From: an uncultured Latescibacterota bacterium
Lineage (GTDB): Bacteria > Latescibacterota > UBA2968
Length of the DNA stretch: 64,000 nucleotides
Assembly: GCA_951812755.1 (NCBI GenBank)
Contig: OX638329.1
Coordinates: forward strand, 5,729,563-5,793,562
Direction: 5' to 3'
In this document: piece by piece, positions 1 to 64,000 of the stretch
Numbering within the stretch: the stretch's first letter is position 1
How the letters are laid out: the number at the start of each line of letters is the position of its first letter
The notes under the pieces: model-generated
What the model was told of the DNA's origin: nothing
The model's input: only the letters and a program-made list of their open reading frames with translations
The model's database searches: none
Translations under genes and position numbers: made by a program

Positions 1-672
1 ACCCGCATTGCCATACTCCGCATTCATCCCACCACTCAACACCGTCAGTTCTTGCACGGCACTCGTGTTCACGCCCTGAAAGCGCGTAAATCCGGCACGC
101 GCATCGTTGTTCACTACGCGCACCCCATCGACCATATACGCCGTCTCCCAGAAGTTGCCACCGCGAACACTCTCCTCTTCGTCGGGGGTCACGCCTGCCT
201 GCAACTCCACAAAGTCCGACATCTCGCGAATAATTGGCAAAGACTCGATCTCTTCTGCCGTAATAACGGATTTACTCTCCGTCTTGTCGTGCTCCACTGC
301 CGGACGCTCGGCAACGACGATCATCTCGCCCAATTGGAGTGCTTCTTCCTGCATATCGAAGTTCACCGTCGTGGTGTGGTCAACATTGACTATCACACCC
401 GTGCGAACAGACTTTGAATACCCCATCATCACCGTTTCAATATCATAGGTTCCCGGCGGGATATTGATGATGAAGTATTCGCCGTTCTCATCGGTGATCC
501 CGGCGCGTTTCACGCCATCGATATCGATCACCACATTGGCACCGGGCAGTGGATCACCTGTCACCTCAGTGACTCGTCCACTGATTTTACCCGTTGTGCC
601 CGCTTCTGCCAACCCGGTGCTGATCGCCAGGGCGACCAACAGACCCAGACAACACAGTAGTCGCTTGCTCAT
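1..672 (-). CDS. TonB-dependent receptor, N-terminal part (runs off the window)
   Basis: The 224 visible codons encode a signal peptide (about residues 1-24), a carboxypeptidase-regulatory-like beta-sandwich (about 27-105, with GRVTEVTGDPLPGANV), and the start of a TonB plug domain with VRGGNFWETAYMVDGV. Receptors of this layout sit in the outer membrane and import large or chelated substrates using TonB energy. The start is the ATG at 670-672, preceded by GGAGGG. The barrel lies outside the window, so the substrate cannot be judged. The regulatory domain resembles that of the two full receptors near 18-24 kb. Confidence 0.9.
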   Translation of the reverse strand, partial: MSKRLLCCLGLLVALAISTGLAEAGTTGKISGRVTEVTGDPLPGANVVIDIDGVKRAGITDENGEYFIINIPPGTYDIETVMMGYSKSVRTGVIVNVDHTTTVNFDMQEEALQLGEMIVVAERPAVEHDKTESKSVITAEEIESLPIIREMSDFVELQAGVTPDEEESVRGGNFWETAYMVDGVRVVNNDARAGFTRFQGVNTSAVQELTVLSGGMNAEYGNAG

Positions 673-738
673 TTACGACCCTCCATAAAAAATGGTGAGT
701 GATAGCCCAGTTCCCCATACTGGAGAACTGAATCTCTC

Positions 739-1554
739 TTACTCGAAATAATATTTGAAACTCACACCCGCATCCACTGTCCCTATCGGAAACGCCTTAT
801 TCATTCCCCAGGCGGTCAATGGATTGATCTCGCCAAAGATGAGATTGTAGCGCACGCGAAAATCAAGCCCATAAGAAGACCCCAAGGATCCCTCAAAACC
901 CGCACTCACGGGAATCGTCCACGCTGTCCGCGTATCCTCTGTGGGTTCCTTCCCATACAATAACACCTGGCCATTGACAATCTGACCAATGCTTTTCTTT
1001 TGCGCTTCGGTCATAGTCGAAGCATCTAAGTCCGGACTGCCGGGATACACCAGCAGAACTTGCACACCACCGCGATCCACCTCATTGGGAATATTGGGAT
1101 TGGTTGGGATAATCAAGCCATGCTTCACCTTGTGGCTATAATCGTAAAAACCCAGGCCCAAACCCAGATAAGGAGACCACTTCCGTTCGGACATAGTCTC
1201 GGCATTTTCCCGGAAAAACCACAGCCAGTTCGATGCCACGCTATTCCAGGTCATCTCAGAATCCGCATCGGGGCTTGAAACCTGACGACCTCTATATTCA
1301 AACGTGCGCCCGGGAAGATTTGAATTGCGAAACTTCGAGTAGTGATACTCCACCTCTGTGGTCAAACGCGGAGAAACCACATAACTCACATTCAACCCGT
1401 ACTTCAAATCACCAGCATACCAGCCACTTAAAGGACCCGTCGGCTGATGATAGTTCACCAACCCGCCAATAGCCCACAGGTCTGCATCGCGGGCATCGGC
1501 GGAAGATACAGCAAATAAGAAAACCCCGGCGTACAAAACTAAAAGTCTTTTCAA
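739..1554 (-). CDS. Outer-membrane beta-barrel protein
   Basis: 271 residues with a signal peptide (about 1-21, cut near ADARDADLW), alternating hydrophobic/polar strands and a C-terminal ...VSFKYYFE ending, as in small outer-membrane barrels. The start is a TTG at 1552-1554 behind AAGGAGG. It lies 66 bp upstream of the TonB receptor on the same strand and may be co-transcribed with it. No enzymatic motif is visible and the ligand is unknown. An OmpW/OmpA-like barrel family is possible, but I do not recognise a specific one. Confidence 0.7.
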   Translation of the reverse strand: MKRLLVLYAGVFLFAVSSADARDADLWAIGGLVNYHQPTGPLSGWYAGDLKYGLNVSYVVSPRLTTEVEYHYSKFRNSNLPGRTFEYRGRQVSSPDADSEMTWNSVASNWLWFFRENAETMSERKWSPYLGLGLGFYDYSHKVKHGLIIPTNPNIPNEVDRGGVQVLLVYPGSPDLDASTMTEAQKKSIGQIVNGQVLLYGKEPTEDTRTAWTIPVSAGFEGSLGSSYGLDFRVRYNLIFGEINPLTAWGMNKAFPIGTVDAGVSFKYYFE

Positions 1555-1932
1555 AAGTGCCTCCTTGGGTTTGGGGTGAGCAAAAAAGAGGGAACATTAT
1601 AACGCCAAATAAAAGGCAAAACAAGCGATTTATAAAGCACACAAAAAGCTGTTGAAAATCGAGATTATTTTAGGTTTTTGCATGCAAAAAATAAGCTCAA
1701 CAGACACAGAATTACATGTATCTCATTTAAAAATAATGTTTTATGGAAAATATATATTTAAAAAACTTATCGAATGGGACGTTCAAAATAAGAATCTCTA
1801 AAATATTATATTAAAGCGTAAGTGGATAGAAATAAAAGAGTTAAAACAACCTTGTCAACGAAAATTTTGTTAAAGTGTGTAACAGGACAAATATTTGGAT
1901 TTATAGAACCTATTGATCTTTGAAAAAATGGC
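1555..1932. other. AT-rich intergenic region without a recognisable gene
   Basis: This stretch is much richer in A+T than its neighbours, with runs such as AAAATATATATTTAAAAAAC. I see no ORF with a ribosome binding site, no tRNA and no clear terminator. It may hold promoters for the leftward genes, or be degraded or acquired DNA. Confidence 0.4.
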
Positions 1933-1945
1933 AAGAAAAACCTCT

Positions 1946-2330
1946 GGATCGCGGCTAAAAACTTGCCGCGATGACGGAGATATGGATAGGATTATACTAT
2001 GACAAATGATACCACTGGATCGCGGCTAACATCATGCCGCGATGACGGCACTATTAATAGGATTGATTGATGACAAGAAAACCTTCTGGATCGCGGCTAA
2101 AAACTTGCCGCGATGACGGCACTATGGATAGGATTATACTATGACAAGCAAACCTTCTGGATCGCGGCTAAAAACTTGCCGCGATGACGACGCTATTAAT
2201 AGGCTTGATTGATGATAAGCAAAACCTTCTGGATCGCGGCTAAAAACTTGCCGCGATGACGGCACTGTTAATAGGATTGATTGATGACAAGAAAACCTCT
2301 GGGTCACGGCTAACATCATGCCGCGATGAC
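1946..2330. repeat. Six-copy tandem array of REP-like palindromes
   Basis: Cores of about 30 bp (GGATCGCGGCTAAAAACTTG then CCGCGATGAC) lie at 1946-1975, 2017-2046, 2088-2117, 2159-2188, 2231-2260 and 2301-2330, a period of 70-72 bp. Each core folds on ATCGCGGC/GCCGCGAT. The spacers are two related sequences: one has ATGGATAGGATTATACTATG, the other TTAATAGGATTGATTGATG. They alternate A-B-A-B-B. The last core is diverged. Single copies of the same palindrome occur across the window. Confidence 0.9.
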
Positions 2331-2333
2331 GGC

Positions 2334-2360
2334 GACGGGCGAGGCATGCCTCGCCCCTAC
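2334..2360. repeat. GGGCGAGG/CCTCGCCC palindromic repeat
   Basis: GGGCGAGGCATGCCTCGCCC followed by CTACA. The same unit recurs at 51294-51320 and 52588-52613, and variants (GGGCGACC..GGTCGCCC, GGGCGGGT..ACCCGCCC) lie near 3780, 13065 and 53730, always followed by CTACA. This is a second intergenic palindrome family. Its function is not known. Confidence 0.8.
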
Positions 2361-2374
2361 ATTGATGTGTAAGG

Positions 2375-3370
2375 TCAACGCATTTTTAAAATCCGGTTGA
2401 TCTCTGCCCCATTCAATTTTCTTTCAAAACGCGGACCGTATTTGGCGACAACGCGCGAGGACACATACGTTGCGAGCCTCGCGGCCTGAACCGTATCATA
2501 ACCATGGGTCACAGCAAACAAATACGCCCCGGCAAACGAATCGCCCGCGCCATTGGTATCCACAGCATCTACCTCAAAACCCGGCGCATGCAACACATCA
2601 CCACCGTCGCAAACCCGGGCACCATCAGCACCATACGTCAGAGCCAAACCGCCCACGCGATGGCGCAACGCACCAAAAGCCTCTTCTGTTGTCTCGGCAC
2701 CGGTAAATATCCTGCCCTCATCTTCATTGCAAAACAGCATATCCACGCCTGCATCCACCAATGCCGTCATCCTATCCTTAAAAGCAGCCACAATAGACGG
2801 ATCGCTCAGCGTGAGCGCGACCTTTGTACCGTGCGCCCGCGCCACCTTTTGTGCCACCTGTGCCGCTTCAAAGCCATCGTCTGCCGCAATTAGATAGCCC
2901 TCGATATAAATAAATTGACTGTCGGCAATCACAGCATCCTCAACCTGCGCCACACCAAACGTACTCGTAATCCCCAAAAATGTATTCATCGTGCGATCCG
3001 CATCCTCCGTAATCATCACCAGACACTTGCCCGTAACCCCTTCCCCGCGATGTGACGGATTGGATGCCACCCCCGCATCATTGAGATCGCGAAGATAAAA
3101 CTCGCCATCTGCATCCTCGGCCACTTTACATCCGTAATATCCTCTTCCACCACAATTGGCCAACGCGATCATCGTATTGGCTGCCGAACCACCCGACGAA
3201 CGCGCCATCTCTTTCCCGCCCAAAGCATCGATCAACGCGCGCTGGCGATCTCCGTCAATCAGCGTCATCACACCCTTATCAATCCCCATCGCCTCAAAAA
3301 ACGACGGATCAACCCGAAACTGAATATCCACCAGCGCATTGCCCAGCCCATATACATCGTATTGACGCAT
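2375..3370 (-). CDS. PfkB-family sugar/nucleoside kinase (adenosine kinase-like)
   Basis: 331 residues. It should phosphorylate a sugar or nucleoside hydroxyl with ATP in the cytoplasm. The N-terminal substrate motif GNALVDIQ, the glycine-rich SSGGSAANT and the C-terminal anion-hole/catalytic-base motif DTNGAGDSFAGA are all present, and the length is normal. The overall pattern is closest to adenosine-kinase-like PfkB proteins, but substrate cannot be fixed from sequence. The ATG at 3370 follows GAGGAG. Its 3' end abuts a repeat-rich intergenic region. Confidence 0.88.
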   Translation of the reverse strand: MRQYDVYGLGNALVDIQFRVDPSFFEAMGIDKGVMTLIDGDRQRALIDALGGKEMARSSGGSAANTMIALANCGGRGYYGCKVAEDADGEFYLRDLNDAGVASNPSHRGEGVTGKCLVMITEDADRTMNTFLGITSTFGVAQVEDAVIADSQFIYIEGYLIAADDGFEAAQVAQKVARAHGTKVALTLSDPSIVAAFKDRMTALVDAGVDMLFCNEDEGRIFTGAETTEEAFGALRHRVGGLALTYGADGARVCDGGDVLHAPGFEVDAVDTNGAGDSFAGAYLFAVTHGYDTVQAARLATYVSSRVVAKYGPRFERKLNGAEINRILKMR

Positions 3371-3507
3371 AAGATCTCCTCAACGAATAGACGAATAGAC
3401 GAATAGACGAAACGGGGTACAACTGGTTCAGGCCGGTTCATCAATGCACGTCTCACACATCAATGCTAAAAAAACTCTACATGTCGTTGTACCGCAACAT
3501 TAAAATT

Positions 3508-3690
3508 ACGCGATGTGTGACTTTAAAAATAAATACGCTATACACCCTGTCATGCTGAGGAAGCCGCTAGGCTGACGAAGCATCTGTTACTCATGCACAC
3601 TGTTGAGGCAGCAGATTCTTCGACTCCGCTGCGCTCCGCTCAGAATGACAGTGCTCATTTGACCTTTGACCTTGAAGTCACACATGACGT
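3508..3690. mobile_element. MITE-like element, family A copy 1 (183 bp)
   Basis: The ends are inverted repeats: ACGCGATGTGTGACTT on the left and AAGTCACACATGACGT on the right. It is flanked by a 7-bp direct repeat TAAAATT (3501-3507 and 3691-3697; 9 bp if the end is shifted by one). Copy 2 at 8665-8847 has the same length and nearly the same interior, which carries the TTCGACTCCGCTGCGCTCCG repeat. No transposase is encoded. Confidence 0.85.
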
Positions 3691-3716
3691 TAAAATTATA
3701 GCGATCAGAAAAAACC

Positions 3717-3750
3717 TCCTGGATCGCGGCTTAAAGCATGCCGCGATGAC
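3717..3750. repeat. REP-like palindrome, single copy
   Basis: TGGATCGCGGCTTAAAGCAT then GCCGCGATGAC: the same ATCGCGGC/GCCGCGAT hairpin as the array at 1946-2330. It lies between MITE A1 and the aspS stop, next to a GGTCGCCCCTACA unit near 3786-3800. Confidence 0.8.
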
Positions 3751-3808
3751 AATGGTCACAGGGACATCGCAACGGACGACCACAGGGGGTCGCCCCTACA
3801 ATTCACAT

Positions 3809-5116
3809 TCATGGATGCAACCTGTTGGGCGTACGAGACAAAAAGGTAGTCTCGCGCACAGAGGGCAACCCGAGCATAACCATAAGCAGGCGCGACAAGC
3901 CAAAACCAAATCCCCCGTGTGGTGGACATCCGTATTTAAAAAAATCGAGATAAAACTGGATAACCTCTAAATCCAGCCCCTTCTCTCTCGCCTGCGCCCT
4001 CAACACATCGGGACGGTGTTCGCGCTGCGCCCCCGTAGTGATCTCCACACCATGGCAGAGCAGGTCAAAGCTCCTGGTCAACTCAGGGGGTTCTGCATGA
4101 CGCATGTGATAAAATGGCCGCACAGACACCGGGTAATCTATCACAAAGACATAATCGCACCCCCGGGTTTTGCGGATATATTCCCCGAGCAGACGTTCTC
4201 CCTTTGGATCGAGATCGCCTTCCCGCTCTGGCGTGTGGCCCAGTTCAGACAACACCGCCAATGCCTCGGCCATTGTAACGCGCGGAAAAGGCAGCGCTGG
4301 CACCGCAAGTTCAACACCGCAATTTTCGGCAATAGCGTCACCGTGTCTTTCCCGCACAGCATAAATGACATGCTGAAGCCACGCTTCTTCAAATGCCATC
4401 ACATCCTCCTGACTATCAATCCATGCGATCTCGACATCCACACTGGTAAACTCTGTCGTATGGCGCGAGGTAAACGAGGGATCGGCGCGAAAAACGGGCG
4501 CAATCTCAAACACGCGATCAAAACCAGACGCCATTGCCATCTGTTTGTAAAACTGGGGCGATTGCGCCAAATAGGCTGTGGTATTGAAATACGGCAGCGC
4601 GAACAACTCAGCCCCCGACTCACTGGCTGTACCCATGAGCTTGGGGGAATGAATTTCGATAAAATGATTCTGCATCCAATACTCGCGCATAGCCCCTTCA
4701 ACAGTAGTTTGTACCTCAAAAATCAACCGATTGCGCGGAACGCGAAGATCGAGATGTCGCCAATCCAGCCGATGGTCAATACCCGATGCATTTTCGGAAA
4801 ACGGATCCAGAGGCAATGGCGATTCAGCTACATTGACAACACTCAGTTCCTCAAGCTGAATTTCAACACCACCCAGACGAACACCTGGATTTTCGACAAC
4901 GCGTCCACTTATGGCTACCGCCGATTCTCGCGTGAGAGCAGAAACCCGCTCTGCCAACGCCCCTGTCTTTTCATGAACAACCTGTACACTCCCCGTGCGA
5001 TTTCTCAAAATGAGAAATTGGACATGCTTCTGATCGCGCAGGGTATGCACCCATCCGTGAAGGGTAACGGTTTGACCGATGTGCTTGGACAGTTCAGATA
5101 TTGCAATGTATTTCAT
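3809..5116 (-). CDS. aspS: Aspartyl-tRNA synthetase, archaeal type, probably non-discriminating
   Basis: 435 residues: an N-terminal OB-fold anticodon-binding domain (about 1-105), then a class II catalytic core with motif 2 around FEIAPVFRADPSFTSRHTTEFTS and motif 3 HGGFGFGLSRLLM. The length and lack of the bacterial GAD insertion place it in the compact archaeal AspRS/AsnRS group. Residue 24 is His in GWVHTLRD; in archaeal AspRS, His rather than Trp here is associated with charging both tRNA-Asp and tRNA-Asn. Such an enzyme would need GatCAB to amidate Asp-tRNA-Asn. The start ATG follows AAAGGAA. It sits behind an attenuator. AsnRS is the main alternative. Confidence 0.85.
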   Translation of the reverse strand: MKYIAISELSKHIGQTVTLHGWVHTLRDQKHVQFLILRNRTGSVQVVHEKTGALAERVSALTRESAVAISGRVVENPGVRLGGVEIQLEELSVVNVAESPLPLDPFSENASGIDHRLDWRHLDLRVPRNRLIFEVQTTVEGAMREYWMQNHFIEIHSPKLMGTASESGAELFALPYFNTTAYLAQSPQFYKQMAMASGFDRVFEIAPVFRADPSFTSRHTTEFTSVDVEIAWIDSQEDVMAFEEAWLQHVIYAVRERHGDAIAENCGVELAVPALPFPRVTMAEALAVLSELGHTPEREGDLDPKGERLLGEYIRKTRGCDYVFVIDYPVSVRPFYHMRHAEPPELTRSFDLLCHGVEITTGAQREHRPDVLRAQAREKGLDLEVIQFYLDFFKYGCPPHGGFGFGLSRLLMVMLGLPSVRETTFLSRTPNRLHP

Positions 5117-5222
5117 GACAGATTCCTTTTGATTTCAGGTAATGTGGAAAAGATGCTTCGACTCCGTTTCACTCCGCTCAGCATGACAAAAACGCCAGAC
5201 ATGCGTAACGTCAGTCAGACAC

Positions 5223-5258
5223 AAAAAAAGCCCGTTGTCGAAAAATATGACAACGGGC
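5223..5258 (-). terminator. Attenuator terminator upstream of aspS
   Basis: On the minus strand GCCCGTTGTC, a 9-nt loop and GACAACGGGC form a perfect 10-bp stem, followed by seven T. It lies between the leader peptide stop (5283) and the aspS start (5116). The upstream segment containing ACGGGC (about 5297-5302) can pair with GCCCGT of the terminator 5' arm, giving a plausible antiterminator. Confidence 0.85.
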
Positions 5259-5282
5259 ACTTTCATGATGGCACAAGACGAC

Positions 5283-5372
5283 CTATGCCGGTCCAGCCCG
5301 TCGCCGGATCGGATTATTATCGTCATTATTATTGCCAGTGAACTGAGCAATTTGGAAATAGTGTATATGCAT
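5283..5372 (-). CDS. Asn/Asp leader peptide of the aspS attenuator
   Basis: A 29-codon ORF. The ATG is at 5370-5372 and the TAG at 5283-5285. The middle reads TGNNNDDNNPIRRRAGPA, so five Asn and two Asp codons lie in seven consecutive positions. The terminator hairpin begins 24 nt further on, followed by aspS. This is the design of ribosome-mediated attenuation: slow decoding of Asn/Asp codons would favour antitermination and raise synthetase expression. The ATG lies inside the target duplication of a MITE (5374-5548), which has separated it from the upstream gene; no strong SD is visible now. Confidence 0.75.
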   Translation of the reverse strand: MHIHYFQIAQFTGNNNDDNNPIRRRAGPA

Positions 5373-5373
5373 G

Positions 5374-5548
5374 ACGTGATGTGTGACTTCAAAACCGCCA
5401 CATAGTAATACCGATAAACAGATATAAGAAAGTCAAAACCACTGGATTGCGGCTAACACCCTGCCGCAATGACGGCTCTAAAATCCTTGTTTTTCTGACC
5501 ACTGATTGCTTGTTTTCTTCACCATTATTTTAAAGTCACACATGACGT
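5374..5548. mobile_element. MITE-like element, family A copy 3 (175 bp)
   Basis: Ends ACGTGATGTGTGACTT and AAGTCACACATGACGT, flanked by the direct repeat ATGCATG (5367-5373 and 5549-5555). The termini match copies 1 and 2, but the interior differs and carries a REP-like palindrome (about 5442-5474, ATTGCGGC..GCCGCAAT). It lies between the methyltransferase stop (5560) and the aspS leader peptide start. Confidence 0.85.
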
Positions 5549-5559
5549 ATGCATGGTAT

Positions 5560-6297
5560 TCATCCAGTTTTTCTCCCACCAAAAACAGCCAGCTCAAACA
5601 GCTTGAAATAACAATCTACATCTGAAAAACCAATAGCTCTAAGCCATTCGCATTGGTCTTCAACAGACGCGAGAATATTCGCCTGCTTGTCATCGCGATA
5701 ATAATAAGCCCGCGCAATTTCATCGCGAGATGCATTTGGATCTCGCCGCGTCACAGAATCGTAAAGCGCGTCAATAAAGCGATCGGCAAAACGCGACTCA
5801 ACCCACTTCGACGGAGAGCGAACATGCTCGACATTGACAAACACACCATTGGGCGATAGCAGATCAAAAATCTCGCCATAAACCTCGCGTTTGCGCTCAT
5901 CGCTCTGGTGGTGAATTGAAAAACCCGACACAATCGCATCATAAGGCGCGTCATCTGCAACCAGACTGAGCCAATCGGACGTCGCATAATCACCAATAAC
6001 AAAACGATGTTGTGAAGCCGTTCCCGCAAACCGTTTTCGCGCAGCTTCGATCATAGCCTCAGAAAAATCCACAAAAACACCGCGCGCATCCGGATGGTGT
6101 TCAATAACCGCAGCGCCGAGTATGCCATCGCCACATCCCAGATCGAGCACAGTATTCACCCTGTGATCATCCGCATTAATCACCCGGCACATAACGGCAA
6201 TCTGTTCGTCAGACAGCGGAATTGCCTGCCGAATATTTTTCAGATATTTCTGCGCCAGATCCCGCGCCTGCCAGGCTGTATCTTTGCGTTTGCCCAT
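5560..6297 (-). CDS. Class I SAM-dependent methyltransferase
   Basis: 245 residues. The Rossmann-fold SAM site is clear: motif I VLDLGCGDGILG (about residues 47-58), acidic motif II VFVDFSEAMIEAA, and a motif III/IV region around DAIVSGFSIHHQ. The substrate is unknown. The reading frame is open upstream, but the ATG at 6295-6297 (MGKRKDTAW) is chosen because the upstream gene stops at 6302, leaving a 4-bp gap. It is therefore the distal gene after ggt. A MITE lies 11 bp past its stop. Confidence 0.85.
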   Translation of the reverse strand: MGKRKDTAWQARDLAQKYLKNIRQAIPLSDEQIAVMCRVINADDHRVNTVLDLGCGDGILGAAVIEHHPDARGVFVDFSEAMIEAARKRFAGTASQHRFVIGDYATSDWLSLVADDAPYDAIVSGFSIHHQSDERKREVYGEIFDLLSPNGVFVNVEHVRSPSKWVESRFADRFIDALYDSVTRRDPNASRDEIARAYYYRDDKQANILASVEDQCEWLRAIGFSDVDCYFKLFELAVFGGRKTG

Positions 6298-6301
6298 GAT
6301 T

Positions 6302-7882
6302 TCAATACCCCACTGCCAGACCATCCTTGCGGGGATCGGAAGCCGCGCAATAACCATCGTCCAGTTTATAAATAAGTTGACCCCCGCCATATCCAATAGC
6401 TGGCGGAATTTGAATATCGTGTCCACGGGCGCGAAGATCGTCCAGCACACCCGCATCTACGCCAGGCTCAATCCCCACATTTGAGCCACCAAAAACCTGC
6501 CATCGGGGTGCATCGCACGCAGCCTGCGGATTTTGACCATAAGCAAAAATCCGAATCATCATCTGCGCGTGACCTTGCGGTTGCATATGCCCCCCCATAA
6601 CGCCGAAAGACATCACCGGTTGACCCTCTCGGGTCGCAAACGCCGGAATAATCGTATGATACGGTCGCTTGCCCCCATCCACGCGATTGGGATGGCCCTC
6701 TATCAAAACAAAACCCGCACCCCGGTTCTGCATGCTAATACCCGTATCCGGAATCACAATACCAGATCCAAAACCCATAAAATTGGACTGAATAAACGAA
6801 ACCATCATCCCATCTTCATCCGCCGCCGTGAGATAAACCGTATCCCCACGCGGCATGCCAAAAGTGGGCACCCCTGCCCTTTTCAAATCAATCAACCTCG
6901 CGCGCTGAGCCAGATAGTTCGGATCGAGCAATTGCGCGAACTCAATATCCCGTGTACCCGGATCAGATACGTACCTCTGCGTATCCGCATACGCCAACTT
7001 CATCGCCTCAATCTGCAGATGCAAACTATCTGCCGAATCAACAGCATACCCGGACAAATCCCAATTCTCCAATATCCCCAGTGCGATCAGTGCCGCAATA
7101 CCCTGACCATTTGGCGGAATTTCGTGCAGCGTGTAACCCCCAAAACCCATCGTCATCGTATCCACCCAATCTGCCCGATGCTCTGCCAGGTCTTCTTCTG
7201 CCATCGCACCGCCAGTGCGTTTTGCATGCGCAGCGATCTTTTCTGCCAGATCGCCCGAATAGAACGCCTCTCCTCTTGTCTCCGCAATGCGCTCAAGCGT
7301 ATGCGCCTGCGCGCCACACACAAATTTCTCCCCAATTTTTGGCGCGCGACCCTCCGGTGCAAAAGTCGCCATCCAATCGGGCATATCGCCGTAATTATAC
7401 ACAGCCTGTGCCCAGCTATGTCCCGTAATAGGCGAAACCACAAAACCATCGCGGGCATAGTGAATCGCAGGTTCAAACAACGCCTCAAACGGCAACACGC
7501 CAAACCGCTCTGAAAGCGCGGCCCAGGCTGAAACACAGCCGGGCACAGTCACGGCATCCCAACCCCGCTGGGGCATCTGAGCATGCGCTGCAAACAATTC
7601 GGGCGACCACGCTTTTGGGGAACGCCCCGATGCGTTGAGACCATGTATTTGCTCACCATCCCACAAAATGCAAAATGCATCGCTACCTATACCATTCATA
7701 TTGGGTTCAACAACCGTAAGCGCCATCGCTGTCGCCAGAGCCGCATCTGCGGCATTGCCACCTTTTTGCAACATCTGCAACCCCGCCTGCGCAGCAAGCG
7801 GTTGAGAAGTCGCAACCACATTGCGCGCCATAACGGGCATGCGTTGTGAAGAATACGGAAAAGACCAGGATAATTCGGGCAT
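6302..7882 (-). CDS. ggt: Gamma-glutamyltransferase-family Ntn hydrolase
   Basis: 526 residues, the usual length of the proenzyme. It should hydrolyse or transfer gamma-glutamyl groups from glutathione-like substrates after self-cleavage before a Thr. The small-subunit start lies at GDTVYLTAADEDG, with the Thr of DTVY as likely nucleophile; TTH is replaced by TVY, as in YwrD-like members. MARNVVATSQPLAAQAG and GGNAADAALA are typical N-terminal motifs. No signal peptide is seen, so it is probably cytoplasmic. SD AGGAG precedes the ATG. It lies in a leftward operon after the VOC gene and before the methyltransferase. Confidence 0.88.
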   Translation of the reverse strand: MPELSWSFPYSSQRMPVMARNVVATSQPLAAQAGLQMLQKGGNAADAALATAMALTVVEPNMNGIGSDAFCILWDGEQIHGLNASGRSPKAWSPELFAAHAQMPQRGWDAVTVPGCVSAWAALSERFGVLPFEALFEPAIHYARDGFVVSPITGHSWAQAVYNYGDMPDWMATFAPEGRAPKIGEKFVCGAQAHTLERIAETRGEAFYSGDLAEKIAAHAKRTGGAMAEEDLAEHRADWVDTMTMGFGGYTLHEIPPNGQGIAALIALGILENWDLSGYAVDSADSLHLQIEAMKLAYADTQRYVSDPGTRDIEFAQLLDPNYLAQRARLIDLKRAGVPTFGMPRGDTVYLTAADEDGMMVSFIQSNFMGFGSGIVIPDTGISMQNRGAGFVLIEGHPNRVDGGKRPYHTIIPAFATREGQPVMSFGVMGGHMQPQGHAQMMIRIFAYGQNPQAACDAPRWQVFGGSNVGIEPGVDAGVLDDLRARGHDIQIPPAIGYGGGQLIYKLDDGYCAASDPRKDGLAVGY

Positions 7883-7900
7883 AGATCTGCATCTCCTATA

Positions 7901-8362
7901 TCAGTTCAAAGTAATTTCTTTTTTAATATCATTCATCAAATCATCGCCATCAACAGATTCGCGCAGAGGCTCTGTAAAATTCAACCGATACCCATTGGGA
8001 TCCATCACAATAACCTCGCGCGCATTCCACGGGCGATCGTGCGGACCGGAAATCTGGACATTGCCATCGCGCCGCACCCGTTCGGCAATCGCGTCAACCG
8101 ATTCGCGCAACACCGTAAAATTGAGCGTAACGCCCGCACCCCTTATGGACGCTATCAAGGAGTTTGGGCCCTCCCCCATCAGAATCAAATCCGCATGGGG
8201 CGCCCATCGCAAATGCGACATAATCGGATCGCCATTCGCACCCGGCATCTGTGAAACCAGAGAAAAACCGAGCGTATCGCAATACCAGCGCGTGGATATG
8301 TTGAGATCGTGAACCATCAGAGTTGTATAGGACGGCATCTGGTAGTCGAAATCGGATTCCAC
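7901..8362 (-). CDS. VOC-superfamily (glyoxalase-like) protein
   Basis: 153 residues with paired beta-alpha-beta-beta-beta modules. Module 1 has MVHDLNISTRWYCDTLGF; module 2 ends VIVMDPNGYRLNFTEP, whose Glu is the usual metal ligand. The family includes dioxygenases, lyases and resistance proteins, so no reaction is assigned. The GTG start at 8360-8362 is supported by AAAGGA. Its stop lies 18 bp before ggt, so the two are probably co-transcribed. Confidence 0.75.
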   Translation of the reverse strand: MESDFDYQMPSYTTLMVHDLNISTRWYCDTLGFSLVSQMPGANGDPIMSHLRWAPHADLILMGEGPNSLIASIRGAGVTLNFTVLRESVDAIAERVRRDGNVQISGPHDRPWNAREVIVMDPNGYRLNFTEPLRESVDGDDLMNDIKKEITLN

Positions 8363-8404
8363 CTTGCATGTCCTTTCTCCCCGAAGGGGTAGCTAACCAC
8401 CAAT

Positions 8405-8443
8405 AAAAAAACCCGCTGAAGCATCTTCAGCGGGTTCGTTTTT
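8405..8443. terminator. Bidirectional intrinsic terminator
   Basis: AACCCGCTGAAG, a 3-nt loop and CTTCAGCGGGTT form a 12-bp stem, with an A run on the left and CGTTTTT on the right. It can stop transcription in both directions between the VOC gene and the small ORF at 8471. Confidence 0.8.
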
Positions 8444-8470
8444 GCAAGACTATTATGTACTGTAAGTCTA

Positions 8471-8650
8471 TCATCTCATTTTGAACCCGCCAATAATATT
8501 TTTGTCATTACCCGTGAAAACCGCGAGATTCGATCCACCATCCGGGCACACATGGCCAGTAGCACGGATAAATGACATCTGCCCGGTTGCACTGATAGCG
8601 CAGTTATCCATCATCTGTTGGGTATTATTCTGGTGGGTTACAAAAATCAT
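8471..8650 (-). CDS. Small hypothetical protein, possibly truncated
   Basis: A possible 59-residue protein starting MIFVTHQNN and containing ATGHVCPDGGSN. The frame stays open upstream into MITE A2, whose end lies 15 bp before this ATG. It is followed by an intrinsic terminator, as a real gene would be. I recognise no family. It may be a remnant of a longer gene cut by the element, or a spurious ORF. Confidence 0.3.
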   Translation of the reverse strand: MIFVTHQNNTQQMMDNCAISATGQMSFIRATGHVCPDGGSNLAVFTGNDKNIIGGFKMR

Positions 8651-8664
8651 ATTAATCTCACTAT

Positions 8665-8847
8665 ACGCGATGTGTGACTTTAAAAATAAATACGCTATAC
8701 ACCCTGTCATGCTGAGGAAGCCGCTAGGCTGACGAAGCATCTGTTACTCATGCACACTGTTGAGGCAGCAGATTCTTCGACTCCGCTGCGCTCCGCTCAG
8801 AATGACAGTGCTCTTATGACCTCTAATCTTGAAGTCACACATGACGT
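8665..8847. mobile_element. MITE-like element, family A copy 2 (183 bp)
   Basis: Ends ACGCGATGTGTGACTT and AAGTCACACATGACGT; flanking direct repeat CTCACTAT (8657-8664 and 8848-8855). Almost identical over its length to copy 1 at 3508-3690 but in a different target. This is strong evidence for movement rather than segmental duplication. Confidence 0.88.
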
Positions 8848-8978
8848 CTCACTATATCTGCGAATAAAACTGAACGGGCAGAAGATATATCGGGGATACA
8901 GTAAAGTCAAGCGGGTTTTTTGTGTTGGAAATGGATATAATCTTCAGCGCAAAAAGTATCAGTCCAACAAGAGTATAA

Positions 8979-9245
8979 CTACCTCTCCATGAGTTCAAAC
9001 GACAACTTTGGACGGTAACCAAGTGCCTCCAGCATGGACCGTGCATCTTCCCATGTCAAGCCAAAGGCCGCAACATCTGAAACACCCAACTTCGCGACAA
9101 TATCGCGAATCAGCGGTAAATCTCTATCCTCAAACTCACCTTCCATCATCGCATCTTCAGCCCAGGACACAAGTGACTCAAGCGAAAGTTGTCCGTTGAG
9201 ATAAAGTTTTAAGCGATCAGCCAAAACATCTCGCGTAATGATCAT
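8979..9245 (-). CDS. Small conserved hypothetical protein
   Basis: 88 residues, mostly helical, with LYLNGQLSLESLVSWAEDA and a C-terminal FGLTWEDARSMLEALGY. The pattern (helix, LVxWAE, then FGLTWED) is one I associate with small uncharacterised bacterial proteins, often near toxin-antitoxin-like genes, but I cannot assign a function. The ATG at 9245 follows AAAGGAT. No partner gene lies beside it here. Confidence 0.65.
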   Translation of the reverse strand: MIITRDVLADRLKLYLNGQLSLESLVSWAEDAMMEGEFEDRDLPLIRDIVAKLGVSDVAAFGLTWEDARSMLEALGYRPKLSFELMER

Positions 9246-9323
9246 GACTTATCCTTTACCTGTTGATGCCCTGTATCCTCTGGAAATATGGTACGGTATA
9301 GCAAGCCGAAAGTCAAAGCCTAC

Positions 9324-9478
9324 TAATGCATCGTGGCGTAAGTCCTGCCCCATATAGACATGAACAGCAAAACCTTCTGGATTACTGGCGTTGTGCTTGC
9401 GCGTGGCGGCTAAAACCATGCCGCAATGACAATCGCAAGTAAGATTGATATGCTCAATCTTTTTGCCGCGATAAACTA
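9324..9478. mobile_element. MITE-like element, family B copy 1 (155 bp)
   Basis: The left end TAATGCATCGTGGC and the right end GCCGCGATAAACTA are near-perfect inverted repeats. The interior has CATATAGACATGAACAGCAA and a REP-like palindrome enlarged by about 21 bp relative to copies 2 and 3. It ends 1 bp before the stop codon of the DUF3047 gene (9480-9482). Confidence 0.75.
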
Positions 9479-9479
9479 A

Positions 9480-10265
9480 TTAGCCGGGAGGCTTCCGATG
9501 AAAAATGAGATCCGCAAACGCGCCCGTCACCTTACTACCCGTATTATCCGAGTCAGACATGAGATACACGCGCACAATCTCTGCGGGTTCTTCATCGGGA
9601 TAAAAGCGCTTGAAATCCCTGTAAAAATTGCGCGACTCCCCGACCCATTGGTTCACATTTTGATCCCCGCTCTCGGCAACAATGCGGTACCACTTAAACT
9701 TGAAAAATCCCAGAACAGACGTCACCTGTGTCAGCGAGGTCTCTTCGGGTATAGTCCGCGTCCAGAGATAGGCAATCTCCCGCAACTTTCCTTTGGTATT
9801 GAGAACAGAAATACCGATCTTCGCTGCAAAATCATCGCCCGATTTCTGAATCTTGCCTTTGTGATCTGCCGTATCACTATCATCAATCGTATTGCTGACC
9901 CGCCAGCGCCAGGAGATATGCTGATACTCAGTCGCAGATATGAGACCATGCTGCCCCTGCGCCTGTTTGAGGACATCCTTCCCAAATCCCCTGGGCGGGC
10001 GGTCACACCGCCTGATCCAATCCTCACTGCGATCAACAGCCAACGCCGTGCCATTCTTCGTCGGCACCTGCCAGAAAAGCGCAGCCGCATGATCGCTGCG
10101 AATCGCGAACACCCCATCTCGATGTTGTCCCGTAACATTCTCGTCGCAATCGTCCCAATCTCGCCGCAGCCAATCGCCCCCCATATCCACGGCAACGCGA
10201 TCCTGCGCTTGCACAACACCTGAAAAAACAAAAAAGCCTACAATCAAAAAAATATTGCGAATCAT
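9480..10265 (-). CDS. DUF3047-family exported protein
   Basis: 261 residues with a signal peptide (MIRNIFLIVGFFVFSGVVQA). The body matches the DUF3047 pattern: WRWRVSN, then DDFAAKIGISVL and LWTRTIPEETSL, ending DSDNTGSKVTGAFADLIF, which resembles a carbohydrate-binding jelly-roll. Function is unknown. The frame is open upstream, but the ATG at 10263-10265 is chosen for its signal peptide and SD AGGTGG. MITE B1 directly follows the stop. Confidence 0.75.
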   Translation of the reverse strand: MIRNIFLIVGFFVFSGVVQAQDRVAVDMGGDWLRRDWDDCDENVTGQHRDGVFAIRSDHAAALFWQVPTKNGTALAVDRSEDWIRRCDRPPRGFGKDVLKQAQGQHGLISATEYQHISWRWRVSNTIDDSDTADHKGKIQKSGDDFAAKIGISVLNTKGKLREIAYLWTRTIPEETSLTQVTSVLGFFKFKWYRIVAESGDQNVNQWVGESRNFYRDFKRFYPDEEPAEIVRVYLMSDSDNTGSKVTGAFADLIFHRKPPG

Positions 10266-10412
10266 ATCCACCTTTTGTTGAAATGTTGAAAGCCGATTAG
10301 AACCGCTCTTTAAGTGTGGATCAAATTCACACCTGTTGCGAAAACACCACATGCAAGCGCGGTTTTAACTGGGATTGTATTCAGTATAGGAACAAATGCA
10401 ATTTTTATGCCT

Positions 10413-10447
10413 AAAAAAAAGCGCGACGGGAAAAAACCCGCCGCGCT
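10413..10447 (-). terminator. Intrinsic terminator after the Spy-like gene
   Basis: On the minus strand AAGCGCGGCGGG, a TTTTTT loop and CCCGTCGCGCTT form a 12-bp stem with one mismatch, followed by eight T. It probably ends the sigma/anti-sigma/Spy operon. MITE B2 (10495-10628) now lies between the last stop codon and this terminator. Confidence 0.75.
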
Positions 10448-10494
10448 TATGCGTTCAAATGATAAACTAAAAACTGGATTACTACTTTATGCAC

Positions 10495-10628
10495 TACTGC
10501 ATCGTGGCGTAAGTCTTGCGACATATAGAAGTGAACATCAAAACCTTCTGGATTGCGGCTTAAACCATGCCGCAATGACAACCGCAAGTCAAATTGATAT
10601 GACCAGTTTCTTTTGCCGAGATGCACTA
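10495..10628. mobile_element. MITE-like element, family B copy 2 (134 bp)
   Basis: Ends TACTGCATCGTGGC and GCCGAGATGCACTA. The interior matches copies 1 and 3, with a REP-like palindrome ATTGCGGC..GCCGCAAT. Its last three bases form the stop codon (TAG on the minus strand) of the gene at 10626-11324. Confidence 0.75.
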
Positions 10629-11324
10629 CATCTCTGATGACTCTTCACTGTGATGTTCAGACTTCTCTTGCATCTCGGACTTCTCCTCCGTCTCAGATTC
10701 CTTTTTCATCTGATCGCGATCTCCACCTCGGCGACCGCGAAACCAGCCGCGTCCTCTGAACCGCGGACCATCATCATCTCTTAAGCTCGGACCACCGCGA
10801 CCCCTGAACCCAGGTCCCCCGCGACCTCTGAAACCCGGACCCCCACGACCTCTAAATCGGGGACCATCGCCATCTCTGAACCCGGGACCCCCGCGACCGC
10901 GAAACCCCATGCGACCACCTCGTCGCATCTCACCGAGTTTCTCCTTTTGTTCGGCGGTCAGCAAATTTTTAACATCCATACTGTGCTGAATCTCGCGCGC
11001 CATAATCTTACCCTGCGCCGCCGTCACCGCATCGACCTTAGCCTGAATATCCGAAGCCGATGGATTGTCCTGCCTCCGAATCTCACCCAAATCGATCCGT
11101 GCCTTTTGATGCGCCGCGCGCAAATCAATCATCGCTTTCTGATGGGCAGAACGGAGACTATTCATCTTCTCCTTCTGCTCATCCGTCAGTTCCAGCGCCG
11201 CCATACCACCGCGCATACCGCGGCGTTTGGCCCTCTGGGCGTCTGCATGTTTCACAAAAGCGACACTTCCAATAACGCCAATCACAAAAACACCGATAAC
11301 TGCGTAGATAATTTTGCGTTTCAT
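10626..11324 (-). CDS. Spy/CpxP-like periplasmic protein with Arg-Gly-rich tail
   Basis: 232 residues: a signal peptide or anchor (1-29), then a helical Spy/CpxP-like region with two LTxEQK motifs (LTDEQKEKMNSL and LTAEQKEKLGEM), then about 60 residues of RGRGGPGF repeats, then an acidic/Glu-Ser tail. Spy-family proteins are periplasmic chaperones or metal/stress sensors. The RGG-rich segment is unusual for the family. SD GAGGAG precedes the ATG. It is the last gene of the ECF sigma operon, so it is probably a sigma target. The stop comes from MITE B2. Confidence 0.7.
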   Translation of the reverse strand: MKRKIIYAVIGVFVIGVIGSVAFVKHADAQRAKRRGMRGGMAALELTDEQKEKMNSLRSAHQKAMIDLRAAHQKARIDLGEIRRQDNPSASDIQAKVDAVTAAQGKIMAREIQHSMDVKNLLTAEQKEKLGEMRRGGRMGFRGRGGPGFRDGDGPRFRGRGGPGFRGRGGPGFRGRGGPSLRDDDGPRFRGRGWFRGRRGGDRDQMKKESETEEKSEMQEKSEHHSEESSEM

Positions 11325-11439
11325 GATACCAACTCCTCATAGTTAAACAGCAGTTTCCAGGCATGCTGCCTGTGGTAAAAATCGAACAACCCTCGGCTGT
11401 GCTCAGGCCGGCGTCTGCTCACAACGCGAAAGTCGCGAA

Positions 11440-11877
11440 TCATGGCCCTCGGCGGGAACCGGGTGGACGGTCTCCCGGGGGACCTCGGCGGCCGCCACCT
11501 CGGCCGCGGAATCCTTGACGTTTGTTTCTTTCCTCAAATTTTGCAAACTGCTCAGGCGTGAGAATCGTCTTCAACTTCTCGCGCAACTTTTGCTCCTGCG
11601 ACCGCATATCTTCGCCAATTTGCCGGCGCATCGTATCAATCTCGCGCCGGTGTTCCTGAAATGCAGCCCGCACAGCTTTTTTTTGCTCGTCCGACAAAGT
11701 GAGATCATGACCCATTCGCTCAATCATGCGATTGTAGTCATAAGGACGCCCACGCGTGCCAGATGAACCGGGTGAGCGTAAAAACTTGCGCTCGACAATA
11801 GTACCACACACCAGCCCAAGGGCAAAAATACCCATAAAGAAAAGAATAGCTTGTGTGCGAGGTGAAAAAGAAATCAT
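11440..11877 (-). CDS. Membrane-anchored Spy/CpxP-like protein
   Basis: 145 residues: one N-terminal transmembrane helix (about 9-28), then a helical hairpin with LTLSDEQKKAVRAAF and LTPEQFAKFEE motifs, as in heavy-metal or envelope-stress sensor proteins of the Spy/CnrX type. The tail is RGRGGGRRGPPGDRPPG, echoing the RGG tract of the next gene. SD AAAGGA. It lies 22 bp after the anti-sigma gene and is likely to act with it in envelope stress sensing (inference from context). Confidence 0.7.
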   Translation of the reverse strand: MISFSPRTQAILFFMGIFALGLVCGTIVERKFLRSPGSSGTRGRPYDYNRMIERMGHDLTLSDEQKKAVRAAFQEHRREIDTMRRQIGEDMRSQEQKLREKLKTILTPEQFAKFEERNKRQGFRGRGGGRRGPPGDRPPGSRRGP

Positions 11878-11898
11878 GACAAGTCCTTTTGCAGTCGT

Positions 11899-12297
11899 TT
11901 ACTCGGGATAGATAATCAGGCTATCGGGTTGCACCTCTGACAGCACCATCTCGGTTTGCGAATCAAAATAATCCGACACCGTATTTGCCTCAGTACTGCC
12001 ATTATCTATCAGCACCATAAAAATAACAGCAGCGGCAGCGGCCAAAGGCACGAGGCGTTTCCCCGCCCAGACCAGACTATTCCAGATACTCTCTTCCTGA
12101 ATCTGTGCCTGAATACCATCCCACAACCCCGGCGAAGGCCCCAGCGGACGCTGACTCAGGCGTCTCTGCACATGGCGAAGCAAATCGTATTCCGCGCGAA
12201 ACTCAGCATCTTCTGCTATCCGCGCTTCAATTTCGCGCGCGTGCTCCGCAGACAAATTACCGTCAACATAGAGCAACAATTTATCGCGATCAGTCAT
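11899..12297 (-). CDS. Anti-sigma factor (membrane-bound)
   Basis: 132 residues from MTDRDKLLLYVDGNLS. The N-terminal cytoplasmic helical domain resembles anti-sigma domains (LYVDGNLSAEHAREIEARI) but lacks the HxxxCxxC zinc motif. A transmembrane helix follows (about 87-103, LVPLAAAAAVIFMVLI), with a short external tail. The start ATG overlaps the sigma stop as ATGA at 12294-12297, so translation is coupled. It should hold the sigma factor at the membrane until a signal arrives. Confidence 0.78.
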   Translation of the reverse strand: MTDRDKLLLYVDGNLSAEHAREIEARIAEDAEFRAEYDLLRHVQRRLSQRPLGPSPGLWDGIQAQIQEESIWNSLVWAGKRLVPLAAAAAVIFMVLIDNGSTEANTVSDYFDSQTEMVLSEVQPDSLIIYPE

Positions 12298-12887
12298 ATT
12301 TCCTCCCCTTGCCATTCGCGGTACAGCGGCATAAGCAAATCGCGTAAACGCGCCCGTGCCCGCGAAAGCCTCGATTTAACAGTACCGACAGAAACATCTA
12401 AAACATCGGCAATTTCTTCTTGAGAAAGATCCTCTATATCTTTCAGAATCACCACCGCGCGATGATCGGGCGACAGGTGATCAAGCACCTTCTGAATCTC
12501 CTCGCGCAAACCAATGCGCTCAATATCATTTTGCGGCTCATCCGTACCCAAAAACCGATCCAGTGCCATATCGCTCGCCTCTTGCATCCCCTCAATAGAA
12601 ACACGATCGGGCCGTCGTTGCTCGCGCTGGGCAAACGTGAGACAAACATTGGTGGTAATGCGATACAAATACGTGTAAAAACTCGACCGCCCCTCAAACT
12701 TTCCCAGTGCTCTATACACTCTAATAAACGCCTCTTGCGCTGCATCCTGTGCCATTTCGCTATCGCCGAGAATCGAACACGCCAGACCGTAAATTCGGTC
12801 TTCATAACGTTCAACCAGATGGCGGAAAGCCTGCACATCGCCCTTTTGGCATTGACGAATCAGATCTCGTTCATCAAAATCAGCCAC
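12294..12887 (-). CDS. ECF RNA polymerase sigma factor (RpoE-like)
   Basis: 197 residues with sigma region 2 (about 20-90, including DAAQEAFIRVYRALGKFEGRS) and region 4 (about 130-185, YREW end; LSQEEIADVLDVSVGTVKSRL). It directs RNA polymerase to stress promoters. The GTG start at 12885-12887 follows AGGAAAAAG. First gene of an operon with its anti-sigma factor and two Spy-like proteins. Confidence 0.9.
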   Translation of the reverse strand: MADFDERDLIRQCQKGDVQAFRHLVERYEDRIYGLACSILGDSEMAQDAAQEAFIRVYRALGKFEGRSSFYTYLYRITTNVCLTFAQREQRRPDRVSIEGMQEASDMALDRFLGTDEPQNDIERIGLREEIQKVLDHLSPDHRAVVILKDIEDLSQEEIADVLDVSVGTVKSRLSRARARLRDLLMPLYREWQGEEI

Positions 12888-13013
12888 GTTATCTTTTTCC
12901 TATAGCAGCCATCCATTGTAGGGTATGACTACGCCATGCTACGCGTGCGTCTGTGCGTCTATCCGTTTCGCAGGATTAGACCACGAGATCAATTCTCGCG
13001 TTCCCTATAAAAC

Positions 13014-13045
13014 AAAAAAATGGACATCGCATTCAGGGATGTCCA
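13014..13045 (-). terminator. Intrinsic terminator after ilvB
   Basis: TGGACATC, a 9-nt loop and GATGTCCA form an 8-bp perfect stem; on the minus strand it is followed by seven T. It lies about 105 bp past the ilvB stop, before the sigma operon. A GGGCGACC..GGTCGCCCCTACA repeat unit (about 13065-13090) lies between. Confidence 0.8.
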
Positions 13046-13149
13046 GGGTTGGCGGGATCGAGATGGGCGACCACGAGGGTCGCCCCTACATTATGATTTT
13101 CCATCTGCGTCCATCTGCGGATCGCCTTTGGGACGATTGGGCTAACCAT

Positions 13150-14916
13150 TTACTCCGTAATAATATCGGCAAACGTCATACCCGAGGGAATCATGGGCAG
13201 CACATGCTCTTGATACGGCACAACCACATCGAGCAAATAGGGACCATTAGAAGAAATCATGCGATCAATAGCCGGCACGAGATCCTCCTTGCGTTCCGCC
13301 CGTTCAGCAGGCACGCGAAAACCCTTTGCTATCGTCACATAATCGGGAAAAATGGCATGACTCGGCGGAATATTCATATCTTCATGCGCCTGCGCCGCTT
13401 CCGGATCACCAATAAATGTATGCCCGCGATTGCTCTTGTAAAAACGATCCTCCCACTGCACCACCATGCCCAGATGCTGATTGTTGAGAATCATAGTCTT
13501 AACGGGAATTTTCTCCGCATGAAGCGTCGCCAACTCCTGCACATTCATCGCAAAACTGCCATCGCCATCAATATCAATAACGAGCGCATCGGGAAACGCC
13601 AATTGCGCCCCCAGCGCAGCGGGCAAACCAAAACCCATCGCCCCCAGACCACCCGACGTGAGCCAACGGCGCGGCTCATCAAAAGGATAAAATTGCGCCG
13701 CCCACATCTGGTGTTGCCCCACCCCTGTGGATATAATAGCCTTCCCCTGCGTCATCTTATAGAGCATCTCAATCGCATACTGAGGCAAAATAACATCATC
13801 GACATCCTTGTAATTGAAGGGATATTTCTCGCGCCACGTTTCAATATCGTCACACCAGACCCGATAATCACCCGGCACAACAACACTGTTTAGCTCTTGC
13901 AGGGCATATTTGATATCGCTCACAATCGGCAAATGGGCGACCTTATTTTTATTAATCTCAGAAGGATCAATATCGATATGCACAATGCGACCGTGTTTGC
14001 AAAACTCTTCGAGCTTGCCCGTCACCCGATCATCAAAACGCACCCCAAAAGCCAGCAACAAATCGGCGTGATTGATCGCGTAATTGGCGTAAACCGACCC
14101 GTGCATCCCCAGCATTTGCAAAGATTGGGGATCTGTTTGCGGAAAAACACCCAGCCCCATCAGTGTCTGCGCCACGGGAATATGTGTTTTTTTGGCAAAC
14201 TCTCGAAGCTCTTCCGACGCATCCGCAGTCACAATCCCCCCACCGGCATAAATAAGCGGGCGTTTGGATTCTAAAATCGCCTGGGCAACCTCTTGAATTT
14301 GCGCGCGGCTGGCGTGCATATGATTGGGGGTATAGCTGCGAATGGAAACCGTCTCTGGAAAATCGGGCACGCATGCACTTTGCTGCACATTTTTGGGAAT
14401 ATCGATCAGCACAGGACCGGGCCGCCCAGACGAGGCAACGTAAAACGCCTCTTTGACAACGCGGGGAATATCTTCAATGCGATCTACGAGATAATTGTGC
14501 TTGGTAATCTGTCGCGTAACCTCAATAATCGGGGTCTCTTGAAATGCATCGCGGCCAATAACAGCAGTGGGGACCTGACCCGTAATAGCAACAAGCGGCA
14601 CAGAGTCCATTTTGGCATCTGCCAGCCCCGTGACCAGATTGGTAGCACCCGGCCCAGAAGTTGCCATACACACGCCGACTTTGCCCGAGGCTTTGGCATA
14701 TCCCTCAGCCGCAAAAATTTCGCCCTGTTCGTGCCGGCACAACACAACCTGGATATTAGAGCGCGTGAGGGACTGGTGCATTTCCATACTGGCCCCTCCG
14801 GGATAGCCAAACAGAACTTCGACCCCCTCGCGGATGAGACATTCAACCAGAATATCGGCACCTCTCATTTCGCCAGAGGTGGAGCCAGATGCCGGAATCT
14901 GGGATTTGCTCGCCAT
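13150..14916 (-). CDS. ilvB: Acetolactate synthase, large (catalytic) subunit
   Basis: 588 residues. It condenses two pyruvates, or pyruvate with 2-oxobutyrate, as the first common step of Val/Leu/Ile synthesis. The ThDP-activating Glu is in the region [10 protein letters not shown] with [14 protein letters not shown]-binding region and the ThDP/Mg site [12 protein letters not shown] are present. The ATG at 14914-14916 follows AAGGAG; the frame extends 10 codons upstream without an SD. No regulatory subunit gene (ilvN) follows: a terminator and the sigma operon come next, so ilvN must be elsewhere or absent. Confidence 0.93.
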
Positions 14917-14970
14917 TGCAAAAATCTCCTTGAGATCGGAGCACACCTGCGCGTGCGTCCTTTATCAGAC

Positions 14971-15005
14971 AAAAAAAAACCGCCATTGCATTGTAGCGAT
15001 GACGG
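14971..15005 (-). terminator. Attenuator terminator in the ilvB leader
   Basis: On the minus strand CCGTCATCGC, a TACAAT loop and GCAATGGCGG form a 10-bp stem (two G-U pairs), followed by nine T. It lies between the Val/Leu leader peptide and ilvB, exactly where an attenuator is expected. Confidence 0.88.
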
Positions 15006-15039
15006 GATTAAAATGTTTTTGCGATACAAAATCCCACCA

Positions 15040-15120
15040 TCACATAGGTACAAGTACTACAACACGGCCTACAACAGCCGTTGTAATTGCAATGTGGGAT
15101 GTGGTGATCTGATGTGTCAT
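15040..15120 (-). CDS. Val/Leu-rich leader peptide of the ilvB attenuator
   Basis: 26 codons (ATG 15118-15120, TGA 15040-15042). The second half reads AVVGRVVVLVPM: six Val and one Leu codon in ten, after three Ile codons upstream. It closely parallels the Val-rich IvbL leader of E. coli ilvB, although the rest of the sequence differs. TACAACGGCTGTTGTA in the coding region is a perfect hairpin that could act as the alternate (1:2) stem. A sigma-70 promoter lies just upstream. Stalling at Val/Leu codons should permit ilvB transcription. Confidence 0.85.
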   Translation of the reverse strand: MTHQITTSHIAITTAVVGRVVVLVPM

Positions 15121-15150
15121 AACTCTGTGCTCTCTTTCAGTTAGGAAAAG

Positions 15151-15179
15151 AAGATACAGGCTTAGTCCTGTTCTGTCAA
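15151..15179 (-). promoter_or_regulatory. Sigma-70 promoter of the ilvB leader
   Basis: On the minus strand TTGACA (15179-15174), a 17-bp spacer and TATCTT (15156-15151). Transcription should start near 15144, about 25 nt before the leader peptide ATG. Confidence 0.8.
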
Positions 15180-15201
15180 GAAAACTCGCTTCCTGCACCT
15201 C

Positions 15202-15972
15202 TCACCCATCCTTCTCACCCATCATATTAATCTGATCTCGAAGCTCGGCAGCGCGTTCAAACTCTTCGTTGTCAATCGCTTCGAGCAATTCTTTCTTCAG
15301 GCGTTCAGATTCCGTGAGGGGGCGCTGTTGCTCGAGTTCGTCGAGCAATTCGTACAGAGATTCGACAGAGCGTTTTTTTTCAACGTCAAATTCTTCTGCA
15401 TCTACCTCTTCCAGATTTTCGATCTTGTCGAGCACATCTCGAATAATTTGGATGCCCTTCGTAAAATCGTTTTCTTGCGATGCAATCATCACGCGCGCAA
15501 TCGCGTGGATTCGCAAAACATAAGGCCACCATTTTTCGAGATTGAGACGATCATCTTCCGCGGCAGCGTATTGGTTGACAAAACGAAATAGCTCCATATT
15601 GCGCTGTGTATCGCGAATAACGCGGTCATAGTCTCGTATTTGGAGCAAAAAAACGTATCGCTCGTAGAGCAGTCGGCTCTCATCAAACAGTTCACGACAG
15701 TGCGCCTTTTTCAGTGAAAAACCATCGGATGTACCGTGTTCTTTAATAAAACGACGCAACCTACCGGTAAAATGATCCAGAACAAACGCGCTATTATGCG
15801 GTCTGCGCCCATCGGGACGCCCGTCGAGTTCCATCTGTAGAATGCCTTGAAATGGACCTTGATCTATGCGCACCTGGATTTTTTCAACGCCTTTGGACGA
15901 GAAAATTTTGCGAATGCTGTTTTTTGGGTCATACGGCCAGTGGTTCAGCAAAGGGCCAATATCTTCGGTCAT
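15202..15972 (-). CDS. UVR (UvrB/UvrC) motif protein
   Basis: 256 residues from MTEDIGPLLNHWPYDP. The C-terminal end has a UvrB/UvrC interaction motif (LKKELLEAIDNEEFERAAEL RDQI, about 228-251) that in UvrB, UvrC, ClpC-partner McsA and similar proteins mediates protein contacts. The rest is largely helical and not recognised. The ATG at 15970-15972 is chosen for its SD AGGGGGAG; the frame stays open 29 codons upstream. A role in DNA repair or proteolysis adaptor function is possible but not shown. Confidence 0.7.
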   Translation of the reverse strand: MTEDIGPLLNHWPYDPKNSIRKIFSSKGVEKIQVRIDQGPFQGILQMELDGRPDGRRPHNSAFVLDHFTGRLRRFIKEHGTSDGFSLKKAHCRELFDESRLLYERYVFLLQIRDYDRVIRDTQRNMELFRFVNQYAAAEDDRLNLEKWWPYVLRIHAIARVMIASQENDFTKGIQIIRDVLDKIENLEEVDAEEFDVEKKRSVESLYELLDELEQQRPLTESERLKKELLEAIDNEEFERAAELRDQINMMGEKDG

Positions 15973-16151
15973 GGCAACTCCCCCTGCGCGTGTGTGTGAC
16001 ACATCCCTTGAAATGCTGACGTCGGCATGCTCGGCAAAATACCCAAACCTATCGCGCAATAGTTTTCAATCTAATTGCATTTAAGAGCAGACGCAAGTAT
16101 CATGTGATTACTCCCAATGCTAAAGCTCTCTGCGAGTGGGCTTCGTGGCGG

Positions 16152-16394
16152 TCAAGCCGCCTGACTTTGTAATCCCAAAGTCAATATGTTTATAGCGGCG
16201 TTGTGGTCTCTGTCTGTTTTATAGCCACATTGTTTGCAATGATGCACACGCTGAGAAAGTTTTTTCTTTTCCCATGCATGCTTTCTGGCGCAGAGGAGTT
16301 GATTGTAGAGAATGCGACATTCGTCAATGTGTGACAGTAAGATATTCTCTTGTTTTTTCGTTGGTCGCAATCTGTACTTGAATGACTTAACCAT
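16152..16394 (-). pseudogene. TnpB (IS200/IS605 OrfB) remnant with large in-frame internal deletion
   Basis: 80 codons joining the N terminus of TnpB (MVKSFKYRLRPTKKQ, then YNQLLCARKHAWEKKK) to its C-terminal zinc-ribbon/RuvC-III end (RVHHCKQCGYKTDRDHNAAI then NILTLGL). Intact TnpB is about 400 residues, so some 300 residues with most of the RuvC nuclease are gone but the frame is kept. A near-perfect promoter lies upstream and the hairpin GGCGG-TCAAG-CCGCC (16147-16161) overlaps the stop, as in the right end where reRNA/omega-RNA is encoded. It may be a dead remnant, a non-autonomous element or a small DNA/RNA-binding protein. Confidence 0.8.
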
Positions 16395-16400
16395 ACGTAA

Positions 16401-16429
16401 AATATATACTTATGCGCGGTTTTTGTCAA
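16401..16429 (-). promoter_or_regulatory. Promoter of the tnpB remnant
   Basis: On the minus strand TTGACA (16429-16424), a 17-bp spacer and TATATT (16406-16401): close to the sigma-70 consensus, 7 bp before the ATG, so any transcript from it would be nearly leaderless. Confidence 0.7.
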
Positions 16430-16495
16430 CCAAAAAGAGGGGATTGTCTGGTTGATTCACCGCCTTTAACGTCTCACCTATAAATAAGGAAAAAA

Positions 16496-17827
16496 ATGGG
16501 AATAGAAAAAATCACAGAATCAATCGCCGAGTTCTTTAAGTTTAACGCACAAAACACAGATTGGCGCACAGAAATAACAGGTGGTGTGACGACATTTGTG
16601 ACAATGGCTTATATCATAGCCGTGAATCCGGGCATCTTATCTGACGCATTGGGCGTGGATTTATTTCCCGAATTGTTATTTGCAACGTGTGCTTCTGCAG
16701 CAATAGCAACAATACTGATGGGACTTCTGGCAAATTATCCCTTTGCCCTGGCGCCCGGCATGGGCCTCAACGCATTTTTTACCTACACAATTGTACTGGG
16801 CATGGGCGTGCCCTGGAAATTGGCTCTGGGCGTGGTACTGGCCTCGGGACTTTTGTTCTTATTATTAACCGTGTTGCGGGTGCGCGAGGCAATTATCACA
16901 GCAGTGCCCCAACCCCTCAAACTCGCCGCCGCCGCGGGTATTGGACTATTTATTGCGTTTATCGGATTAAAAAATGCGGGTTTTATTGTCGATAACCAGG
17001 CCACATTGGTCAGCCTGGGCAATGTGTACTCAGGACCTGTTGGATTGGCACTGGTGGGACTTTTGGGCACCGCCATCATGCTGGTGCGCGGCATCCGCGG
17101 TGCAATTTTACTCGGCGTAATCGGCGTCACCTTCTTGTCCATGGTCTTCGGGCTTACGCCGTGGCCAACAGGTGTCACAAGCCTGCCCGTTTGGCCCACC
17201 CATCTCTTTGGAGAAGCCATCTATAATCTGCCTCTCGCATTTCACACAGCAGTAATTGAACTCGTCTTTGCTTTTCTATTTGTCGATCTATTTGATACCA
17301 TGGGCACACTGGTGGGATTATCCGAACGCGTGGGATTCCTCAATAAGCGAGGGCAATTGCCGCGCGCCAACAGGGCACTGCTATCAGACTCTGTTGGAAC
17401 CGTATGTGGCAGCGTATTGGGCACGTCAACAGTAACGACCTACATCGAAAGTGCCGCGGGTATATCATCGGGCGCCCGCACTGGCTTTGCCAGCCTGGTG
17501 ACCGGAGGACTATTTGTCTGTGCCCTATTCCTGACCCCTCTGGTCCAGGCCATTCCGTCCTTTGCCACAGCACCCGCGCTCATTGTCGTAGGCGTCATGA
17601 TGATGGCCTCCGCTGCACGCATTGTCTGGGATGATATGTCGGATGCCGTACCCGCTTTTCTGACACTGATTGCGATTCCCCTGACATTCAGCATTGCCGA
17701 TGGGCTGGCTCTCGGATTTATTGCCTATCCCATAATCAAGCGATTGAGCAAAAAAGGCTCTGAAGTGCATCCGCTCATGGATGTGCTGGCGATCATTTTT
17801 ATTCTCAAATATGTCTTTATGGCGTAA
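16496..17827 (+). CDS. NCS2-family purine (guanine/hypoxanthine) permease, AzgA-like
   Basis: 443 residues with about 12-14 transmembrane helices. Motifs of the AzgA/PbuG branch are present: TMAYIIAVNPGILSD, FALAPGMGLNAFFTY, and GTSTVTTYIESAAGISSGAR TG. It should bring adenine, guanine or hypoxanthine into the cell by proton symport at the inner membrane. SD AAGGA precedes the ATG. No purine riboswitch is visible in the short leader. It is divergent from the tnpB remnant and alone before the TonB receptors. Confidence 0.88.
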   Translation: MGIEKITESIAEFFKFNAQNTDWRTEITGGVTTFVTMAYIIAVNPGILSDALGVDLFPELLFATCASAAIATILMGLLANYPFALAPGMGLNAFFTYTIVLGMGVPWKLALGVVLASGLLFLLLTVLRVREAIITAVPQPLKLAAAAGIGLFIAFIGLKNAGFIVDNQATLVSLGNVYSGPVGLALVGLLGTAIMLVRGIRGAILLGVIGVTFLSMVFGLTPWPTGVTSLPVWPTHLFGEAIYNLPLAFHTAVIELVFAFLFVDLFDTMGTLVGLSERVGFLNKRGQLPRANRALLSDSVGTVCGSVLGTSTVTTYIESAAGISSGARTGFASLVTGGLFVCALFLTPLVQAIPSFATAPALIVVGVMMMASAARIVWDDMSDAVPAFLTLIAIPLTFSIADGLALGFIAYPIIKRLSKKGSEVHPLMDVLAIIFILKYVFMA

Positions 17828-17897
17828 GAGGCGTGGCTCCTGATCACCGCTTTTGTTCGTGACATTTGTATTTTTTTTCTCTATTATTTTAAAATCA

Positions 17898-17935
17898 AAA
17901 CCTCTGGATAGCGGCTCAAGCATGCCGCGATGACT
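17898..17935. repeat. REP-like palindrome, single copy
   Basis: CCTCTGGATAGCGGCTCAAG then CATGCCGCGATGAC, a slightly diverged copy of the array unit at 1946-2330, between the permease and the first TonB receptor. Confidence 0.7.
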
Positions 17936-17975
17936 ACCAAAACCTTTTATTCGCGACCACCTTCAAGGAGGCGTT

Positions 17976-20834
17976 ATGCGTGCATTGTGTGTCATCTGTC
18001 TCATACTGTGGAGTACCTGCTCGGTCGTAGCTCAGGATATGGGTAGCTTGACTGGAAAAGTGGAAGATGAGACGGGAGAAGCATTATTCGCGGCCAATGT
18101 CATAGCCAAAGGACCGGCCATTGAGGGCATACGGGGTGTAATCACAAATGAACAAGGGGTCTATCGCATCGACCGCTTGCCGCCGGGCATTTACGAAATC
18201 ACCATCAGTTATATCGGATATGAAACCATGGTTGCGTCCGGCATAGAAATCCGCGCTGGCGAAAGTATAACGCGAGACTTCAAGTTGACCGCCGTAGCCC
18301 TCATTGGCCAACAGGTCGTGGTATCGGCATCGCGCAAACAGGAGAAAGCCCTGGAGGCACCCGCATCAATAGCAACGATCGAAGCATCCGAAATCAGAGA
18401 TCGGGGGGTCTTGTCGCCAACTGAGCATATCAAAGCCCTGCCCGGCGTAGATTTTTCTAAAACGGGCATCTCACAAAGCAACGTGGTGGTTCGCGGATTC
18501 AACAATGTATTTTCTGGCGCACTGCTCACACTTGTTGACAACCGCATAGCCCGCGTTCCATCTCTGCGTTTCAATGCCTTTGACATGATCCCTATTGCCA
18601 GTGACGACATTGAGCGCATTGAAGTGGTTTTGGGACCCGGATCCGCGCTTTACGGTCCCAACAGCTCCAGTGGCGTAATGCACATTATCACCCGCTCGCC
18701 ATTTGGATCAGAAGGCAATACAATTTCTATATCTGGCGGCCAGCGCAGTGTGCAAAAATTATCACTGCGGCACGCCAGCAGCCTCAACAACAAGATCGGG
18801 ATCAAAGTTTCGGGTGGGTATAGTTCAGCCCATGACTGGGAGTACATCGATCCTCTGGAAGTGGCAGCACGCGGTGAAAATCCACGCGATTACAACTCAA
18901 AAAAGATGATGGGAGAACTCAGACTCGATTATCGACCAACAGATGACCTGACAATCATAGGATCAACGGGTTATACAAAAACGAGCAGCATCGAATTGAC
19001 GGGTTTGGGCGCGGGACAGGCAAAAGACTGGACCTATAATTTTTATCAAGGCCGCCTGCTATATCGCGGGTGGTTCGCACAAGTCTTCTACAACGCCAGC
19101 AATGCAGGTGGCACGAGATTGCTCATACCCGACGACCCAATCGTAGATAATTCAAATTTGATGGTCCTGCAATTGCAACACAATGCCAGTTTGGGACAGA
19201 AACAACACTTTGCTTATGGTGCTGACATGCTGCGAACCCGACCCGTGACAGGGGGCACTATAAATGGCATACATGAAGACATTGATAACATCGATGAATA
19301 CGGGGCTTATTTGCAAAGTGAAACCAGCCTGAGCGACCAGATCGACCTGGTATTGGCCGGACGCATCGACAAGCACAGCCATGTTGAAGATCCGTTTTTC
19401 TCTCCCCGCGCAGCACTGGTCATCAAACCCAGACCACTCAACACCCTGCGATTGACATATAACCGCGCATTTAGCACGCCTTCGACCACCAACTTATTTT
19501 TGGACCGGATCGGCCTCCCCGATCCCTTTGGGTTCGGGGCATTGCAATCGTCATTGGGATTTAATCCAGCAATTGACGTTCGCGCACAGGGCACCGCCGG
19601 TACCGGATTCACATTTCGCAGAGACGTCAATGGCTTACCCATGTATCGAACGCCCTTCGCGCCCATAGCGGGATTGTCAAAAGATCACTACTTCTCTCTG
19701 CACGATCCCCAGGGCACCAATTTGATGTGGGGCACTGCCAGATCAATAATAATGAGTATCCTCCTGGCGGAACTGGAACCTCTCGCAACAGGGCTTTTCG
19801 TAGATCGGCTTGGACTACCACAAGATCAAGCGGCTGCGGTAGCCGCACAACTGGTCGGAGACTTTCCCGGGATTATCCCAGAACAACTGCCGGGTTTGCA
19901 AAATACGGCGGGGACACTGAATACAGCAACGGCGAGTTTTGATCCCGAGCCCAGCCTCGCCACTGCAGTGGCAGACATAAACAAAATCGAATCGACCATC
20001 ACAGAAACCTTTGAAGTGGGATACAAAGGCGTCATCAATAACAAACTCATTCTCGCAGCCGATGCCTACCTGAGCAGAAAAAGAAATTTCACCAGCCCGT
20101 TGCGGATTGTAACACCCAATGTATTTCTCGCACCCGGTCCTATGAGCGAGGCTCTAACAAACGGGATCACCGAGAATTTGAAAGACCCCGCCAATGCAAG
20201 TCTCGCAATTGCCATCGGTCTTTTAGATCAGCTCAACCTGCCGGATTTGGGCCTAATTGGCAATGGCAATGGGACAGGAATAGATGAATTGACGCAGTTA
20301 TTTGTATCCAACGCCGCGGGGATTCCCTTTGGCACCATATCGCCTGAACAGGCATCAGATCCCACAGCAGTAATGGTCGCATATCGCAATTTTGGTCGCA
20401 TAACACTCTACGGTGCCGACCTGTCGTTTGCGTATTATCCAAACGAAATGTGGACTTTTACCGGCAATTACTCCTATGTCAGCGATGATTGGTTCCCCAA
20501 TTTAGACAACATCGGCGACATTGCCCTCAATGCCCCCCGGCACAAATTTAACATCGGTGTCGATTGTCAACTGCCCAATACACCGCTCACGATCCGAGGG
20601 AAATTGAGCTATCGCGGTGGTTTTCCAATGCAATCGGGTGTATATGTCGGTGATGTAGATGCCTATACTGTATTGGACCTTAATTTCGCATATCAGTTGC
20701 CACTTTCAAATGATCGCTACAAGATCACCTGGAATGTGGAAGCCAGCAACGTATTAAACCAGGAATATCGATCATTTATCGGTGCGCCATTTATTGGACG
20801 CCTGCTCTTAACTGGCCTGAATATTCGGTTCTAA
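17976..20834 (+). CDS. TonB-dependent receptor 1 with carboxypeptidase-regulatory domain
   Basis: 952 residues: signal peptide (1-20), carboxypeptidase-regulatory-like domain (about 24-105), TonB plug (about 120-230, with GVDFSKTGISQSNVVVRGFN and VLGPGSALYGPNSSSGVM), then a long barrel ending in ...LLLTGLNIRF with a terminal Phe. It should import a bulky nutrient across the outer membrane. SD AAGGAGG. It is highly similar to the next gene; the two form a tandem duplication. No SusD-like partner lies beside them. Confidence 0.92.
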   Translation: MRALCVICLILWSTCSVVAQDMGSLTGKVEDETGEALFAANVIAKGPAIEGIRGVITNEQGVYRIDRLPPGIYEITISYIGYETMVASGIEIRAGESITRDFKLTAVALIGQQVVVSASRKQEKALEAPASIATIEASEIRDRGVLSPTEHIKALPGVDFSKTGISQSNVVVRGFNNVFSGALLTLVDNRIARVPSLRFNAFDMIPIASDDIERIEVVLGPGSALYGPNSSSGVMHIITRSPFGSEGNTISISGGQRSVQKLSLRHASSLNNKIGIKVSGGYSSAHDWEYIDPLEVAARGENPRDYNSKKMMGELRLDYRPTDDLTIIGSTGYTKTSSIELTGLGAGQAKDWTYNFYQGRLLYRGWFAQVFYNASNAGGTRLLIPDDPIVDNSNLMVLQLQHNASLGQKQHFAYGADMLRTRPVTGGTINGIHEDIDNIDEYGAYLQSETSLSDQIDLVLAGRIDKHSHVEDPFFSPRAALVIKPRPLNTLRLTYNRAFSTPSTTNLFLDRIGLPDPFGFGALQSSLGFNPAIDVRAQGTAGTGFTFRRDVNGLPMYRTPFAPIAGLSKDHYFSLHDPQGTNLMWGTARSIIMSILLAELEPLATGLFVDRLGLPQDQAAAVAAQLVGDFPGIIPEQLPGLQNTAGTLNTATASFDPEPSLATAVADINKIESTITETFEVGYKGVINNKLILAADAYLSRKRNFTSPLRIVTPNVFLAPGPMSEALTNGITENLKDPANASLAIAIGLLDQLNLPDLGLIGNGNGTGIDELTQLFVSNAAGIPFGTISPEQASDPTAVMVAYRNFGRITLYGADLSFAYYPNEMWTFTGNYSYVSDDWFPNLDNIGDIALNAPRHKFNIGVDCQLPNTPLTIRGKLSYRGGFPMQSGVYVGDVDAYTVLDLNFAYQLPLSNDRYKITWNVEASNVLNQEYRSFIGAPFIGRLLLTGLNIRF

Positions 20835-20894
20835 TACTTTCTCAGTCCCTTCTCCATAAAGAAAAATCCGGACCATAGCGATAAGGAGGGTTTG

Positions 20895-23756
20895 ATGCGT
20901 GTATTGTATATCCTTGCTTTCGTACTGTGGAATGCCTACTCAGTCGTAGCTCAGGATTTCGGCAGTTTGACGGGCAAAGTGGAGACTGAGGACGGAGAAG
21001 CATTATTCGCGGCCAATATCGTAGTCAAAGGACCGGCCATTGAAGGTACCCGGGGTACAATCACCCATGAACGAGGTAGCTATCGCATCGACCGCTTGCC
21101 GCCGGGCATTTACGAAATCACCATCAGTTATATCGGATATGAAACCATCGTCGCAACCGGCGTAGAAATCCGCCCCGGTGAAAGTATAACGCGAAATTTC
21201 AAGTTGACCGCTGTAGCCCTCATTGGTCAGCAAGTCGTCGTCTCGGCATCCCGCAAACAAGAAAAAGCTCTGGACGCACCCGCTTCAATTTCAATAGTCG
21301 ATGCCTCTGAAATCAGAAATCGGGAAGTCTTGACCATGAGTGAATACGTCAAGACCCTGCCCGGCGTTGACTATGCTCAAACAGGCATATCGCAAGGCAG
21401 CATGGTAGTTCGCGGATTCAACAAAGTATTTTCTGGCGCATTACTCACACTCGTTGACAACCGCATTGCCCGCATCCCATCGTTGCGCCTCAATGCTTAT
21501 GATTTGATCCCCCTTACCAGCGACGATATTGAGCGCATTGAAGTGGTTTTGGGACCCGGATCCGCGCTTTACGGTCCCAACAGTGCCAATGGCGTCATGC
21601 ACATTATCACCCGCTCGCCACTTGGATCAGAAGGCAATACAATTTCCATATCTGGCGGCCAGCGCAGTGTGCGAAAATTATCACTGCGGCATGCCAGCAG
21701 CCTCAACAACAAGATCGGGATCAAATTTTCGGGTGGATATGTTGCAACCCATGACTGGGAATACGTCGATTCCCTGGAAGTGGAATCGCGCGGTTTTAAT
21801 CCACGCGATTATAGCACAGAAAGGACAAGTGGGGAGTTCAGACTCGATTTTCGACCAACAGATGACCTGACACTGATAGGGTCGGTGGGCTATTCAAAAA
21901 TGAGCGGCCTTCAACAGACGGATTTAGGCGCGGGCCAGGCGAAAGACTGGATCTATAATTTTTATCAAAGCCGTCTGCTCTATCGCGGGTGGTTCGCACA
22001 GGTCTTCTACAACACCAGTAATGCGGGCGACACGGAACTGATCACAGCCGGTGACCCAATTGTAGATAATTCACATTTGCTGGTCTTGCAACTGCAACAC
22101 AATGCCAGTTTGGGACAGAAACAACACTTTGCTTATGGTGCTGACGTGCTACTCACCCGGCCCAAAACACAGGGCACAGTACACGGCATGCATGAAGACA
22201 ACGACGACATCGATGAATACGGGGGTTATCTGCAAAGCGAAACAAGCCTGAGCGACCAAATCGATCTGATACTGGCCGGGCGCATCGACAAACACAGCTA
22301 TATAGAAGATCTGTTTTTCTCACCCCGCGCAGCACTGGTCATCAAACCCACGCCGGACAACACCCTGCGATTGACGTATAACCGCGCATTTAGCACGCCC
22401 TTAACCCCCGACTTATTTGTAGATCGAGTCGGCGTCCCCGACGTCTTTATGCTGGGGACAAATTTCAGCCCGGTATTGGGATTTAGTCCAGCAATTGACC
22501 TTCGCGCGCAGGGCACCGCTGGCACCGGGTTCACATTTCGCAGAGACGACAATGGGCTACCCATGTTTCGAACGCCCTTTGCGCCCATAGCGGGATTGTC
22601 AAAAGATCACTACTTCTCTTTGCACGATCCCCAAGCCACCAATTTGATGTGGCGCGCTGCCAGAGAGGCAATACTGGATGGCTTTCTATCTGAACTGGAA
22701 CCCCTCGCAACAGAGCTTATCGCAGGCGGGCTTGGGCTACCACCAGATCAAGCGGTTGCGCTGGTCGAAAAACTCGTCGAGATCTTTCCCGGAACTATCC
22801 CAGAACAACTGCCGGGCTTGCAAAATACGGCTGCGACACTGAATGCAGAAACGCAGGGTTTCGATCCCATACCCGACCTCGCCAATGCAGTGACAGACAT
22901 AGAAAAACTCGGATCAACCACCACAGAAACCTTTGAATTGGGATACAAAGGCGTCATCAAAAACAAACTCATTCTGGCAGCGGATGTCTATCAAACCAGA
23001 ATCAAAAATTTTGTCAGCCCGTTGCGAATTGAAACACCCAACGTATTTCTCGCACCCGGTCCCTTAAGCGAAGCCCTGACAGACGCGCTTACCGAGAACC
23101 TGAAAGACCCCGCCAATGCAAGTCTCGCACTTGCCCTTATTTTTTTAGATCAGCTCAACGAGCCAGAGTTAGGGTTGGTTGGCAATGGCAATGGAACAGG
23201 CGTGGATGAATTGACGCAGTTATTCGTAGCCAACGCCGCGCTGATCCCATTTGGCACCATAGTGCCCGAACAGGCAGCAGACCCCAATGCAGTGATAGTC
23301 GCACCTCGCAATTTTGGCAACATCACACTCTACGGTGCTGACCTATCGTTTGCGTATTACCCAAACGAAATATGGGCTTTTACCGGCAATTATTCCTACG
23401 TTAGCAAGGACTTGTTCCCCAACTTAGACAACATCGGCGACATTGCCCTCAATGCACCCCGGCACAAATTTAACATCGGTATCGATTGCCAACTGCCCAA
23501 TATACCGCTCACGATCCGAGGAAAATTGCGTTACCGCGATGGCTTTCCAATGCAATCGGGCATATATGTCGGCAAGGTAGATGCTCATACTATTTTGGAT
23601 TTGAATATCACCTATCTGTTGCCTCTTTCAAATGATCGCTTCAACACCACCCTGAGTTTGGATGCCAGCAATTTGCTAAACCAGGAATATCAATCACTTG
23701 TCGGTGCGCCCTGGATCGGACGCCTGATTACAAGCAGCTTGCATGTTCGGTTCTAA
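20895..23756 (+). CDS. TonB-dependent receptor 2, paralogue of receptor 1
   Basis: 953 residues with the same layout: signal peptide, regulatory domain, plug (VLGPGSALYGPNSANGVM) and barrel ending ...SSLHVRF. Long DNA stretches are identical to receptor 1, e.g. around the plug, while barrel loops differ (for example the DVFMLGTNFSPVLGFSP region). This points to recent duplication with divergence in ligand-contacting regions. The ATG at 20895 follows AAGGAGG and aligns with the start of receptor 1. A strong terminator follows. Confidence 0.92.
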   Translation: MRVLYILAFVLWNAYSVVAQDFGSLTGKVETEDGEALFAANIVVKGPAIEGTRGTITHERGSYRIDRLPPGIYEITISYIGYETIVATGVEIRPGESITRNFKLTAVALIGQQVVVSASRKQEKALDAPASISIVDASEIRNREVLTMSEYVKTLPGVDYAQTGISQGSMVVRGFNKVFSGALLTLVDNRIARIPSLRLNAYDLIPLTSDDIERIEVVLGPGSALYGPNSANGVMHIITRSPLGSEGNTISISGGQRSVRKLSLRHASSLNNKIGIKFSGGYVATHDWEYVDSLEVESRGFNPRDYSTERTSGEFRLDFRPTDDLTLIGSVGYSKMSGLQQTDLGAGQAKDWIYNFYQSRLLYRGWFAQVFYNTSNAGDTELITAGDPIVDNSHLLVLQLQHNASLGQKQHFAYGADVLLTRPKTQGTVHGMHEDNDDIDEYGGYLQSETSLSDQIDLILAGRIDKHSYIEDLFFSPRAALVIKPTPDNTLRLTYNRAFSTPLTPDLFVDRVGVPDVFMLGTNFSPVLGFSPAIDLRAQGTAGTGFTFRRDDNGLPMFRTPFAPIAGLSKDHYFSLHDPQATNLMWRAAREAILDGFLSELEPLATELIAGGLGLPPDQAVALVEKLVEIFPGTIPEQLPGLQNTAATLNAETQGFDPIPDLANAVTDIEKLGSTTTETFELGYKGVIKNKLILAADVYQTRIKNFVSPLRIETPNVFLAPGPLSEALTDALTENLKDPANASLALALIFLDQLNEPELGLVGNGNGTGVDELTQLFVANAALIPFGTIVPEQAADPNAVIVAPRNFGNITLYGADLSFAYYPNEIWAFTGNYSYVSKDLFPNLDNIGDIALNAPRHKFNIGIDCQLPNIPLTIRGKLRYRDGFPMQSGIYVGKVDAHTILDLNITYLLPLSNDRFNTTLSLDASNLLNQEYQSLVGAPWIGRLITSSLHVRF

Positions 23757-23775
23757 AGCTGGCCCCCATGGCCAT

Positions 23776-23812
23776 AAAAAAAATCCGAATCGCAATGATT
23801 CGGATTTTTTTT
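23776..23812. terminator. Bidirectional terminator after TonB receptor 2
   Basis: ATCCGAATC, a 5-nt loop and GATTCGGAT form a 9-bp stem flanked by an A run on the left and T8 on the right. It serves the rightward receptor genes and possibly the leftward oxidoreductase operon. Confidence 0.88.
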
Positions 23813-23817
23813 AGCAA

Positions 23818-23890
23818 GACCTCTGGATCGCGGCTTAAACCATGCCGCGATGACAACTGTCGTTCGTCACTCCGGCGTAGGCCGGAGTCC
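23818..23890. repeat. REP-like palindrome plus CTCCGG/CCGGAG palindrome
   Basis: A REP unit (TGGATCGCGGCTTAAACCAT then GCCGCGATGAC) is followed by CGTCACTCCGGCGTAGGCCG GAGTCCAG, a different hairpin of a type widely dispersed in bacterial intergenic regions. Confidence 0.7.
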
Positions 23891-23934
23891 AGTGAGTTTA
23901 GGCATGAAACTTATTTGACAGACCACTGAACGAT

Positions 23935-25125
23935 CTACTCAAGCGGTTGATACGTCCAGGATTCTGGATCGCGTTCGGGGAGGCCCAAACTATCCCAAAA
24001 AATTGTGTGTTCAAATGGCGCGAGGCGAAAATCTGGAATGGGAACTGGCGCACCGCCCAACTCCGCAGATTTATTTGCCAGAATCCCTGGCAAGCAGTAT
24101 TCAATAGCGCGATACACATCAATCGGCGATGGTTTGCCATCGAGAATAGACTGTGTAAAATGGCGGGCGAGTTTTAAGTCCGCACCGCCGTGCCCTGCAG
24201 AAGTATCATCGCCGTGCGCTCCCAGGCCAACAGGCAACACCTCCCAACCACTGCGATGATCTGCCCCGCGAGAAAAACGACGGGCGAGTTTTTCATAGCT
24301 AAACCATTCGGCACCGCCCTCAACGCCAAAGATGCGATAGCGATGTTCAGAAGGCCGGGCCGTATTCAGCGTAACCATAATCTTGATAAGCGCACCCTTC
24401 GCCGTTTCGAACACTGCGATTTGTCCGTCGGAACGCAAAGGCGCGTCAGCACTGCGGAATGGCGCGCTACGGCAAGAAACAGAAATACAGCGGTCATCGA
24501 GCACTTCGAGCAATGGCCCCAGATCATGTGTCAGATATTGAATAGGAGGTTGGTCGGCGCGCCAGATCGGCCTCGTATCGGTATGACCAGCAGCACGCGC
24601 GCGCGTCGGTGTATGACGCGAACTATCGGGACGAAAAAGCGTAGCCGGCAAATGGTGAATATATTCGCCTTCGGCAATAGAAATGGGACCAAAGCGATCT
24701 TCGGCAACCCATTTGCGGAAATAGCGAAAAAAATCCCAATAGCAGGTATTTTCTCCCAGCATATACGTTTTGCCCGTGTATTCAACGATTTGGCGCAAGT
24801 TCATACATTCTTCTTGCGTATAAGCACCGGGAACTTCAGAAAGCACATGACAACCCGCACGCATGGCCTTGCAACCGTGTTCGACCTGCAATTTGCCATT
24901 CGTGGCAACCACAATAGCATCGGGTTTGAGATCGAGCAAATCGTCAAATTCGGGCAAAATCGGAGCCGATGCACCAACCGATATTAAATGTTGCCCGGCG
25001 CGTTCTCTCAAACGCGGAAAGCGGTCGCAAGCACCGACAACCTCTGCCTCTTCCAGAGCGAGAAAATTTCTGAAATGCGTAAAACCGCGACCAAGACCAA
25101 GGATACCAACTTTGAGTTTGTCCAT
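23935..25125 (-). CDS. Gfo/Idh/MocA-family oxidoreductase
   Basis: 396 residues. N-terminal Rossmann fold with the NAD(P) motif GILGLGRGFTHF, a conserved EVPGAYTQEECMNL (the EKP-like catalytic region) and a C-terminal alpha/beta domain. Members oxidise or reduce sugars, inositols and sugar acids, so substrate is open. The ATG at 25123-25125 follows GAGGGG overlapping the pheT stop, leaving 15 bp, which implies co-transcription with pheST. The functional link to PheRS is unclear. Confidence 0.85.
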   Translation of the reverse strand: MDKLKVGILGLGRGFTHFRNFLALEEAEVVGACDRFPRLRERAGQHLISVGASAPILPEFDDLLDLKPDAIVVATNGKLQVEHGCKAMRAGCHVLSEVPGAYTQEECMNLRQIVEYTGKTYMLGENTCYWDFFRYFRKWVAEDRFGPISIAEGEYIHHLPATLFRPDSSRHTPTRARAAGHTDTRPIWRADQPPIQYLTHDLGPLLEVLDDRCISVSCRSAPFRSADAPLRSDGQIAVFETAKGALIKIMVTLNTARPSEHRYRIFGVEGGAEWFSYEKLARRFSRGADHRSGWEVLPVGLGAHGDDTSAGHGGADLKLARHFTQSILDGKPSPIDVYRAIEYCLPGILANKSAELGGAPVPIPDFRLAPFEHTIFWDSLGLPERDPESWTYQPLE

Positions 25126-25140
25126 AATTAAACCCCTCAC

Positions 25141-26826
25141 TCAAACAGATACAATGCGGATATCAACCTCAAATACACTAACGGGATAATTTATACCCCA
25201 GGTTTCGAGAACGCTGGGATGCACTTCGCCAATAAGCCCATAAACGCGCTCGCATATCCGGATCTCGCCACTGCGACCAGGCAAAAATGTGGGATGATCA
25301 ATCGGCGCAATAGTATATTCGAAATTAAAATAATAAGATAACACCTCGAGATAGCTCTGAACGCCAGACAAATTGGCTTCGTCACTCGCTTCGAGCGCGC
25401 AAAGATGAATATCTGTACGCGTGCCGTAATTCTCCCCGGGATCGAGAACCCCCACCTCACCCACTTCAAAAATCCGATGCGGGTACAGCGCACGGCGGCT
25501 TGTCGCCTCGGTCTTGAGCAAACCGGGCAGCAGCGATCCTCGAATCGCGCTGTAATTTTCGGACATGGGATTTGAAATCGAAATAATTTTTGCATCCGGA
25601 TTATTCATATCCACGGTCTGTTCTTTTTGAGAACACAGAATAGGCAAAAAGACCTCTTGAAATCCACCCCCAACCATGAGATTGCGAAATCGGTCTGCGA
25701 GATCCTCTTCTGGCGCGGCTTTGCCAACCGTAAAATCCCGGGGCATCTCGGGTTCAAAAGCCTCGTATCCCACACCGATCACAACATCTTCCACAATATC
25801 TACGGGATGCAAAATATCGTCGCGATAAGGTGCTGGACACACGCTGATACGACCGCCCTGTACATCGATATCTCGATAACCCATTGCCGTGAGTGCGGTC
25901 TCAATCTGCCCCATTGAAATATGTGACCCAACCACTTTGTAAATCTCATCTACATCCACCTGCACTGGCTCGGTCAGATCATACGGACAGGTTAGAACAC
26001 GCCCTCTTGGCGTGTGATATGGATAGCGCACAGTTACGGGATAAATGCGACCGCCCCGGTCAGCCATATTGACCGCCATAATCGCCATAGACAGGAGAAT
26101 AGCATCGAGTTCAGGCCCCGTTGCTTCGCAAAACAAAAACGTATCTCCCACTTCAACGCGCCCCAGACTCTGGCTATTAATCACGGGAGGCAGGGAAAGA
26201 ACCTCGCCGCGCGAATCGCGGATCAGGGGAAACTTATCCTTACCCTCGAGAAGATGTGCATACATCCTGCCCGTGGGATGATCGGACAAAATTTGTCGCA
26301 AAGACATCTCTTCCTCAAACTCCAGAGGGACAAAAGCTGTCGCATCGGGATCAACCGCATCGTATCGCACCGGATACACAATATCGGACGCATCGTAAAT
26401 CCCAATCGCAACAACGCTGCGACCACGCCCATACCCATCGGCGAGTTTTTCCTGCGCCTCGATAAGCGCGTCCAGTGCTGCTTCGTCAATCGCAATACCT
26501 TCACATGCAAAAGCGGCAATATAGGGACGGATATTTCGCAACCCGGCATCGACAATAACCTCCCGTTCCTGCGACATTTCAGATGTATCAAAAAAAGAAT
26601 AGTCCAGCTGAATATTCTCCCGATGGCTTTTGAGCAACCGCGCAAGCCCCTCTGCCGACCAGAGATCGGGACGATTGGTATCCTTGAGCTGAATGCGAAG
26701 CGTATCCCCATCTTCTGCATCGATTTCTGCCTTGGCAGTTTCAAGTGCAGCACTCAGGCCCTCTAAAGAATAAGCCTGCCCTGCGAGACGTTCAAAATCG
26801 GGTTTATTAACTGTAATCGTTGGCAT
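25141..26826 (-). CDS. pheT: Phenylalanyl-tRNA synthetase beta subunit, archaeal/eukaryal type
   Basis: 561 residues, shorter than the roughly 800 of typical bacterial PheT. It lacks the N-terminal tRNA-binding (EMAP-like) and C-terminal anticodon-binding domains, as in archaeal and eukaryal beta subunits. B1-like N terminus (MPTITVNKPDFERLAG), B3/B4 editing region (about 110-260), B5 domain and the catalytic-like core are present. It pairs with PheS to form the heterotetramer that charges tRNA-Phe. The ATG follows AGGAATAAAAA. Confidence 0.92.
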   Translation of the reverse strand: MPTITVNKPDFERLAGQAYSLEGLSAALETAKAEIDAEDGDTLRIQLKDTNRPDLWSAEGLARLLKSHRENIQLDYSFFDTSEMSQEREVIVDAGLRNIRPYIAAFACEGIAIDEAALDALIEAQEKLADGYGRGRSVVAIGIYDASDIVYPVRYDAVDPDATAFVPLEFEEEMSLRQILSDHPTGRMYAHLLEGKDKFPLIRDSRGEVLSLPPVINSQSLGRVEVGDTFLFCEATGPELDAILLSMAIMAVNMADRGGRIYPVTVRYPYHTPRGRVLTCPYDLTEPVQVDVDEIYKVVGSHISMGQIETALTAMGYRDIDVQGGRISVCPAPYRDDILHPVDIVEDVVIGVGYEAFEPEMPRDFTVGKAAPEEDLADRFRNLMVGGGFQEVFLPILCSQKEQTVDMNNPDAKIISISNPMSENYSAIRGSLLPGLLKTEATSRRALYPHRIFEVGEVGVLDPGENYGTRTDIHLCALEASDEANLSGVQSYLEVLSYYFNFEYTIAPIDHPTFLPGRSGEIRICERVYGLIGEVHPSVLETWGINYPVSVFEVDIRIVSV

Positions 26827-26952
26827 TTTTTATTCCTGATATTACTCAGTGAACTGGCCTGAACCAGTTGTACATCCTTACGTTGATGAACTACTGGCAC
26901 ACTTGTACCGCCCCTTAATTCTTAATTCTCAATTTTTAATTCTTAATTGACC
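26827..26952. other. pheS-pheT intergenic spacer with repeat remnants
   Basis: 126 bp containing CTGGCCTGAACCAGTTGTAC, a palindromic unit also found near 3420, 38310, 49140 and 59690, and a TTAATTCTTAATT-type simple repeat also seen beside 57410. No terminator is visible, so pheS and pheT are probably still one transcript. Confidence 0.6.
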
Positions 26953-28494
26953 TTACCGCGTATTCCTGATCAGATCCAAATCCGTACTGAACAAATCGCG
27001 GATATCGTTAATACCCAGCGCGACCATCGCCATTCGATCAACCCCCAACCCCCAGGCAATAACGGGCACATCCACACCCAGTGGTTGCGTAAGCTCAGGC
27101 CGAAAAAGACCCGCACCGCCGAGTTCAATCCAGCCGAGAACGGGATGCTTCGCCTGAAGTTCGACCGAAGGCTCGGTAAAAGGAAAATAATCGGGCACAT
27201 AGCGCACGTCGTCGGCCTGCGCGATCTCAAGAGCGAACAGCTTGAGCAAACCGAGCAAACTGCGAAAATTTATTTCCTCGCCCAGAACAATACCCTCAGC
27301 CTGAAAAAAATCTGCCGCGTGCGTAGCATCGACATCATCCGGCCGAAAGCAACGCGCAAGGGCGAAATACTTGCCCGGGATATTCGGCTCTGAAGCGAGC
27401 GCACGTCCCGAAAGCGCAGTGCCCTGACTTCGCAAAATAAGGCGGCGCGACTGTGCGGGATTGAATTCATAACGCCACCCACGCGAACCTGTCTCGCCCC
27501 CGTTTTGATGCGCCTCAGCCACCCGGGAAAAATGCGGTTCCTCGGCTTCTCGAGACTGCGTCGGCTCCGTAACATAATACGCATCGTGAATATTGCGCGC
27601 CGCGTGGAACTGCGGCATAAAAAGGGCATCCATATTCCAAAATTCGGTTTCAACCAGCGAACCTTTCATCTCTTCAAAACCGAGTGCCATCAACCGGCGC
27701 CGCACATTGTCCAGATAAGCCCGATAGGGATGGTGCTTCCCTATAAGCACCCGCGGCGGCTTAATCGACAGATCATATCGGCGAAAAGACGCACCCTGCC
27801 ATGTGCCTTTCTGAATCATTTCGGACGTAAGACGAGAAATTTCATCGCCCGTGAGATTGGCTTTAACAACCTCCACAAGCACGCGCCGCCCTTCTTCCGT
27901 CAGACAATAAATCCGCTCCGTGCGCTCGTCTAAACGAACAGGTCCCCTGCCCCCGCCGCGTTTGCGGGCGTTGGCCTGAATATATTGGACAATATCACCG
28001 GGAAAATCACCGATCTCCATTTCGGTATCGGAAAATTTCGCAAAAAGTTCCGGTATAAGCCGATCAACGAAAAAAGAAGCGCGACCTGCATCGACAATAA
28101 CAATAGCCCCTTTGTCCAGATCGATAACCCCATCCTTTTTCAAACCGCCAAATGCACTACCCCAGGCACCTCTGTCAAAACGCTCGTCGGCTTGCAAATC
28201 TTGAATCCCAACGCGCTCTGCGCTCGCCCGGATCAAAAGTGCCGTCTCTGGCGTCGCGCCCTTTGAAGCAAAATCCCGTCCCACTTCCGTAAGCGAAACA
28301 GTCACGCGCGTATTTTCTCCAGTAACTTCGAGTAATTGCTTGGAAATCAGCCACTCAACCGCGCGTCGAACCTGTCCCTCGCCGAGACCCGCGCCACTTT
28401 GAAGTTGTGCATCGGACTGCTCGGCACTGGCATTATTCTTATATACACGCAAAATGCGAATTTCGAGAGCATGTAAAGATGCGAGATCAATCAA
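26953..28494 (-). CDS. pheS: Phenylalanyl-tRNA synthetase alpha subunit, archaeal/eukaryal type
   Basis: 513 residues against about 340 for bacterial PheS. The extra N-terminal part (about 1-200) has winged-helix modules (EIRILRVYKNNASAEQSDAQ and VRRAVEWLISKQLLEV), as in archaeal/eukaryal PheRS alpha. The class II core has motif 2 near FHAARNIHDAYYV and motif 3 GLGVDRMAMVALGINDIRD. A TTG start at 28492-28494 is chosen: GGAG lies 6 nt upstream, and earlier codons overlap the T-box terminator. It is controlled by a Phe T-box. Confidence 0.92.
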   Translation of the reverse strand: MIDLASLHALEIRILRVYKNNASAEQSDAQLQSGAGLGEGQVRRAVEWLISKQLLEVTGENTRVTVSLTEVGRDFASKGATPETALLIRASAERVGIQDLQADERFDRGAWGSAFGGLKKDGVIDLDKGAIVIVDAGRASFFVDRLIPELFAKFSDTEMEIGDFPGDIVQYIQANARKRGGGRGPVRLDERTERIYCLTEEGRRVLVEVVKANLTGDEISRLTSEMIQKGTWQGASFRRYDLSIKPPRVLIGKHHPYRAYLDNVRRRLMALGFEEMKGSLVETEFWNMDALFMPQFHAARNIHDAYYVTEPTQSREAEEPHFSRVAEAHQNGGETGSRGWRYEFNPAQSRRLILRSQGTALSGRALASEPNIPGKYFALARCFRPDDVDATHAADFFQAEGIVLGEEINFRSLLGLLKLFALEIAQADDVRYVPDYFPFTEPSVELQAKHPVLGWIELGGAGLFRPELTQPLGVDVPVIAWGLGVDRMAMVALGINDIRDLFSTDLDLIRNTR

Positions 28495-28522
28495 GAGAAA
28501 CTCCAATGTTAGTATAGAAAAC

Positions 28523-28790
28523 AAAAAGCCCCTTCGTCATCATAGGGACGAAAGAGCTTTTCCGCGGTACCACCCTATTTGCGCTTAAAAGCACCACTCA
28601 GTAGATGGCTATCACCATCCTGTCCATTGTCGGCGGACTCACCGGCTCGGCTTAATAGGAAACAGTCTTTCCATTCGGCTTTGCAGCTCAAGAGGGAACT
28701 TCACCTGTGCATCCTGCAGATGTGCTTTCAGCCCAGAACACATCCTCTCTGTCCAGTTGGGAACAGGCTACTTTTCTCCGTCATCACTTT
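28523..28790 (-). ncRNA. T-box riboswitch (tRNA-Phe sensing) upstream of pheST
   Basis: The diagnostic T-box AGGGTGGTACCGCGG lies at 28576-28562. Stem I has GATGACGGAGAAAAGTAG, CAGAGAGGATG and GGGCTGAAAG; the specifier loop reads GTGAAGTTCCCTCTTGAG, giving UUC (28698-28696), a Phe codon. The terminator is a GC-rich stem (28528-28557) with T5. Uncharged tRNA-Phe should pair with UUC and the T-box bulge, form the antiterminator and switch on pheST. Confidence 0.93.
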
Positions 28791-28798
28791 GAAGGCAA

Positions 28799-28827
28799 AA
28801 CATAGAAATTTACGCTACAGGTGTCAA
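28799..28827 (-). promoter_or_regulatory. Promoter of the pheS T-box leader
   Basis: On the minus strand TTGACA (28827-28822), a 17-bp spacer and TATGTT (28804-28799). It starts just past the selenoprotein gene stop at 28844, so pheST has its own promoter. Confidence 0.78.
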
Positions 28828-28843
28828 GCCGAAAGTCGCAAAT

Positions 28844-30130
28844 CTATCCGTCAACCGTTTTTCCAAATGCCTCCACAAAAAGGAGAAAATCGGTAATACC
28901 AACCACACCATCGCCATCGATATCGAATTTGGAATTGGTTGATCCAAATGCCTCCACAAAAAGGAGAAAATCGGTAATACCAATCACGCCATCGCCATCA
29001 AAATCGGCCCTGGGGTTAGCAGAAGCAACCTTGACTATTATAGAAACGGATAATGTCTGTGTGGCACTATTCGGATCATTACTCGAAATAGTGATATTAC
29101 CCGAAAACTCACCCGCCGTCGAACTTGGAAACATAATCGTCACTGTCTGTGAACCATTGGGTTCCAGTGTGAACATCGTAGTATCAAACGTCAAACCCGG
29201 CACATCGCTCTCGATACCTGTTATCTCCAAATCCGCTGTACCCGTATTCGTAATCGTAATAGTTTGTTCACCTGTTTGACCTGCGTCAATCGTCCCGAAA
29301 TCAACAGGTGATTGCGGCACCTCAATCGTCGGCGCAGGTGGCGGTTGGACGATCACGGAAACGGATAACGTCTGTGTTGCACGATCCGGGTCATTACTCG
29401 AAATAGTGATATTACCCGAAAACTCACCCGCCGTCGAACTTGGAAACATAATCGTCACTGTCTGTGAACTATTGGGTTCCAGTGTGAACATCGTAGTATC
29501 AAACGTCAAACCCGGCACATCGCTCTCGATACCTGTTATCTCCAAATCCGCTGTACCCGTATTCGTGATCGTAATCGTCTGCTGACCCGTTTGACCGGCG
29601 TCAATCGTCCCGAAATCAACAGGTGATTGCGGCACCTCAATCGTCGGCGCAGGTGACGGTATCTGCGCCAACAACTCAGTAACCTTGTTTTTCACGCTTG
29701 TAACAGAACTTGCACTCAGATTACCCGTGGCGGGCAATGCCACAGTCCCATTGGGACCAACCACAACGAAATTCTCATACGAGGCTGGAGCAGAACTACT
29801 CGCATTTAGAAGCATGGGAAAGGTGATGCCTCCGTTCCTGCGAAAACCATCAACCTGTGACTGACTACCACCCCAGGTATCGAGACCGAGCATCTCAACA
29901 TTGGGGTTTGCTTTATACTCTTGCCATAATGTTTCGAGTCGCGGACCCGCCGCTTGACAGGACGGTCAGCCATATCCAATAATCGCAAGCACGAGCACTT
30001 TGCCGCGATAGTCAGAAGCACTATATGTATTGCCGTCGGTGCCTCGTAGAGAAAAATTAACCGTTTGTGCAGAGGCAGACCCTACGAGCAGAAGTAGAAT
30101 CATCGGGATGGATAATAGATATTTACGCAT
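28844..30130 (-). CDS. Candidate selenoprotein: secreted redoxin with UxxC, two ASH-like domains and dockerin-like C terminus (copy 1)
   Basis: 428 residues if the in-frame TGA at 29966-29968 is read as selenocysteine (residue 55). Signal peptide 1-21; TlpA/redoxin-like domain about 22-155 with IIGYG-U-PSCQAAGP, so TGA falls on the first Cys of the CxxC motif; two near-identical ASH/DUF1573-like beta-sandwiches (about 160-258, 262-360); dockerin-like EF-hand pair (DFDGDGVIGITDFL and DIDGDGVVGITDFL). SD AAGGAG precedes the ATG. The frame is intact on both sides of TGA, the paralogue has TGA at the same site, and a SECIS-like hairpin follows. Alternative: a Cys-to-stop pseudogene. Confidence 0.8.
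29022..29645. repeat. Internal tandem duplication (about 300 bp) in selenoprotein copy 1
   Basis: The two ASH-like domains are encoded by nearly identical DNA blocks of about 300 bp (roughly 29022-29333 and 29340-29645), sharing long runs such as GAAATAGTGATATTACCCGA. Copy 2 of the gene has only one block. This indicates recent domain duplication. Confidence 0.8.
29938..29958 (-). promoter_or_regulatory. Candidate bacterial SECIS hairpin of selenoprotein copy 1
   Basis: Counted from the base after UGA, nt 8-10 GUC pair with 26-28 GAC, and 13-16 GCGG with 22-25 CCGC, with AA bulged at 11-12. The apical loop is CGGGU (17-21), with G as its second base. Distance and loop G fit the published bacterial SECIS consensus. 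Copy 2 keeps the same loop at the same distance. Confidence 0.65.
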
Positions 30131-30248
30131 GGGATTTCTCCTTATATATTGTTTTTCACCCCCCGCCCCTCCTCGGCACGGGAGACCAGATCTCCCCTGC
30201 TCGCAGGAAGAGGGTCAGGAGGTAAAGTCCTGATAAATTTAAAACAAC

Positions 30249-30382
30249 TAGTTCATTGCGGCAAAAGAGACTACCCATATCAATCTTACTTGCGATTGTC
30301 ATTGCGGCATGGTTTTAGCCGCAATCCAGAAGGTTTTGCTGTTCATGTCTATATGGGGCATGATTTACGCCACGATGCACTA
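30249..30382. mobile_element. MITE-like element, family B copy 3 (134 bp)
   Basis: Ends TAGTTCATTGCGGC and GCCACGATGCACTA; in inverse orientation to copies 1 and 2 but the same length as copy 2, with the same interior (TGTCTATATGGGGCATGATT). It joins directly onto a truncated duplicate of the pheS T-box leader. Confidence 0.75.
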
Positions 30383-30480
30383 GCCCAGGACACATCCTCT
30401 CTGTGCAGTTGGGAACAGGTTACTTTTCTCCGTCATAGCTTTGAAAACAAAACATAGAAATTTGCGCCCAAGTATCAAGC
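30383..30480 (-). pseudogene. Truncated duplicate of the Phe T-box leader and its promoter
   Basis: Near-identical to 28733-28830: promoter (TTGATA, 16-bp spacer, TATGTT), then TATGACGGAGAAAAGTAA, CCTGTTCCCAACTG, CAGAGAGGATGTG and GGGCT. It stops at the equivalent of mid-Stem I, where MITE B3 begins. The specifier loop, T-box sequence and terminator are missing. It came along with the duplication of the upstream selenoprotein gene. Confidence 0.85.
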
Positions 30481-30505
30481 CGAAAGTCGCAAATCAAAAG
30501 CCGAA

Positions 30506-31495
30506 TTATCCGTCAACCGTTTTTCCAAATGCCTCCACAAAAAGGAGAAAATCGGTAATACCAACCACGCCATCGCCATCGATATCGAATTTGGAGTTGG
30601 TTGATCCAAATGCCTCCACAAAAAGGAGAAAATCGGTAATACCAACCACGCCATCGCCATCAAAATCGGCCCTGGGGTTGGCAGAAGCAACCTTGACTAT
30701 TATAGAAACGGATAATGTCTGTGTTACACGATCCGGATCATTACTCAAAATATTGATATTTCCCGAAAACGTGCCCACTGTCGAACTCGGAAACGTAATC
30801 GTCACCGTCTGCGAACCATTGGGCACCAGCGTGAAAGTAGAAGGTTCAAACGTCATACCCGACACATTGCTCTCAATACCCGTAACCTCAAGGGATCCCG
30901 TACCCGTATTTGTGATCGTAATCGTTTGTTCACCCGTTTGACCAGCATCAATAGTACCGAAATCAACTACCGTTTGCTGCACAGCGATCGCTGGCATCGG
31001 GGGTATTTGTTTTAACAGATTCTCAACCACTGCTTCCGTTGATCCAGCAGAAATGGATGATCTCAAACCGCTTTTTGACAATCCCACGATCCCATCGTGA
31101 CCAACGACAATGAGATCCTCCATATTAAACGGGGTACCTGCTATTCGACCTGCGTTTAGAAGCAAGGGAAAGGTGACATCCGTCCTATCCTTAAAAGACT
31201 GAACCTGAGACCGCTTGCCATTCCAAACATCGAGACCAAACATCTTAACATTGGGGTTATTTTCATACTTTTCCCAAAACGCTTTGAGTGAGGGACCCGC
31301 CCCCAGACAGCTTCCTCAGCTCCACCCAAAGGCCGCCAGCACGATCACTTTGCCGCGATAGTCAAAAGTGCTATGTGTATTACCGTCAAGGTCCTGTAGG
31401 GAAAAATCAGCAATCGGTTGCCCGACAGTTGCGGCAGAGGCAGATCCAACGATCAGAAGCAGAATCATCAGGATGGACAATAGATATTGGCGCAC
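30506..31495 (-). CDS. Candidate selenoprotein: secreted redoxin with UxxC, one ASH-like domain and dockerin-like C terminus (copy 2)
   Basis: 329 residues if TGA at 31316-31318 is selenocysteine (residue 60). Signal peptide; redoxin-like domain with LAAFGWS-U-GSCLGAGPSLKA, TGA again at the first Cys of CxxC; one ASH-like domain; the same dockerin-like pair. The GTG at 31493-31495 is chosen as it aligns with the ATG of copy 1 behind GAGG; an ATG five codons upstream is the alternative. Sequence outside the 3' part differs clearly from copy 1, yet TGA is conserved, which argues for function. Likely periplasmic or surface redox role. Confidence 0.8.
31289..31305 (-). promoter_or_regulatory. Candidate bacterial SECIS hairpin of selenoprotein copy 2
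   Basis: Counted from the base after UGA, UGGGGG (11-16) pairs with CCCUCA (22-27) around the loop CGGGU (17-21). The C14-G24 pair of copy 1 is G14-C24 here, and G13-C25 is G13-U25: both changes keep pairing. Same loop and distance as copy 1. Confidence 0.65.
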
Positions 31496-31594
31496 GGTAT
31501 TTGTCCTCATATATTAGTGAAAGAGAAAAACTGTATTTATCAACGCTTCAATTTAACAGAAGTTTCTCCACAGGTCAACCAAAAGGAGCGCGCA

Positions 31595-32434
31595 ATGGAC
31601 ATTCTCAACGAGAAAAAAAAATCGTTTTTTAATACCTTTGGATTTCTCGCATTTCCGGGATTATTGGCAGATTGCATCGACGAAATCATCGACGCATTTG
31701 AAGCGATATGGGATCAACGGGGAGGGGGACACAACGGGCAACCGCACGACGGCAAACGCCGATCGTGCATTGTGCCATTTATCGACCAGCACGAACGGCT
31801 GTGCGCGCTATTAGATGATCCGCGGATAAAAGAAATCCTGATCGGCTTACTGGGTGAAAATTTCAACTACATGGGATCAGACGGAAATTACTATGCTGGC
31901 GACACGCAATGGCATTCGGATGGCTGGGGCAAGGAAATACGATTTGTAAAAATAGCCCTGTACCTGGATCCCCTAACGCGCGACACGGGTTGTTTGCGCG
32001 TCATCCCGGGGAGTCACTATCTCAGAGATCAATACGCAAATAATGTCGAAAACACCGTCCGAAAATCCCAGGATGAATGGGACATGCACGGACCAGACAT
32101 ACCCGCGTTAGCCCTGGAAACCAATCCGGGCGATGTCGTCGTATTCAATCACAACTTAAAACACGCGGCCTTTGGCGGCAGTCCACGTCGGCGAATGTTC
32201 ACCATCAACTGCAGCGAACGCTTCCCTGAAGATGAAGAACACATTGCACTATTAAAAACACAGATTGCCGCACGCGCGCGGTTCTGGAACAATCGCGCTT
32301 ACGGCAAAATCATGCTCGCAACCGCTGGTCCCGAACGCAAAAAACACCTGACACAAGTCATGGCACACGACGATCACCTCGCCGAACTCTCCGCACGCGC
32401 AAGAGAAGAAATGCCCGAGCCGTCGCGTGGATAA
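31595..32434 (+). CDS. Phytanoyl-CoA dioxygenase (PhyH)-family Fe(II)/2-oxoglutarate oxygenase
   Basis: 279 residues. Double-stranded beta-helix with the iron facial triad: HSD of WHSDGWG (about residues 109-111) and a distal His in VFNHNLKHAAFGG, then an Arg-rich RRRMFTINC for 2-oxoglutarate. Members hydroxylate diverse small molecules, so substrate is open. The ATG at 31595 follows AAAGGAG; the frame is open 36 codons upstream but overlaps the divergent selenoprotein start. A terminator follows, so it is monocistronic. Confidence 0.9.
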   Translation: MDILNEKKKSFFNTFGFLAFPGLLADCIDEIIDAFEAIWDQRGGGHNGQPHDGKRRSCIVPFIDQHERLCALLDDPRIKEILIGLLGENFNYMGSDGNYYAGDTQWHSDGWGKEIRFVKIALYLDPLTRDTGCLRVIPGSHYLRDQYANNVENTVRKSQDEWDMHGPDIPALALETNPGDVVVFNHNLKHAAFGGSPRRRMFTINCSERFPEDEEHIALLKTQIAARARFWNNRAYGKIMLATAGPERKKHLTQVMAHDDHLAELSARAREEMPEPSRG

Positions 32435-32457
32435 CGCGGACACTACCAAAAACCCAT

Positions 32458-32492
32458 AAAGCCCTGTGATCTCGAATCGCGGGGCTTTTTTT
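32458..32492 (+). terminator. Intrinsic terminator after the PhyH gene
   Basis: AAAGCCCTGTGAT, a 5-nt loop and ATCGCGGGGCTTT form a stem with two mismatches or G-U pairs, followed by T7. Confidence 0.8.
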
Positions 32493-32562
32493 ATTTAGGA
32501 ATCCGCGCTTTCGAGTCACATATATATAGCGGGCGGAAAAACAAGCGGTCAGCGATCAGCAA

Positions 32563-32602
32563 AAACCCTCTGGATCGCGGCTAAAAACATGCCGCGATGA
32601 CA
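32563..32602. repeat. REP-like palindrome, single copy
   Basis: CCCTCTGGATCGCGGCTAAA then AACATGCCGCGATGAC, the array-type palindrome, about 40 bp before the sigma fusion gene. Confidence 0.8.
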
Positions 32603-32640
32603 GACGGTCCCAGCGCAACAATCGTCTATCCGGAGTTACA

Positions 32641-33870
32641 ATGAGCAAACGCGATGCAGAGCAAGTTCAAAAAGTATTGGCTGGCGACCAGGCTGCTTAC
32701 GAACCGCTGGTCGAGGCGTATCAAGGACGCATCTTTGCCTTTGTAGCTGGTCGAACCCGCAACTTTTCCGAAACTGAAGACATCGTACAAAATGCGTTTG
32801 TGGAGGCATACATGCATCTCAAGTCTCTAAAATCGCCCGAAAAATTCTCAGGTTGGCTGCGGGGAATCGCACTCAATCTGTCGAACAAATGGCTTCAACA
32901 AAAACGCCCAATCATCTCAATGGACGAAACATCACAAGATTTAACACCTGAAATATCGGAATTTCCATTGCCAGATCTACCCGACGAAGCACTGGAAAAA
33001 ACCGAAACAAAAGAAGCCGTTATAGCCGCCGTGGATGCACTGCCAGACATTTACCGGGAATCAGTCTTACTCCACTACATGGAAGACATGACCTATCCCG
33101 AAATCGCCGCCTTTCTCGACATCCCCGAAAGCACAGTAACTGGTCGCCTACAGGTTGCACGCAACCGCTTGCGCGACGAATTGATACCACTGGTAGAAGA
33201 CACACTCCGCGAAAAACGTCCGACACCTCAACTGACGCGCAAAATAATGGTCGCATTACCCCCGCTATTGTACGCGGTGCCAACGCAAGCGAGCCTACTC
33301 GCAAAACTGAAAGGAACGGGCATGATAAAAATAATGGGTATCATCGGCGCAGGTATCGCGGGAACGGGATTGTACTTTGGTGGGATATCGGCAGTGTTGA
33401 ATTGGGGACAAGAAAACAATGAGCTATCCCAAACGTCCCAAATACAGCTCGAATTGGAAACCCCCACCCAAAACGAGCAGCCCATTCCTGAGAAAATTGA
33501 CGATGCAGAGAGCGTAGAATCCTCGCAACAAGAAGTCCAATCCGATTCCAATACAAGCGGCGAAACACAAACAGAAAAACTGGACTTCAGAATGGAAACT
33601 TCGCCACAAGATTCACTGGTAAAAATAGTGTACTGGATACCAGAAACGGTTTATTCAGATTCTGTCTTTGTAGAACTCGATTTCTACAATAGTCAGGGAG
33701 CAAGGGCGGCCAAACCGGTCAACAAAACACACGCGCCGGGCTCTTATACCACGTTCTTATCTAAACAGGGACTTCCCGACGGAATATACTTTGTGAGACT
33801 ACACGCAAACCGATCAGACAAAAATGCCCAGGTACGAAAATTGAATCTAATTTGGAAAGAAAGAAAGTGA
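32641..33870 (+). CDS. ECF sigma factor fused to a membrane anchor and extracytoplasmic domain
   Basis: 409 residues. Sigma region 2 (about 15-85, with DIVQNAFVEAYMHLKS) and region 4 (about 125-180, TYPEIAAFLDIPESTVTGRL) are complete. A transmembrane helix follows (about 227-250, IKIMGIIGAGIAGTGLYFGG), then a Glu/Gln/Ser-rich linker and a C-terminal beta domain (about 310-409; LVKIVYWIPE..GIYFVRL..KLNLIW) resembling FlgD-Ig or type IX-like sorting domains. The layout suggests a sigma factor tethered to the membrane with its own sensor. SD GGAG. The TlpA gene follows by 8 bp. Confidence 0.8.
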   Translation: MSKRDAEQVQKVLAGDQAAYEPLVEAYQGRIFAFVAGRTRNFSETEDIVQNAFVEAYMHLKSLKSPEKFSGWLRGIALNLSNKWLQQKRPIISMDETSQDLTPEISEFPLPDLPDEALEKTETKEAVIAAVDALPDIYRESVLLHYMEDMTYPEIAAFLDIPESTVTGRLQVARNRLRDELIPLVEDTLREKRPTPQLTRKIMVALPPLLYAVPTQASLLAKLKGTGMIKIMGIIGAGIAGTGLYFGGISAVLNWGQENNELSQTSQIQLELETPTQNEQPIPEKIDDAESVESSQQEVQSDSNTSGETQTEKLDFRMETSPQDSLVKIVYWIPETVYSDSVFVELDFYNSQGARAAKPVNKTHAPGSYTTFLSKQGLPDGIYFVRLHANRSDKNAQVRKLNLIWKERK

Positions 33871-33878
33871 GGCTCATC

Positions 33879-35162
33879 ATGTATTTCAACAAGTGCAAAC
33901 TAATAGCGAGTCTGGCGATATGTCTAATTGCATATTCCCCGTGTCTTGCACAACAACCAACCCATTCCAAAGAAGAAATGAATCGCTTTAACCAATTTAG
34001 GGGCGGATACCCCCCCGAGACCACAGAGCAGTATTGGGAGAGCATATTGGGGCTCGAGCAACTGCTTGCAGATTATCCCAACACCTTTTTGAAAGGCGAC
34101 ATTTCCATCGCCCTGTTGAATTATTACCATCATGTCACCGATGATCCACACCTGTTGATAGAGCTATCTGACAAAATGCTCGCATTGCGAATGTATTCTA
34201 ACAGTGCTTACCAAACGGCTGCTCGGGTACTTGTAGATAAAGGCGTTCGATCAGATAAGACACTCCTATACGCACAAAACGCATTAAAAGAAGCATTGCA
34301 GAAACAGAAAAAATGGGGAGATAATGGTCGAGGAGAACTAATCTGCCGAGATCTATTGGCGAGTGCTCATCAACTCCTTGGACAACACGACCGCGCTGTC
34401 GAAGAAATAAAGACTGTGATTCGCGGTTGGCAAACACGAGAAGATTTAGGCAACCTGGAACTGGCATCACGACAGGCATCAGTAGATAAAGCAAAGACCC
34501 ACTTACTTCGGATCTATATCGACCAAAAAGCATGGACAGAGGCTTATGAACTCGCCTCAGAACTATTGCTAACCTCTGTCATACGCCAGAATATTGCAGA
34601 ACTGTGGAGCCAGGCTTATGCTGGCAAACACGGCTCAGGTGCGGGAATGAGCAAAGCTTATGCTTCCTTAAAAGCCGAGTGGGATAAGAAAATCATCCAA
34701 AGCGTCGAAAAAAAACGCATATTACGCCCTGCACCCACCTTTGAAGTCCAAAAGTTAGACGGTGAGAAAATCACTTCCGCAGACTTAAAAGGCAAAGCTG
34801 TAGTACTAACATTTTGGGCGGGATGGTGCAGCCCGTGCATTGAAGAACTGCCCTATCTCCAAAACCTCAAAACGCAATTTCGCAAGCAAAATGTCGAATT
34901 TTTAGCAGTAAATATCGACCAGGACAGCCCAACGCGCCGGGACATGGTCGCCAGCTTTCGCTACCAGAGCGCACCACTTTTAACCTTTGCACTGGGCGAT
35001 CTGGAAATGCGAAAAGCGTTTGGCTCTGCCGAGATTCCCTATACCTGCATCATCGATCAGAACGGACAGATTCGGTATGAACGCAAGGGATTAGGTGTAG
35101 ATTTCAGCGTGGCAATGGCGCATCAATTGGAGTGGGTCATCGGAATGAACGAAGCACACTGA
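33879..35162 (+). CDS. TlpA-like thioredoxin with N-terminal helical-repeat region
   Basis: 427 residues. Signal peptide (about 1-24), a helical TPR-like region (about 40-260) and a C-terminal TlpA/ResA-type thioredoxin domain (about 285-427) with the active site WAGWCSPCIEELP. It should reduce disulfides or act in envelope redox chemistry. The ATG at 33879 follows AGTGAGG, 8 bp past the sigma fusion stop, so the two are an operon. Its CxxC is the Cys counterpart of the UxxC in the redoxins at 28.8-31.5 kb. Confidence 0.85.
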   Translation: MYFNKCKLIASLAICLIAYSPCLAQQPTHSKEEMNRFNQFRGGYPPETTEQYWESILGLEQLLADYPNTFLKGDISIALLNYYHHVTDDPHLLIELSDKMLALRMYSNSAYQTAARVLVDKGVRSDKTLLYAQNALKEALQKQKKWGDNGRGELICRDLLASAHQLLGQHDRAVEEIKTVIRGWQTREDLGNLELASRQASVDKAKTHLLRIYIDQKAWTEAYELASELLLTSVIRQNIAELWSQAYAGKHGSGAGMSKAYASLKAEWDKKIIQSVEKKRILRPAPTFEVQKLDGEKITSADLKGKAVVLTFWAGWCSPCIEELPYLQNLKTQFRKQNVEFLAVNIDQDSPTRRDMVASFRYQSAPLLTFALGDLEMRKAFGSAEIPYTCIIDQNGQIRYERKGLGVDFSVAMAHQLEWVIGMNEAH

Positions 35163-35175
35163 TCGGGATAGGAAT

Positions 35176-35574
35176 TCACCAAATAGTTTCAACTTCTGAT
35201 TGTTGAATTCGATAATCTTTTGTGACAAGTGGTAGGCGGAGATACTGTGCTGTTGCCGCAATCATACAATCTGGCATATCGGGTATTTGATCGCGTGGGA
35301 TATTTTCCAACTGTTCTGCAATCGCAAGATCAAAAGGGGCAACTTTGAATCCCGAATCAGGTCTGTGTAATGTAGCTTTCAAATCAATCAAATTCTGTCG
35401 GGGCAATCGCTTCTTCTCAGTCAAGTATATAACCTCGACAATTGTTACTGATGACACATAGACCGGGTGACCCGATGTAATTGCCTCTCGAATAGCCTGA
35501 CGCGCAACAGATGAGAGATCTGACGACCGTGCTAAGAACCAGATAAATGAATGCGTATCTACAACCAGAGACAT
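35176..35574 (-). CDS. PIN-domain toxin (VapC-like)
   Basis: 132 residues, a typical PIN ribonuclease: acidic residues at VVDTHSFIW (Asp6), VTIVEVIY (Glu about 47) and MPDCMIAATA (Asp about 100), with KDYRIQQSE at the end. VapC toxins cleave tRNA or rRNA. It starts 5 bp after the antitoxin stop, in the usual antitoxin-first order; SD GAGG. Confidence 0.88.
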   Translation of the reverse strand: MSLVVDTHSFIWFLARSSDLSSVARQAIREAITSGHPVYVSSVTIVEVIYLTEKKRLPRQNLIDLKATLHRPDSGFKVAPFDLAIAEQLENIPRDQIPDMPDCMIAATAQYLRLPLVTKDYRIQQSEVETIW

Positions 35575-35579
35575 TGTAC

Positions 35580-35846
35580 CTAATCCTCTTGATTAAATTT
35601 ATGCCACATCTCCTTTCGGGCTTCGGCTATGTCTCGAGCGGTTATTGGCTCCATCTGATTCCACAAGCCTTCGGGATTAAAGAGCTTGCCTTGATCAATT
35701 TCAGACGAATCTGGTGCGTTTGCCATAGGAACGAGTTGAAAGGCCGAACCATCCTCCTGCGTAATAACCACTTTCTCTCCATTGGCCGCTTCTTTGACCA
35801 ATGCTGCAAGACAGTTTTCCGCCTCTGTAAGATTAATTTTGTGCAT
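35580..35846 (-). CDS. Phd/YefM-type antitoxin
   Basis: 88 residues. The N-terminal part (MHKINLTEAENCLAALVKEA and then GEKVVITQEDG) is the Phd-like DNA-binding fold; the C-terminal tail (WNQMEPITARDIAEARKEMW) should wrap the PIN toxin. The ATG at 35844-35846 follows AAGGGATGAG; the longer frame lacks an SD. It likely represses its own operon. Confidence 0.82.
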   Translation of the reverse strand: MHKINLTEAENCLAALVKEAANGEKVVITQEDGSAFQLVPMANAPDSSEIDQGKLFNPEGLWNQMEPITARDIAEARKEMWHKFNQED

Positions 35847-35971
35847 ATTCTCATCCCTTCGGTATTCTTTAACGGCTGAGCGCTGTTTCCAAGTGGTAAT
35901 TATCCTCAAAAACAAAAAGTGTGGCAATGACGCAATTTTGTCAATCGCATTTCAAAACTTATCCCTAATTA

Positions 35972-36898
35972 TTACGAGAGAATCTCGTCAATCTCTTCCA
36001 TCTCCTCATCGGTGAGAGGCCAGCCAACAGTCGCGGCATTTGCCGTGACCTGTTCGGGCGTGGTAGCCCCGGCAATCACAGAACACACACAGGGATTGGC
36101 GAGAAGCCACGCAAAAGCCAGATCGAGAATGGTGTGATCGCGTTCCTTTGCAAATTTCTCCAACGCTTCCAGAATATCAAAATTCTTATCCGTGAATATA
36201 CCGCGGTCGCCCTCTGCCAAACGCGTACCCTCGGGCGGTGGTTCATCCCGACGATATTTACCCGTCAGAAAACCACTTGCAAGGGGAAAATAGGGCAAAA
36301 TGCCAATACTATAAGACTTGCAAAACGGCACAAGCTCTGCCTCAACCTCGCGATCGATCATACTATAGCGAGGTTGCACAGTCGAAAATGCAACCAGATT
36401 CTTCTCACGCGAAGTCCATAAGGCCTCGCAGACCTCCCACGCCATAAAATTGGAACAGCCGATATAGCGCACCTTGCCCTGAGCAACGAGATAGTCAAGC
36501 GCGTGCAAAGTCTCCTCAATAGGCGTATTGGAATCGGTCTGATGAATCTGATAAAGATCGATATAATCCGTATTGAGACGCTTGAGACTCTCCTCCACCT
36601 CTTTGAGAATATGGTAGCGCGAATTGCCGCGCATATTCGGACCATCGCCCATACTCATCGACACTTTAGTCGCCAGAATAAACGCATCGCGCTTGCCTCT
36701 AATCGCCCGACCAATATAGGACTCCGACAGCGTGTCCCCGTACATATTAGCCGTATCGATCAACGTAATACCTTCATCCAGTGCCCGGTCCATAACACGC
36801 GCCGTAGTCCTGGCGTCAAGGCGCCAGCCAAAATTATTGGTCCCCAACCCAATAGCCGAAACTTGAAGTCCTGAATTGCCGAGTTGTCGATATTCCAT
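35972..36898 (-). CDS. Aldo/keto reductase
   Basis: 308 residues, a TIM barrel NADP(H) reductase. The catalytic tetrad is visible: Asp and Tyr in LIDTANMYGD, Lys in LATKVSM and His in LYQIHQTD. It resembles the YhdN/Kv-beta-like group of open-substrate reductases. SD AAGGAG 8 nt before the ATG. The DUF4143 ATPase ends 14 bp upstream on the same strand, so they may share a transcript. Confidence 0.9.
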   Translation of the reverse strand: MEYRQLGNSGLQVSAIGLGTNNFGWRLDARTTARVMDRALDEGITLIDTANMYGDTLSESYIGRAIRGKRDAFILATKVSMSMGDGPNMRGNSRYHILKEVEESLKRLNTDYIDLYQIHQTDSNTPIEETLHALDYLVAQGKVRYIGCSNFMAWEVCEALWTSREKNLVAFSTVQPRYSMIDREVEAELVPFCKSYSIGILPYFPLASGFLTGKYRRDEPPPEGTRLAEGDRGIFTDKNFDILEALEKFAKERDHTILDLAFAWLLANPCVCSVIAGATTPEQVTANAATVGWPLTDEEMEEIDEILS

Positions 36899-36912
36899 CT
36901 TGAAACTCCTTA

Positions 36913-38094
36913 TTAAAAAATATTCCCCTGATATAACTGCTGCAAAAACTCTGCGACAGGCAAAACATCCACACCATCAAAATGATAACTCCGCTTGCCC
37001 GTAAAAACGCCCACCATGCGATCAACGCAAATCTGTGGAGATTGATTCATATCGCGCATCTGACGTTCCCAGCGTCTATCCCACCGCTCAGACAGCTTAA
37101 CTTCGAGACACACCACATGCGCCCGAGAGGATACCGTTCGCTTGCGCGTTTCAATAACAAAATCGATTTCTCCCCCTGTAGCCGTGCGATAAAATGCAAT
37201 AGGGCGGTGTCTTTCTCGCGTGTGATTGTACACGCGCAACTCGTGATAAATCAACGTCTCCAACGCCGTTCCCAACCAGACGCGGTCAAGCGGATCATCG
37301 AGCAATCCCGCTGCTGCACGCGCAACTCCCGGATCGAACCAGTAGAATTTGGGTCGGGTTTGTTCCCGAACTTTAATATTCGGGCGATAAGCCAAAAGTT
37401 TGTGCCCCAAAAGCGTATCTTCCAGAATCGAAAAATAGATATCGATACTGCTGCGAGAAACCGCTGCGTCTCGCGCGAGACTTTGCGCGTTAACCTGTTG
37501 GGCATTAATCTGACCTGCAATACCTAAGAATCGGAGAAAAGGGGGTAGATTGCGCACAACCCCCTCTTCTTTAATCTCTTCTCTAATATAGGTATTAACA
37601 TAAGCATCGAGAATATCGCGGGCATACTTGCGATCTAATTGCACAGTGGGCAACATGCCGTATTGCAGTGAAAAATCGAGATCAAAAAGCGCGCCGAGTT
37701 CTGCGCTACTAAACGATTCCATATGGCGAGTAATTGCGCGACCAGCAAGCAAATTAGTACCACCCCGGCGCAGTTTGCGCGCAGAAGAACCGCAAAGCAC
37801 AAACCGCCACCGCTTGTTTTCGATCAACCGATGAACCTCATTCAGCAAAGCGGGAATCTTTTGAACTTCATCCAGGACAACCCAGGTCTGCTCTGGACGA
37901 TTGCCGATCAGCGCCTCGAGGTGATGGGGTGACTGAGAAAGCTCGAGATAAAGTGATGAATCGAGCAAATCGAGATAAATCGCATCGGGCAAAACCTGGC
38001 GCAAATAGGTGCTCTTGCCTGTTGAGCGCGGTCCAAAAAGAAAAAACGAGCGATCGGGTAATGCCAGAAGGCGTTTTAACAAAGTATTTTCCAT
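36913..38094 (-). CDS. AAA ATPase with DUF4143
   Basis: 393 residues. Walker A is FFLFGPRSTGKST, Walker B WVVLDEVQKIP, with sensor-like FVLCGSSARKL; the C-terminal half has DUF4143 features (YFSILEDTLLGHKL and KFYWFDPGVARA) and a nuclease-like GEIDFVIETRKR. Such ATPases are common in accessory regions and have no settled role. There is no SD; the ATG directly follows a repeated operator-like sequence, hinting at autoregulation or leaderless translation. Confidence 0.82.
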   Translation of the reverse strand: MENTLLKRLLALPDRSFFLFGPRSTGKSTYLRQVLPDAIYLDLLDSSLYLELSQSPHHLEALIGNRPEQTWVVLDEVQKIPALLNEVHRLIENKRWRFVLCGSSARKLRRGGTNLLAGRAITRHMESFSSAELGALFDLDFSLQYGMLPTVQLDRKYARDILDAYVNTYIREEIKEEGVVRNLPPFLRFLGIAGQINAQQVNAQSLARDAAVSRSSIDIYFSILEDTLLGHKLLAYRPNIKVREQTRPKFYWFDPGVARAAAGLLDDPLDRVWLGTALETLIYHELRVYNHTRERHRPIAFYRTATGGEIDFVIETRKRTVSSRAHVVCLEVKLSERWDRRWERQMRDMNQSPQICVDRMVGVFTGKRSYHFDGVDVLPVAEFLQQLYQGNIF

Positions 38095-38095
38095 A

Positions 38096-38161
38096 TTGCA
38101 AATTTACAAGATTGTTGGAAAAAAACAATGCAAATTTACAAAACTATTGTAAATTTGCAAT
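38096..38161. promoter_or_regulatory. Operator-like repeats before the DUF4143 ATPase gene
   Basis: TTGCAAATTTACAA occurs at 38096-38109, again as GCAAATTTACAA near 38131-38142, and inverted as TTGTAAATTTGCAAT near 38148-38162. The last two form a 12-bp palindrome with a short spacer. The position, immediately upstream of the start codon, fits a repressor or autoregulator site. Confidence 0.5.
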
Positions 38162-38218
38162 CATGTAGCGACAAGTGACCACCCGTAGAAACAAACCTGT
38201 GGTCTAATTCTAATTAAA

Positions 38219-38440
38219 AACTGACGTTACGCATGTCAGGCGTTTTGTCATGCTGAGCGGAGTGGAACGGAGCCGAAGCATCTGTTCCACCTGCGTTGGT
38301 AGTAGATGAACTGGCCTGAGGATGGTGTACAACGAGCCGCTTTTCAGGCTCGTTCACCGGCCAATTGTACCCCGCTCCTTCGACTCCGCTGCGCTCCGCT
38401 CAAAATGACAGGCCCATGATGCAGGTGAGTAACATCAGTT
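38219..38440. mobile_element. MITE-like element, family D (about 222 bp)
   Basis: The left end AACTGACGTTACGCA and the right end TGAGTAACATCAGTT are imperfect inverted repeats (13 of 15). The interior has GCTGAGCGGAGTGGAACGG, its inverse CTTCGACTCCGCTGCGCTCC, and the CTGGCCTGA unit. The right end overlaps the stop codon (38439-38441) of the next gene. Related end sequence occurs near 5200-5215 and 57570-57585. Confidence 0.55.
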
Positions 38441-39275
38441 AAAACGAATAAGATGCAGAGAGGGACAAAGGCGTGTGAGAGCGGTTGAATTTGAGGCGGT
38501 CCAATGGGATAGATTGCCAGGTCTCATAGCTGGCGAGTTTGCCAATAATACTGCCGATACCGGCACCGACTCCAGAAATAACAACAGTTTTGGGACTTAG
38601 AACAATATTGGCAAGAGCCGACCAGCCGGTCTCGTTACTCCTGTTCAAATCGGAAGAGGAAAAAATGACACCAATACAGAAACCCGTAACCAGACCGGCT
38701 TTGAAGCCCTTTCCGATATGGGATGTCTTGCTCAGATTAATCGACAGTTGATCGAGTTCTGAAACTGTCAACGTTTTGTGCTCATCGCGCTTATGCGTGT
38801 CTGCCAAAACGAGCAAAGAGTCGCTTACACTCGCAATAATACCCGAAAACTGGCTATCTGCTGCTTCCGCAATGCCAATAACGGCTCGATGCCCAGGTAT
38901 GACGCCAGTCCGAGTCAAAAATCCACGCGCCTGCGGGTTGAACTGCACGGCGATTCTTTTCGTCTTCTTTACGCGCAGATGATCAATAGACTGGTAGGTA
39001 ATACGGCGTCTATAGGGCAATTGATTTGTGACAATGGTAACCGCATACCCCTGTGTGCGATTGATATAGCCTCGAAACCGCTTTTTTTGCGCACCAACAA
39101 AATACGCACCCTCGACATACGTCCCGATATCGAGATTTTTTACTCTCTCTCTCTCATCAGCCGCATAACCCTCTGTACATCCCAATAAAAATATCAGAAG
39201 TATCGGGCAGGCTTTAAAAAGACGAAAAAAAAAGAAAGACAAGATAAATGGTCTCTCAAAAAAATTAGCTAACAT
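38439..39275 (-). CDS. Putative lipoprotein or exported protein of unknown function
   Basis: 278 residues. An N-terminal hydrophobic stretch ends in IFLLGCTEG, a plausible lipobox. The body is beta-rich (RRITYQSIDHLRVKKTKRIA), with a glycine-rich hydrophobic pair of segments near 195-245 (GKGFKAGLVTGFCIGVIFSS and VVISGVGAGIGSIIG). I recognise no family. The start has only a weak SD. The stop overlaps the end of a MITE-like element, so the original C terminus may have been altered. Confidence 0.6.
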   Translation of the reverse strand: MLANFFERPFILSFFFFRLFKACPILLIFLLGCTEGYAADERERVKNLDIGTYVEGAYFVGAQKKRFRGYINRTQGYAVTIVTNQLPYRRRITYQSIDHLRVKKTKRIAVQFNPQARGFLTRTGVIPGHRAVIGIAEAADSQFSGIIASVSDSLLVLADTHKRDEHKTLTVSELDQLSINLSKTSHIGKGFKAGLVTGFCIGVIFSSSDLNRSNETGWSALANIVLSPKTVVISGVGAGIGSIIGKLASYETWQSIPLDRLKFNRSHTPLSLSASYSF

Positions 39276-39397
39276 TTGTTGTTCTTATTTGACGGACTGG
39301 ATTACTGGCGTAATGACAACCAAACCTTCTGGATTAAACGTCACTGAATAAATAAACTTAGTTGAAAGACCAATAAGCGATCCGTGAATAGAAGATA

Positions 39398-39760
39398 TCA
39401 AATTTTGTCTTTGGACGGAATATAGCGGTTGGCGAGTTCGACATAATCCTCGCGAATCGGTGAGAAAATATCGAGAGCCACACAGGGACCATCTACTGCC
39501 TCAGCCCGGTGTGGCACATGGGCGGGAATCAGAAAGGCCTCGCCGGGTTCAACCGTGCGGGTCTCACCATCAATCGTGAACTTCATCTTCCCCTCAAGCA
39601 TCATCCCCCCCTGCTCATGGGGATGACTGTGCATCGGCACGACAGCACCCGCATCAAACTCAACGCGCGAGAGCATCAAATTTTCGCCATAAGGCGTCCG
39701 AATGCGTACGCCGGGCGCGACTTCGTTAGCGGGATACTTGTTCCAATCAATAAATGACAT
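39398..39760 (-). CDS. Cupin-domain protein
   Basis: 120 residues forming a single cupin barrel with the metal-binding motif 1 HSHPHEQGGMMLEGKMKF and motif 2 PGEAFLIPAHVPHRA. Small single cupins bind metal and may be isomerases, dioxygenases or sensors. The ATG at 39760 lies 1 bp after the stop of the zinc-finger gene, so the two are translationally linked. No better SD than GAGAG is seen. Confidence 0.82.
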   Translation of the reverse strand: MSFIDWNKYPANEVAPGVRIRTPYGENLMLSRVEFDAGAVVPMHSHPHEQGGMMLEGKMKFTIDGETRTVEPGEAFLIPAHVPHRAEAVDGPCVALDIFSPIREDYVELANRYIPSKDKI

Positions 39761-39761
39761 C

Positions 39762-40013
39762 TTATACAGCTCTCGAAAATTGGGCAACAGGAATATTTTC
39801 TGTTCTCTCAGGAGACTGCGCACCTGTAGCAATATCGTGAACCGCGTGCAGAAGTTCTGCAGAGTAATAGCGATTGCCACACGAATCACAAACACCTACC
39901 GTGACATCTTCTAAAATTACAAAACCATTTTTATGTTTAAATACTTCGCTTTCTAATGGCTTTCCCTGTACTGTCCCATCACAATAATCACACTGATATC
40001 CGTACATTTGCAT
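39762..40013 (-). CDS. YgiT-type zinc-finger protein (MqsA N-terminal-like)
   Basis: 83 residues from MQMYGYQCDYCDG. Two CxxC pairs (CDYC and CDSCG) form a YgiT/MqsA-like zinc finger; RYYSAELLHAVHDI follows. Such proteins are often antitoxins, but no toxin gene adjoins: the cupin follows and coxG precedes. The ATG at 40013 is an in-frame choice; another ATG lies four codons upstream. Confidence 0.7.
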   Translation of the reverse strand: MQMYGYQCDYCDGTVQGKPLESEVFKHKNGFVILEDVTVGVCDSCGNRYYSAELLHAVHDIATGAQSPERTENIPVAQFSRAV

Positions 40014-40021
40014 ATTATCCC

Positions 40022-40465
40022 TCAAGCAGACGCACGCGCCTCCGCGTCAATCGCGCCAAAGAGTTGCCGCGTCATCAAACGGGCAGCACCGGCGTGCATG
40101 CGTTGTCCCACAGCGGCGATTGGCCCGCCGATTTGCACATCGCCCTCAAACGAAATCTGCGTATTCTCGCCTTCAGGGGCGAGTTCCACAACACCCTGTC
40201 CCTTGACAAATCCCGTCGTGCCCTTGATATCTACCACCATCGTATAGCGCTCGGGCGGTTGAATATCTGAAAGCGTGACACTACCCGTGTATTTGCCGCG
40301 AACAGGACCAATCCCCGCTGAAACGGCCATATCATAAACCCCATCTGCCCTGTGTTCCAGCTTATCGCAACCGGGCATACAACGAGCGAGCACCTCGGGA
40401 TCAATAAGCAATTCAAAAGCGCGTTCAACCGTCGCGCCAATAGTGTGTTTACCCGTGAGTTTCAA
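40022..40465 (-). CDS. coxG: CoxG-like (CO dehydrogenase subunit G / SRPBCC) protein
   Basis: 147 residues with the START/SRPBCC fold of CoxG: FELLIDPEVLARCMPGCDKLE, then VELAPEGENTQISFEGDVQI GG and a C-terminal amphipathic helix. In CO oxidisers CoxG recruits the enzyme to the membrane. The TTG start at 40463-40465 is chosen for SD GGAGG. An intrinsic terminator separates it from coxM, which would lower its expression. Confidence 0.85.
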   Translation of the reverse strand: MKLTGKHTIGATVERAFELLIDPEVLARCMPGCDKLEHRADGVYDMAVSAGIGPVRGKYTGSVTLSDIQPPERYTMVVDIKGTTGFVKGQGVVELAPEGENTQISFEGDVQIGGPIAAVGQRMHAGAARLMTRQLFGAIDAEARASA

Positions 40466-40475
40466 AACGCCTCCT

Positions 40476-40515
40476 AAAAAAATACAGCCCCCTTCCCCGA
40501 AAGAGAAGGGGGCTG
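40476..40515 (-). terminator. Intrinsic terminator between coxM and coxG
   Basis: CAGCCCCCTTC and GAAGGGGGCTG form an 11-bp stem with a 9-nt loop; on the minus strand it is followed by TATTTTTTT. Confidence 0.85.
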
Positions 40516-40520
40516 TAAAA

Positions 40521-41378
40521 TCAAGCTGCGCGTTCAATTGCCTGGCTCAACGCCTGTTGTGTAAACACGCGCGCCAAATGGGCGCGGTAATCGCCAGAAG
40601 CGTGGTGATCTTCCTGAAACTCTTCCACGCCATCAGCCGCATGGGCTGACGCATCGGCAACAGCGTCAATACCCTGCCCCACAAGCGCGTCTTCGACCGC
40701 ACGGGCGCGATACGCCGCAGGCGCAACACCCGTAACACCCACAGCCACAGAAGCGCAATTGCCCGCATCATCCAAAGTGACATGAGCCGCAACGCCCGCA
40801 AGGGCAAAACCGGATGCAGATTGTCGCATCTTGACATACGCACCACCCGAATTCTCGGGCGGCGTGGCAATGCGAATACCAGTGAGGACCTCGCCGGGTT
40901 GTAAATCCGTAATAAAAAGATCCACAAAAAAATCAGACGCAGCAACCGCGCGTTCACCATCTGGCCCACCAATATCGAATTGTGCATCGAGGGCGAGCAT
41001 AGTCGCCGGCCAATCTGCAGCCGGATCGGCATGGGCAATACTCCCGCCCACAGTACCCCGATTCCGCACCTGTGCATCGCCAATTTCTGCTGCGGTCTCG
41101 GGCAAAAGTGAACATTTTGAAGGCAATAAGCGATGGCTTTCCACAGCATAATGCGTGGCCAGAGCACCAATGGTAATGGTCTCATTGCCCGCAGTCACTC
41201 TTTTTAAGCCAGCAATGCCGCCCAGGTCAATAACGACCGAAGGCGCGGCAAGACGCAATTTCATAGACGGAATCAGACTGTGACCGCCCGCCAGTACTTT
41301 GGCATCATCGCCGAACGCCTGCACCAGACGCATCGCGCTTCTCAGAGTTTTGGGTGCGTGGTAATCAAAGGGAGTCAT
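40521..41378 (-). CDS. coxM: FAD-binding subunit of a xanthine/CO dehydrogenase-family enzyme
   Basis: 285 residues. FAD-binding motifs AGGHSLIPSMKLR and TVGGSIAHADPAAD of the CutM/CoxM medium subunit are present. It passes electrons from the Fe-S clusters to the quinone pool or other acceptor. SD AGGAG overlaps the end of coxL, which stops 3 bp upstream. Part of a coxS-coxL-coxM operon. Confidence 0.92.
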   Translation of the reverse strand: MTPFDYHAPKTLRSAMRLVQAFGDDAKVLAGGHSLIPSMKLRLAAPSVVIDLGGIAGLKRVTAGNETITIGALATHYAVESHRLLPSKCSLLPETAAEIGDAQVRNRGTVGGSIAHADPAADWPATMLALDAQFDIGGPDGERAVAASDFFVDLFITDLQPGEVLTGIRIATPPENSGGAYVKMRQSASGFALAGVAAHVTLDDAGNCASVAVGVTGVAPAAYRARAVEDALVGQGIDAVADASAHAADGVEEFQEDHHASGDYRAHLARVFTQQALSQAIERAA

Positions 41379-41381
41379 TTT

Positions 41382-43715
41382 TCAAGTCTCCTGCATGAGT
41401 TTCCAGAGTTTTTCAGGGCGCAAAGGCAGATCGATATGCCGCACGCCAAAAGGTTTTAGCGCGTCAATCACCGCATTGGCTATCGCGGGCGTAGAACCAA
41501 TCGTACCCGCTTCGCCCACACCTTTGACACCCATCGGATTAACGGGTGAAGGCGTAACCGTATTTGCCAGTTCAAAGCGCGGGAAATTGTGCGCTTTGGG
41601 CAAGGCATAATCCATAAATGAACCGGTGATCATCTGCCCGCTTTCGTCGTAAATGGCTTCCTCGTAAAGGGCTTGTCCCACACCCTGCGCAATACCGCCG
41701 TGTACCTGTCCTTCAACAATCAACGGATTGATAATATTCCCGCAATCGTCAACAGCGATATAACGCTGTATCTCGACCTCACCCGTATCGGCATCCACCT
41801 CGACCACGGCGATATGCGTGCCAAAAGGATAGGTGAAGTTTGGCGGCTCAAAAAAGTGCGATTCGGCGAGACCGGGTTCTGTGCCCTCGGGGAGTTGCAC
41901 ACCCACGTGAGCTACCATCGCGATTTCACCCAATGTGAGACCCGACTCGGGCGCACCCTGAACGCAGTATTTGTTGTCTTCAACCACGATATCCTGCGGA
42001 TTGCTCTCCAGCAGATGCGCGGCGATATTGATCACTTTGTCTTTCACCTTGCCCATCGCGTGAACCATCGCCGTACCACCTACCGCCGTCGCGCGGCTAC
42101 CAAATGTACCAATACCGTATTGCACAGTATCGGTATCGCCGTGGATAATGCGAATATCGTCAATATCAACGCCCAGACCATCGGCAATAAGCTGGGCAAA
42201 AGTGGTCTCCTGTCCCTGTCCGTGGGGCGATACACCCGTGAGCACGGTTACCTTGCCCGTGGGATCTACACGCACAGTACTGCTTTCCCAACCACCCGCG
42301 GGCATCGCAGCAGAAGGACCCATCCCGCAGATCTCCACATAAGTGGAAAATCCAATACCGAGATATCGCCCCTCTTCGCGCAATTTTGCCTGTTGCTCGC
42401 GCAAAGCCTCGTAATCCGCCATCTTAAGCGCTTTGTCGAGCGCAGCCGTGTAGTCGCCACTATCATAAGCCACAGCGGTTCCCGTTTCATAGGGAAAGGC
42501 GTCTTTACCAATAAAGTTTTTGCGCCGCACCTCCAGAGGATCCAGATCCAGATCGTGCGCCACCACATCGATCATGCGCTCAATGAGATACGTAGCTTCG
42601 GGACGTCCCGCACCCCGATAGGCATCCGTCGCCATCTTGTTCGTAAAAGCGGCCGTGAGATTCATCTGCACATTTTTAAATGTGTAAGAACCGCACAGCA
42701 TCAAACCCGTAAGCGTGGGAATGGCTGGCGTGAGCAATTGATAATAAGCCCCCACATCAGCCGAAACCGTGTATTTGAGACCGAGAATCGTGCCGTCGTT
42801 TTTGACCGCAAGTTCGACATCTCCGGTCTGGTCGCGTCCGTGAATCGTATGCAAAAAGTTTTCACGGCGGCCCTCAATCCACTTGACGGGTTGCACGAGA
42901 TATTTCGCCATATGCCCGAGCAGGGCTTCTTCGGCATACACATTGAGTTTGCAGCCAAAGCCACCGCCCACTTCGGGCGCGATAACGCGCACATGATTTT
43001 CGGCCATACCGAGCATAACGGATATTTGCGTGCGCAAAAGATGGGGAATTTGTGTAGATGACCACAAGTTGAGCTGGTCTTTGCCGGGCAAGTATTGGGC
43101 AACCACACCCCGCGTCTCCATTGGATTGGGAACCAGCCGTTGATGATCAATCCGCTGGCTGACGACTTGATCGGCCTCGGCAAAAGCCGCGTCAACATCG
43201 CCCCCGGCAATGCTCCAGGTAAAAGCCATATTATCGTCCCAATCTTCGTGGATAATAGGCGCGCCATCGGCAAAAGCCGCATCAGCCGAATTGATGGCAT
43301 CGAGAGGTTCGTAATCGACCTCAATCAAATCCAGTGCATCCTGGGCAATGTACGCATCAGTCGCTGCCACAGCGACGATGGGTTCGCCAACAAAACGCAC
43401 CTTTCCAGTTGCAAGCACGGGATGGTGGGGCACCTTAATGCCGGGAAACCCCTCGGGATCTGTAGCCGCACAGGGAATTCCACCAATGACGTCTTTGACA
43501 TCATCGCCAGTGACAACAGACTTGACGCCGGATAAATTTTGAGCCGCATCGGTATTAATACCATTGATGCGCGCATGAGCATAAGGGCTTCGCAAGATCG
43601 CGACATGCAACAAATTGGGCAGTTGGATGTCATCGACATAATGTGCAAGGCCCTGAATCATTCGGGGATCTTCGCGGCGCTTAATACGGGCGCCAACAGA
43701 TTTGCTAATAGGCAT
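41382..43715 (-). CDS. coxL: Molybdopterin-binding large subunit, form II CoxL type
   Basis: 777 residues, the usual length. The active-site loop reads AYRGAGR (in DAYRGAGRPEATYLIERM), diagnostic of form II, not the AYXCSFR of true form I CO dehydrogenase. The conserved catalytic Glu is in GVKGVGEAGT, and molybdopterin motifs such as GGGFGCKLN are present. The true substrate of form II enzymes is mostly unknown; CO or another small molecule is possible. SD AGGAGG. Confidence 0.93.
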   Translation of the reverse strand: MPISKSVGARIKRREDPRMIQGLAHYVDDIQLPNLLHVAILRSPYAHARINGINTDAAQNLSGVKSVVTGDDVKDVIGGIPCAATDPEGFPGIKVPHHPVLATGKVRFVGEPIVAVAATDAYIAQDALDLIEVDYEPLDAINSADAAFADGAPIIHEDWDDNMAFTWSIAGGDVDAAFAEADQVVSQRIDHQRLVPNPMETRGVVAQYLPGKDQLNLWSSTQIPHLLRTQISVMLGMAENHVRVIAPEVGGGFGCKLNVYAEEALLGHMAKYLVQPVKWIEGRRENFLHTIHGRDQTGDVELAVKNDGTILGLKYTVSADVGAYYQLLTPAIPTLTGLMLCGSYTFKNVQMNLTAAFTNKMATDAYRGAGRPEATYLIERMIDVVAHDLDLDPLEVRRKNFIGKDAFPYETGTAVAYDSGDYTAALDKALKMADYEALREQQAKLREEGRYLGIGFSTYVEICGMGPSAAMPAGGWESSTVRVDPTGKVTVLTGVSPHGQGQETTFAQLIADGLGVDIDDIRIIHGDTDTVQYGIGTFGSRATAVGGTAMVHAMGKVKDKVINIAAHLLESNPQDIVVEDNKYCVQGAPESGLTLGEIAMVAHVGVQLPEGTEPGLAESHFFEPPNFTYPFGTHIAVVEVDADTGEVEIQRYIAVDDCGNIINPLIVEGQVHGGIAQGVGQALYEEAIYDESGQMITGSFMDYALPKAHNFPRFELANTVTPSPVNPMGVKGVGEAGTIGSTPAIANAVIDALKPFGVRHIDLPLRPEKLWKLMQET

Positions 43716-43725
43716 GGGGCGCCTC

Positions 43726-44190
43726 CTATGTGGTCATTTTTTTCGACGCGTACTGAACCGCATCGACAATGTGTTGATACCCTGTACAGCGGCACAAATT
43801 GCCTTCTATACCGCGACGAATATCGGCTTCACTGGGTTTGGGATTGCGTTCTAAAAGCTGGTGCGCGGCAATAATCATGCCCGGGGTACAAAAACCGCAT
43901 TGCAATCCGTGACATTCCCAGAAGCCTTCCTGAATGGGGTGCAATTCACCATTTTGGGCCAGGCCCTCAATGGTAGTAATTTCAGCACCATCGGCTTGCA
44001 CTGCCAAAATCGTACACGATTTGACAGCATCTCCATTGAGCATCACACTGCACGCGCCACAAAGGCTGGTCTCACAGCCCACGTGCGTGCCAGTAAGCCC
44101 GACGACATCGCGCAAAAAATGCACGAGCAACATCCGCGGTTCTACGTCGTAGCTTTGATGCTCCCCGTTCACAGTGACTTCAATTTTCAC
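43726..44190 (-). CDS. coxS: 2Fe-2S small subunit of the same dehydrogenase
   Basis: 154 residues. Plant-type 2Fe-2S motif [11 protein letters not shown] with a following Cys, and the second cluster CGFCTPGMI ... CRCTGY. It carries electrons from molybdenum to FAD. The GTG start at 44188-44190 is chosen for its SD AAAGGAGG; the frame extends upstream without support. First gene of the cox operon, divergent from the DsbA-like gene. Confidence 0.93.
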
Positions 44191-44367
44191 GCAAGCCTCC
44201 TTTGAAAAGGGGAAAGAAAAAATAGACTTACACTCTATCGCAAGATATGGCGCATGAGAACGCCATGCAAATAGTTTTTGGGAGGCTTTGGCGACAAAGG
44301 TCAAAATTAGAGATCTTGGCAAAACATCACTTTCTCATTATGTTGAAAAATAAAACAGGAGAAAACA

Positions 44368-44979
44368 ATGAAAACACTTTATTACGTCGCCGACCCCATG
44401 TGTTCCTGGTGCTGGGGATTTCAGCCAGTGCTCGAAAAAGTAAAAGAAGCCGTCCCCGAAGAATTATCACCCGTATATATCATGGGTGGATTGGCGCGCG
44501 ACACCGATGACCCTATGCCCGATGCGATGCAGGCGCATATCCAGCGCGCATGGCGTGAAGTCGCAGCCATAACAGGCGCGAGTTTTAACTGGGACTTTTG
44601 GGAAAAATGCAAACCACGGCGATGCACATATCCATCTTGCAGGGCATTTTACGCGGCTCAAAATCAAGGGGAAGGAACAGCGATGTTCGACGCGATTCAA
44701 CGCGCCTATTATCGTGAAGCGCGCAATCCATCCGATGCAGAAGTCCTCGTCGCATTGGCGGGTGAAATCGGATTAGACACAAAGCGATTTGCACGCGATC
44801 TATCCTCACCCGAAATCGAACAACAGATGCAGGATGGATTTAACATCAGGCGATCAATGAATGCCAATCAATTTCCAAGTCTCGTCATAAAAAACAATGC
44901 GTCCGTAACCTTTATCACCCGGGGGTATAACGACGCGGAAAACGTGTTGGCGCGCTTGCGAGCTATAACTTCTGGATAA
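44368..44979 (+). CDS. DsbA/FrnE-like thioredoxin-fold oxidoreductase
   Basis: 203 residues without a signal peptide. The CxxC is MCSWCWGFQP, close to the N terminus as in FrnE/2-hydroxychromene-isomerase-like DsbA relatives; GLDTKRFARDLSS lies in the helical insertion. Probably a cytoplasmic thiol oxidoreductase. SD AGGAG. The last codons and the TAA lie in a REP-like repeat (TTCTGGATAACTGGCGTCAT), so the natural C terminus may have been changed. Confidence 0.82.
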   Translation: MKTLYYVADPMCSWCWGFQPVLEKVKEAVPEELSPVYIMGGLARDTDDPMPDAMQAHIQRAWREVAAITGASFNWDFWEKCKPRRCTYPSCRAFYAAQNQGEGTAMFDAIQRAYYREARNPSDAEVLVALAGEIGLDTKRFARDLSSPEIEQQMQDGFNIRRSMNANQFPSLVIKNNASVTFITRGYNDAENVLARLRAITSG

Positions 44980-45092
44980 CTGGCGTCATGGTGTGGCTTC
45001 GCCATGCCTTCGGCGTGCGCGTGGCGGCTTTAAGCATGCCATAATGACAATCAAAACCTTATGGATCGCGGCTTTAACCATGCCGCGATGAC
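44972..45092. repeat. Two REP-like repeats after the DsbA-like gene
   Basis: The first unit (TTCTGGATAACTGGCGTCAT through GCGCGTGGCGGCTTTAAGCA to CATAATGAC) is enlarged like the one in MITE B1. The second (TGGATCGCGGCTTTAACCAT then GCCGCGATGAC) is the standard palindrome. The first supplies the stop codon of the upstream gene. Confidence 0.75.
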
Positions 45093-45146
45093 GGCGCTGT
45101 TGATGGGGTTGATCATGTATGAGGTTGATACGCGCTGACCGCTAAC

Positions 45147-45752
45147 CTATTCCCAGAGCCTGCGAACATCGAGTACAAAATTGGGCAACAGGGAATCGCC
45201 AGAAATGGTTTCCGGATCGGACAGACAAACGACCTCTTCATCTGGACGATAAACATAAACATCTCGCTCTCTCGGATCAATGAGCCAGCCGAGTTGCGCG
45301 CCATTATCGATATATTCCTGCATCTTATCTTTTATGGTCTCAAGGCGATCCGTTCGAGAAAGCAGTTCGACGACAAAATCGGGACAAACCGGAGCAAACT
45401 CCTCCTGTTCATCTTCTGAAAGCACCTCCCACCGCTCTTTTCGAATCCATGCCAGATCCGGAGCACGCACAGCACCATTGGGAAGCGTAAAACCCGCGGA
45501 CGAATCAAAGCCAAAACCCGTTTCATCAGATTGTATCCAATTATAAAATTGGCCGATAAGTCCAAAATTGCGCTGTCCAGATTTGCTCCCCATTGGCGGC
45601 ATAATAATCACATCTCCTTCGCAAGTGAGTTCCATTCTCAGATCGGGATTGGCCTGGCAAAATTCAAAAAACTCATGCCTGTCCATGTGCAATACAGGCC
45701 TGAAATGAAGCGTAAGAGCATCCTGGTCTGTTTGTAATGCAACCGCACTCAT
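45147..45752 (-). CDS. Uma2-family (DUF820) endonuclease-like protein
   Basis: 201 residues with the PD-(D/E)XK-like core of Uma2 proteins: MELTCEGDVIIMPPMG, RAPDLAWIRKERW and CPDFVVELLSRTDRLETIKDK. This family is abundant in cyanobacteria and candidate phyla; its biological role is not established. The ATG at 45750-45752 follows GGAGG. Confidence 0.85.
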   Translation of the reverse strand: MSAVALQTDQDALTLHFRPVLHMDRHEFFEFCQANPDLRMELTCEGDVIIMPPMGSKSGQRNFGLIGQFYNWIQSDETGFGFDSSAGFTLPNGAVRAPDLAWIRKERWEVLSEDEQEEFAPVCPDFVVELLSRTDRLETIKDKMQEYIDNGAQLGWLIDPRERDVYVYRPDEEVVCLSDPETISGDSLLPNFVLDVRRLWE

Positions 45753-45874
45753 GGAAGATCCTCCAAATAAGAAAGATTGGACATGCAAGTTCTAAAAAAA
45801 TACTCATAATCAAATTTTTGTGCAACCTGATAAGCGCGTATTTCTCGTACATTTACAGAGCAGCGAACATCGCC

Positions 45875-45905
45875 TTGACATCTATAAGAAGTTTTGAAAT
45901 ATTAA
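45875..45905 (+). promoter_or_regulatory. Putative promoter of the DUF1844 gene
   Basis: TTGACA at 45875-45880 and TATTAA at 45900-45905 (spacer 19; AATATT two bases upstream gives 17). About 45 bp before the ATG. Confidence 0.5.
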
Positions 45906-45948
45906 AGCCCAATATATCTGCAACCAAAACGGGAAGGAGAGCACAGAA

Positions 45949-46341
45949 ATGGCCGACCAGAACATACCAACACAAGATCAACAAAACGAATTGTTATTCA
46001 TGCAACTGGTCATGATGTTTCAGGGCATGGCATTGCAAAACCTGGGCAAAGTCATAAATCCCATGACCAACCAGATTGAGCGCAACCTGGAACAAGCCAA
46101 AAACATGATTGACCTCCTCGGCATGCTGGACGAAAAAACAAAAGGCAACTTAAACGACAATGAGCAAAGACTACTGGAACACGCCTTATTTGAACTGCGA
46201 ATGAATTATGTGGATGAACTCAAAAAGGATGGAACACCAGAAGAGCAAACAGAGGAAGAACAAGCGTCGGATAATAGCACCGAAGACACAGCATCAGAAG
46301 CGCAGGCAGAAGAAGAGGATCAGGCAACAGATAATAGCTGA
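45949..46341 (+). CDS. DUF1844 protein
   Basis: 130 residues. The N-terminal helical part LFMQLVMMFQGMALQNLGKV and IERNLEQAKNMIDLLGMLDE matches DUF1844; the rest is a long acidic Glu/Gln/Asp-rich tail from about residue 95. Function is unknown. SD GGAAGGAG. It is single, with a REP repeat downstream. Confidence 0.85.
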   Translation: MADQNIPTQDQQNELLFMQLVMMFQGMALQNLGKVINPMTNQIERNLEQAKNMIDLLGMLDEKTKGNLNDNEQRLLEHALFELRMNYVDELKKDGTPEEQTEEEQASDNSTEDTASEAQAEEEDQATDNS

Positions 46342-46380
46342 CCTGTAGCGATCAGCACATAGGCGAAGCACAACAAAAAA

Positions 46381-46418
46381 CCTTCTGGATCGCGGCTAAA
46401 ATCCTGCCGCGATGACGG
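46381..46418. repeat. REP-like palindrome, single copy
   Basis: TTCTGGATCGCGGCTAAAAT then CCTGCCGCGATGACGG, between the DUF1844 and LptE-like genes. Confidence 0.8.
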
Positions 46419-46450
46419 CTCTTATGTATAGTACATGCGGAGGAAAAAAG

Positions 46451-46963
46451 TTGAGCGCATCAAAAAAGTGGTCGGCTTATTGCTTACTGCTCATCATGTA
46501 TCTACCTTTGAGTTGTGCTTATTACTCCACATCAGCCACGGGTAGTGGTGGCATCCGCTCCGTCGCTGTACCGCTACTCGACAACGAAAGCCTCGAAGCC
46601 GGTATTCACCAGGCATTGACAGACAGCTTAATTCAGGGATTTGTCTCTGATGCGGCCTTGCGCGTCGTCGAAGAAGACCAGGCCGATGCCATATTGCAAG
46701 GCACGGTCCTCGAAATCAAAGAAGAACCCTTTACCTATGGCGGTCAAGCGGGTGCTGAACAATATCAAATTTCCATCTTTGTAAAAATGGCCTTTTACGA
46801 CACGCGGGAAAAGCAAACACTCTGGGAACTGGACCGCATGCGCGGTTACGGCATTTACGATGCGGCAAGCCAACGCGACCTCGCCCGCACACAAGGCATC
46901 GGCGACGCGTTGCGAATGCTCGCCAAAGACGTCGTAGATCGAACGCAGGTAGGCGGATGGTAA
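46451..46963 (+). CDS. LptE-like lipoprotein
   Basis: 170 residues. A signal sequence ends at LPLSCAYYS, a plausible though not ideal lipobox. The mature part (IRSVAVPLLDNESLEAGIHQ, LTDSLIQGF and VLEIKEEPFTY) matches LptE-family proteins, which plug the LptD barrel during LPS insertion. The TTG start at 46451 is chosen for SD GGAGG 7 nt upstream. cysK follows by 15 bp. Confidence 0.75.
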   Translation: MSASKKWSAYCLLLIMYLPLSCAYYSTSATGSGGIRSVAVPLLDNESLEAGIHQALTDSLIQGFVSDAALRVVEEDQADAILQGTVLEIKEEPFTYGGQAGAEQYQISIFVKMAFYDTREKQTLWELDRMRGYGIYDAASQRDLARTQGIGDALRMLAKDVVDRTQVGGW

Positions 46964-46978
46964 AAAAAGGAAAAATAC

Positions 46979-47917
46979 ATGCCTGAAAATAACGTCGTTG
47001 TCGATGATTTCATGCAATTGATCGGCGGCACGCCCCTGATACGCTTAAACAGTCTGGCGACATCCGACATGGCCGAAGTCGTCGTCAAAATGGAATCCTT
47101 AAATCCGGCCCGCACGGTAAAAGACCGCATTGCCCTATCCATGATCGACGCTGCAGAACGCGACGGACACTTAAAGCCGGGCATGACCATCGTGGAACCG
47201 ACCAGCGGCAACACGGGCATCGGTCTGGCAATGGTCGCCACAGCGCGCGGTTATCGCCTGATTCTAACCATGCCTGATTCTATGAGCCGGGAGCGACGCG
47301 ACCTGCTCGAAAGTTACGGTGCCGAATTGATATTAACACCGGGAGAACTCGACATGCCCGGCGCCGTCTCAGAAGCCGAACGAATCGTAAATGAGTCACC
47401 CGAAACCACCTTTATGCCACAGCAATTTAACAACCCGGCCAACCCGGAAATACACCGCCAAACCACCGCCCGAGAAATATTAGCAGCCATTGACGGGCAC
47501 CTCGATGCTTTTGTAGCCGGAATAGGCACGGGCGGAACCATCACAGGCGTGGGCGAGGTCTTAAAAGCCGAATTAGACCATATACGCATAATCGCCGTCG
47601 AACCCACCAAATCCCCGGTCCTATCGGGCGGAGAAGCTGGCCTACACGGCATCCAGGGCATCGGTGCTGGATTCATTCCCTCAGTACTCAACCGCGATAT
47701 TTTTGACGCCCTGATATGTGTACGCGATAAAGACGCCATCAAAACAGCTCGGAAACTGGGTCGCGAAGAAGGCATTTTGGCCGGCATATCAGCCGGAGCA
47801 AATGTATTTGCCGCCCTGCAAATTGCCCGCGACCTGGGACCGGGCAAGCGGGTCGCAACTATAATCTGCGACTCGGGCGAGCGGTACTTCAGCGTACCTG
47901 AATTCTTACAAGCATAG
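46979..47917 (+). CDS. cysK: Cysteine synthase (O-acetylserine sulfhydrylase)
   Basis: 312 residues, PLP fold type II. The PLP lysine is in NPARTVKDRIA, the substrate loop is EPTSGNTGIGLA and the phosphate-binding loop is GIGTGGTITGVG. It makes cysteine from O-acetylserine and sulfide. It lies 15 bp after the LptE-like gene, so they are likely co-transcribed. A cystathionine-beta-synthase-like role is less likely at this length. Confidence 0.92.
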   Translation: MPENNVVVDDFMQLIGGTPLIRLNSLATSDMAEVVVKMESLNPARTVKDRIALSMIDAAERDGHLKPGMTIVEPTSGNTGIGLAMVATARGYRLILTMPDSMSRERRDLLESYGAELILTPGELDMPGAVSEAERIVNESPETTFMPQQFNNPANPEIHRQTTAREILAAIDGHLDAFVAGIGTGGTITGVGEVLKAELDHIRIIAVEPTKSPVLSGGEAGLHGIQGIGAGFIPSVLNRDIFDALICVRDKDAIKTARKLGREEGILAGISAGANVFAALQIARDLGPGKRVATIICDSGERYFSVPEFLQA

Positions 47918-47983
47918 TTCGAATACTTTTTGAATAGCCACAAAAAGCACAAAAGTATGGATTGCATGTCCCTGCTGCCTGAA

Positions 47984-48032
47984 CGGAGTGTATGGGTAAA
48001 AGATGCTTCGGCTCCGCTCAGCATGACAAAAA
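47984..48032. repeat. Fragment of the GCTGAGCGGAGC dispersed repeat
   Basis: AGATGCTTCGGCTCCGCTCA then GCATGACAAAAACCCCAGA, as in the interior of the MITE-like elements at 38219 and 57423 and near 5150-5215. It lies between cysK and the fucosidase gene. Confidence 0.6.
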
Positions 48033-48068
48033 CCCCAGAATCCCCTACAATCTATAGAGGAGACGCTC

Positions 48069-49106
48069 ATGAACAACATCCCCAACTATTTGAAAAATTA
48101 CGCCGACCTTTACGCCGATAACCCTCGTGCTGCTGCGCTACAATGGTTCCGCGAAGCCCGTTACGGTTTATTTTTACACTATGGACTCTACTCTCTGATA
48201 GGACGGCACGAATGGGTGCAATTGCGGGAACTCATCCCCGTTGCCGAATATGCAAAACTCATGAACGACTTCACCGCTGAAAAATTCGATGCCGAGCGCA
48301 TAGCACAATTTGCCGTTGACTGCGAAATGAAATACATCAACATCACCACGCGACATCACGATTCATTTTGCCTATTCGACACAGCGGAAACGGATTTTAA
48401 CAGCACCAATGCCCCAGCGGGCCGCGATTTGATCAAAGAACTCGCCGAAGCGTGTGATCGACACGCACTCGGATTGTGTTTGTACTACTCCCACGGACGG
48501 GATTGGAAACATCCACATGCCCCCAACAACGACGAATGGGGTGGACAAGCAAGACCCAAATACGATCCACCCGAACCGAGCTATGCCACTGGCTCCGCGC
48601 ACAACCTGCAAATATACCTCGACTTTATGCAGGCGCAAATCACAGAACTACTCACAAATTACGGACCCGTAGCTGCAATCTGGCTGGATGGGATAGCCGT
48701 TCCCAACAACGGTGACAGACCAAAATTTAAGTGCCAGGAACTCTACGACTACATCCACAGCGTACAACCACAGGTACTGGTCTCCTACAAGCAGGGCCTG
48801 CTGGGCACCGAAGACTTTCAGGCCCCTGAACATCAAGCCGTAGAACAGGCAGACAAGCCCATGGAAATCTGTACGACAATGTGTTCTGGACCAGGAGGAA
48901 AAGGCGTATCCTGGGGCTATCTCGCCGAAGGAGGCCACCACAAAGATGAGGAAGAAGTTTGGAAGGCATTGACAGCAGCGCGGGAAGGCGGTTGCAATTT
49001 ATTGCTAAATACCGGTCCTCTGCCCGATGGATCACTCGATGAAAAAGATGTACCAGTACTGCTCGCAGTGGGCGAACGCATTCGCAAAGAGGGATTTCCG
49101 AAATAA
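48069..49106 (+). CDS. Alpha-L-fucosidase, GH29 family
   Basis: 345 residues, only the catalytic TIM barrel. N-terminal WFREARYGLFLHYGLYSL is the GH29 signature, with ITTRHHDSFCLFDT and AAIWLDG, where Asp207 is the likely nucleophile. It releases L-fucose from glycans. No signal peptide is seen. SD GAGGAG. It is close to a DUF6785 membrane protein, which might handle a carbohydrate product (inference). Confidence 0.88.
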   Translation: MNNIPNYLKNYADLYADNPRAAALQWFREARYGLFLHYGLYSLIGRHEWVQLRELIPVAEYAKLMNDFTAEKFDAERIAQFAVDCEMKYINITTRHHDSFCLFDTAETDFNSTNAPAGRDLIKELAEACDRHALGLCLYYSHGRDWKHPHAPNNDEWGGQARPKYDPPEPSYATGSAHNLQIYLDFMQAQITELLTNYGPVAAIWLDGIAVPNNGDRPKFKCQELYDYIHSVQPQVLVSYKQGLLGTEDFQAPEHQAVEQADKPMEICTTMCSGPGGKGVSWGYLAEGGHHKDEEEVWKALTAAREGGCNLLLNTGPLPDGSLDEKDVPVLLAVGERIRKEGFPK

Positions 49107-49296
49107 AAAGCGCGAATAGACGAATAGACGGAGCGGGGTACAACTGCGCCAGCAGTTCATCCCGCCCCACCACCCAAAACCTCTGGATTGCGGCTAACAC
49201 CATGCCGCAATGACGGCTTCGTTGATGAACTGGCCTGAGATACGGCCAGTTGTACACCGTTCCGCAGATTCGTTGATTTAAGGAGCCTGACTTATT
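49107..49296. repeat. Composite of dispersed repeats
   Basis: Contains GAATAGACGAATAGACGGAG, a REP palindrome (TGGATTGCGGCTAACACCAT then GCCGCAATGACGG) and CTGGCCTGAGATACGGCCAG. The region 59680-59810 holds nearly the same series, so this looks like a composite repeat rather than a gene. Confidence 0.7.
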
Positions 49297-51252
49297 GTGT
49301 CAGTTCAAACAACCGACATACAGGAACCCCAACCCCTGACGCAACGATCGCCCTGGTGGGCAATTGCATTGGCCGTGTTTATCACGGTATCAATCAACGC
49401 AATCATCCCCTATACCCATCATTACATGCACACCATATCACTGGTCGAAGGCATGATACCGATGGGTATTTTTATGCCATTTCTGGTACTGATCTTTATC
49501 GTAAATCCCGTGCTCCGCGCTCTGGGATGTGCATTACAACCCTGGGAATTGATCTTCATTTTTGCCGTGGGCTACGTGAGCATGTCCATCAATGAATTGC
49601 TCGGACGCGTACTGGCAACCTATGCCGTAATGCACTACATGGCAACACCGGAAAATCTCTGGGAAGAATACGTCTTTGGCCTCGTTCAACCCTATCTCGT
49701 CGTCGAAGATGCCAAAGAGCAACTGGCCTGGTTTTACGAGGGCCTACCTCGCAACGCAACGATTCCCTGGGCAATCTGGATACGTCCCACATTCTGGTGG
49801 CTGAGCTTTATCGCCGCACTCGGCCTGGGATCGGTCGCATTGGCAACGATCTTGCGCCGGCAATGGGTCGAGCAAGAGCGGTTGCCATTTCCCTTTGCAC
49901 AAGTCGCCGAAGAATTGGCAGAGACAGCGGGGCCAAAAGGATTTCCCGAATACATGAAACAGCCGCTATTCTGGGCCGGCTTTTCCATTCCCTCAATTAT
50001 CGTCCTGTGGTACATCATCGGCTACTTCGACCCCAGCTTCCCCGTGATTACCATAGGGATTCAGAATCACACAATCTCATTGGGACGGTACGTGCCCTTC
50101 CTGCACGGACGGCTCAACTTTTTGATTATCGGATTTGCGTATTTTACCGATTTACAGGTCTTATTTTCGATCTGGGTATTCTGGATATTCACCTGGCTAC
50201 AAATAGGGATGACCAATCGCCTGGGCCTGGCCGAGGGCCTCGGTGAATTTGCCGGCACGCGACAGCAGGCACTGGGGGGATTTATCGTATTTTGTCTGTG
50301 GGGATTGTGGATTGCGCGGCACCACCTGAAAGCGGTCTTCCAACAGGCATTTCACCAAACAAAAAATATGGACGACCGGAACGAATTGATGTCCTACCGC
50401 ACAGCGGTCACCACATTTCTCGCCTGTGCGCTATTTATCATGTTCTGGTTGTTCAAAGGTGGTATGACACCATTTTGGGCGGTATTGGTCGCGGTGTTCT
50501 GGTTTGTTTTTTACACCGGATTTGCCAAAATCGTAGCAATGACTGGACTCGTATTCCTGGAATCGCCCAGCAGCCTGGGCACGGGCATTATGGGATTCGC
50601 ACCCCCCGATTCACTATCATCAAACACAATTGCCATGCGGCAACAAGTGGGCAGCATGTATCAAAATGGCAAAAGCTTTACCATGCCCGCTGCCGCCCAT
50701 GCCGCGCGATTGAGTATTGGTCTGGGCAATCGGGCGCGTGTATTGGGCTTGACCATCGCATTTGCATTTGTGTTTTCGCTCATCGCCGCCGCCGCATCGA
50801 CAATTTATCTGGGCTATACCGACGGCGCATTTAATTTTGGCTCGTACATGTTTCGGGTTGCCGCGCCGCGTTATTACGATGGCATTGTATCGTCCATCCG
50901 CGACATTGGCAAAGAGACCCATTACGGTCTTCGAATGGCATTTACGGTATTTGGCGCATTGGCAATGGGCATCTTAACCCTGTGCCAATACCGATTCACC
51001 TGGTGGCCTCTCCATCCCATCGGTTTTACAGTCGTAACCTTTTATTCGGCACGCACCGCTATTTTATCTGTATTTCTCACCTATCTAATTAAATTTGTTA
51101 TTTTTCGCCTGGGAGGAATCGCGCTATATCGCAGGGCAAAACCCTTTTTCATCGGCATGATTGTGGGATACACCCTATCGCTCATTGTGAGCATGAGCGT
51201 CGATCTCTTATGGTTCCCCGGGCAAGGGCACAATTTGTTCTGGGGCGACTAA
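49297..51252 (+). CDS. DUF6785-family polytopic membrane protein
   Basis: 651 residues with about 14-16 predicted transmembrane helices (starts WWAIALAVFITVSINAIIP). Conserved-looking features include EQERLPFPFAQVAEEL and LVFLESPSSLGTGIMGFAPP. It matches the large DUF6785/6784 proteins common in candidate phyla and Planctomycetes; a transport function is likely (OPT-like fold suspected) but unproven. The GTG start at 49297 has AAGGAG 11 nt upstream. Confidence 0.8.
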   Translation: MSVQTTDIQEPQPLTQRSPWWAIALAVFITVSINAIIPYTHHYMHTISLVEGMIPMGIFMPFLVLIFIVNPVLRALGCALQPWELIFIFAVGYVSMSINELLGRVLATYAVMHYMATPENLWEEYVFGLVQPYLVVEDAKEQLAWFYEGLPRNATIPWAIWIRPTFWWLSFIAALGLGSVALATILRRQWVEQERLPFPFAQVAEELAETAGPKGFPEYMKQPLFWAGFSIPSIIVLWYIIGYFDPSFPVITIGIQNHTISLGRYVPFLHGRLNFLIIGFAYFTDLQVLFSIWVFWIFTWLQIGMTNRLGLAEGLGEFAGTRQQALGGFIVFCLWGLWIARHHLKAVFQQAFHQTKNMDDRNELMSYRTAVTTFLACALFIMFWLFKGGMTPFWAVLVAVFWFVFYTGFAKIVAMTGLVFLESPSSLGTGIMGFAPPDSLSSNTIAMRQQVGSMYQNGKSFTMPAAAHAARLSIGLGNRARVLGLTIAFAFVFSLIAAAASTIYLGYTDGAFNFGSYMFRVAAPRYYDGIVSSIRDIGKETHYGLRMAFTVFGALAMGILTLCQYRFTWWPLHPIGFTVVTFYSARTAILSVFLTYLIKFVIFRLGGIALYRRAKPFFIGMIVGYTLSLIVSMSVDLLWFPGQGHNLFWGD

Positions 51253-51293
51253 AGGCCCCTCAACACCACACCCCCAGCGGTCAGCCCGCAATG

Positions 51294-51320
51294 ACGGGCG
51301 AGGCATGCCTCGCCCCTACA
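51294..51320. repeat. GGGCGAGG/CCTCGCCC palindromic repeat
   Basis: Same unit as at 2334-2360, followed by CTACA, between convergent genes; it may help termination. Confidence 0.75.
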
Positions 51321-51374
51321 CATCTGCGTCCATCTGCGAAAAACGCTCAAATTATTCGCGTTTTTTTCTGCGGA

Positions 51375-51872
51375 TCACACTTCAAACACCTGCGACACCC
51401 AATCGGATAATCGGGTATTGAGCGGTTTTAACATCACGAGCGCATCTTCGCGAGGGTCTGTATAATAAGCTTTTCTGATCGCTATAGTCTCAAACCCCAT
51501 CTTCTTATAGAGATCTATCGCAACCCAATTAGACATACGCACTTCCAGAGATACCACGCGCGCCTTTGTCTCCAACAGATCAAATACAGCTTCTATCGTC
51601 TTTCTCCCCAATCCCCTCTGTTGTAAATCAGGCGCAATAGCCAAATTCGCCAGATGAAACTCCCGATCAATCAAAAACCCCACGACATAGCCCACAATCT
51701 CGCACTCGACCATAACCACCCGGCAAAAACCGTTTTTGCGATTGCGCGCAAACTCAAAATCGCGGCGTTTCCAGGGAGAGGGAAAAACTGCCCTTTCAAT
51801 TTTTATAACCCGGTCGAAATGCGAAGGGACCATCTCCACCAGTTCGGGCATCATCGGATTATCCATCACCAT
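51375..51872 (-). CDS. rimI: Ribosomal-protein S18 alanine N-acetyltransferase-like GNAT
   Basis: 165 residues, GNAT fold. The acetyl-CoA loop is LANLAIAPDLQQRGLGRKTI, then SLEVRMSNWVAIDLYKKMGF, as in RimI. It acetylates protein N termini. It overlaps the end of tsaB by 14 bp, an arrangement common in bacteria. Confidence 0.87.
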   Translation of the reverse strand: MVMDNPMMPELVEMVPSHFDRVIKIERAVFPSPWKRRDFEFARNRKNGFCRVVMVECEIVGYVVGFLIDREFHLANLAIAPDLQQRGLGRKTIEAVFDLLETKARVVSLEVRMSNWVAIDLYKKMGFETIAIRKAYYTDPREDALVMLKPLNTRLSDWVSQVFEV

Positions 51873-52563
51873 TCAAACGCGCTTCTCGCACGCGCTCTGC
51901 TTGTGTTCGCCGCAAATAAAAAGGCTCTGCCGTCTCCGCATCATCCACCTCTCCCCGTTCGCAACGCACCTGCCCCAGCAGCGCAACAGCCCCAGCAGTG
52001 GGGCGACCCAGAGTTGCATTTGCAAAATACGCATCTCGTCCCAACGCATCGACAACAACATCGCGATAAACCCAGGCACCATCTCCCACCACGGTCACGG
52101 GACGCGGCAGACATGTGACCCAACTGGAAACCGCATCTGCCCGATCGGGCATTCTCGAAATCGGATCCCCCCCTACGAGATCATATACCCCCGCATACAC
52201 ATCGCCTCGCCGAGCATCCAGCATTGGACAAACGGGCATCCCCTCTACCCCTGTCCCAAAAGCCATGCCCGCAAGAGTTGACACGCACACAAACACAAGA
52301 TTTGCACCGCGACACAACCCCTTTGCCAGGCCCATACCGATACGCAACCCCGTAAACGAACCGGGGCCAGCAGCCACAGCCACACCATCCAGATCGCCAA
52401 CACTTAAACTCGCCTCTCGCAACACCATCTCAACCATCGGCTGCAACCGTTCCGAATGATGCGATCCCAATTCCAACGTGTATTCCACAACCACGCGAGC
52501 ATCGCAGGCCAGAGCCACACTGCATACCGCTGTTGAAGTCTCAATACCCAAAAAAAATTTCAA
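51859..52563 (-). CDS. tsaB: tRNA threonylcarbamoyladenosine synthesis protein TsaB
   Basis: 234 residues, ASKHA fold. MKFFLGIETSTAVCSVAL and AAGPGSFTGLRIGMGLAKGL are the TsaB signatures. It partners TsaD and TsaE in making t6A on tRNAs that read ANN codons. The TTG start at 52561-52563 has AAAGG upstream. Confidence 0.92.
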   Translation of the reverse strand: MKFFLGIETSTAVCSVALACDARVVVEYTLELGSHHSERLQPMVEMVLREASLSVGDLDGVAVAAGPGSFTGLRIGMGLAKGLCRGANLVFVCVSTLAGMAFGTGVEGMPVCPMLDARRGDVYAGVYDLVGGDPISRMPDRADAVSSWVTCLPRPVTVVGDGAWVYRDVVVDALGRDAYFANATLGRPTAGAVALLGQVRCERGEVDDAETAEPFYLRRTQAERVREARLNGDG

Positions 52564-52587
52564 CTTGCAAAACCTTTGTCAATCAAA

Positions 52588-52665
52588 CGGGCGAGGCATG
52601 CCTCGCCCCTACAACATCGGGCGAAAAATTTTATGGGGCGAAAAATTTTTCGCCCCTACAACGTC
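52588..52665. repeat. Two palindromic repeats ending in CGCCCCTACAAC
   Basis: GGGCGAGGCATGCCTCGCCC then CTACAAC, followed by GGGGCGAAAAATTTTTCGCC then CCTACAAC. Both are intergenic palindromes of the 2334-type family with different arms. Confidence 0.75.
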
Positions 52666-52670
52666 GTACC

Positions 52671-53696
52671 TCAAAATAACCTACTTTGCGACTCATCTTC
52701 GGGCGGCGTCTTCCCCAAATGCAAATACGCCCGCGCCGTCGCTTGTCGCCCCCGAGGCGTGCGCACCAGCAACCCCTCCTGAATCAGATAGGGTTCATAC
52801 ACTTCCTCGAGCGTATCCATCTCCTCACTCAGCGCAGCCCCCAGATTATTCAAACCAACGGGACCCCCGTCGAATTTATCGATCAGCGTTTCCAACAATC
52901 GCCGATCCATTTCATCCAACCCCTTTTTATCCACCCCCAACAAAGCCAGTGCCTTAACCGCAACTTCTTCTGTAATCACCCCATCGGCGCGCGCCTGTGC
53001 ATAATCGCGAGACCGCGACAACTGACGCCCGGCAATGCGCGCTGTTCCCCGCGACCTGTGGGCAATCACACGCGCGGCATCCTTTTCAATCTCAATACCC
53101 AAAATACGCGCCGCCCTCACCACAATGGCCTGCAACTCTTCCGGAGCGTAAAAATCCAGCCGCTCCAGCAACCCAAAGCGCGTTCGCATCGGCGCTGTGA
53201 GCAGTCCCAATCGCGTTGTTGCGCCCACCATAGTAAAGGGTTCCAGCGGAATTTGATACGACCTGGCACTCGGCCCGCTATCGATCATAATATCCAGCGT
53301 AAAATCCTCCATTGCCGAATACAAATGTTCTTCTACCACCCGATTCATGCGATGAATCTCGTCGATAAACAGCACATCGCGCTCATTCAAATTCGTCAAA
53401 ATCCCCGCCAGATCAGCCGGGCGCTCCAGTACCGGTCCCGATGTCACATGAATTTCAACCCCCAGCTCGTGCGCTATCACATAAGCCATCGTCGTTTTGC
53501 CCAGACCGGGAGGCCCGTGCAACAAAATGTGATCCATAGCCTCATTGCGATGATGCGCAGCCTCTACAGCAATACGCAAATTCGTCTTCGCCTTTTCTTG
53601 CCCGACCATATCGTCAAATCGAATCGGACGAATCCGTTGATCGCGCTCAAATTCGTCGCCATCCTGAAACTCGGGATCGGTAAATCGTTCATCCAT
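52671..53696 (-). CDS. ruvB: Holliday junction branch-migration ATPase RuvB
   Basis: 341 residues. Walker [15 protein letters not shown], Walker [12 protein letters not shown], sensor/arginine-finger region [18 protein letters not shown], and a C-terminal winged helix ending [13 protein letters not shown]. The hexamer drives branch migration with RuvA. SD AAGG, 7 nt before the ATG. It lies 88 bp after ruvA with a GGGCGGGT repeat between. Confidence 0.95.
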
Positions 53697-53725
53697 AAAA
53701 TAGCCTTATGACAGCTAAATACGGG

Positions 53726-53747
53726 CGGGTTAGAAACCCGCCCCTAC
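53726..53747. repeat. GGGCGGGT/ACCCGCCC palindromic repeat
   Basis: CGGGCGGGTTAGAAACCCGC then CCCTACAT, between ruvA and ruvB. Confidence 0.7.
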
Positions 53748-53784
53748 ATATCCACGTTTCTTTATGTACACAACCCATGCAGGT

Positions 53785-54381
53785 TTAGATGTTTCTCAAT
53801 GCCCGCCTAATCACTTCCTCAATCGGCGCGTCGTCGCCCATCTCCTGTAAAACAGTCGCAACAATTTTGCGCGCCTGCACCGGATTCGCGCCCAGACCCG
53901 ATAGGGCAGCAGCGGCTTCGTCCAACACATCGGGATCTGCATGCCCCACGGCATCGGATGTAAAATCTTCGGGCGCAATATCGCCAATTTTATCCTTCAT
54001 TTCCAGCACCAGACGCTGCGCGAGTTTTTGACCAATACCCTTGATGCGCGTCAACCCCTGGGCATCTTCTGCGGCGACCAACCGCCTGAAATCCGCAATG
54101 GGAATACCGGACAAAATTTTCAATGCCATCGGTGGCCCAATACCCGAAACCGCGATCAGGCGCTCAAACAAATCGCGCTCGGACACCGAGGCAAATCCGT
54201 AAAGCGTCATCGCGTCTTCTCTCACATAGAGATGCGTAAGCACAGTGACGCACCCATCCTCAACCAAAAGCGATTCATAACTCGCCAGTGAAATATTGAC
54301 GTGATACCCCACGCCCTGAACATCGACAATAACATGAGTCGGATGTTTTTCGACCAGTTGCCCTTCTAAAAACGCAATCAT
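53785..54381 (-). CDS. ruvA: Holliday junction-binding protein RuvA
   Basis: 198 residues: N-terminal OB fold (MIAFLEGQLVEKHPTHVIVD), paired helix-hairpin-helix motifs (LIAVSGIGPPMALKILSG and LTRIKGIGQKLAQRLVLEMK) and a C-terminal RuvB-binding domain. It tetramerises on four-way junctions. It starts 4 bp after the ruvC stop. Confidence 0.95.
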   Translation of the reverse strand: MIAFLEGQLVEKHPTHVIVDVQGVGYHVNISLASYESLLVEDGCVTVLTHLYVREDAMTLYGFASVSERDLFERLIAVSGIGPPMALKILSGIPIADFRRLVAAEDAQGLTRIKGIGQKLAQRLVLEMKDKIGDIAPEDFTSDAVGHADPDVLDEAAAALSGLGANPVQARKIVATVLQEMGDDAPIEEVIRRALRNI

Positions 54382-54385
54382 TGTA

Positions 54386-55009
54386 TCATCTTCCCCTTCT
54401 GTTCAATCGCCGTCGCGACCTGGCATTCACGCCGATTTCCTTGAGTTTCTCATCAAATCGACTCTGTTCTCTGCCGTCCTGCTTCAATGCCTCGATCTTC
54501 TCTGCCAGTTTATTTTTCCCTATTCCAGGCCCTCGTGCGGCAACCTTCTGATGCGCGTGGCACAGGGCAATCGCCACGGCATCTGTCGCATCAAATCCCT
54601 GATCCAGTGCTTCTTTCCCAAGCAATCGCTGAATCATAAATTGCACCTGCTCTTTGGACGCACTGCCCCGGCCCACAACGGCTTTTTTCACCTCGCGGGG
54701 CGCGTATTCAAAAATGGGCAGATCGGAATTGGCCAGCGCCGTCACAATAGCCCCACGCGCCTGACACAACTTAATCAGCGATTGCGTATTGACACCGTAA
54801 AAAACAGATTCAAGCGCGACTTCATGCGGACCTGCATCCGCGATCAGTGCGAGCAAGTGATCGTAGATATAGAGCAAGCGCCGGGGAAAAGACAATTTAT
54901 TACCGGGGCGAATACAGCCGCATTGCAGCAACCGATTTTTCCGGTTCTGGTGTTCAACCAGACCAAAACCAGTCACCACACTACCCGGATCAATACCCAG
55001 GATGATCAC
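54386..55009 (-). CDS. ruvC: Holliday junction resolvase RuvC
   Basis: 207 residues. Catalytic acids in IILGIDPGSVVTG (Asp near residue 7), LESVFYGVN and GFDATDAVAIALCHAH. It is somewhat longer than the usual 170-180 residues because of a basic C-terminal tail (LNRRGR). The GTG start at 55007-55009 follows AAGGTGG; the frame upstream is open but unsupported. Confidence 0.93.
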   Translation of the reverse strand: MIILGIDPGSVVTGFGLVEHQNRKNRLLQCGCIRPGNKLSFPRRLLYIYDHLLALIADAGPHEVALESVFYGVNTQSLIKLCQARGAIVTALANSDLPIFEYAPREVKKAVVGRGSASKEQVQFMIQRLLGKEALDQGFDATDAVAIALCHAHQKVAARGPGIGKNKLAEKIEALKQDGREQSRFDEKLKEIGVNARSRRRLNRRGR

Positions 55010-55089
55010 GCAAGCCACCTTTCGAATGAAGTGTGATCCGCAGATGACGCAGATGACGCAAATAAAAAGAGGGATTGGGAGAGAGGGGA

Positions 55090-55839
55090 TCAAACTGTCA
55101 GGGCTGATAGTTCACTATCGTCAATCTCAAAATTGGCATATACCCGCTGCACATCGTCATTGTCTTCGAACATTTCCATCAAAGTCAACAATTGCTGCGC
55201 GGTTTTGCCTTCAACGGGCACAGTACTTTGCGGAACGCGCGTCAATTCAGCGCGTTCAATCTCAATACCCGCATCTTCAATCGCCCTGCGTACGCCTTCA
55301 AAATCGGGGAGAGAGGCGTAAATTTCATAGACATTCTCTTCTTCTGCAATATCTTCGGCACCGGCATCTAACGCCACCAGCATTATCTCTTCCTCTTCCA
55401 CACCCTCTTTGGGCACTAAAATCACACCCTTTTGCTCAAACACCCACGCCACAGAACCACTTTCGGCCATACTGCCGTTGTATTTGCTAAACAAATGCCG
55501 CACTTCAGATACCGTGCGATTGCGATTATCCGTCAGCGTTTCGACAAACATGGCCACACCACCCGGTCCGTAGCCCTCGTAAATCGCACCTTCATAAGAC
55601 TCGCCTTCAAGCTCTCCCGTACCCTTTTTAACCGCACGCTCGATATTGACCATGGGCATATTTTCCGCCTTCGCACTCAGAACAGCCGCACGCAGACGAG
55701 GGTTATTCGCTTCATCGCCGCCACCCTCGCGGGCAGCCACGGTAATCTCTCGAATCAGTTTGGTAAACGCCTTGCCCCGGGCCGCGTCCTGACGGCCCTT
55801 GCGATGCTTGATATTTGCCCATTTAGAATGTCCAGCCAT
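55090..55839 (-). CDS. yebC: YebC/PmpR-family regulatory protein
   Basis: 249 residues, starting MAGHSKWANIKHRKGRQDAA, the hallmark of the family, with three domains of usual length. Members act as DNA-binding regulators or, in recent work, as ribosome-associated factors easing stalls. It heads a yebC-ruvC-ruvA-ruvB operon. SD AGGAG. Confidence 0.94.
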   Translation of the reverse strand: MAGHSKWANIKHRKGRQDAARGKAFTKLIREITVAAREGGGDEANNPRLRAAVLSAKAENMPMVNIERAVKKGTGELEGESYEGAIYEGYGPGGVAMFVETLTDNRNRTVSEVRHLFSKYNGSMAESGSVAWVFEQKGVILVPKEGVEEEEIMLVALDAGAEDIAEEENVYEIYASLPDFEGVRRAIEDAGIEIERAELTRVPQSTVPVEGKTAQQLLTLMEMFEDNDDVQRVYANFEIDDSELSALTV

Positions 55840-55928
55840 CCTGCCATACTCCTTTATTTATAGGTCTCCTATTACCTTGATCCAAATGTAGTCAGAACCC
55901 CGACATTGTGCAATAGGAAATACGCGAT

Positions 55929-57359
55929 TTAAGACGCGCGGATCTGTAACAAATCCATAAATTCCCACACAGGCATGGCGTCCAAATCTGACCCTTCAAA
56001 CACAGCCAACATATCTCGCACCTGCCGCATCTCAAACCGCGTCGTCATATTTTCCACAAACTTTTCCACCAGCAAGGGCGCGGCCTCCTGCCGCCTTCTA
56101 CGATGCCCAATGGGATATTCCACCGTCACGGCCTCTGTCGCCGATCCATCTTTGAAAAACACCTGCACGGTATTGGCAATTGACCGCTTGTGAGGATCGT
56201 GATAATCCCGCGTAAACCGCGCGTTTTCCGCCACCATCATCTTCTCTCTCAACGCATCAATGCACGCGTCCTCTGCGCGCTCCTCTGCGTAGTCATCTGC
56301 GGTCAAATCGCCAAAAATCAGCCCTATAGCCACCATATATTGCAAGCAGTGGTCCCGATCTGCCGGATTGTACAGCGGACCGATCTTATCGATAATTTTT
56401 ACGGCAGCCTCGTGTGTCTCGATCACCACCCGCTCGACAGCCTCCAAACGCGGTGCCACCTCATTGTGCAATGCAAACGCGGCTTCTACCGCTGTCTGTG
56501 CGTGAAATTCGGCGGGAAAAGACACCTTGAACAACACATTTTCCATCACATAAGAACCATACAAACGTTGAAACTGAAACCGGTCACCATTCCACAAGCG
56601 GTCATAAAAACCCCATACAGGTGCAGACAAAGCCGTTGGGTATCCCATCTCACCGCGTTTTGTCTGCAATGCCAAAAATACGCCACGCGCTGTCGCATCT
56701 CCCGCCGCCCAACTCTTGCGCGAACCAGTATTGGGTGCATGGCGATAAGTTCGCAAAGGTCCCAAATCGCACCACACCTGCGACAATGCATTGACGATCT
56801 GCCCCTCATCACATCCCAACAGACCAGCAGAAACCGCCGCACTCGCCAACTTCACCAAAATCACATGGTCCAGCCCCCGAGCATTAAAACTGTTTTCCAA
56901 TGCCATCACGCCCTGAATCTCGTGCGCCTTGATCATCGCCACGAACACATCCCTCATAACCAGTGTATCTCTCCCCTGTGCGCGTTGCGTGCGCGACACC
57001 CAATCCGCCACACCGAGAATCGCACCCAGATTATCCGAAGGATGACCCCACTCAGCCGCCAACCACGTATCGTTAAAATCCAGCCAACGCACCATTGTCC
57101 CAATATTAAACGCAGCAGTCACCGGGTCGAGTACGTAATCAGTTCCCGGCACCCGCGCACCGCACGGCACAACCGTTCCCGGCACCACGGGACCGAGCAT
57201 CTTCGTACACTCGGAAAACCGCAACGCCAACACCGCACACCCCAAACTATCCATCAGACACAATCGAGCCGTCTGAAAAGCCTCCGCAGAATTCACGTCG
57301 CAATCCAGCACGTACTGTGCAATAGCCACCAGTTCTCTATCCGGCATCCGATCATCCAT
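55929..57359 (-). CDS. prpD: MmgE/PrpD-family 2-methylcitrate dehydratase
   Basis: 476 residues with MmgE/PrpD motifs: [46 protein letters not shown] and [15 protein letters not shown]. It should dehydrate 2-methylcitrate in the methylcitrate cycle for propionate use. The ATG at 57357-57359 follows GAGGAA. Downstream of prpC and prpB on the same strand, but a MITE lies between it and prpC. Confidence 0.9.
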
Positions 57360-57422
57360 AGCATTCCTCGAGCTATTAGCCCACGCAACCACCCAACCCC
57401 TAATTTTTAATTCTTAATTCTT

Positions 57423-57608
57423 AGAAGCTGTTTTAAAACTCATTCTGCCCCTCCCCGTCTATGCTCTATTGCCCTGTCATTCTGAGCGGAGCGTAGCGGA
57501 GTCGAAGAATCTCTTACCAACTCAGGTGGAAAAGATGCTTCGGCTACGCTCAGCATGACAAAACGCCTGACATGCGTAACATCAGGTATTAATTTTAAAA
57601 CAGCTTCT
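57423..57608. mobile_element. MITE-like element, family C (186 bp), inside the prpC 3' end
   Basis: Perfect 16-bp terminal inverted repeats AGAAGCTGTTTTAAAA and TTTTAAAACAGCTTCT, flanked by TAATTCTT on both sides (the flanks are low-complexity, so the duplication is less certain). The interior contains paired GCGGAGCGTAGCGGAGTCGA and CTTCGGCTACGCTCAGCATG repeats. The right end encodes the last residues and TAA of the citrate synthase gene. Confidence 0.82.
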
Positions 57609-58710
57609 TAATTCTTAATTCTATCGGCACATAATCTCGCGCCTCTACCCCCGTGTATTCCGCCAGGGGCCGAATCAGCCTATTATCCGCCCGCTGTTCC
57701 ATCACATGAGCAGCCCAACCGCTACAGCGACTGAGTACAAATACAGGTGTGAAAAGCGCCGTCTCAATACCGGCCATATGATACGCTGTTGCCGAATAAA
57801 AATCCAGATTTGGAAACAGCTTTTTTTCATCCCACATAACCCGCTCAATCGCTTCAGAAATCTCGTACAGACTCATATCGCCCATTGCTTCACTCACCTG
57901 ACGCGCCCAATCTTTAATAATCGCATTGCGCGGGTCTCGCACGCGATAAACCCCGTGCCCAAACCCCATAATCAATTCTCTGCGCGCCAGCATCTCGCGC
58001 ACACCCCTGGCCGCGTCTTCGGGAGTTTCGAACTGCTCGATCAATTCCATTGCCCGCTCGTTTGCACCCCCGTGCAAAGGTCCGCTCAAAGTGCCAATTG
58101 CCCCGGTAATACATCCATAAAAATCAGCAAGTGTAGAGGCGCATACTCTCGCCGTGAATGTCGAGGCATTAAACTCGTGCTCGGCATATAAAATCAACGA
58201 CGCATCCATCATCCGACATTCCAACTCCGAAGGCGTCTCCGCTTTGAGCATATGCAAGATATAAGTCGCGTGATCATCCACATCCACATCCAAAATATCA
58301 GCACCCAGATGCCAGACCCCCAGCATAGAGGGCAATGCACCTATAAGCCGCACAGCCAAAGTGTCCTCCAAATCCCGCTCTGGCTCGGCAATACCAAGCG
58401 CCGACACACCGGTTCGCAAAACATCCATCGGATGCGCGTCTGAAGGCAGCGAACGCAGAACCTGTACAACCAGATCCGGCAACTGCCGGTGCGCCCGCAA
58501 CTGCGTCTTCAACGCATCCAATTCCCTTTGAGTGGGCAGTGCATCCCACAACAACAAATGCACGATCTCCTCAAAACAGGCATATTGTGATAGGTCTTCA
58601 ATAGCATAGCCCCGATAGTGCAAACCGTGACCTTCTGCCCCCACAGTACAAATCGATGTATTGCCAGCTTTAACGCCCCTCAGGCCTGTTGTTACCGTCT
58701 GTTTGCTCAC
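57595..58710 (-). CDS. prpC: Citrate/2-methylcitrate synthase
   Basis: 371 residues. Active-site His in GPLHGGANERAMEL and GFGHGVYRVRDPR, and the catalytic Asp region NLDFYSATAYHMAGI. Neighbours prpB and prpD favour 2-methylcitrate synthase (propionyl-CoA plus oxaloacetate) over plain citrate synthase. After the usual C-terminal YVPIE the protein continues LRIKKLF and stops inside a MITE inverted repeat, so the tail is element-derived. GTG start behind AGGAGG. Confidence 0.92.
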   Translation of the reverse strand: MSKQTVTTGLRGVKAGNTSICTVGAEGHGLHYRGYAIEDLSQYACFEEIVHLLLWDALPTQRELDALKTQLRAHRQLPDLVVQVLRSLPSDAHPMDVLRTGVSALGIAEPERDLEDTLAVRLIGALPSMLGVWHLGADILDVDVDDHATYILHMLKAETPSELECRMMDASLILYAEHEFNASTFTARVCASTLADFYGCITGAIGTLSGPLHGGANERAMELIEQFETPEDAARGVREMLARRELIMGFGHGVYRVRDPRNAIIKDWARQVSEAMGDMSLYEISEAIERVMWDEKKLFPNLDFYSATAYHMAGIETALFTPVFVLSRCSGWAAHVMEQRADNRLIRPLAEYTGVEARDYVPIELRIKKLF

Positions 58711-58724
58711 AATATCCTCCTATC

Positions 58725-58760
58725 AAAAAAGGTCGTGAGCATTTTCACTCACGACCTTTT
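58725..58760. terminator. Hairpin terminator between prpB and prpC
   Basis: GGTCGTGAG, an 8-nt loop and CTCACGACC form a 9-bp stem flanked by A6 on the left and T4 on the right. On the minus strand it could end or dampen transcription from prpB into prpC. Confidence 0.78.
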
Positions 58761-58783
58761 CCCGTAAAATTCCCTCAGTCGAT

Positions 58784-59653
58784 TCACGCGCCATAAAGTC
58801 GATTGACCTGCGCCTCATACGCGTAATAATCCAGCAATTCGTAGAGCTCTTCACGCGTCTGCATCTCGTTTATCAACGCGCCCTGCGCGCCCCGTGTCCG
58901 CAGCGTCTTATACGCCCGATAAGCAGCCGCATTCATCATTCTAAACGCCGTAAGAGGATACAACACCATGGCGACACCCGCACCTCTCATCTCGTCCAGA
59001 CCAAACAGAGGCGTTTGCCCAAACTCGGTGAGATTCGCCAGCACAGGTACAGAGAGATTGCGGGCAAAGGTGCGGAAATTCTCCAGTGAACTCAAGCTCT
59101 CTGCAAAAATTGCATCGGCACCAACAGAAATGTACTCCTGGGCGCGATTGAGACCGCGCTCCAAACCTTCATTGGCCACAGAATCGGTTCGCGCCATAAT
59201 CACAAACCCACCATCTGATCGAGCATCAACCGCTGCCTTGATTCGGTCGCACATCTCCTCGGCAGATACCACCTGTTTTCCGGGGCGATGTCCACACCGC
59301 TTTTGCAACACCTGGTCTTCAATGTGAACAGCAGCAACGCCAATTTTTTCCAGCGTCTTTACCGCGCGACCTATAGAAAAAGAGGTACCGCCAAACCCGG
59401 TATCGATGTCAACCAGCAGCGGCAAATCCACCACATCGGTAATCCGCCGAGCATCCTCGACCACATTGTCCAGCGTTGTAATACCCAAATCGGGCAATCC
59501 ATAAGAGGCAGCAGCAACGCCCGAACCGGAAAGATACAGCGCGCGAAATCCAGCCTGTTTTGCCATCAGCGCAGATACGGCATTGATAGTACCCGCAATC
59601 TGTAAGGGTCGTTCTGCATCCAGTGCCGCCCTGAACCTGCGCCCGGCTGACAT
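58784..59653 (-). CDS. prpB: 2-methylisocitrate lyase
   Basis: 289 residues. The active-site loop VLQKRCGHRPGKQVV is the KRCGH signature of the isocitrate lyase/PEP mutase superfamily; the Mg-binding DIDTGFGG is present. It splits 2-methylisocitrate to pyruvate and succinate, the last step of the cycle. Three ATG codons in a row follow AGGAG; the third gives the best spacing. Confidence 0.93.
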   Translation of the reverse strand: MSAGRRFRAALDAERPLQIAGTINAVSALMAKQAGFRALYLSGSGVAAASYGLPDLGITTLDNVVEDARRITDVVDLPLLVDIDTGFGGTSFSIGRAVKTLEKIGVAAVHIEDQVLQKRCGHRPGKQVVSAEEMCDRIKAAVDARSDGGFVIMARTDSVANEGLERGLNRAQEYISVGADAIFAESLSSLENFRTFARNLSVPVLANLTEFGQTPLFGLDEMRGAGVAMVLYPLTAFRMMNAAAYRAYKTLRTRGAQGALINEMQTREELYELLDYYAYEAQVNRLYGA

Positions 59654-59679
59654 CATCATCTCCTATAGCGAATCAACGG

Positions 59680-59810
59680 AACGGTGTACAACTGACCGTA
59701 TCTCAAGCCAGTTCATCAACGAACCCCGCCCATCCTCCCAAAACCTCTGGATTGCGGCTAACACCATGCCGCAATGACGGCTTTGTTGATTCGTCTATTC
59801 GTCTATTCGT
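59680..59810. repeat. Composite of dispersed repeats
   Basis: CGGTGTACAACTGACCGTAT, a REP palindrome (TGGATTGCGGCTAACACCAT then GCCGCAATGACGG) and ATTCGTCTATTCGTCTATTC; the same components as 49107-49296, in related order. Confidence 0.7.
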
Positions 59811-61892
59811 CTATGCCTCTACCAACTCGCGATCGTGTTCAGAAGCATCAATAACCTTTTGCGTCACATCGTGGGGAGCAGACTCATAGTGTGAAAACGC
59901 CATGGTATAATCGCCTGTGCCCTGCGTCATAGAACGAAGAGAAGTCGAATACTTGTAAAGATCGGCCAGTGGAACTTCGGCGTGAATGACCTGGAAATTG
60001 CCTTCGGGATCCATGCCTTGAATGCGCCCGCGTCGCCCATTGAGATCCGCCATCACATCCCCCATATAGGAATCGGGAACAACGACGCTAACTTTGTAAA
60101 TGGGTTCTAACAAAATGGGTCTGGCATCCATAAATGCATTTTGAAATGCGAAGGAACCGGCCAGCTTAAAAGCCATATCAGAAGAGTCAACCGGATGAAA
60201 GGACCCATCGTAAACCGTGACCTGCGTATCGACAACGGGATATCCGGCGAGCACACCGCGTTGCATGGTCTCTACAACACCTTTTTCAACAGCCGGAATA
60301 AATTTTCCGGGAATCGCACCGCCTACGACTTCGTCTATAAATTCGAAGCCATCACCGCGCTGTCTGGGCGAAACGCGCAAATAAGCTTCGCCATATTGAC
60401 CGCGTCCACCGCTTTGTTTTCTGTGTCGATACTGAGCTTCTGCACGCGATTGAATAGTCTCGCGGTACGGTATTCGAGGTTCGGCCACTTCGACATCCAC
60501 GCCAAACTTACTCTTCAACTTGTCAAACACAACCGTCAAATGTAACTCGCCCTGTCCCTGGGCAATAATCTGTCGCAATTCCGAGTCATACCCGGCGACA
60601 AAGCTCGGGTCTTCTTCGTGAATGCTTTGCAATCCCGCGCTAATTTTGTCTTCGTCGCCTCGCGATTTGGCTTCTACGGCCACGCGAATCAAAGGGTGTG
60701 GGAATTCGACCGGCTGAATCTGCAACCGCGCGTTTCTGCTGCAAAGCGTATTGCCCGTATGCGTGTCCTTTAGCTTGATCAACGCGCCAATATCACCCGC
60801 GCCCAAAACGTCCATATCGTCGCGCTTTCCGCCACTCATCGAATAAATTTGACCGATGCGCTCAGTGGCTCGGCGGTTGGGATTAAATACGTCGTCGCCA
60901 GGTTTGACACTACCGGAATACACGCGCAAAAATGACAAATCGCCTACAGACTCGGAAATCGTTTTGAACACCACGGCAGCCAAAGAATCATCATCGCTTA
61001 CGGCAAGTGTCACTTCTTCTTCAGACCCTTCTTTATATGCTGCGGGAATTGGCAAGTCGAGCGGACCTGGCGCGAATGCAGACAAAAAATTGAGCAATAA
61101 GTCAACACCGATATTTTTGTTGGCAGCACTCACAAAAATGGGAAACAAAGTGCGATTGACCATCCCAATTTTTACCCCTTGTGCAATCTCTTCGTCTGTC
61201 AATTCTCCTTCTTCTAAATAGCTCTCAATCAGGTCATCATCACTTTCAGCAACCCCTTCAACCACCTGTTCCCTCAAGTCCTCAGCCTGATCTTGCCATT
61301 CCTCGGGAATCTCCGAAATTTCAGCTTTGCCATCGGTATAGGTTACCAATTTCATCTGCAAAACATCGATGATCTGATTAAACCCTTCGCCGGCATTGAC
61401 CGGAATCTGAAAGGGAACAGCCCCATTTCCAAAATGTTCCTGAATTGCTGAAAACGCACCATCGCAATCGGCAAACTCCCGATCGACGTGATTGACTAAA
61501 AACACCGTTGCGCGATTAAATTCACCGGCAAAATCAAACGCCTTATCCGTTCCAATCTCTACACCACTGGCCGCATTGACCAGCGCAAGAGCAATATCAG
61601 ATGCCCAAATCGCGGTTTTTGCATCGCCAATAAAGTCGGCATAACCCGGAGCATCCAAAACATTCATTTTGGTGCCCTTCCAATCGCAGTGCAACATGGA
61701 TGTACTGATAGAGTTTTTGCGCGCAATCTCTGCATCGGTATAATCTGACAGCGTATTTCCCTCATCGACCGAGCCGAGCCGATTGGTTGCACCCGCAGAA
61801 AACATCATGGCCTCGGCAACGGACGTTTTGCCCGTGCCGCCGTGTCCCGAGAGGGCGATATTCCTGATATTTTCAGGTGTATATCTATTCAC
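59811..61892 (-). CDS. EF-G-like translational GTPase (EF-G2 type)
   Basis: 693 residues with all EF-G domains. G1 is SGHGGTGKTS, G3 LDAPGYADF and G4 NHVDRE. The catalytic His of canonical DTPGH is Tyr here and NKxD is NHVD, features of EF-G paralogues rather than the housekeeping factor. Domain IV has ...YLRVSPRQRGDGFEF, and domain V is complete. Role may be ribosome recycling, stress translation or a back-up translocase. GTG start behind AGGAGG. It is alone, next to the rRNA operon end. Confidence 0.88.
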   Translation of the reverse strand: MNRYTPENIRNIALSGHGGTGKTSVAEAMMFSAGATNRLGSVDEGNTLSDYTDAEIARKNSISTSMLHCDWKGTKMNVLDAPGYADFIGDAKTAIWASDIALALVNAASGVEIGTDKAFDFAGEFNRATVFLVNHVDREFADCDGAFSAIQEHFGNGAVPFQIPVNAGEGFNQIIDVLQMKLVTYTDGKAEISEIPEEWQDQAEDLREQVVEGVAESDDDLIESYLEEGELTDEEIAQGVKIGMVNRTLFPIFVSAANKNIGVDLLLNFLSAFAPGPLDLPIPAAYKEGSEEEVTLAVSDDDSLAAVVFKTISESVGDLSFLRVYSGSVKPGDDVFNPNRRATERIGQIYSMSGGKRDDMDVLGAGDIGALIKLKDTHTGNTLCSRNARLQIQPVEFPHPLIRVAVEAKSRGDEDKISAGLQSIHEEDPSFVAGYDSELRQIIAQGQGELHLTVVFDKLKSKFGVDVEVAEPRIPYRETIQSRAEAQYRHRKQSGGRGQYGEAYLRVSPRQRGDGFEFIDEVVGGAIPGKFIPAVEKGVVETMQRGVLAGYPVVDTQVTVYDGSFHPVDSSDMAFKLAGSFAFQNAFMDARPILLEPIYKVSVVVPDSYMGDVMADLNGRRGRIQGMDPEGNFQVIHAEVPLADLYKYSTSLRSMTQGTGDYTMAFSHYESAPHDVTQKVIDASEHDRELVEA

Positions 61893-62005
61893 AGTAACCT
61901 CCTATATCAGTATTAAATACTCGTTTTGAAAGTTCGAAAAATAAGGCGCGTATAATTGCAAAACAAATGGGTTTTGTCAAGAACTCTTTTGATCCTGTAT
62001 GATAT

Positions 62006-62040
62006 AAAAAAAGCCCGGATTTTTATGTCCGGGCTTTTTT
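62006..62040 (-). terminator. rRNA operon terminator
   Basis: AGCCCGGA and TCCGGGCT form an 8-bp stem with an 8-nt loop, followed on the minus strand by T7. It lies just after the 5S gene. Confidence 0.88.
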
Positions 62041-62044
62041 ATAT

Positions 62045-62163
<119 letters not shown>

Positions 62164-62230
62164 AAATTTAATCGAATATGAATTGAGCGCCAAAACAAAG
62201 CACAGAAGCGATCTGCTGAAAAAAGTTTAA

Positions 62231-64000
<1,770 letters not shown>

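Follow-up and report, generated by a model that had tools for sequence, protein, structure and literature searches.

How is an auxiliary aspartyl-tRNA synthetase (AspRS) controlled in a bacterium that already encodes another? This question is raised by aspS2, which lies on the minus strand of the window (the whole stretch of 64,000 nucleotides analysed here) and encodes, as judged from its open reading frame (ORF), family models, and PDB relatives, an archaeal-type aspartate--tRNA(Asn) ligase of 435 amino acids (3809-5116). Upstream of its likely ribosome-binding site (AAAGGAATCT, 5120-5129), on the same strand, the ORF list contains a 29-codon leader, MHIHYFQIAQFTGNNNDDNNPIRRRAGPA (5283-5372), in which seven consecutive codons, AAT AAT AAT GAC GAT AAT AAT (5313-5333), encode NNNDDNN. 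The leader is followed by a terminator (5258-5223) with the order GCCCGTTGTC-ATATTTTTC-GACAACGGGC-TTTTTTT. Its 5' arm (5249-5258) and 3' arm (5230-5239) form a perfect 10-bp stem, and its tract of seven T (5223-5229) lies about 106 nt from the aspS2 start (5116). It was not picked up by a consensus terminator scan because its loop is longer than 8. The first-pass annotation had described this arrangement of Asn/Asp leader ORF, perfect terminator, and downstream aspS, and all of its parts are present. The leader has no match to any known RNA family in an Rfam search, nor does the T-box model (RF00230) match at the aspS2 leader; the sole T-box in the window precedes pheST-like genes, not aspS2.

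Conservation of the leader with aspS2

Among Latescibacterota, the leader and the terminator are found in all 12 genomes that have aspS2 of this family, representing two families and six lineages. These 12 include the window's own genome as well as three (G009, G014, and G018) in which aspS2 is apparently frameshifted or internally deleted. The leader is kept even between lineages whose AspRSs are 66-67% identical. No genome was found in which aspS2 of this family is retained and the leader is lost, and the comparison with related genomes that had been proposed earlier shows both the Asn/Asp run and the terminator to be conserved. With the same layout in 12 of 12 genomes, the arrangement is not a product of chance.

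The pattern NPI[R/Q]RRAGP of the leader peptide was searched in 84,980 genomes, and short-ORF matches with aspS2 downstream are found only in Latescibacterota. Most of the 24 GTDB matches to the pattern lie inside long ORFs or in chance ORFs without aspS2. Within the phylum, 11 of 64 genomes have the pattern (reversed control, 0). Distant archaeal-type AspRS genes (G047, G051, and G055; 40-43% identity) have no such leader within 330 nt upstream, and no leader with an Asn/Asp run is found before the asnS, gatB, bacterial aspS, or AsnB genes examined.

aspS2 is patchy in its distribution and is decaying in several lineages. In G012 it carries stops, and its leader is degenerate as well (NPIRRRRHP). 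Another short Asn-rich ORF, MLDNNRNNNDRNETPERGV, stands with this degenerate leader in front of the decayed gene, and the two are possibly tandem, decaying attenuators. In G004 (C19:3908-3933) the leader and terminator are intact, aspS2 is gone, and a second terminator-like hairpin follows; such an orphan leader may reflect either a recent loss of aspS2 or a role of the leader independent of it.

The codon run and the RRAGP ending of the leader peptide

The leader peptides are NNNDDNNPIRRRAGPA in the window genus, NNNDDNNPIRRRAGPAYA in G013, NNNDDNNPNQRRAGPA in G014, DHNNDEHNPIQRRAGPKCA in G017, DHNNNHHGPIQRRAGPIDG in G018, and NHNHNDHNPIQRRAGPIYA in G019, each followed by a stop codon. The N/D run is seen in every lineage and Asn is its commonest residue in each. 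Within the run N, D, and H interchange, and in the second family His codons are interspersed, while Asn at codon -12 relative to the Gly of RAGP is invariant across the six lineages. Nearly all codons of the run are NAY (Asn, Asp, and His), and sensing of queuosine was considered on this ground; it was rejected, as Tyr is absent and the regulated gene points to Asn/Asp.

A feature absent from the first-pass annotation is the conserved end of the peptide. All leaders except the decayed one end in RRAGP followed by one codon (window genus and G014) or three (G013, G017, G018, and G019). In the window, the RAGP codons lie at 5289-5300, with the stop one codon further, and the motif is of the SecM type (PMC12992588, PMC10987492). 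Across the six lineages the N-terminal part of the leader is unconstrained (pN 0.63, pS 0.61), and A-G-P has 0 nonsynonymous differences in 90 sites against 26 synonymous differences in 45 (pS 0.58). The Ala codon is GCT, GCA, GCG, or GCC and the Gly codon is GGA, GGT, GGC, or GGG, with the residues unchanged. RRAGP is thus conserved as amino acids, which suggests nascent-chain arrest as a second stall opposing that at the codon run.

Both SecM and Bacillus subtilis YwcI arrest through RAGP; the YwcI ribosome stalls with the Gly codon in the P-site, and the motif is under-represented in bacterial proteomes (PMC12992588, PMC10987492). Most RAPP-like sequences assayed stalled inefficiently (PMC10987492). 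Because RAGP alone is often insufficient for stalling, its arrest in this leader is something that we infer. The supporting residues of SecM, FxxxxWIxxxxGI, are absent from the leader, which has NPI(R/Q)R in their place. Since other RAPP peptides rely on unrelated upstream residues (PMC12992588), this absence rules out membership in SecM but not in the class of arrest peptides. In the window's own genome this is the only leader found with RAGP, a stop, and a terminator; one other match lies within control noise, and the scan used CGN for Arg, so that AGR would be missed.

Alternative RNA pairings and the position of the ribosome

An ACGGGC segment had been noted earlier as able to pair with the 5' arm of the terminator. 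The pairing is confirmed, and the full duplex is 10 bp long (GGCGACGGGC:GCCCGUUGUC, -18.7 kcal/mol). Its 5' strand, here called strand 2 (5296-5305), overlaps the RAGP codons, and it competes with strand 4, the terminator 3' arm, for strand 3, the terminator 5' arm. To measure how unusual such a duplex is, the peptide was held fixed and synonymous codons were drawn by local usage. In the window genus, G013, G017, G018, and G019, no more than about 1-2% of the recodings equal the observed 2:3 duplex; these are not five independent tests because G017, G018, and G019 are related. The exception is G014, whose aspS2 is internally deleted and where 43% of recodings match. Terminator stems of 10-14 bp with T tracts are present throughout, and the paired sequences differ by lineage.

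Strand 2 can also pair locally with strand 1 in a 'protector' hairpin of the CCG.AUCCGGC-GACGG-GCUGGA.CCG type (5288-5312). By the same recoding test the 1:2 hairpin is significant in the window genus and in G014 (0.007 and 0.008 of synonymous recodings are as stable); G017 and G018 show it weakly, and G013 (0.49) and G019 (0.62) do not have it. Note that the A-G-P codons form part of this hairpin in the window genus, so their conservation there could partly be at the RNA level.

The alternative stems were folded, and the predicted folds switch as attenuation requires. With a ribosome stalled on Asn and strand 4 not yet made, the free RNA is predicted to fold into the antiterminator; with a ribosome arrested at RAG, it is predicted to fold into the terminator. 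When strand 4 is included, most of the Asn-stall folds relax into the terminator, so switching has to rest on kinetics, as it does in attenuators already known.

For the geometry, the E. coli ribosome footprint is taken to span -12 to +15, counted from the first base in the P-site. Relative to the Gly codon, strand 2 occupies nt -13 to -2 in five lineages and -9 to +2 in G014. Arrest at RAG, with Gly in the P-site, would therefore put strand 2 under the ribosome fully or to all but one nucleotide in every lineage, and stalls at most Asn codons would leave it exposed. A ribosome at the stop codon would cover none of strand 2 in G013, G017, G018, and G019 (four of the six lineages) and about half or more of it in the window genus and G014. 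The lineages with the nearby stop are also those with the significant protector hairpin. Since a ribosome arrested there would cover strand 2 and one at the stop often would not, RAGP arrest is favoured as the effector of the OFF state, at least where there is no hairpin.

A proposed two-stall attenuator

aspS2 is very probably under attenuation, whether or not RAGP takes part. The earlier proposal of Asn/Asp-codon attenuation of an AspRS gains support from the conservation of the leader, the terminator stems rebuilt in different lineages, the codon choice, and the joint decay of leader and gene in G012. The best single reading, to which we lean, is a complete two-stall attenuator. A shortage of Asn-tRNA (or Asp-tRNA) would stall the ribosome on the N/D codons, strand 2 would be free to pair with strand 3, no terminator would form, and aspS2 would be transcribed. 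The Asp-tRNA(Asn) made by AspRS2 would then be amidated by GatCAB, restoring Asn-tRNA(Asn). When charged tRNAs are ample, the ribosome would reach RAGP and pause with Gly in the P-site; by occupying strand 2 it would allow the 3:4 terminator to form, and aspS2 would be off. In the window genus, the local 1:2 hairpin may assist the OFF state. Each stall, the formation of Asp-tRNA(Asn) by AspRS2, and the regulation itself are deduced from sequence, and the RAGP arrest is the weakest step. That the arrest motif gives the OFF state, rather than the stop codon or the protector hairpin, and that what is regulated is tRNA-dependent asparagine synthesis carried by an AspRS, is a more specific claim on which we are evenly divided.

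A possible though doubtful alternative is an ordinary ribosome-mediated attenuator of the trp/his/pheST kind, in which the OFF state is given by the ribosome at the stop codon or by the 1:2 hairpin and RAGP is incidental or kept for pairing. It agrees with the window genus and G014, where the hairpin is significant and the stop is one codon past RAGP, so that during termination the ribosome would hide roughly half of strand 2 or more; pairing also favours CGG CGG. It fits poorly in G013 and G019, which have no hairpin and where strand 2 would be uncovered once the ribosome stands at the stop codon. The Ala and Gly codons, which each run through four synonyms with the residues constant, also speak against it.

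The enzyme and a possible route to asparagine

AspRS2 scores above the cut-offs of two NCBIfam models for aspartate--tRNA(Asn) ligase, NF003483 (496 bits, cut-off 353) and TIGR00458 (398 bits, cut-off 368). In the PDB it is closest to archaeal AspRS and to Thermus AspRS2. The same genome encodes an additional, bacterial AspRS, making aspS2 the second AspRS gene. The anticodon-site residues of the non-discriminating type are His and Pro. By alignment, the specificity residues of AspRS2 are mixed, with His at the position of Thermococcus kodakarensis W26 and Arg at that of K85. The mixture of Asn and Asp codons had been taken to match an enzyme charging both tRNA-Asp and tRNA-Asn. According to the family model this is likely; the enzyme is, however, an auxiliary archaeal-type AspRS with mixed anticodon-site residues, and the claim stays at likely because the genome also has AsnRS and a bacterial AspRS.

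Besides AsnRS, the genome encodes GlnRS and GatB, and its tRNA-Asn has U1-A72. It has no match to AsnA and no recognised AsnB, the best AsnB-like protein reaching 109-132 bits where the cut-off is 267. Deinococcus and Thermus obtain Asp-tRNA(Asn) from a second AspRS, which is archaeal (PMC4206432). The gene set found here is that of bacteria that make Asn on tRNA, so AspRS2 plausibly serves tRNA-dependent asparagine synthesis, and Asn control codons would make sense for such an enzyme. Two members of the genus (G005 and G006) have neither aspS2 nor AsnB, so AspRS2 is not the sole possible route to Asn; G013, G017, and G019 carry AsnB as well as aspS2. An asparagine-synthase-like protein of 595 amino acids is also encoded in the window's own genome (L098:507-2291, near G000:C1:3462300). 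It is under every family cut-off and may be either an Asn synthetase of an unusual kind or a lasso-type cyclase, a point of relevance to the argument for the Asn route.

The same attenuator could instead serve stress or antibiotic resistance, with a spare AspRS induced upon inhibition of the main one, in the manner of TrpRS1 of Streptomyces coelicolor. That aspS2 is auxiliary, patchy, and decaying in several lineages would suit such a role; Asn codons exceed Asp codons, and the gene set suits tRNA-dependent Asn synthesis, which makes it unlikely. This estimate concerns the role of the gene, is compatible with either attenuator described above, and overlaps with the confidence placed in them.

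A quite improbable explanation is that the whole of NNDDxNPIxRRAGP is an arrest peptide, its polar run touching the exit tunnel, and that the signal is not tRNA charging. About 7-13 residues separate the run from the P-site Gly, close to the spacing at which SecM W155 and I156 act, and the interchange of N, D, and H suits amino-acid chemistry as well as codons. Yet Asn outnumbers every other residue of the run in all lineages, strand 2 would be exposed during stalls at most Asn codons, and reading the run as codons predicts the gene that is regulated, an Asp-tRNA(Asn) ligase by the family model. Finally, a chance ORF that lies beside a terminator belonging, without relation to it, to the methyltransferase gene upstream can hardly be the answer: near relatives do have the leader ATG a few nucleotides past the methyltransferase stop, but the leader is conserved in a second family, is constrained at the coding level, and has a codon-selected antiterminator.

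Comparison with known leaders

The E. coli trp, his, and pheST attenuators likewise have a short ORF with a run of the relevant codon, a terminator, a competing antiterminator, and an aminoacyl-tRNA synthetase or biosynthesis gene. Leader-peptide attenuation of an auxiliary synthetase is also found in Streptomyces coelicolor trpRS1, where the leader has Trp codons; it differs in these codons and in its role in antibiotic resistance, TrpRS1 being indolmycin-resistant. In Clostridium acetobutylicum, a two-codon Asn/Asp T-box senses tRNA-Asn and tRNA-Asp upstream of gatCAB-aspS and controls a non-discriminating AspRS. The T-box binds tRNA directly, without translation, whereas the aspS2 leader has no T-box match; if the proposed mechanism is true, it would be a translation-based counterpart of the two-codon T-box. 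We know of no attenuator described for AspRS2 of Thermus or Deinococcus. Their AspRS2-GatCAB pathway resembles the present gene set in having an archaeal-type second AspRS with AsnRS, GlnRS, and GatCAB (PMC4206432). In bacilli, His leader peptides are found ahead of hisS/hisZ paralogs (PMC2965389). From these and from trp/his/pheST, the present leader differs in its Asn/Asp codons (with some His), its archaeal-type AspRS, and its conserved RAGP end. The Shewanella aspS leader is predicted as an RNA structure only (PMC2659441).

SecM and YwcI (RAGP) and ApdA and ApdP (RAPP) are likewise short upstream ORFs (uORFs) with a conserved C-terminal motif (PMC12992588, PMC10987492, PMC10951233), and here too few residues follow the motif. 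The differences are that the downstream gene is not of the Sec/YidC kind, that the W/I contacts of SecM are absent, and that arrest is predicted to lead to transcription termination, not to exposure of a ribosome-binding site. The copper-responsive uORF CruR, with RAPP, also has an arrest motif near the uORF end that governs downstream transcription termination; CruR depends on Rho, senses copper by CXXC, and prevents termination by arrest, whereas the aspS2 leader has an intrinsic terminator and a predicted effect of opposite sign (PMC9426467).

In the open literature, outside which most subscription papers lie, neither an Asn/Asp leader for an AspRS nor an attenuator joining a codon run with RAGP or RAPP was found, and the present leader would, provisionally, be the first attenuator known to control an AspRS through an Asn/Asp leader peptide. 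If the two-stall model is true, codon-starvation attenuation and nascent-chain arrest, which are usually studied separately, are joined on one leader. It would also point to a concrete, non-secretory role for RAGP and to a way in which a tight attenuator can do without a protector stem.

Neighbourhood of the locus

A MITE-like insertion of 174 bp (5374-5547), recognised from its sequence and by comparison with near relatives, sits between the stop of the methyltransferase gene and the leader ATG. It has terminal inverted repeats of about 20 bp and an 8-bp target duplication (CATGCATA, 5548-5555 and 5366-5373), and in near relatives the site is uninterrupted. The insertion may have displaced the ribosome-binding site of the leader and could thereby weaken or alter the regulation in this strain. 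Three such elements (3507-3690, 5374-5547, and 8664-8847) of about 174-184 bp share terminal inverted repeats (TGTGTGACTTTAAAA). The window also contains, at 1936-2335, six tandem copies of a repeat of about 71 bp with a CTGGATCGCGGCT...GCCGCGATGACGG palindrome, and single copies are scattered at 3712, 5435, and 10541.

Elsewhere in the window, a further synthetase operon has a tRNA-sensing leader of its own, which differs in kind from that of aspS2. A T-box leader (28541-28793, minus strand; RF00230, 103.7 bits) lies directly upstream of apparent archaeal-type pheS (26953-28524) and pheT (25141-26826), as judged by sequence and length.

Follow-up and report, generated by a model that had tools for sequence, protein, structure and literature searches.

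Redoxins with a Sec-x-x-Cys (UxxC) active site are already known among prokaryotes. The accessible text of the 2026 prokaryotic selenoprotein census lists such selenocysteine (Sec) proteins in the Redoxin family PF08534, among the Prx-like thiol:disulfide oxidoreductases of PF00578, and in a cd02966 group described as Thiol-disulfide isomerase-like (PMC13188914). An earlier sequence-only reading of the present locus had likewise called Sec in redoxin/AhpC-like UxxC proteins established. The same text describes the bSECIS hairpin by a loop of 3-9 nt with a G in the first two positions, a distance of 16-37 nt from the UGA, and an MFE of -7.5 or lower (PMC13188914). The proteins described below share the AhpC-TSA/redoxin domain, the Sec-x-x-Cys motif, and the bSECIS hairpin with the redoxins of this census. 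With the ResA/TlpA oxidoreductases they have in common the fold, predicted export, and the active-site Cys at +3, and TlpA/ResA-type proteins (e.g., PDB 1st9 and 3c71) are their nearest solved structures. NF053656 (TUGYCR motif) and NF041054 (WAxxUGC motif) are also Trx-fold Sec proteins and show weak profile similarity.

The window, a 64,000-nucleotide stretch of the genome of an uncultured Latescibacterota bacterium, contains two genes, A and B, arranged in tandem on the minus strand and flanked by a phytanoyl-CoA dioxygenase gene on one side and pheST on the other. Each is open from its ATG to an ordinary stop codon apart from a single in-frame TGA, which in both cases lies exactly where the sequence-only reading had put it, at the first Cys of the redoxin CxxC. 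The span proposed in that reading (28844-31495) gave the end of gene B correctly but not the start of gene A, whose real ATG is at 31510.

Table 1 Features of the two redoxin genes (window coordinates; genes and codons are given in reading direction, with the ascending interval in parentheses)
Feature	Position	Strand	Description
Gene A	31510-30506 (30506..31510)	-	334 aa; signal peptide, Sec-redoxin (UGSC), one ASH/choice-of-anchor-D domain, dockerin-like EF-hand pair
Gene A TGA (predicted Sec65)	31318-31316 (31316..31318)	-	First position of redoxin C-x-x-C, FGWS-U-GSC
Gene A predicted bSECIS hairpin	31285..31309	-	UGUCUGGGGG CGGGU CCCUCACUCA; apical loop 16 nt after UGA; -7.8 kcal/mol
Gene B	30130-28844 (28844..30130)	-	428 aa; signal peptide, Sec-redoxin (UPSC), two ASH/choice-of-anchor-D domains, dockerin-like EF-hand pair
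Gene B TGA (predicted Sec55)	29968-29966 (29966..29968)	-	First position of redoxin C-x-x-C, IGYG-U-PSC
Gene B predicted hairpin, gene A register	29941..29953	-	GCGG CGGGU CCGC; loop 16 nt after UGA; read by hand

The redoxin assignment is clear in the two proteins, with AhpC-TSA (PF00578) scoring 43.3 and 44.8 bits against a Pfam gathering cut-off of 26 and Redoxin (PF08534) scoring 29.7 and 32.2 bits against 26.6. Dockerin_1 (PF00404) falls just under its cut-off of 22.9 (21.4 and 20.0 bits in A and B), while the GC-type dockerin model NF041540 passes its cut-off of 29 (34.0 and 32.7 bits). Both N-termini are hydrophobic and end at an A-x-A site, as judged by eye, and the products are probably exported. 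At the DNA level A and B are 68% identical in their redoxin parts and 97% identical in their dockerin parts, which marks them as tandem paralogues. A T-box leader (RF00230, 103.7 bits; window 28793-28541, minus strand) lies directly downstream of gene B, before pheS. An intergenic, palindrome-like element (ATTGCGGCATGGTTTTAGCCGCAAT and variants) is repeated at window 30240-30330 and at L001 160-200 and 1205-1400.

The source genome, a single contig of 6.53 Mb, encodes a tRNA-Sec with anticodon TCA (73.3 bits) together with selA (580 bits), selB (385 bits), and selD (365 bits), so that all four components whose search had been proposed as a check are present; its selD carries an in-frame TGA of its own. 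TGA also serves as an ordinary stop, terminating 13 of the 37 non-overlapping window ORFs of at least 200 aa, including pheT and a sigma factor gene. The code is therefore standard, as previously asserted. Redoxins at C1:3.18-3.19 Mb, one of them with a TGA, were considered as further Sec candidates and discarded, because they carry an ordinary WCPPC and the TGA is their stop.

A redoxin domain with exactly one TGA is present throughout the class (147 relatives searched). In an alignment of 71 homologues, 59 have the TGA, always in the same column and with no second TGA within the domain; the remaining 12, which belong to the ordinary Cys TlpA/ResA proteins, carry Cys at the Sec column. Stops scattered at random, which would have spoken against Sec, are thus not seen, and Cys does occur in place of U, both in these 12 proteins and in a natural Cys version (G218) that keeps the family motif (FFGATCPIC...GIDVWN). 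When 386 genomes were searched with a profile, full-length members of the TGA clade (E of 1e-37 or better) outranked every Cys protein, the best intact Cys match being the G218 version at 2.4e-30. Phylogenetic analysis places 56 Sec sequences in one clade with support of 98/92. Downstream of the TGA, dN is lower than dS in 12 of 12 close pairs, indicating purifying selection on the sequence after this codon. Independently assembled relatives keep the same TGA, which in practice excludes a base error of the kind (TGC or TGT misread as TGA) that had been raised as a possible refutation. At the same place before pheS, both genes are found in another genome of Candidatus Latescibacterota (G009, contig JAGWBW010000074). 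A scan of genome contigs returned one close relative and two distant redoxins.

The TGA homologues co-occur with selA. selA is found in 36 of the 38 genomes with a TGA homologue, the two others (G005 and G094) being draft assemblies; of 18 genomes from other classes of the phylum, 17 show no selA and all are without a TGA homologue. The association of selA with the TGA homologue gives a Fisher value of 8e-9, uncorrected for kinship.

The bSECIS rules are satisfied by 26 of 29 distinct sequences, including both window genes, compared with 38 of 138 control windows from the same genes (28%) and 31 of 116 synonymous shuffles (27%), an excess with p of about 5e-10. A codon-controlled folding test gives a mean z of -1.29 +/- 0.20 after the UGA; of the nine control offsets, a single one (+48 codons, z of -0.9) falls outside the range from -0.3 to +0.2. 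The predicted gene A hairpin reads UGGGGG-CGGGU-CCCUCA (stem-loop-stem). For gene B, the best fit of the scan is a longer structure that overlaps the hand-read hairpin and places the loop 22 nt after the UGA (-8.4 kcal/mol). Considered by themselves, the window genes have hairpins that fold no better than those of synonymous variants (z of -0.1 for gene A); the hairpin signal emerges across the whole family.

Translation table 11 cuts each ORF at the TGA, as would be expected if the codons were nonsense mutations and the genes pseudogenes or sources of short truncated products, and in tandem copies with 97% identical dockerin ends a single mutation could spread by gene conversion. The same paralogy weakens the earlier argument that two diverged genes would hardly acquire independent mutations at one codon, and we replace it with the stronger evidence of a single TGA column in 59 homologues and a full set of Sec machinery. 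Against pseudogenes stand the retention of this codon across families and in another phylum, the selection acting past it, and the SECIS signal. A truly decayed copy, moreover, looks quite different from the TGA homologues: in G012 (C34:81960-82450; L148 ~960-1450) a TAA stands just before the active site, the N-terminus is lost, and the Sec codon is replaced by TGT (Cys). Pseudogenes, sequencing error, and an altered code are ruled out by the homologues, selection, and stop usage, and we give decay of A and B practically no credence. A reading of TGA as Cys or Trp, or plain readthrough, all without selenium, could draw on the Cys found at the site in more distant homologues; it is nevertheless very improbable, given the ordinary use of TGA as a stop, the presence of tRNA-Sec, selA, selB, and selD, and a SECIS-type hairpin under selection. 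That A and B encode Sec proteins is, judged from sequence, beyond reasonable doubt. With high confidence we interpret them as exported selenoproteins in which UGA would be read as Sec and which would act as extracytoplasmic redoxins.

Within the redoxin superfamily these proteins are set apart by their active-site surroundings. Compared with the Cys homologues, they have lost the Trp before the active site, the Pro of CxPC, and the cis-proline, so that the WCxPC and cis-Pro traits of the ResA/TlpA subfamily are absent; the cis-Pro column holds Glu or Asp in most members, and the ResA glutamate is mostly lost. In exchange they have gained a D-x-[WY]-[ND]-G-x3-Q motif beyond the strand that comes after the active-site helix. 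Unlike ResA/TlpA proteins, they carry Sec for the first Cys, and they differ from the Sec redoxins in the accessible census text in forming their own clade, in the lost cis-Pro and WCxPC context, in the new motif, and in the fused ASH and dockerin-like domains. Gene A reaches about 45 bits with the ResA model NF002854, short of its curated cut-off of 170, and none of the NCBIfam families matched by 20 members is at cut-off in gene A. Only 2 of 20 members match NF053656 or NF041054, weakly, and the active-site motif differs. The OS_HP2 (seleno)protein model NF041425 gives 23 and 53.1 bits (the latter for gene B), under its cut-off of 100; the ASH part of gene B resembles this OS_HP2/DUF1573 (seleno)protein, but the Sec of gene B lies in the redoxin and not in the DUF1573/ASH domain. 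The claim that the layout was unfamiliar has held up: no NCBIfam model covers the family, and the accessible text of the census lists no redoxin-ASH-dockerin fusion (PMC13188914). A literature search for selenoproteins with a dockerin, or for selenoproteins and Latescibacter, returned nothing relevant, and the latter did not bring up the census; a search for Latescibacter and dockerins yielded a single microbiome paper. As far as the literature and model libraries show, the novelty lies in the subfamily itself, in the surface-protein layout of its members, in their clade-wide occurrence within this Latescibacterota class, and in the link to DUF6029 described below. The family adds a clade-wide group of selenoproteins that curated selenoprotein models do not yet cover and that standard annotation truncates at the TGA.

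The layout of signal peptide, Sec-redoxin, ASH, and dockerin-like domains extends beyond A and B and recurs in the genus, the family, and the order. In the family (f1) and an order mate (f2), between one and at least five ASH domains come after the Sec-redoxin, and the sequences that reach the protein end have dockerin-like EF-hands after them. Members in another family (f4) instead continue into FlgD/Por-type C-terminal sorting domains, in one case behind an intervening serine-hydrolase (beta-lactamase family) domain, and G121, which lies outside the phylum, has nothing but a dockerin behind its Sec-redoxin. Across these relatives the Sec domain stays constant and the surface tail varies, and surface-type proteins of an uncultured class would here make use of selenium. 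The source genome holds on the order of 100 dockerin-like tails and four weak cohesin matches over cut-off, with cohesin-like domains at C1:762742 and 768954, which makes surface docking by these predicted tails plausible. A third Sec-redoxin-ASH-EF-hand gene lies elsewhere in the source genome (C1:5527177-5528539; L045 3178-4539). It is followed within ~1 kb by a multidomain redoxin gene, as is also found beside the G008 copy, where the multidomain protein includes a Cu2_monoox_C domain. In G033 (L070 70-2022, minus strand), the Sec-redoxin is joined to a serine beta-lactamase/hydrolase domain (PF00144) and an FlgD-type sorting domain.

Outside the genus of the source organism, the Sec-redoxin has a recurrent neighbor. 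All 15 class genomes with both a Sec-redoxin and DUF6029 (PF19494) among the matches listed have the two within ~3 kb, and a Cys TlpA stands alongside in every neighborhood read. The order varies between TlpA-DUF6029-Sec-Sec (G017), TlpA-DUF6029-Sec-tilS-ftsH (G019), and Sec-TlpA-DUF6029 (G121). The source genome has TlpA-DUF6029-tilS-ftsH at C1:1322579-1328315 without the Sec gene, so that a move of its Sec genes to the pheS site and to C1:5527255 is probable. A TlpA and DUF6029 also come before selA in G070 and G114, with DUF6029 directly ahead of it. These arrangements link the uncharacterized DUF6029 to selenium both within Latescibacterota and, through G121, in another phylum-level group.

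The sequences themselves establish the Sec recoding signals, membership in the redoxin fold family, and the conserved neighborhood. In the mechanism that we propose, a ribosome with SelB and tRNA-Sec would read the in-frame UGA as Sec, aided by the short hairpin ~16-20 nt downstream. The Sec-x-x-Cys of the TlpA/ResA-like N-terminal redoxin makes a cycle in which a Sec-Cys selenenylsulfide is formed and resolved the most likely chemistry. Outside the cytoplasm the enzyme would probably reduce disulfides or peroxides and may be recharged by the Cys TlpA (C1:1322579 in the source genome), itself presumably fed by a DsbD-type membrane reductase (C1:621001). The ASH repeats and dockerin-like EF-hands may keep it on the cell surface or within a complex outside the cell. 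We infer a function as an extracytoplasmic selenol-dependent reductase or peroxidase; a plain ResA/TlpA role is unlikely given the loss of the cis-proline and ResA glutamate and the changed active-site surroundings.

How the predicted selenol is used can be read in more than one way. The proteins may be GPX/Prx-like peroxidases and not disulfide reductases: Sec would attack the peroxide, with the +3 Cys as the resolving residue and the D-x-W/Y-N/D-G-x3-Q motif as activator of the selenol. This reading shares the selenoprotein assignment and differs on function only. The replacement of cis-Pro mostly by Glu or Asp, the loss of WCxPC, the newly conserved D, W/Y, N/D, G, and Q residues, the last of which we presume to be comparable to the GPX Gln site, and weak profile matches to thiol peroxidases, peroxiredoxins, and GPX all point this way. 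The best matches are still to ResA/TlpA, however, the +3 Cys never varies, which matches disulfide reductases, and the AlphaFold model is poor (pLDDT 59); a peroxidase is accordingly a serious candidate, at somewhat less than an even chance. Loss of the cis-Pro permits metal binding in Trx folds, and the position of DUF6029, beside the Sec-redoxin or, in G070 and G114, directly before selA, could suggest that the Sec domain handles a metal or metalloid (selenium, mercury, or copper), with DUF6029 as an outer-membrane channel. The neighborhoods looked at contain no transport or metal gene, and HHpred ties DUF6029 to Wzi-like polysaccharide barrels (PMC9603273), leaving metal handling improbable.

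The Sec-redoxin could be the selenium-using member of a conserved envelope module with the Cys TlpA and a DUF6029 outer-membrane barrel, passing periplasmic electrons to substrates located on the outer membrane or past it; Latescibacterota would then have duplicated and relocated the Sec enzyme and equipped it with ASH/dockerin or FlgD/Por-type tails for surface sorting. We advance this scheme tentatively and think it somewhat doubtful. Within the genus of the source organism, TlpA-DUF6029 is at another locus, so any partnership with the Sec-redoxin there would be indirect.

DUF6029 and a Cys TlpA also occur as a conserved pair (G000:C1:1322579-1324638, L151 6580-8638; L152, L153, L155, L157, and L129). 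A further lineage (G144; L159 8800-9039) has one more thioredoxin-like frame right after DUF6029, with its U in a UPGC motif.
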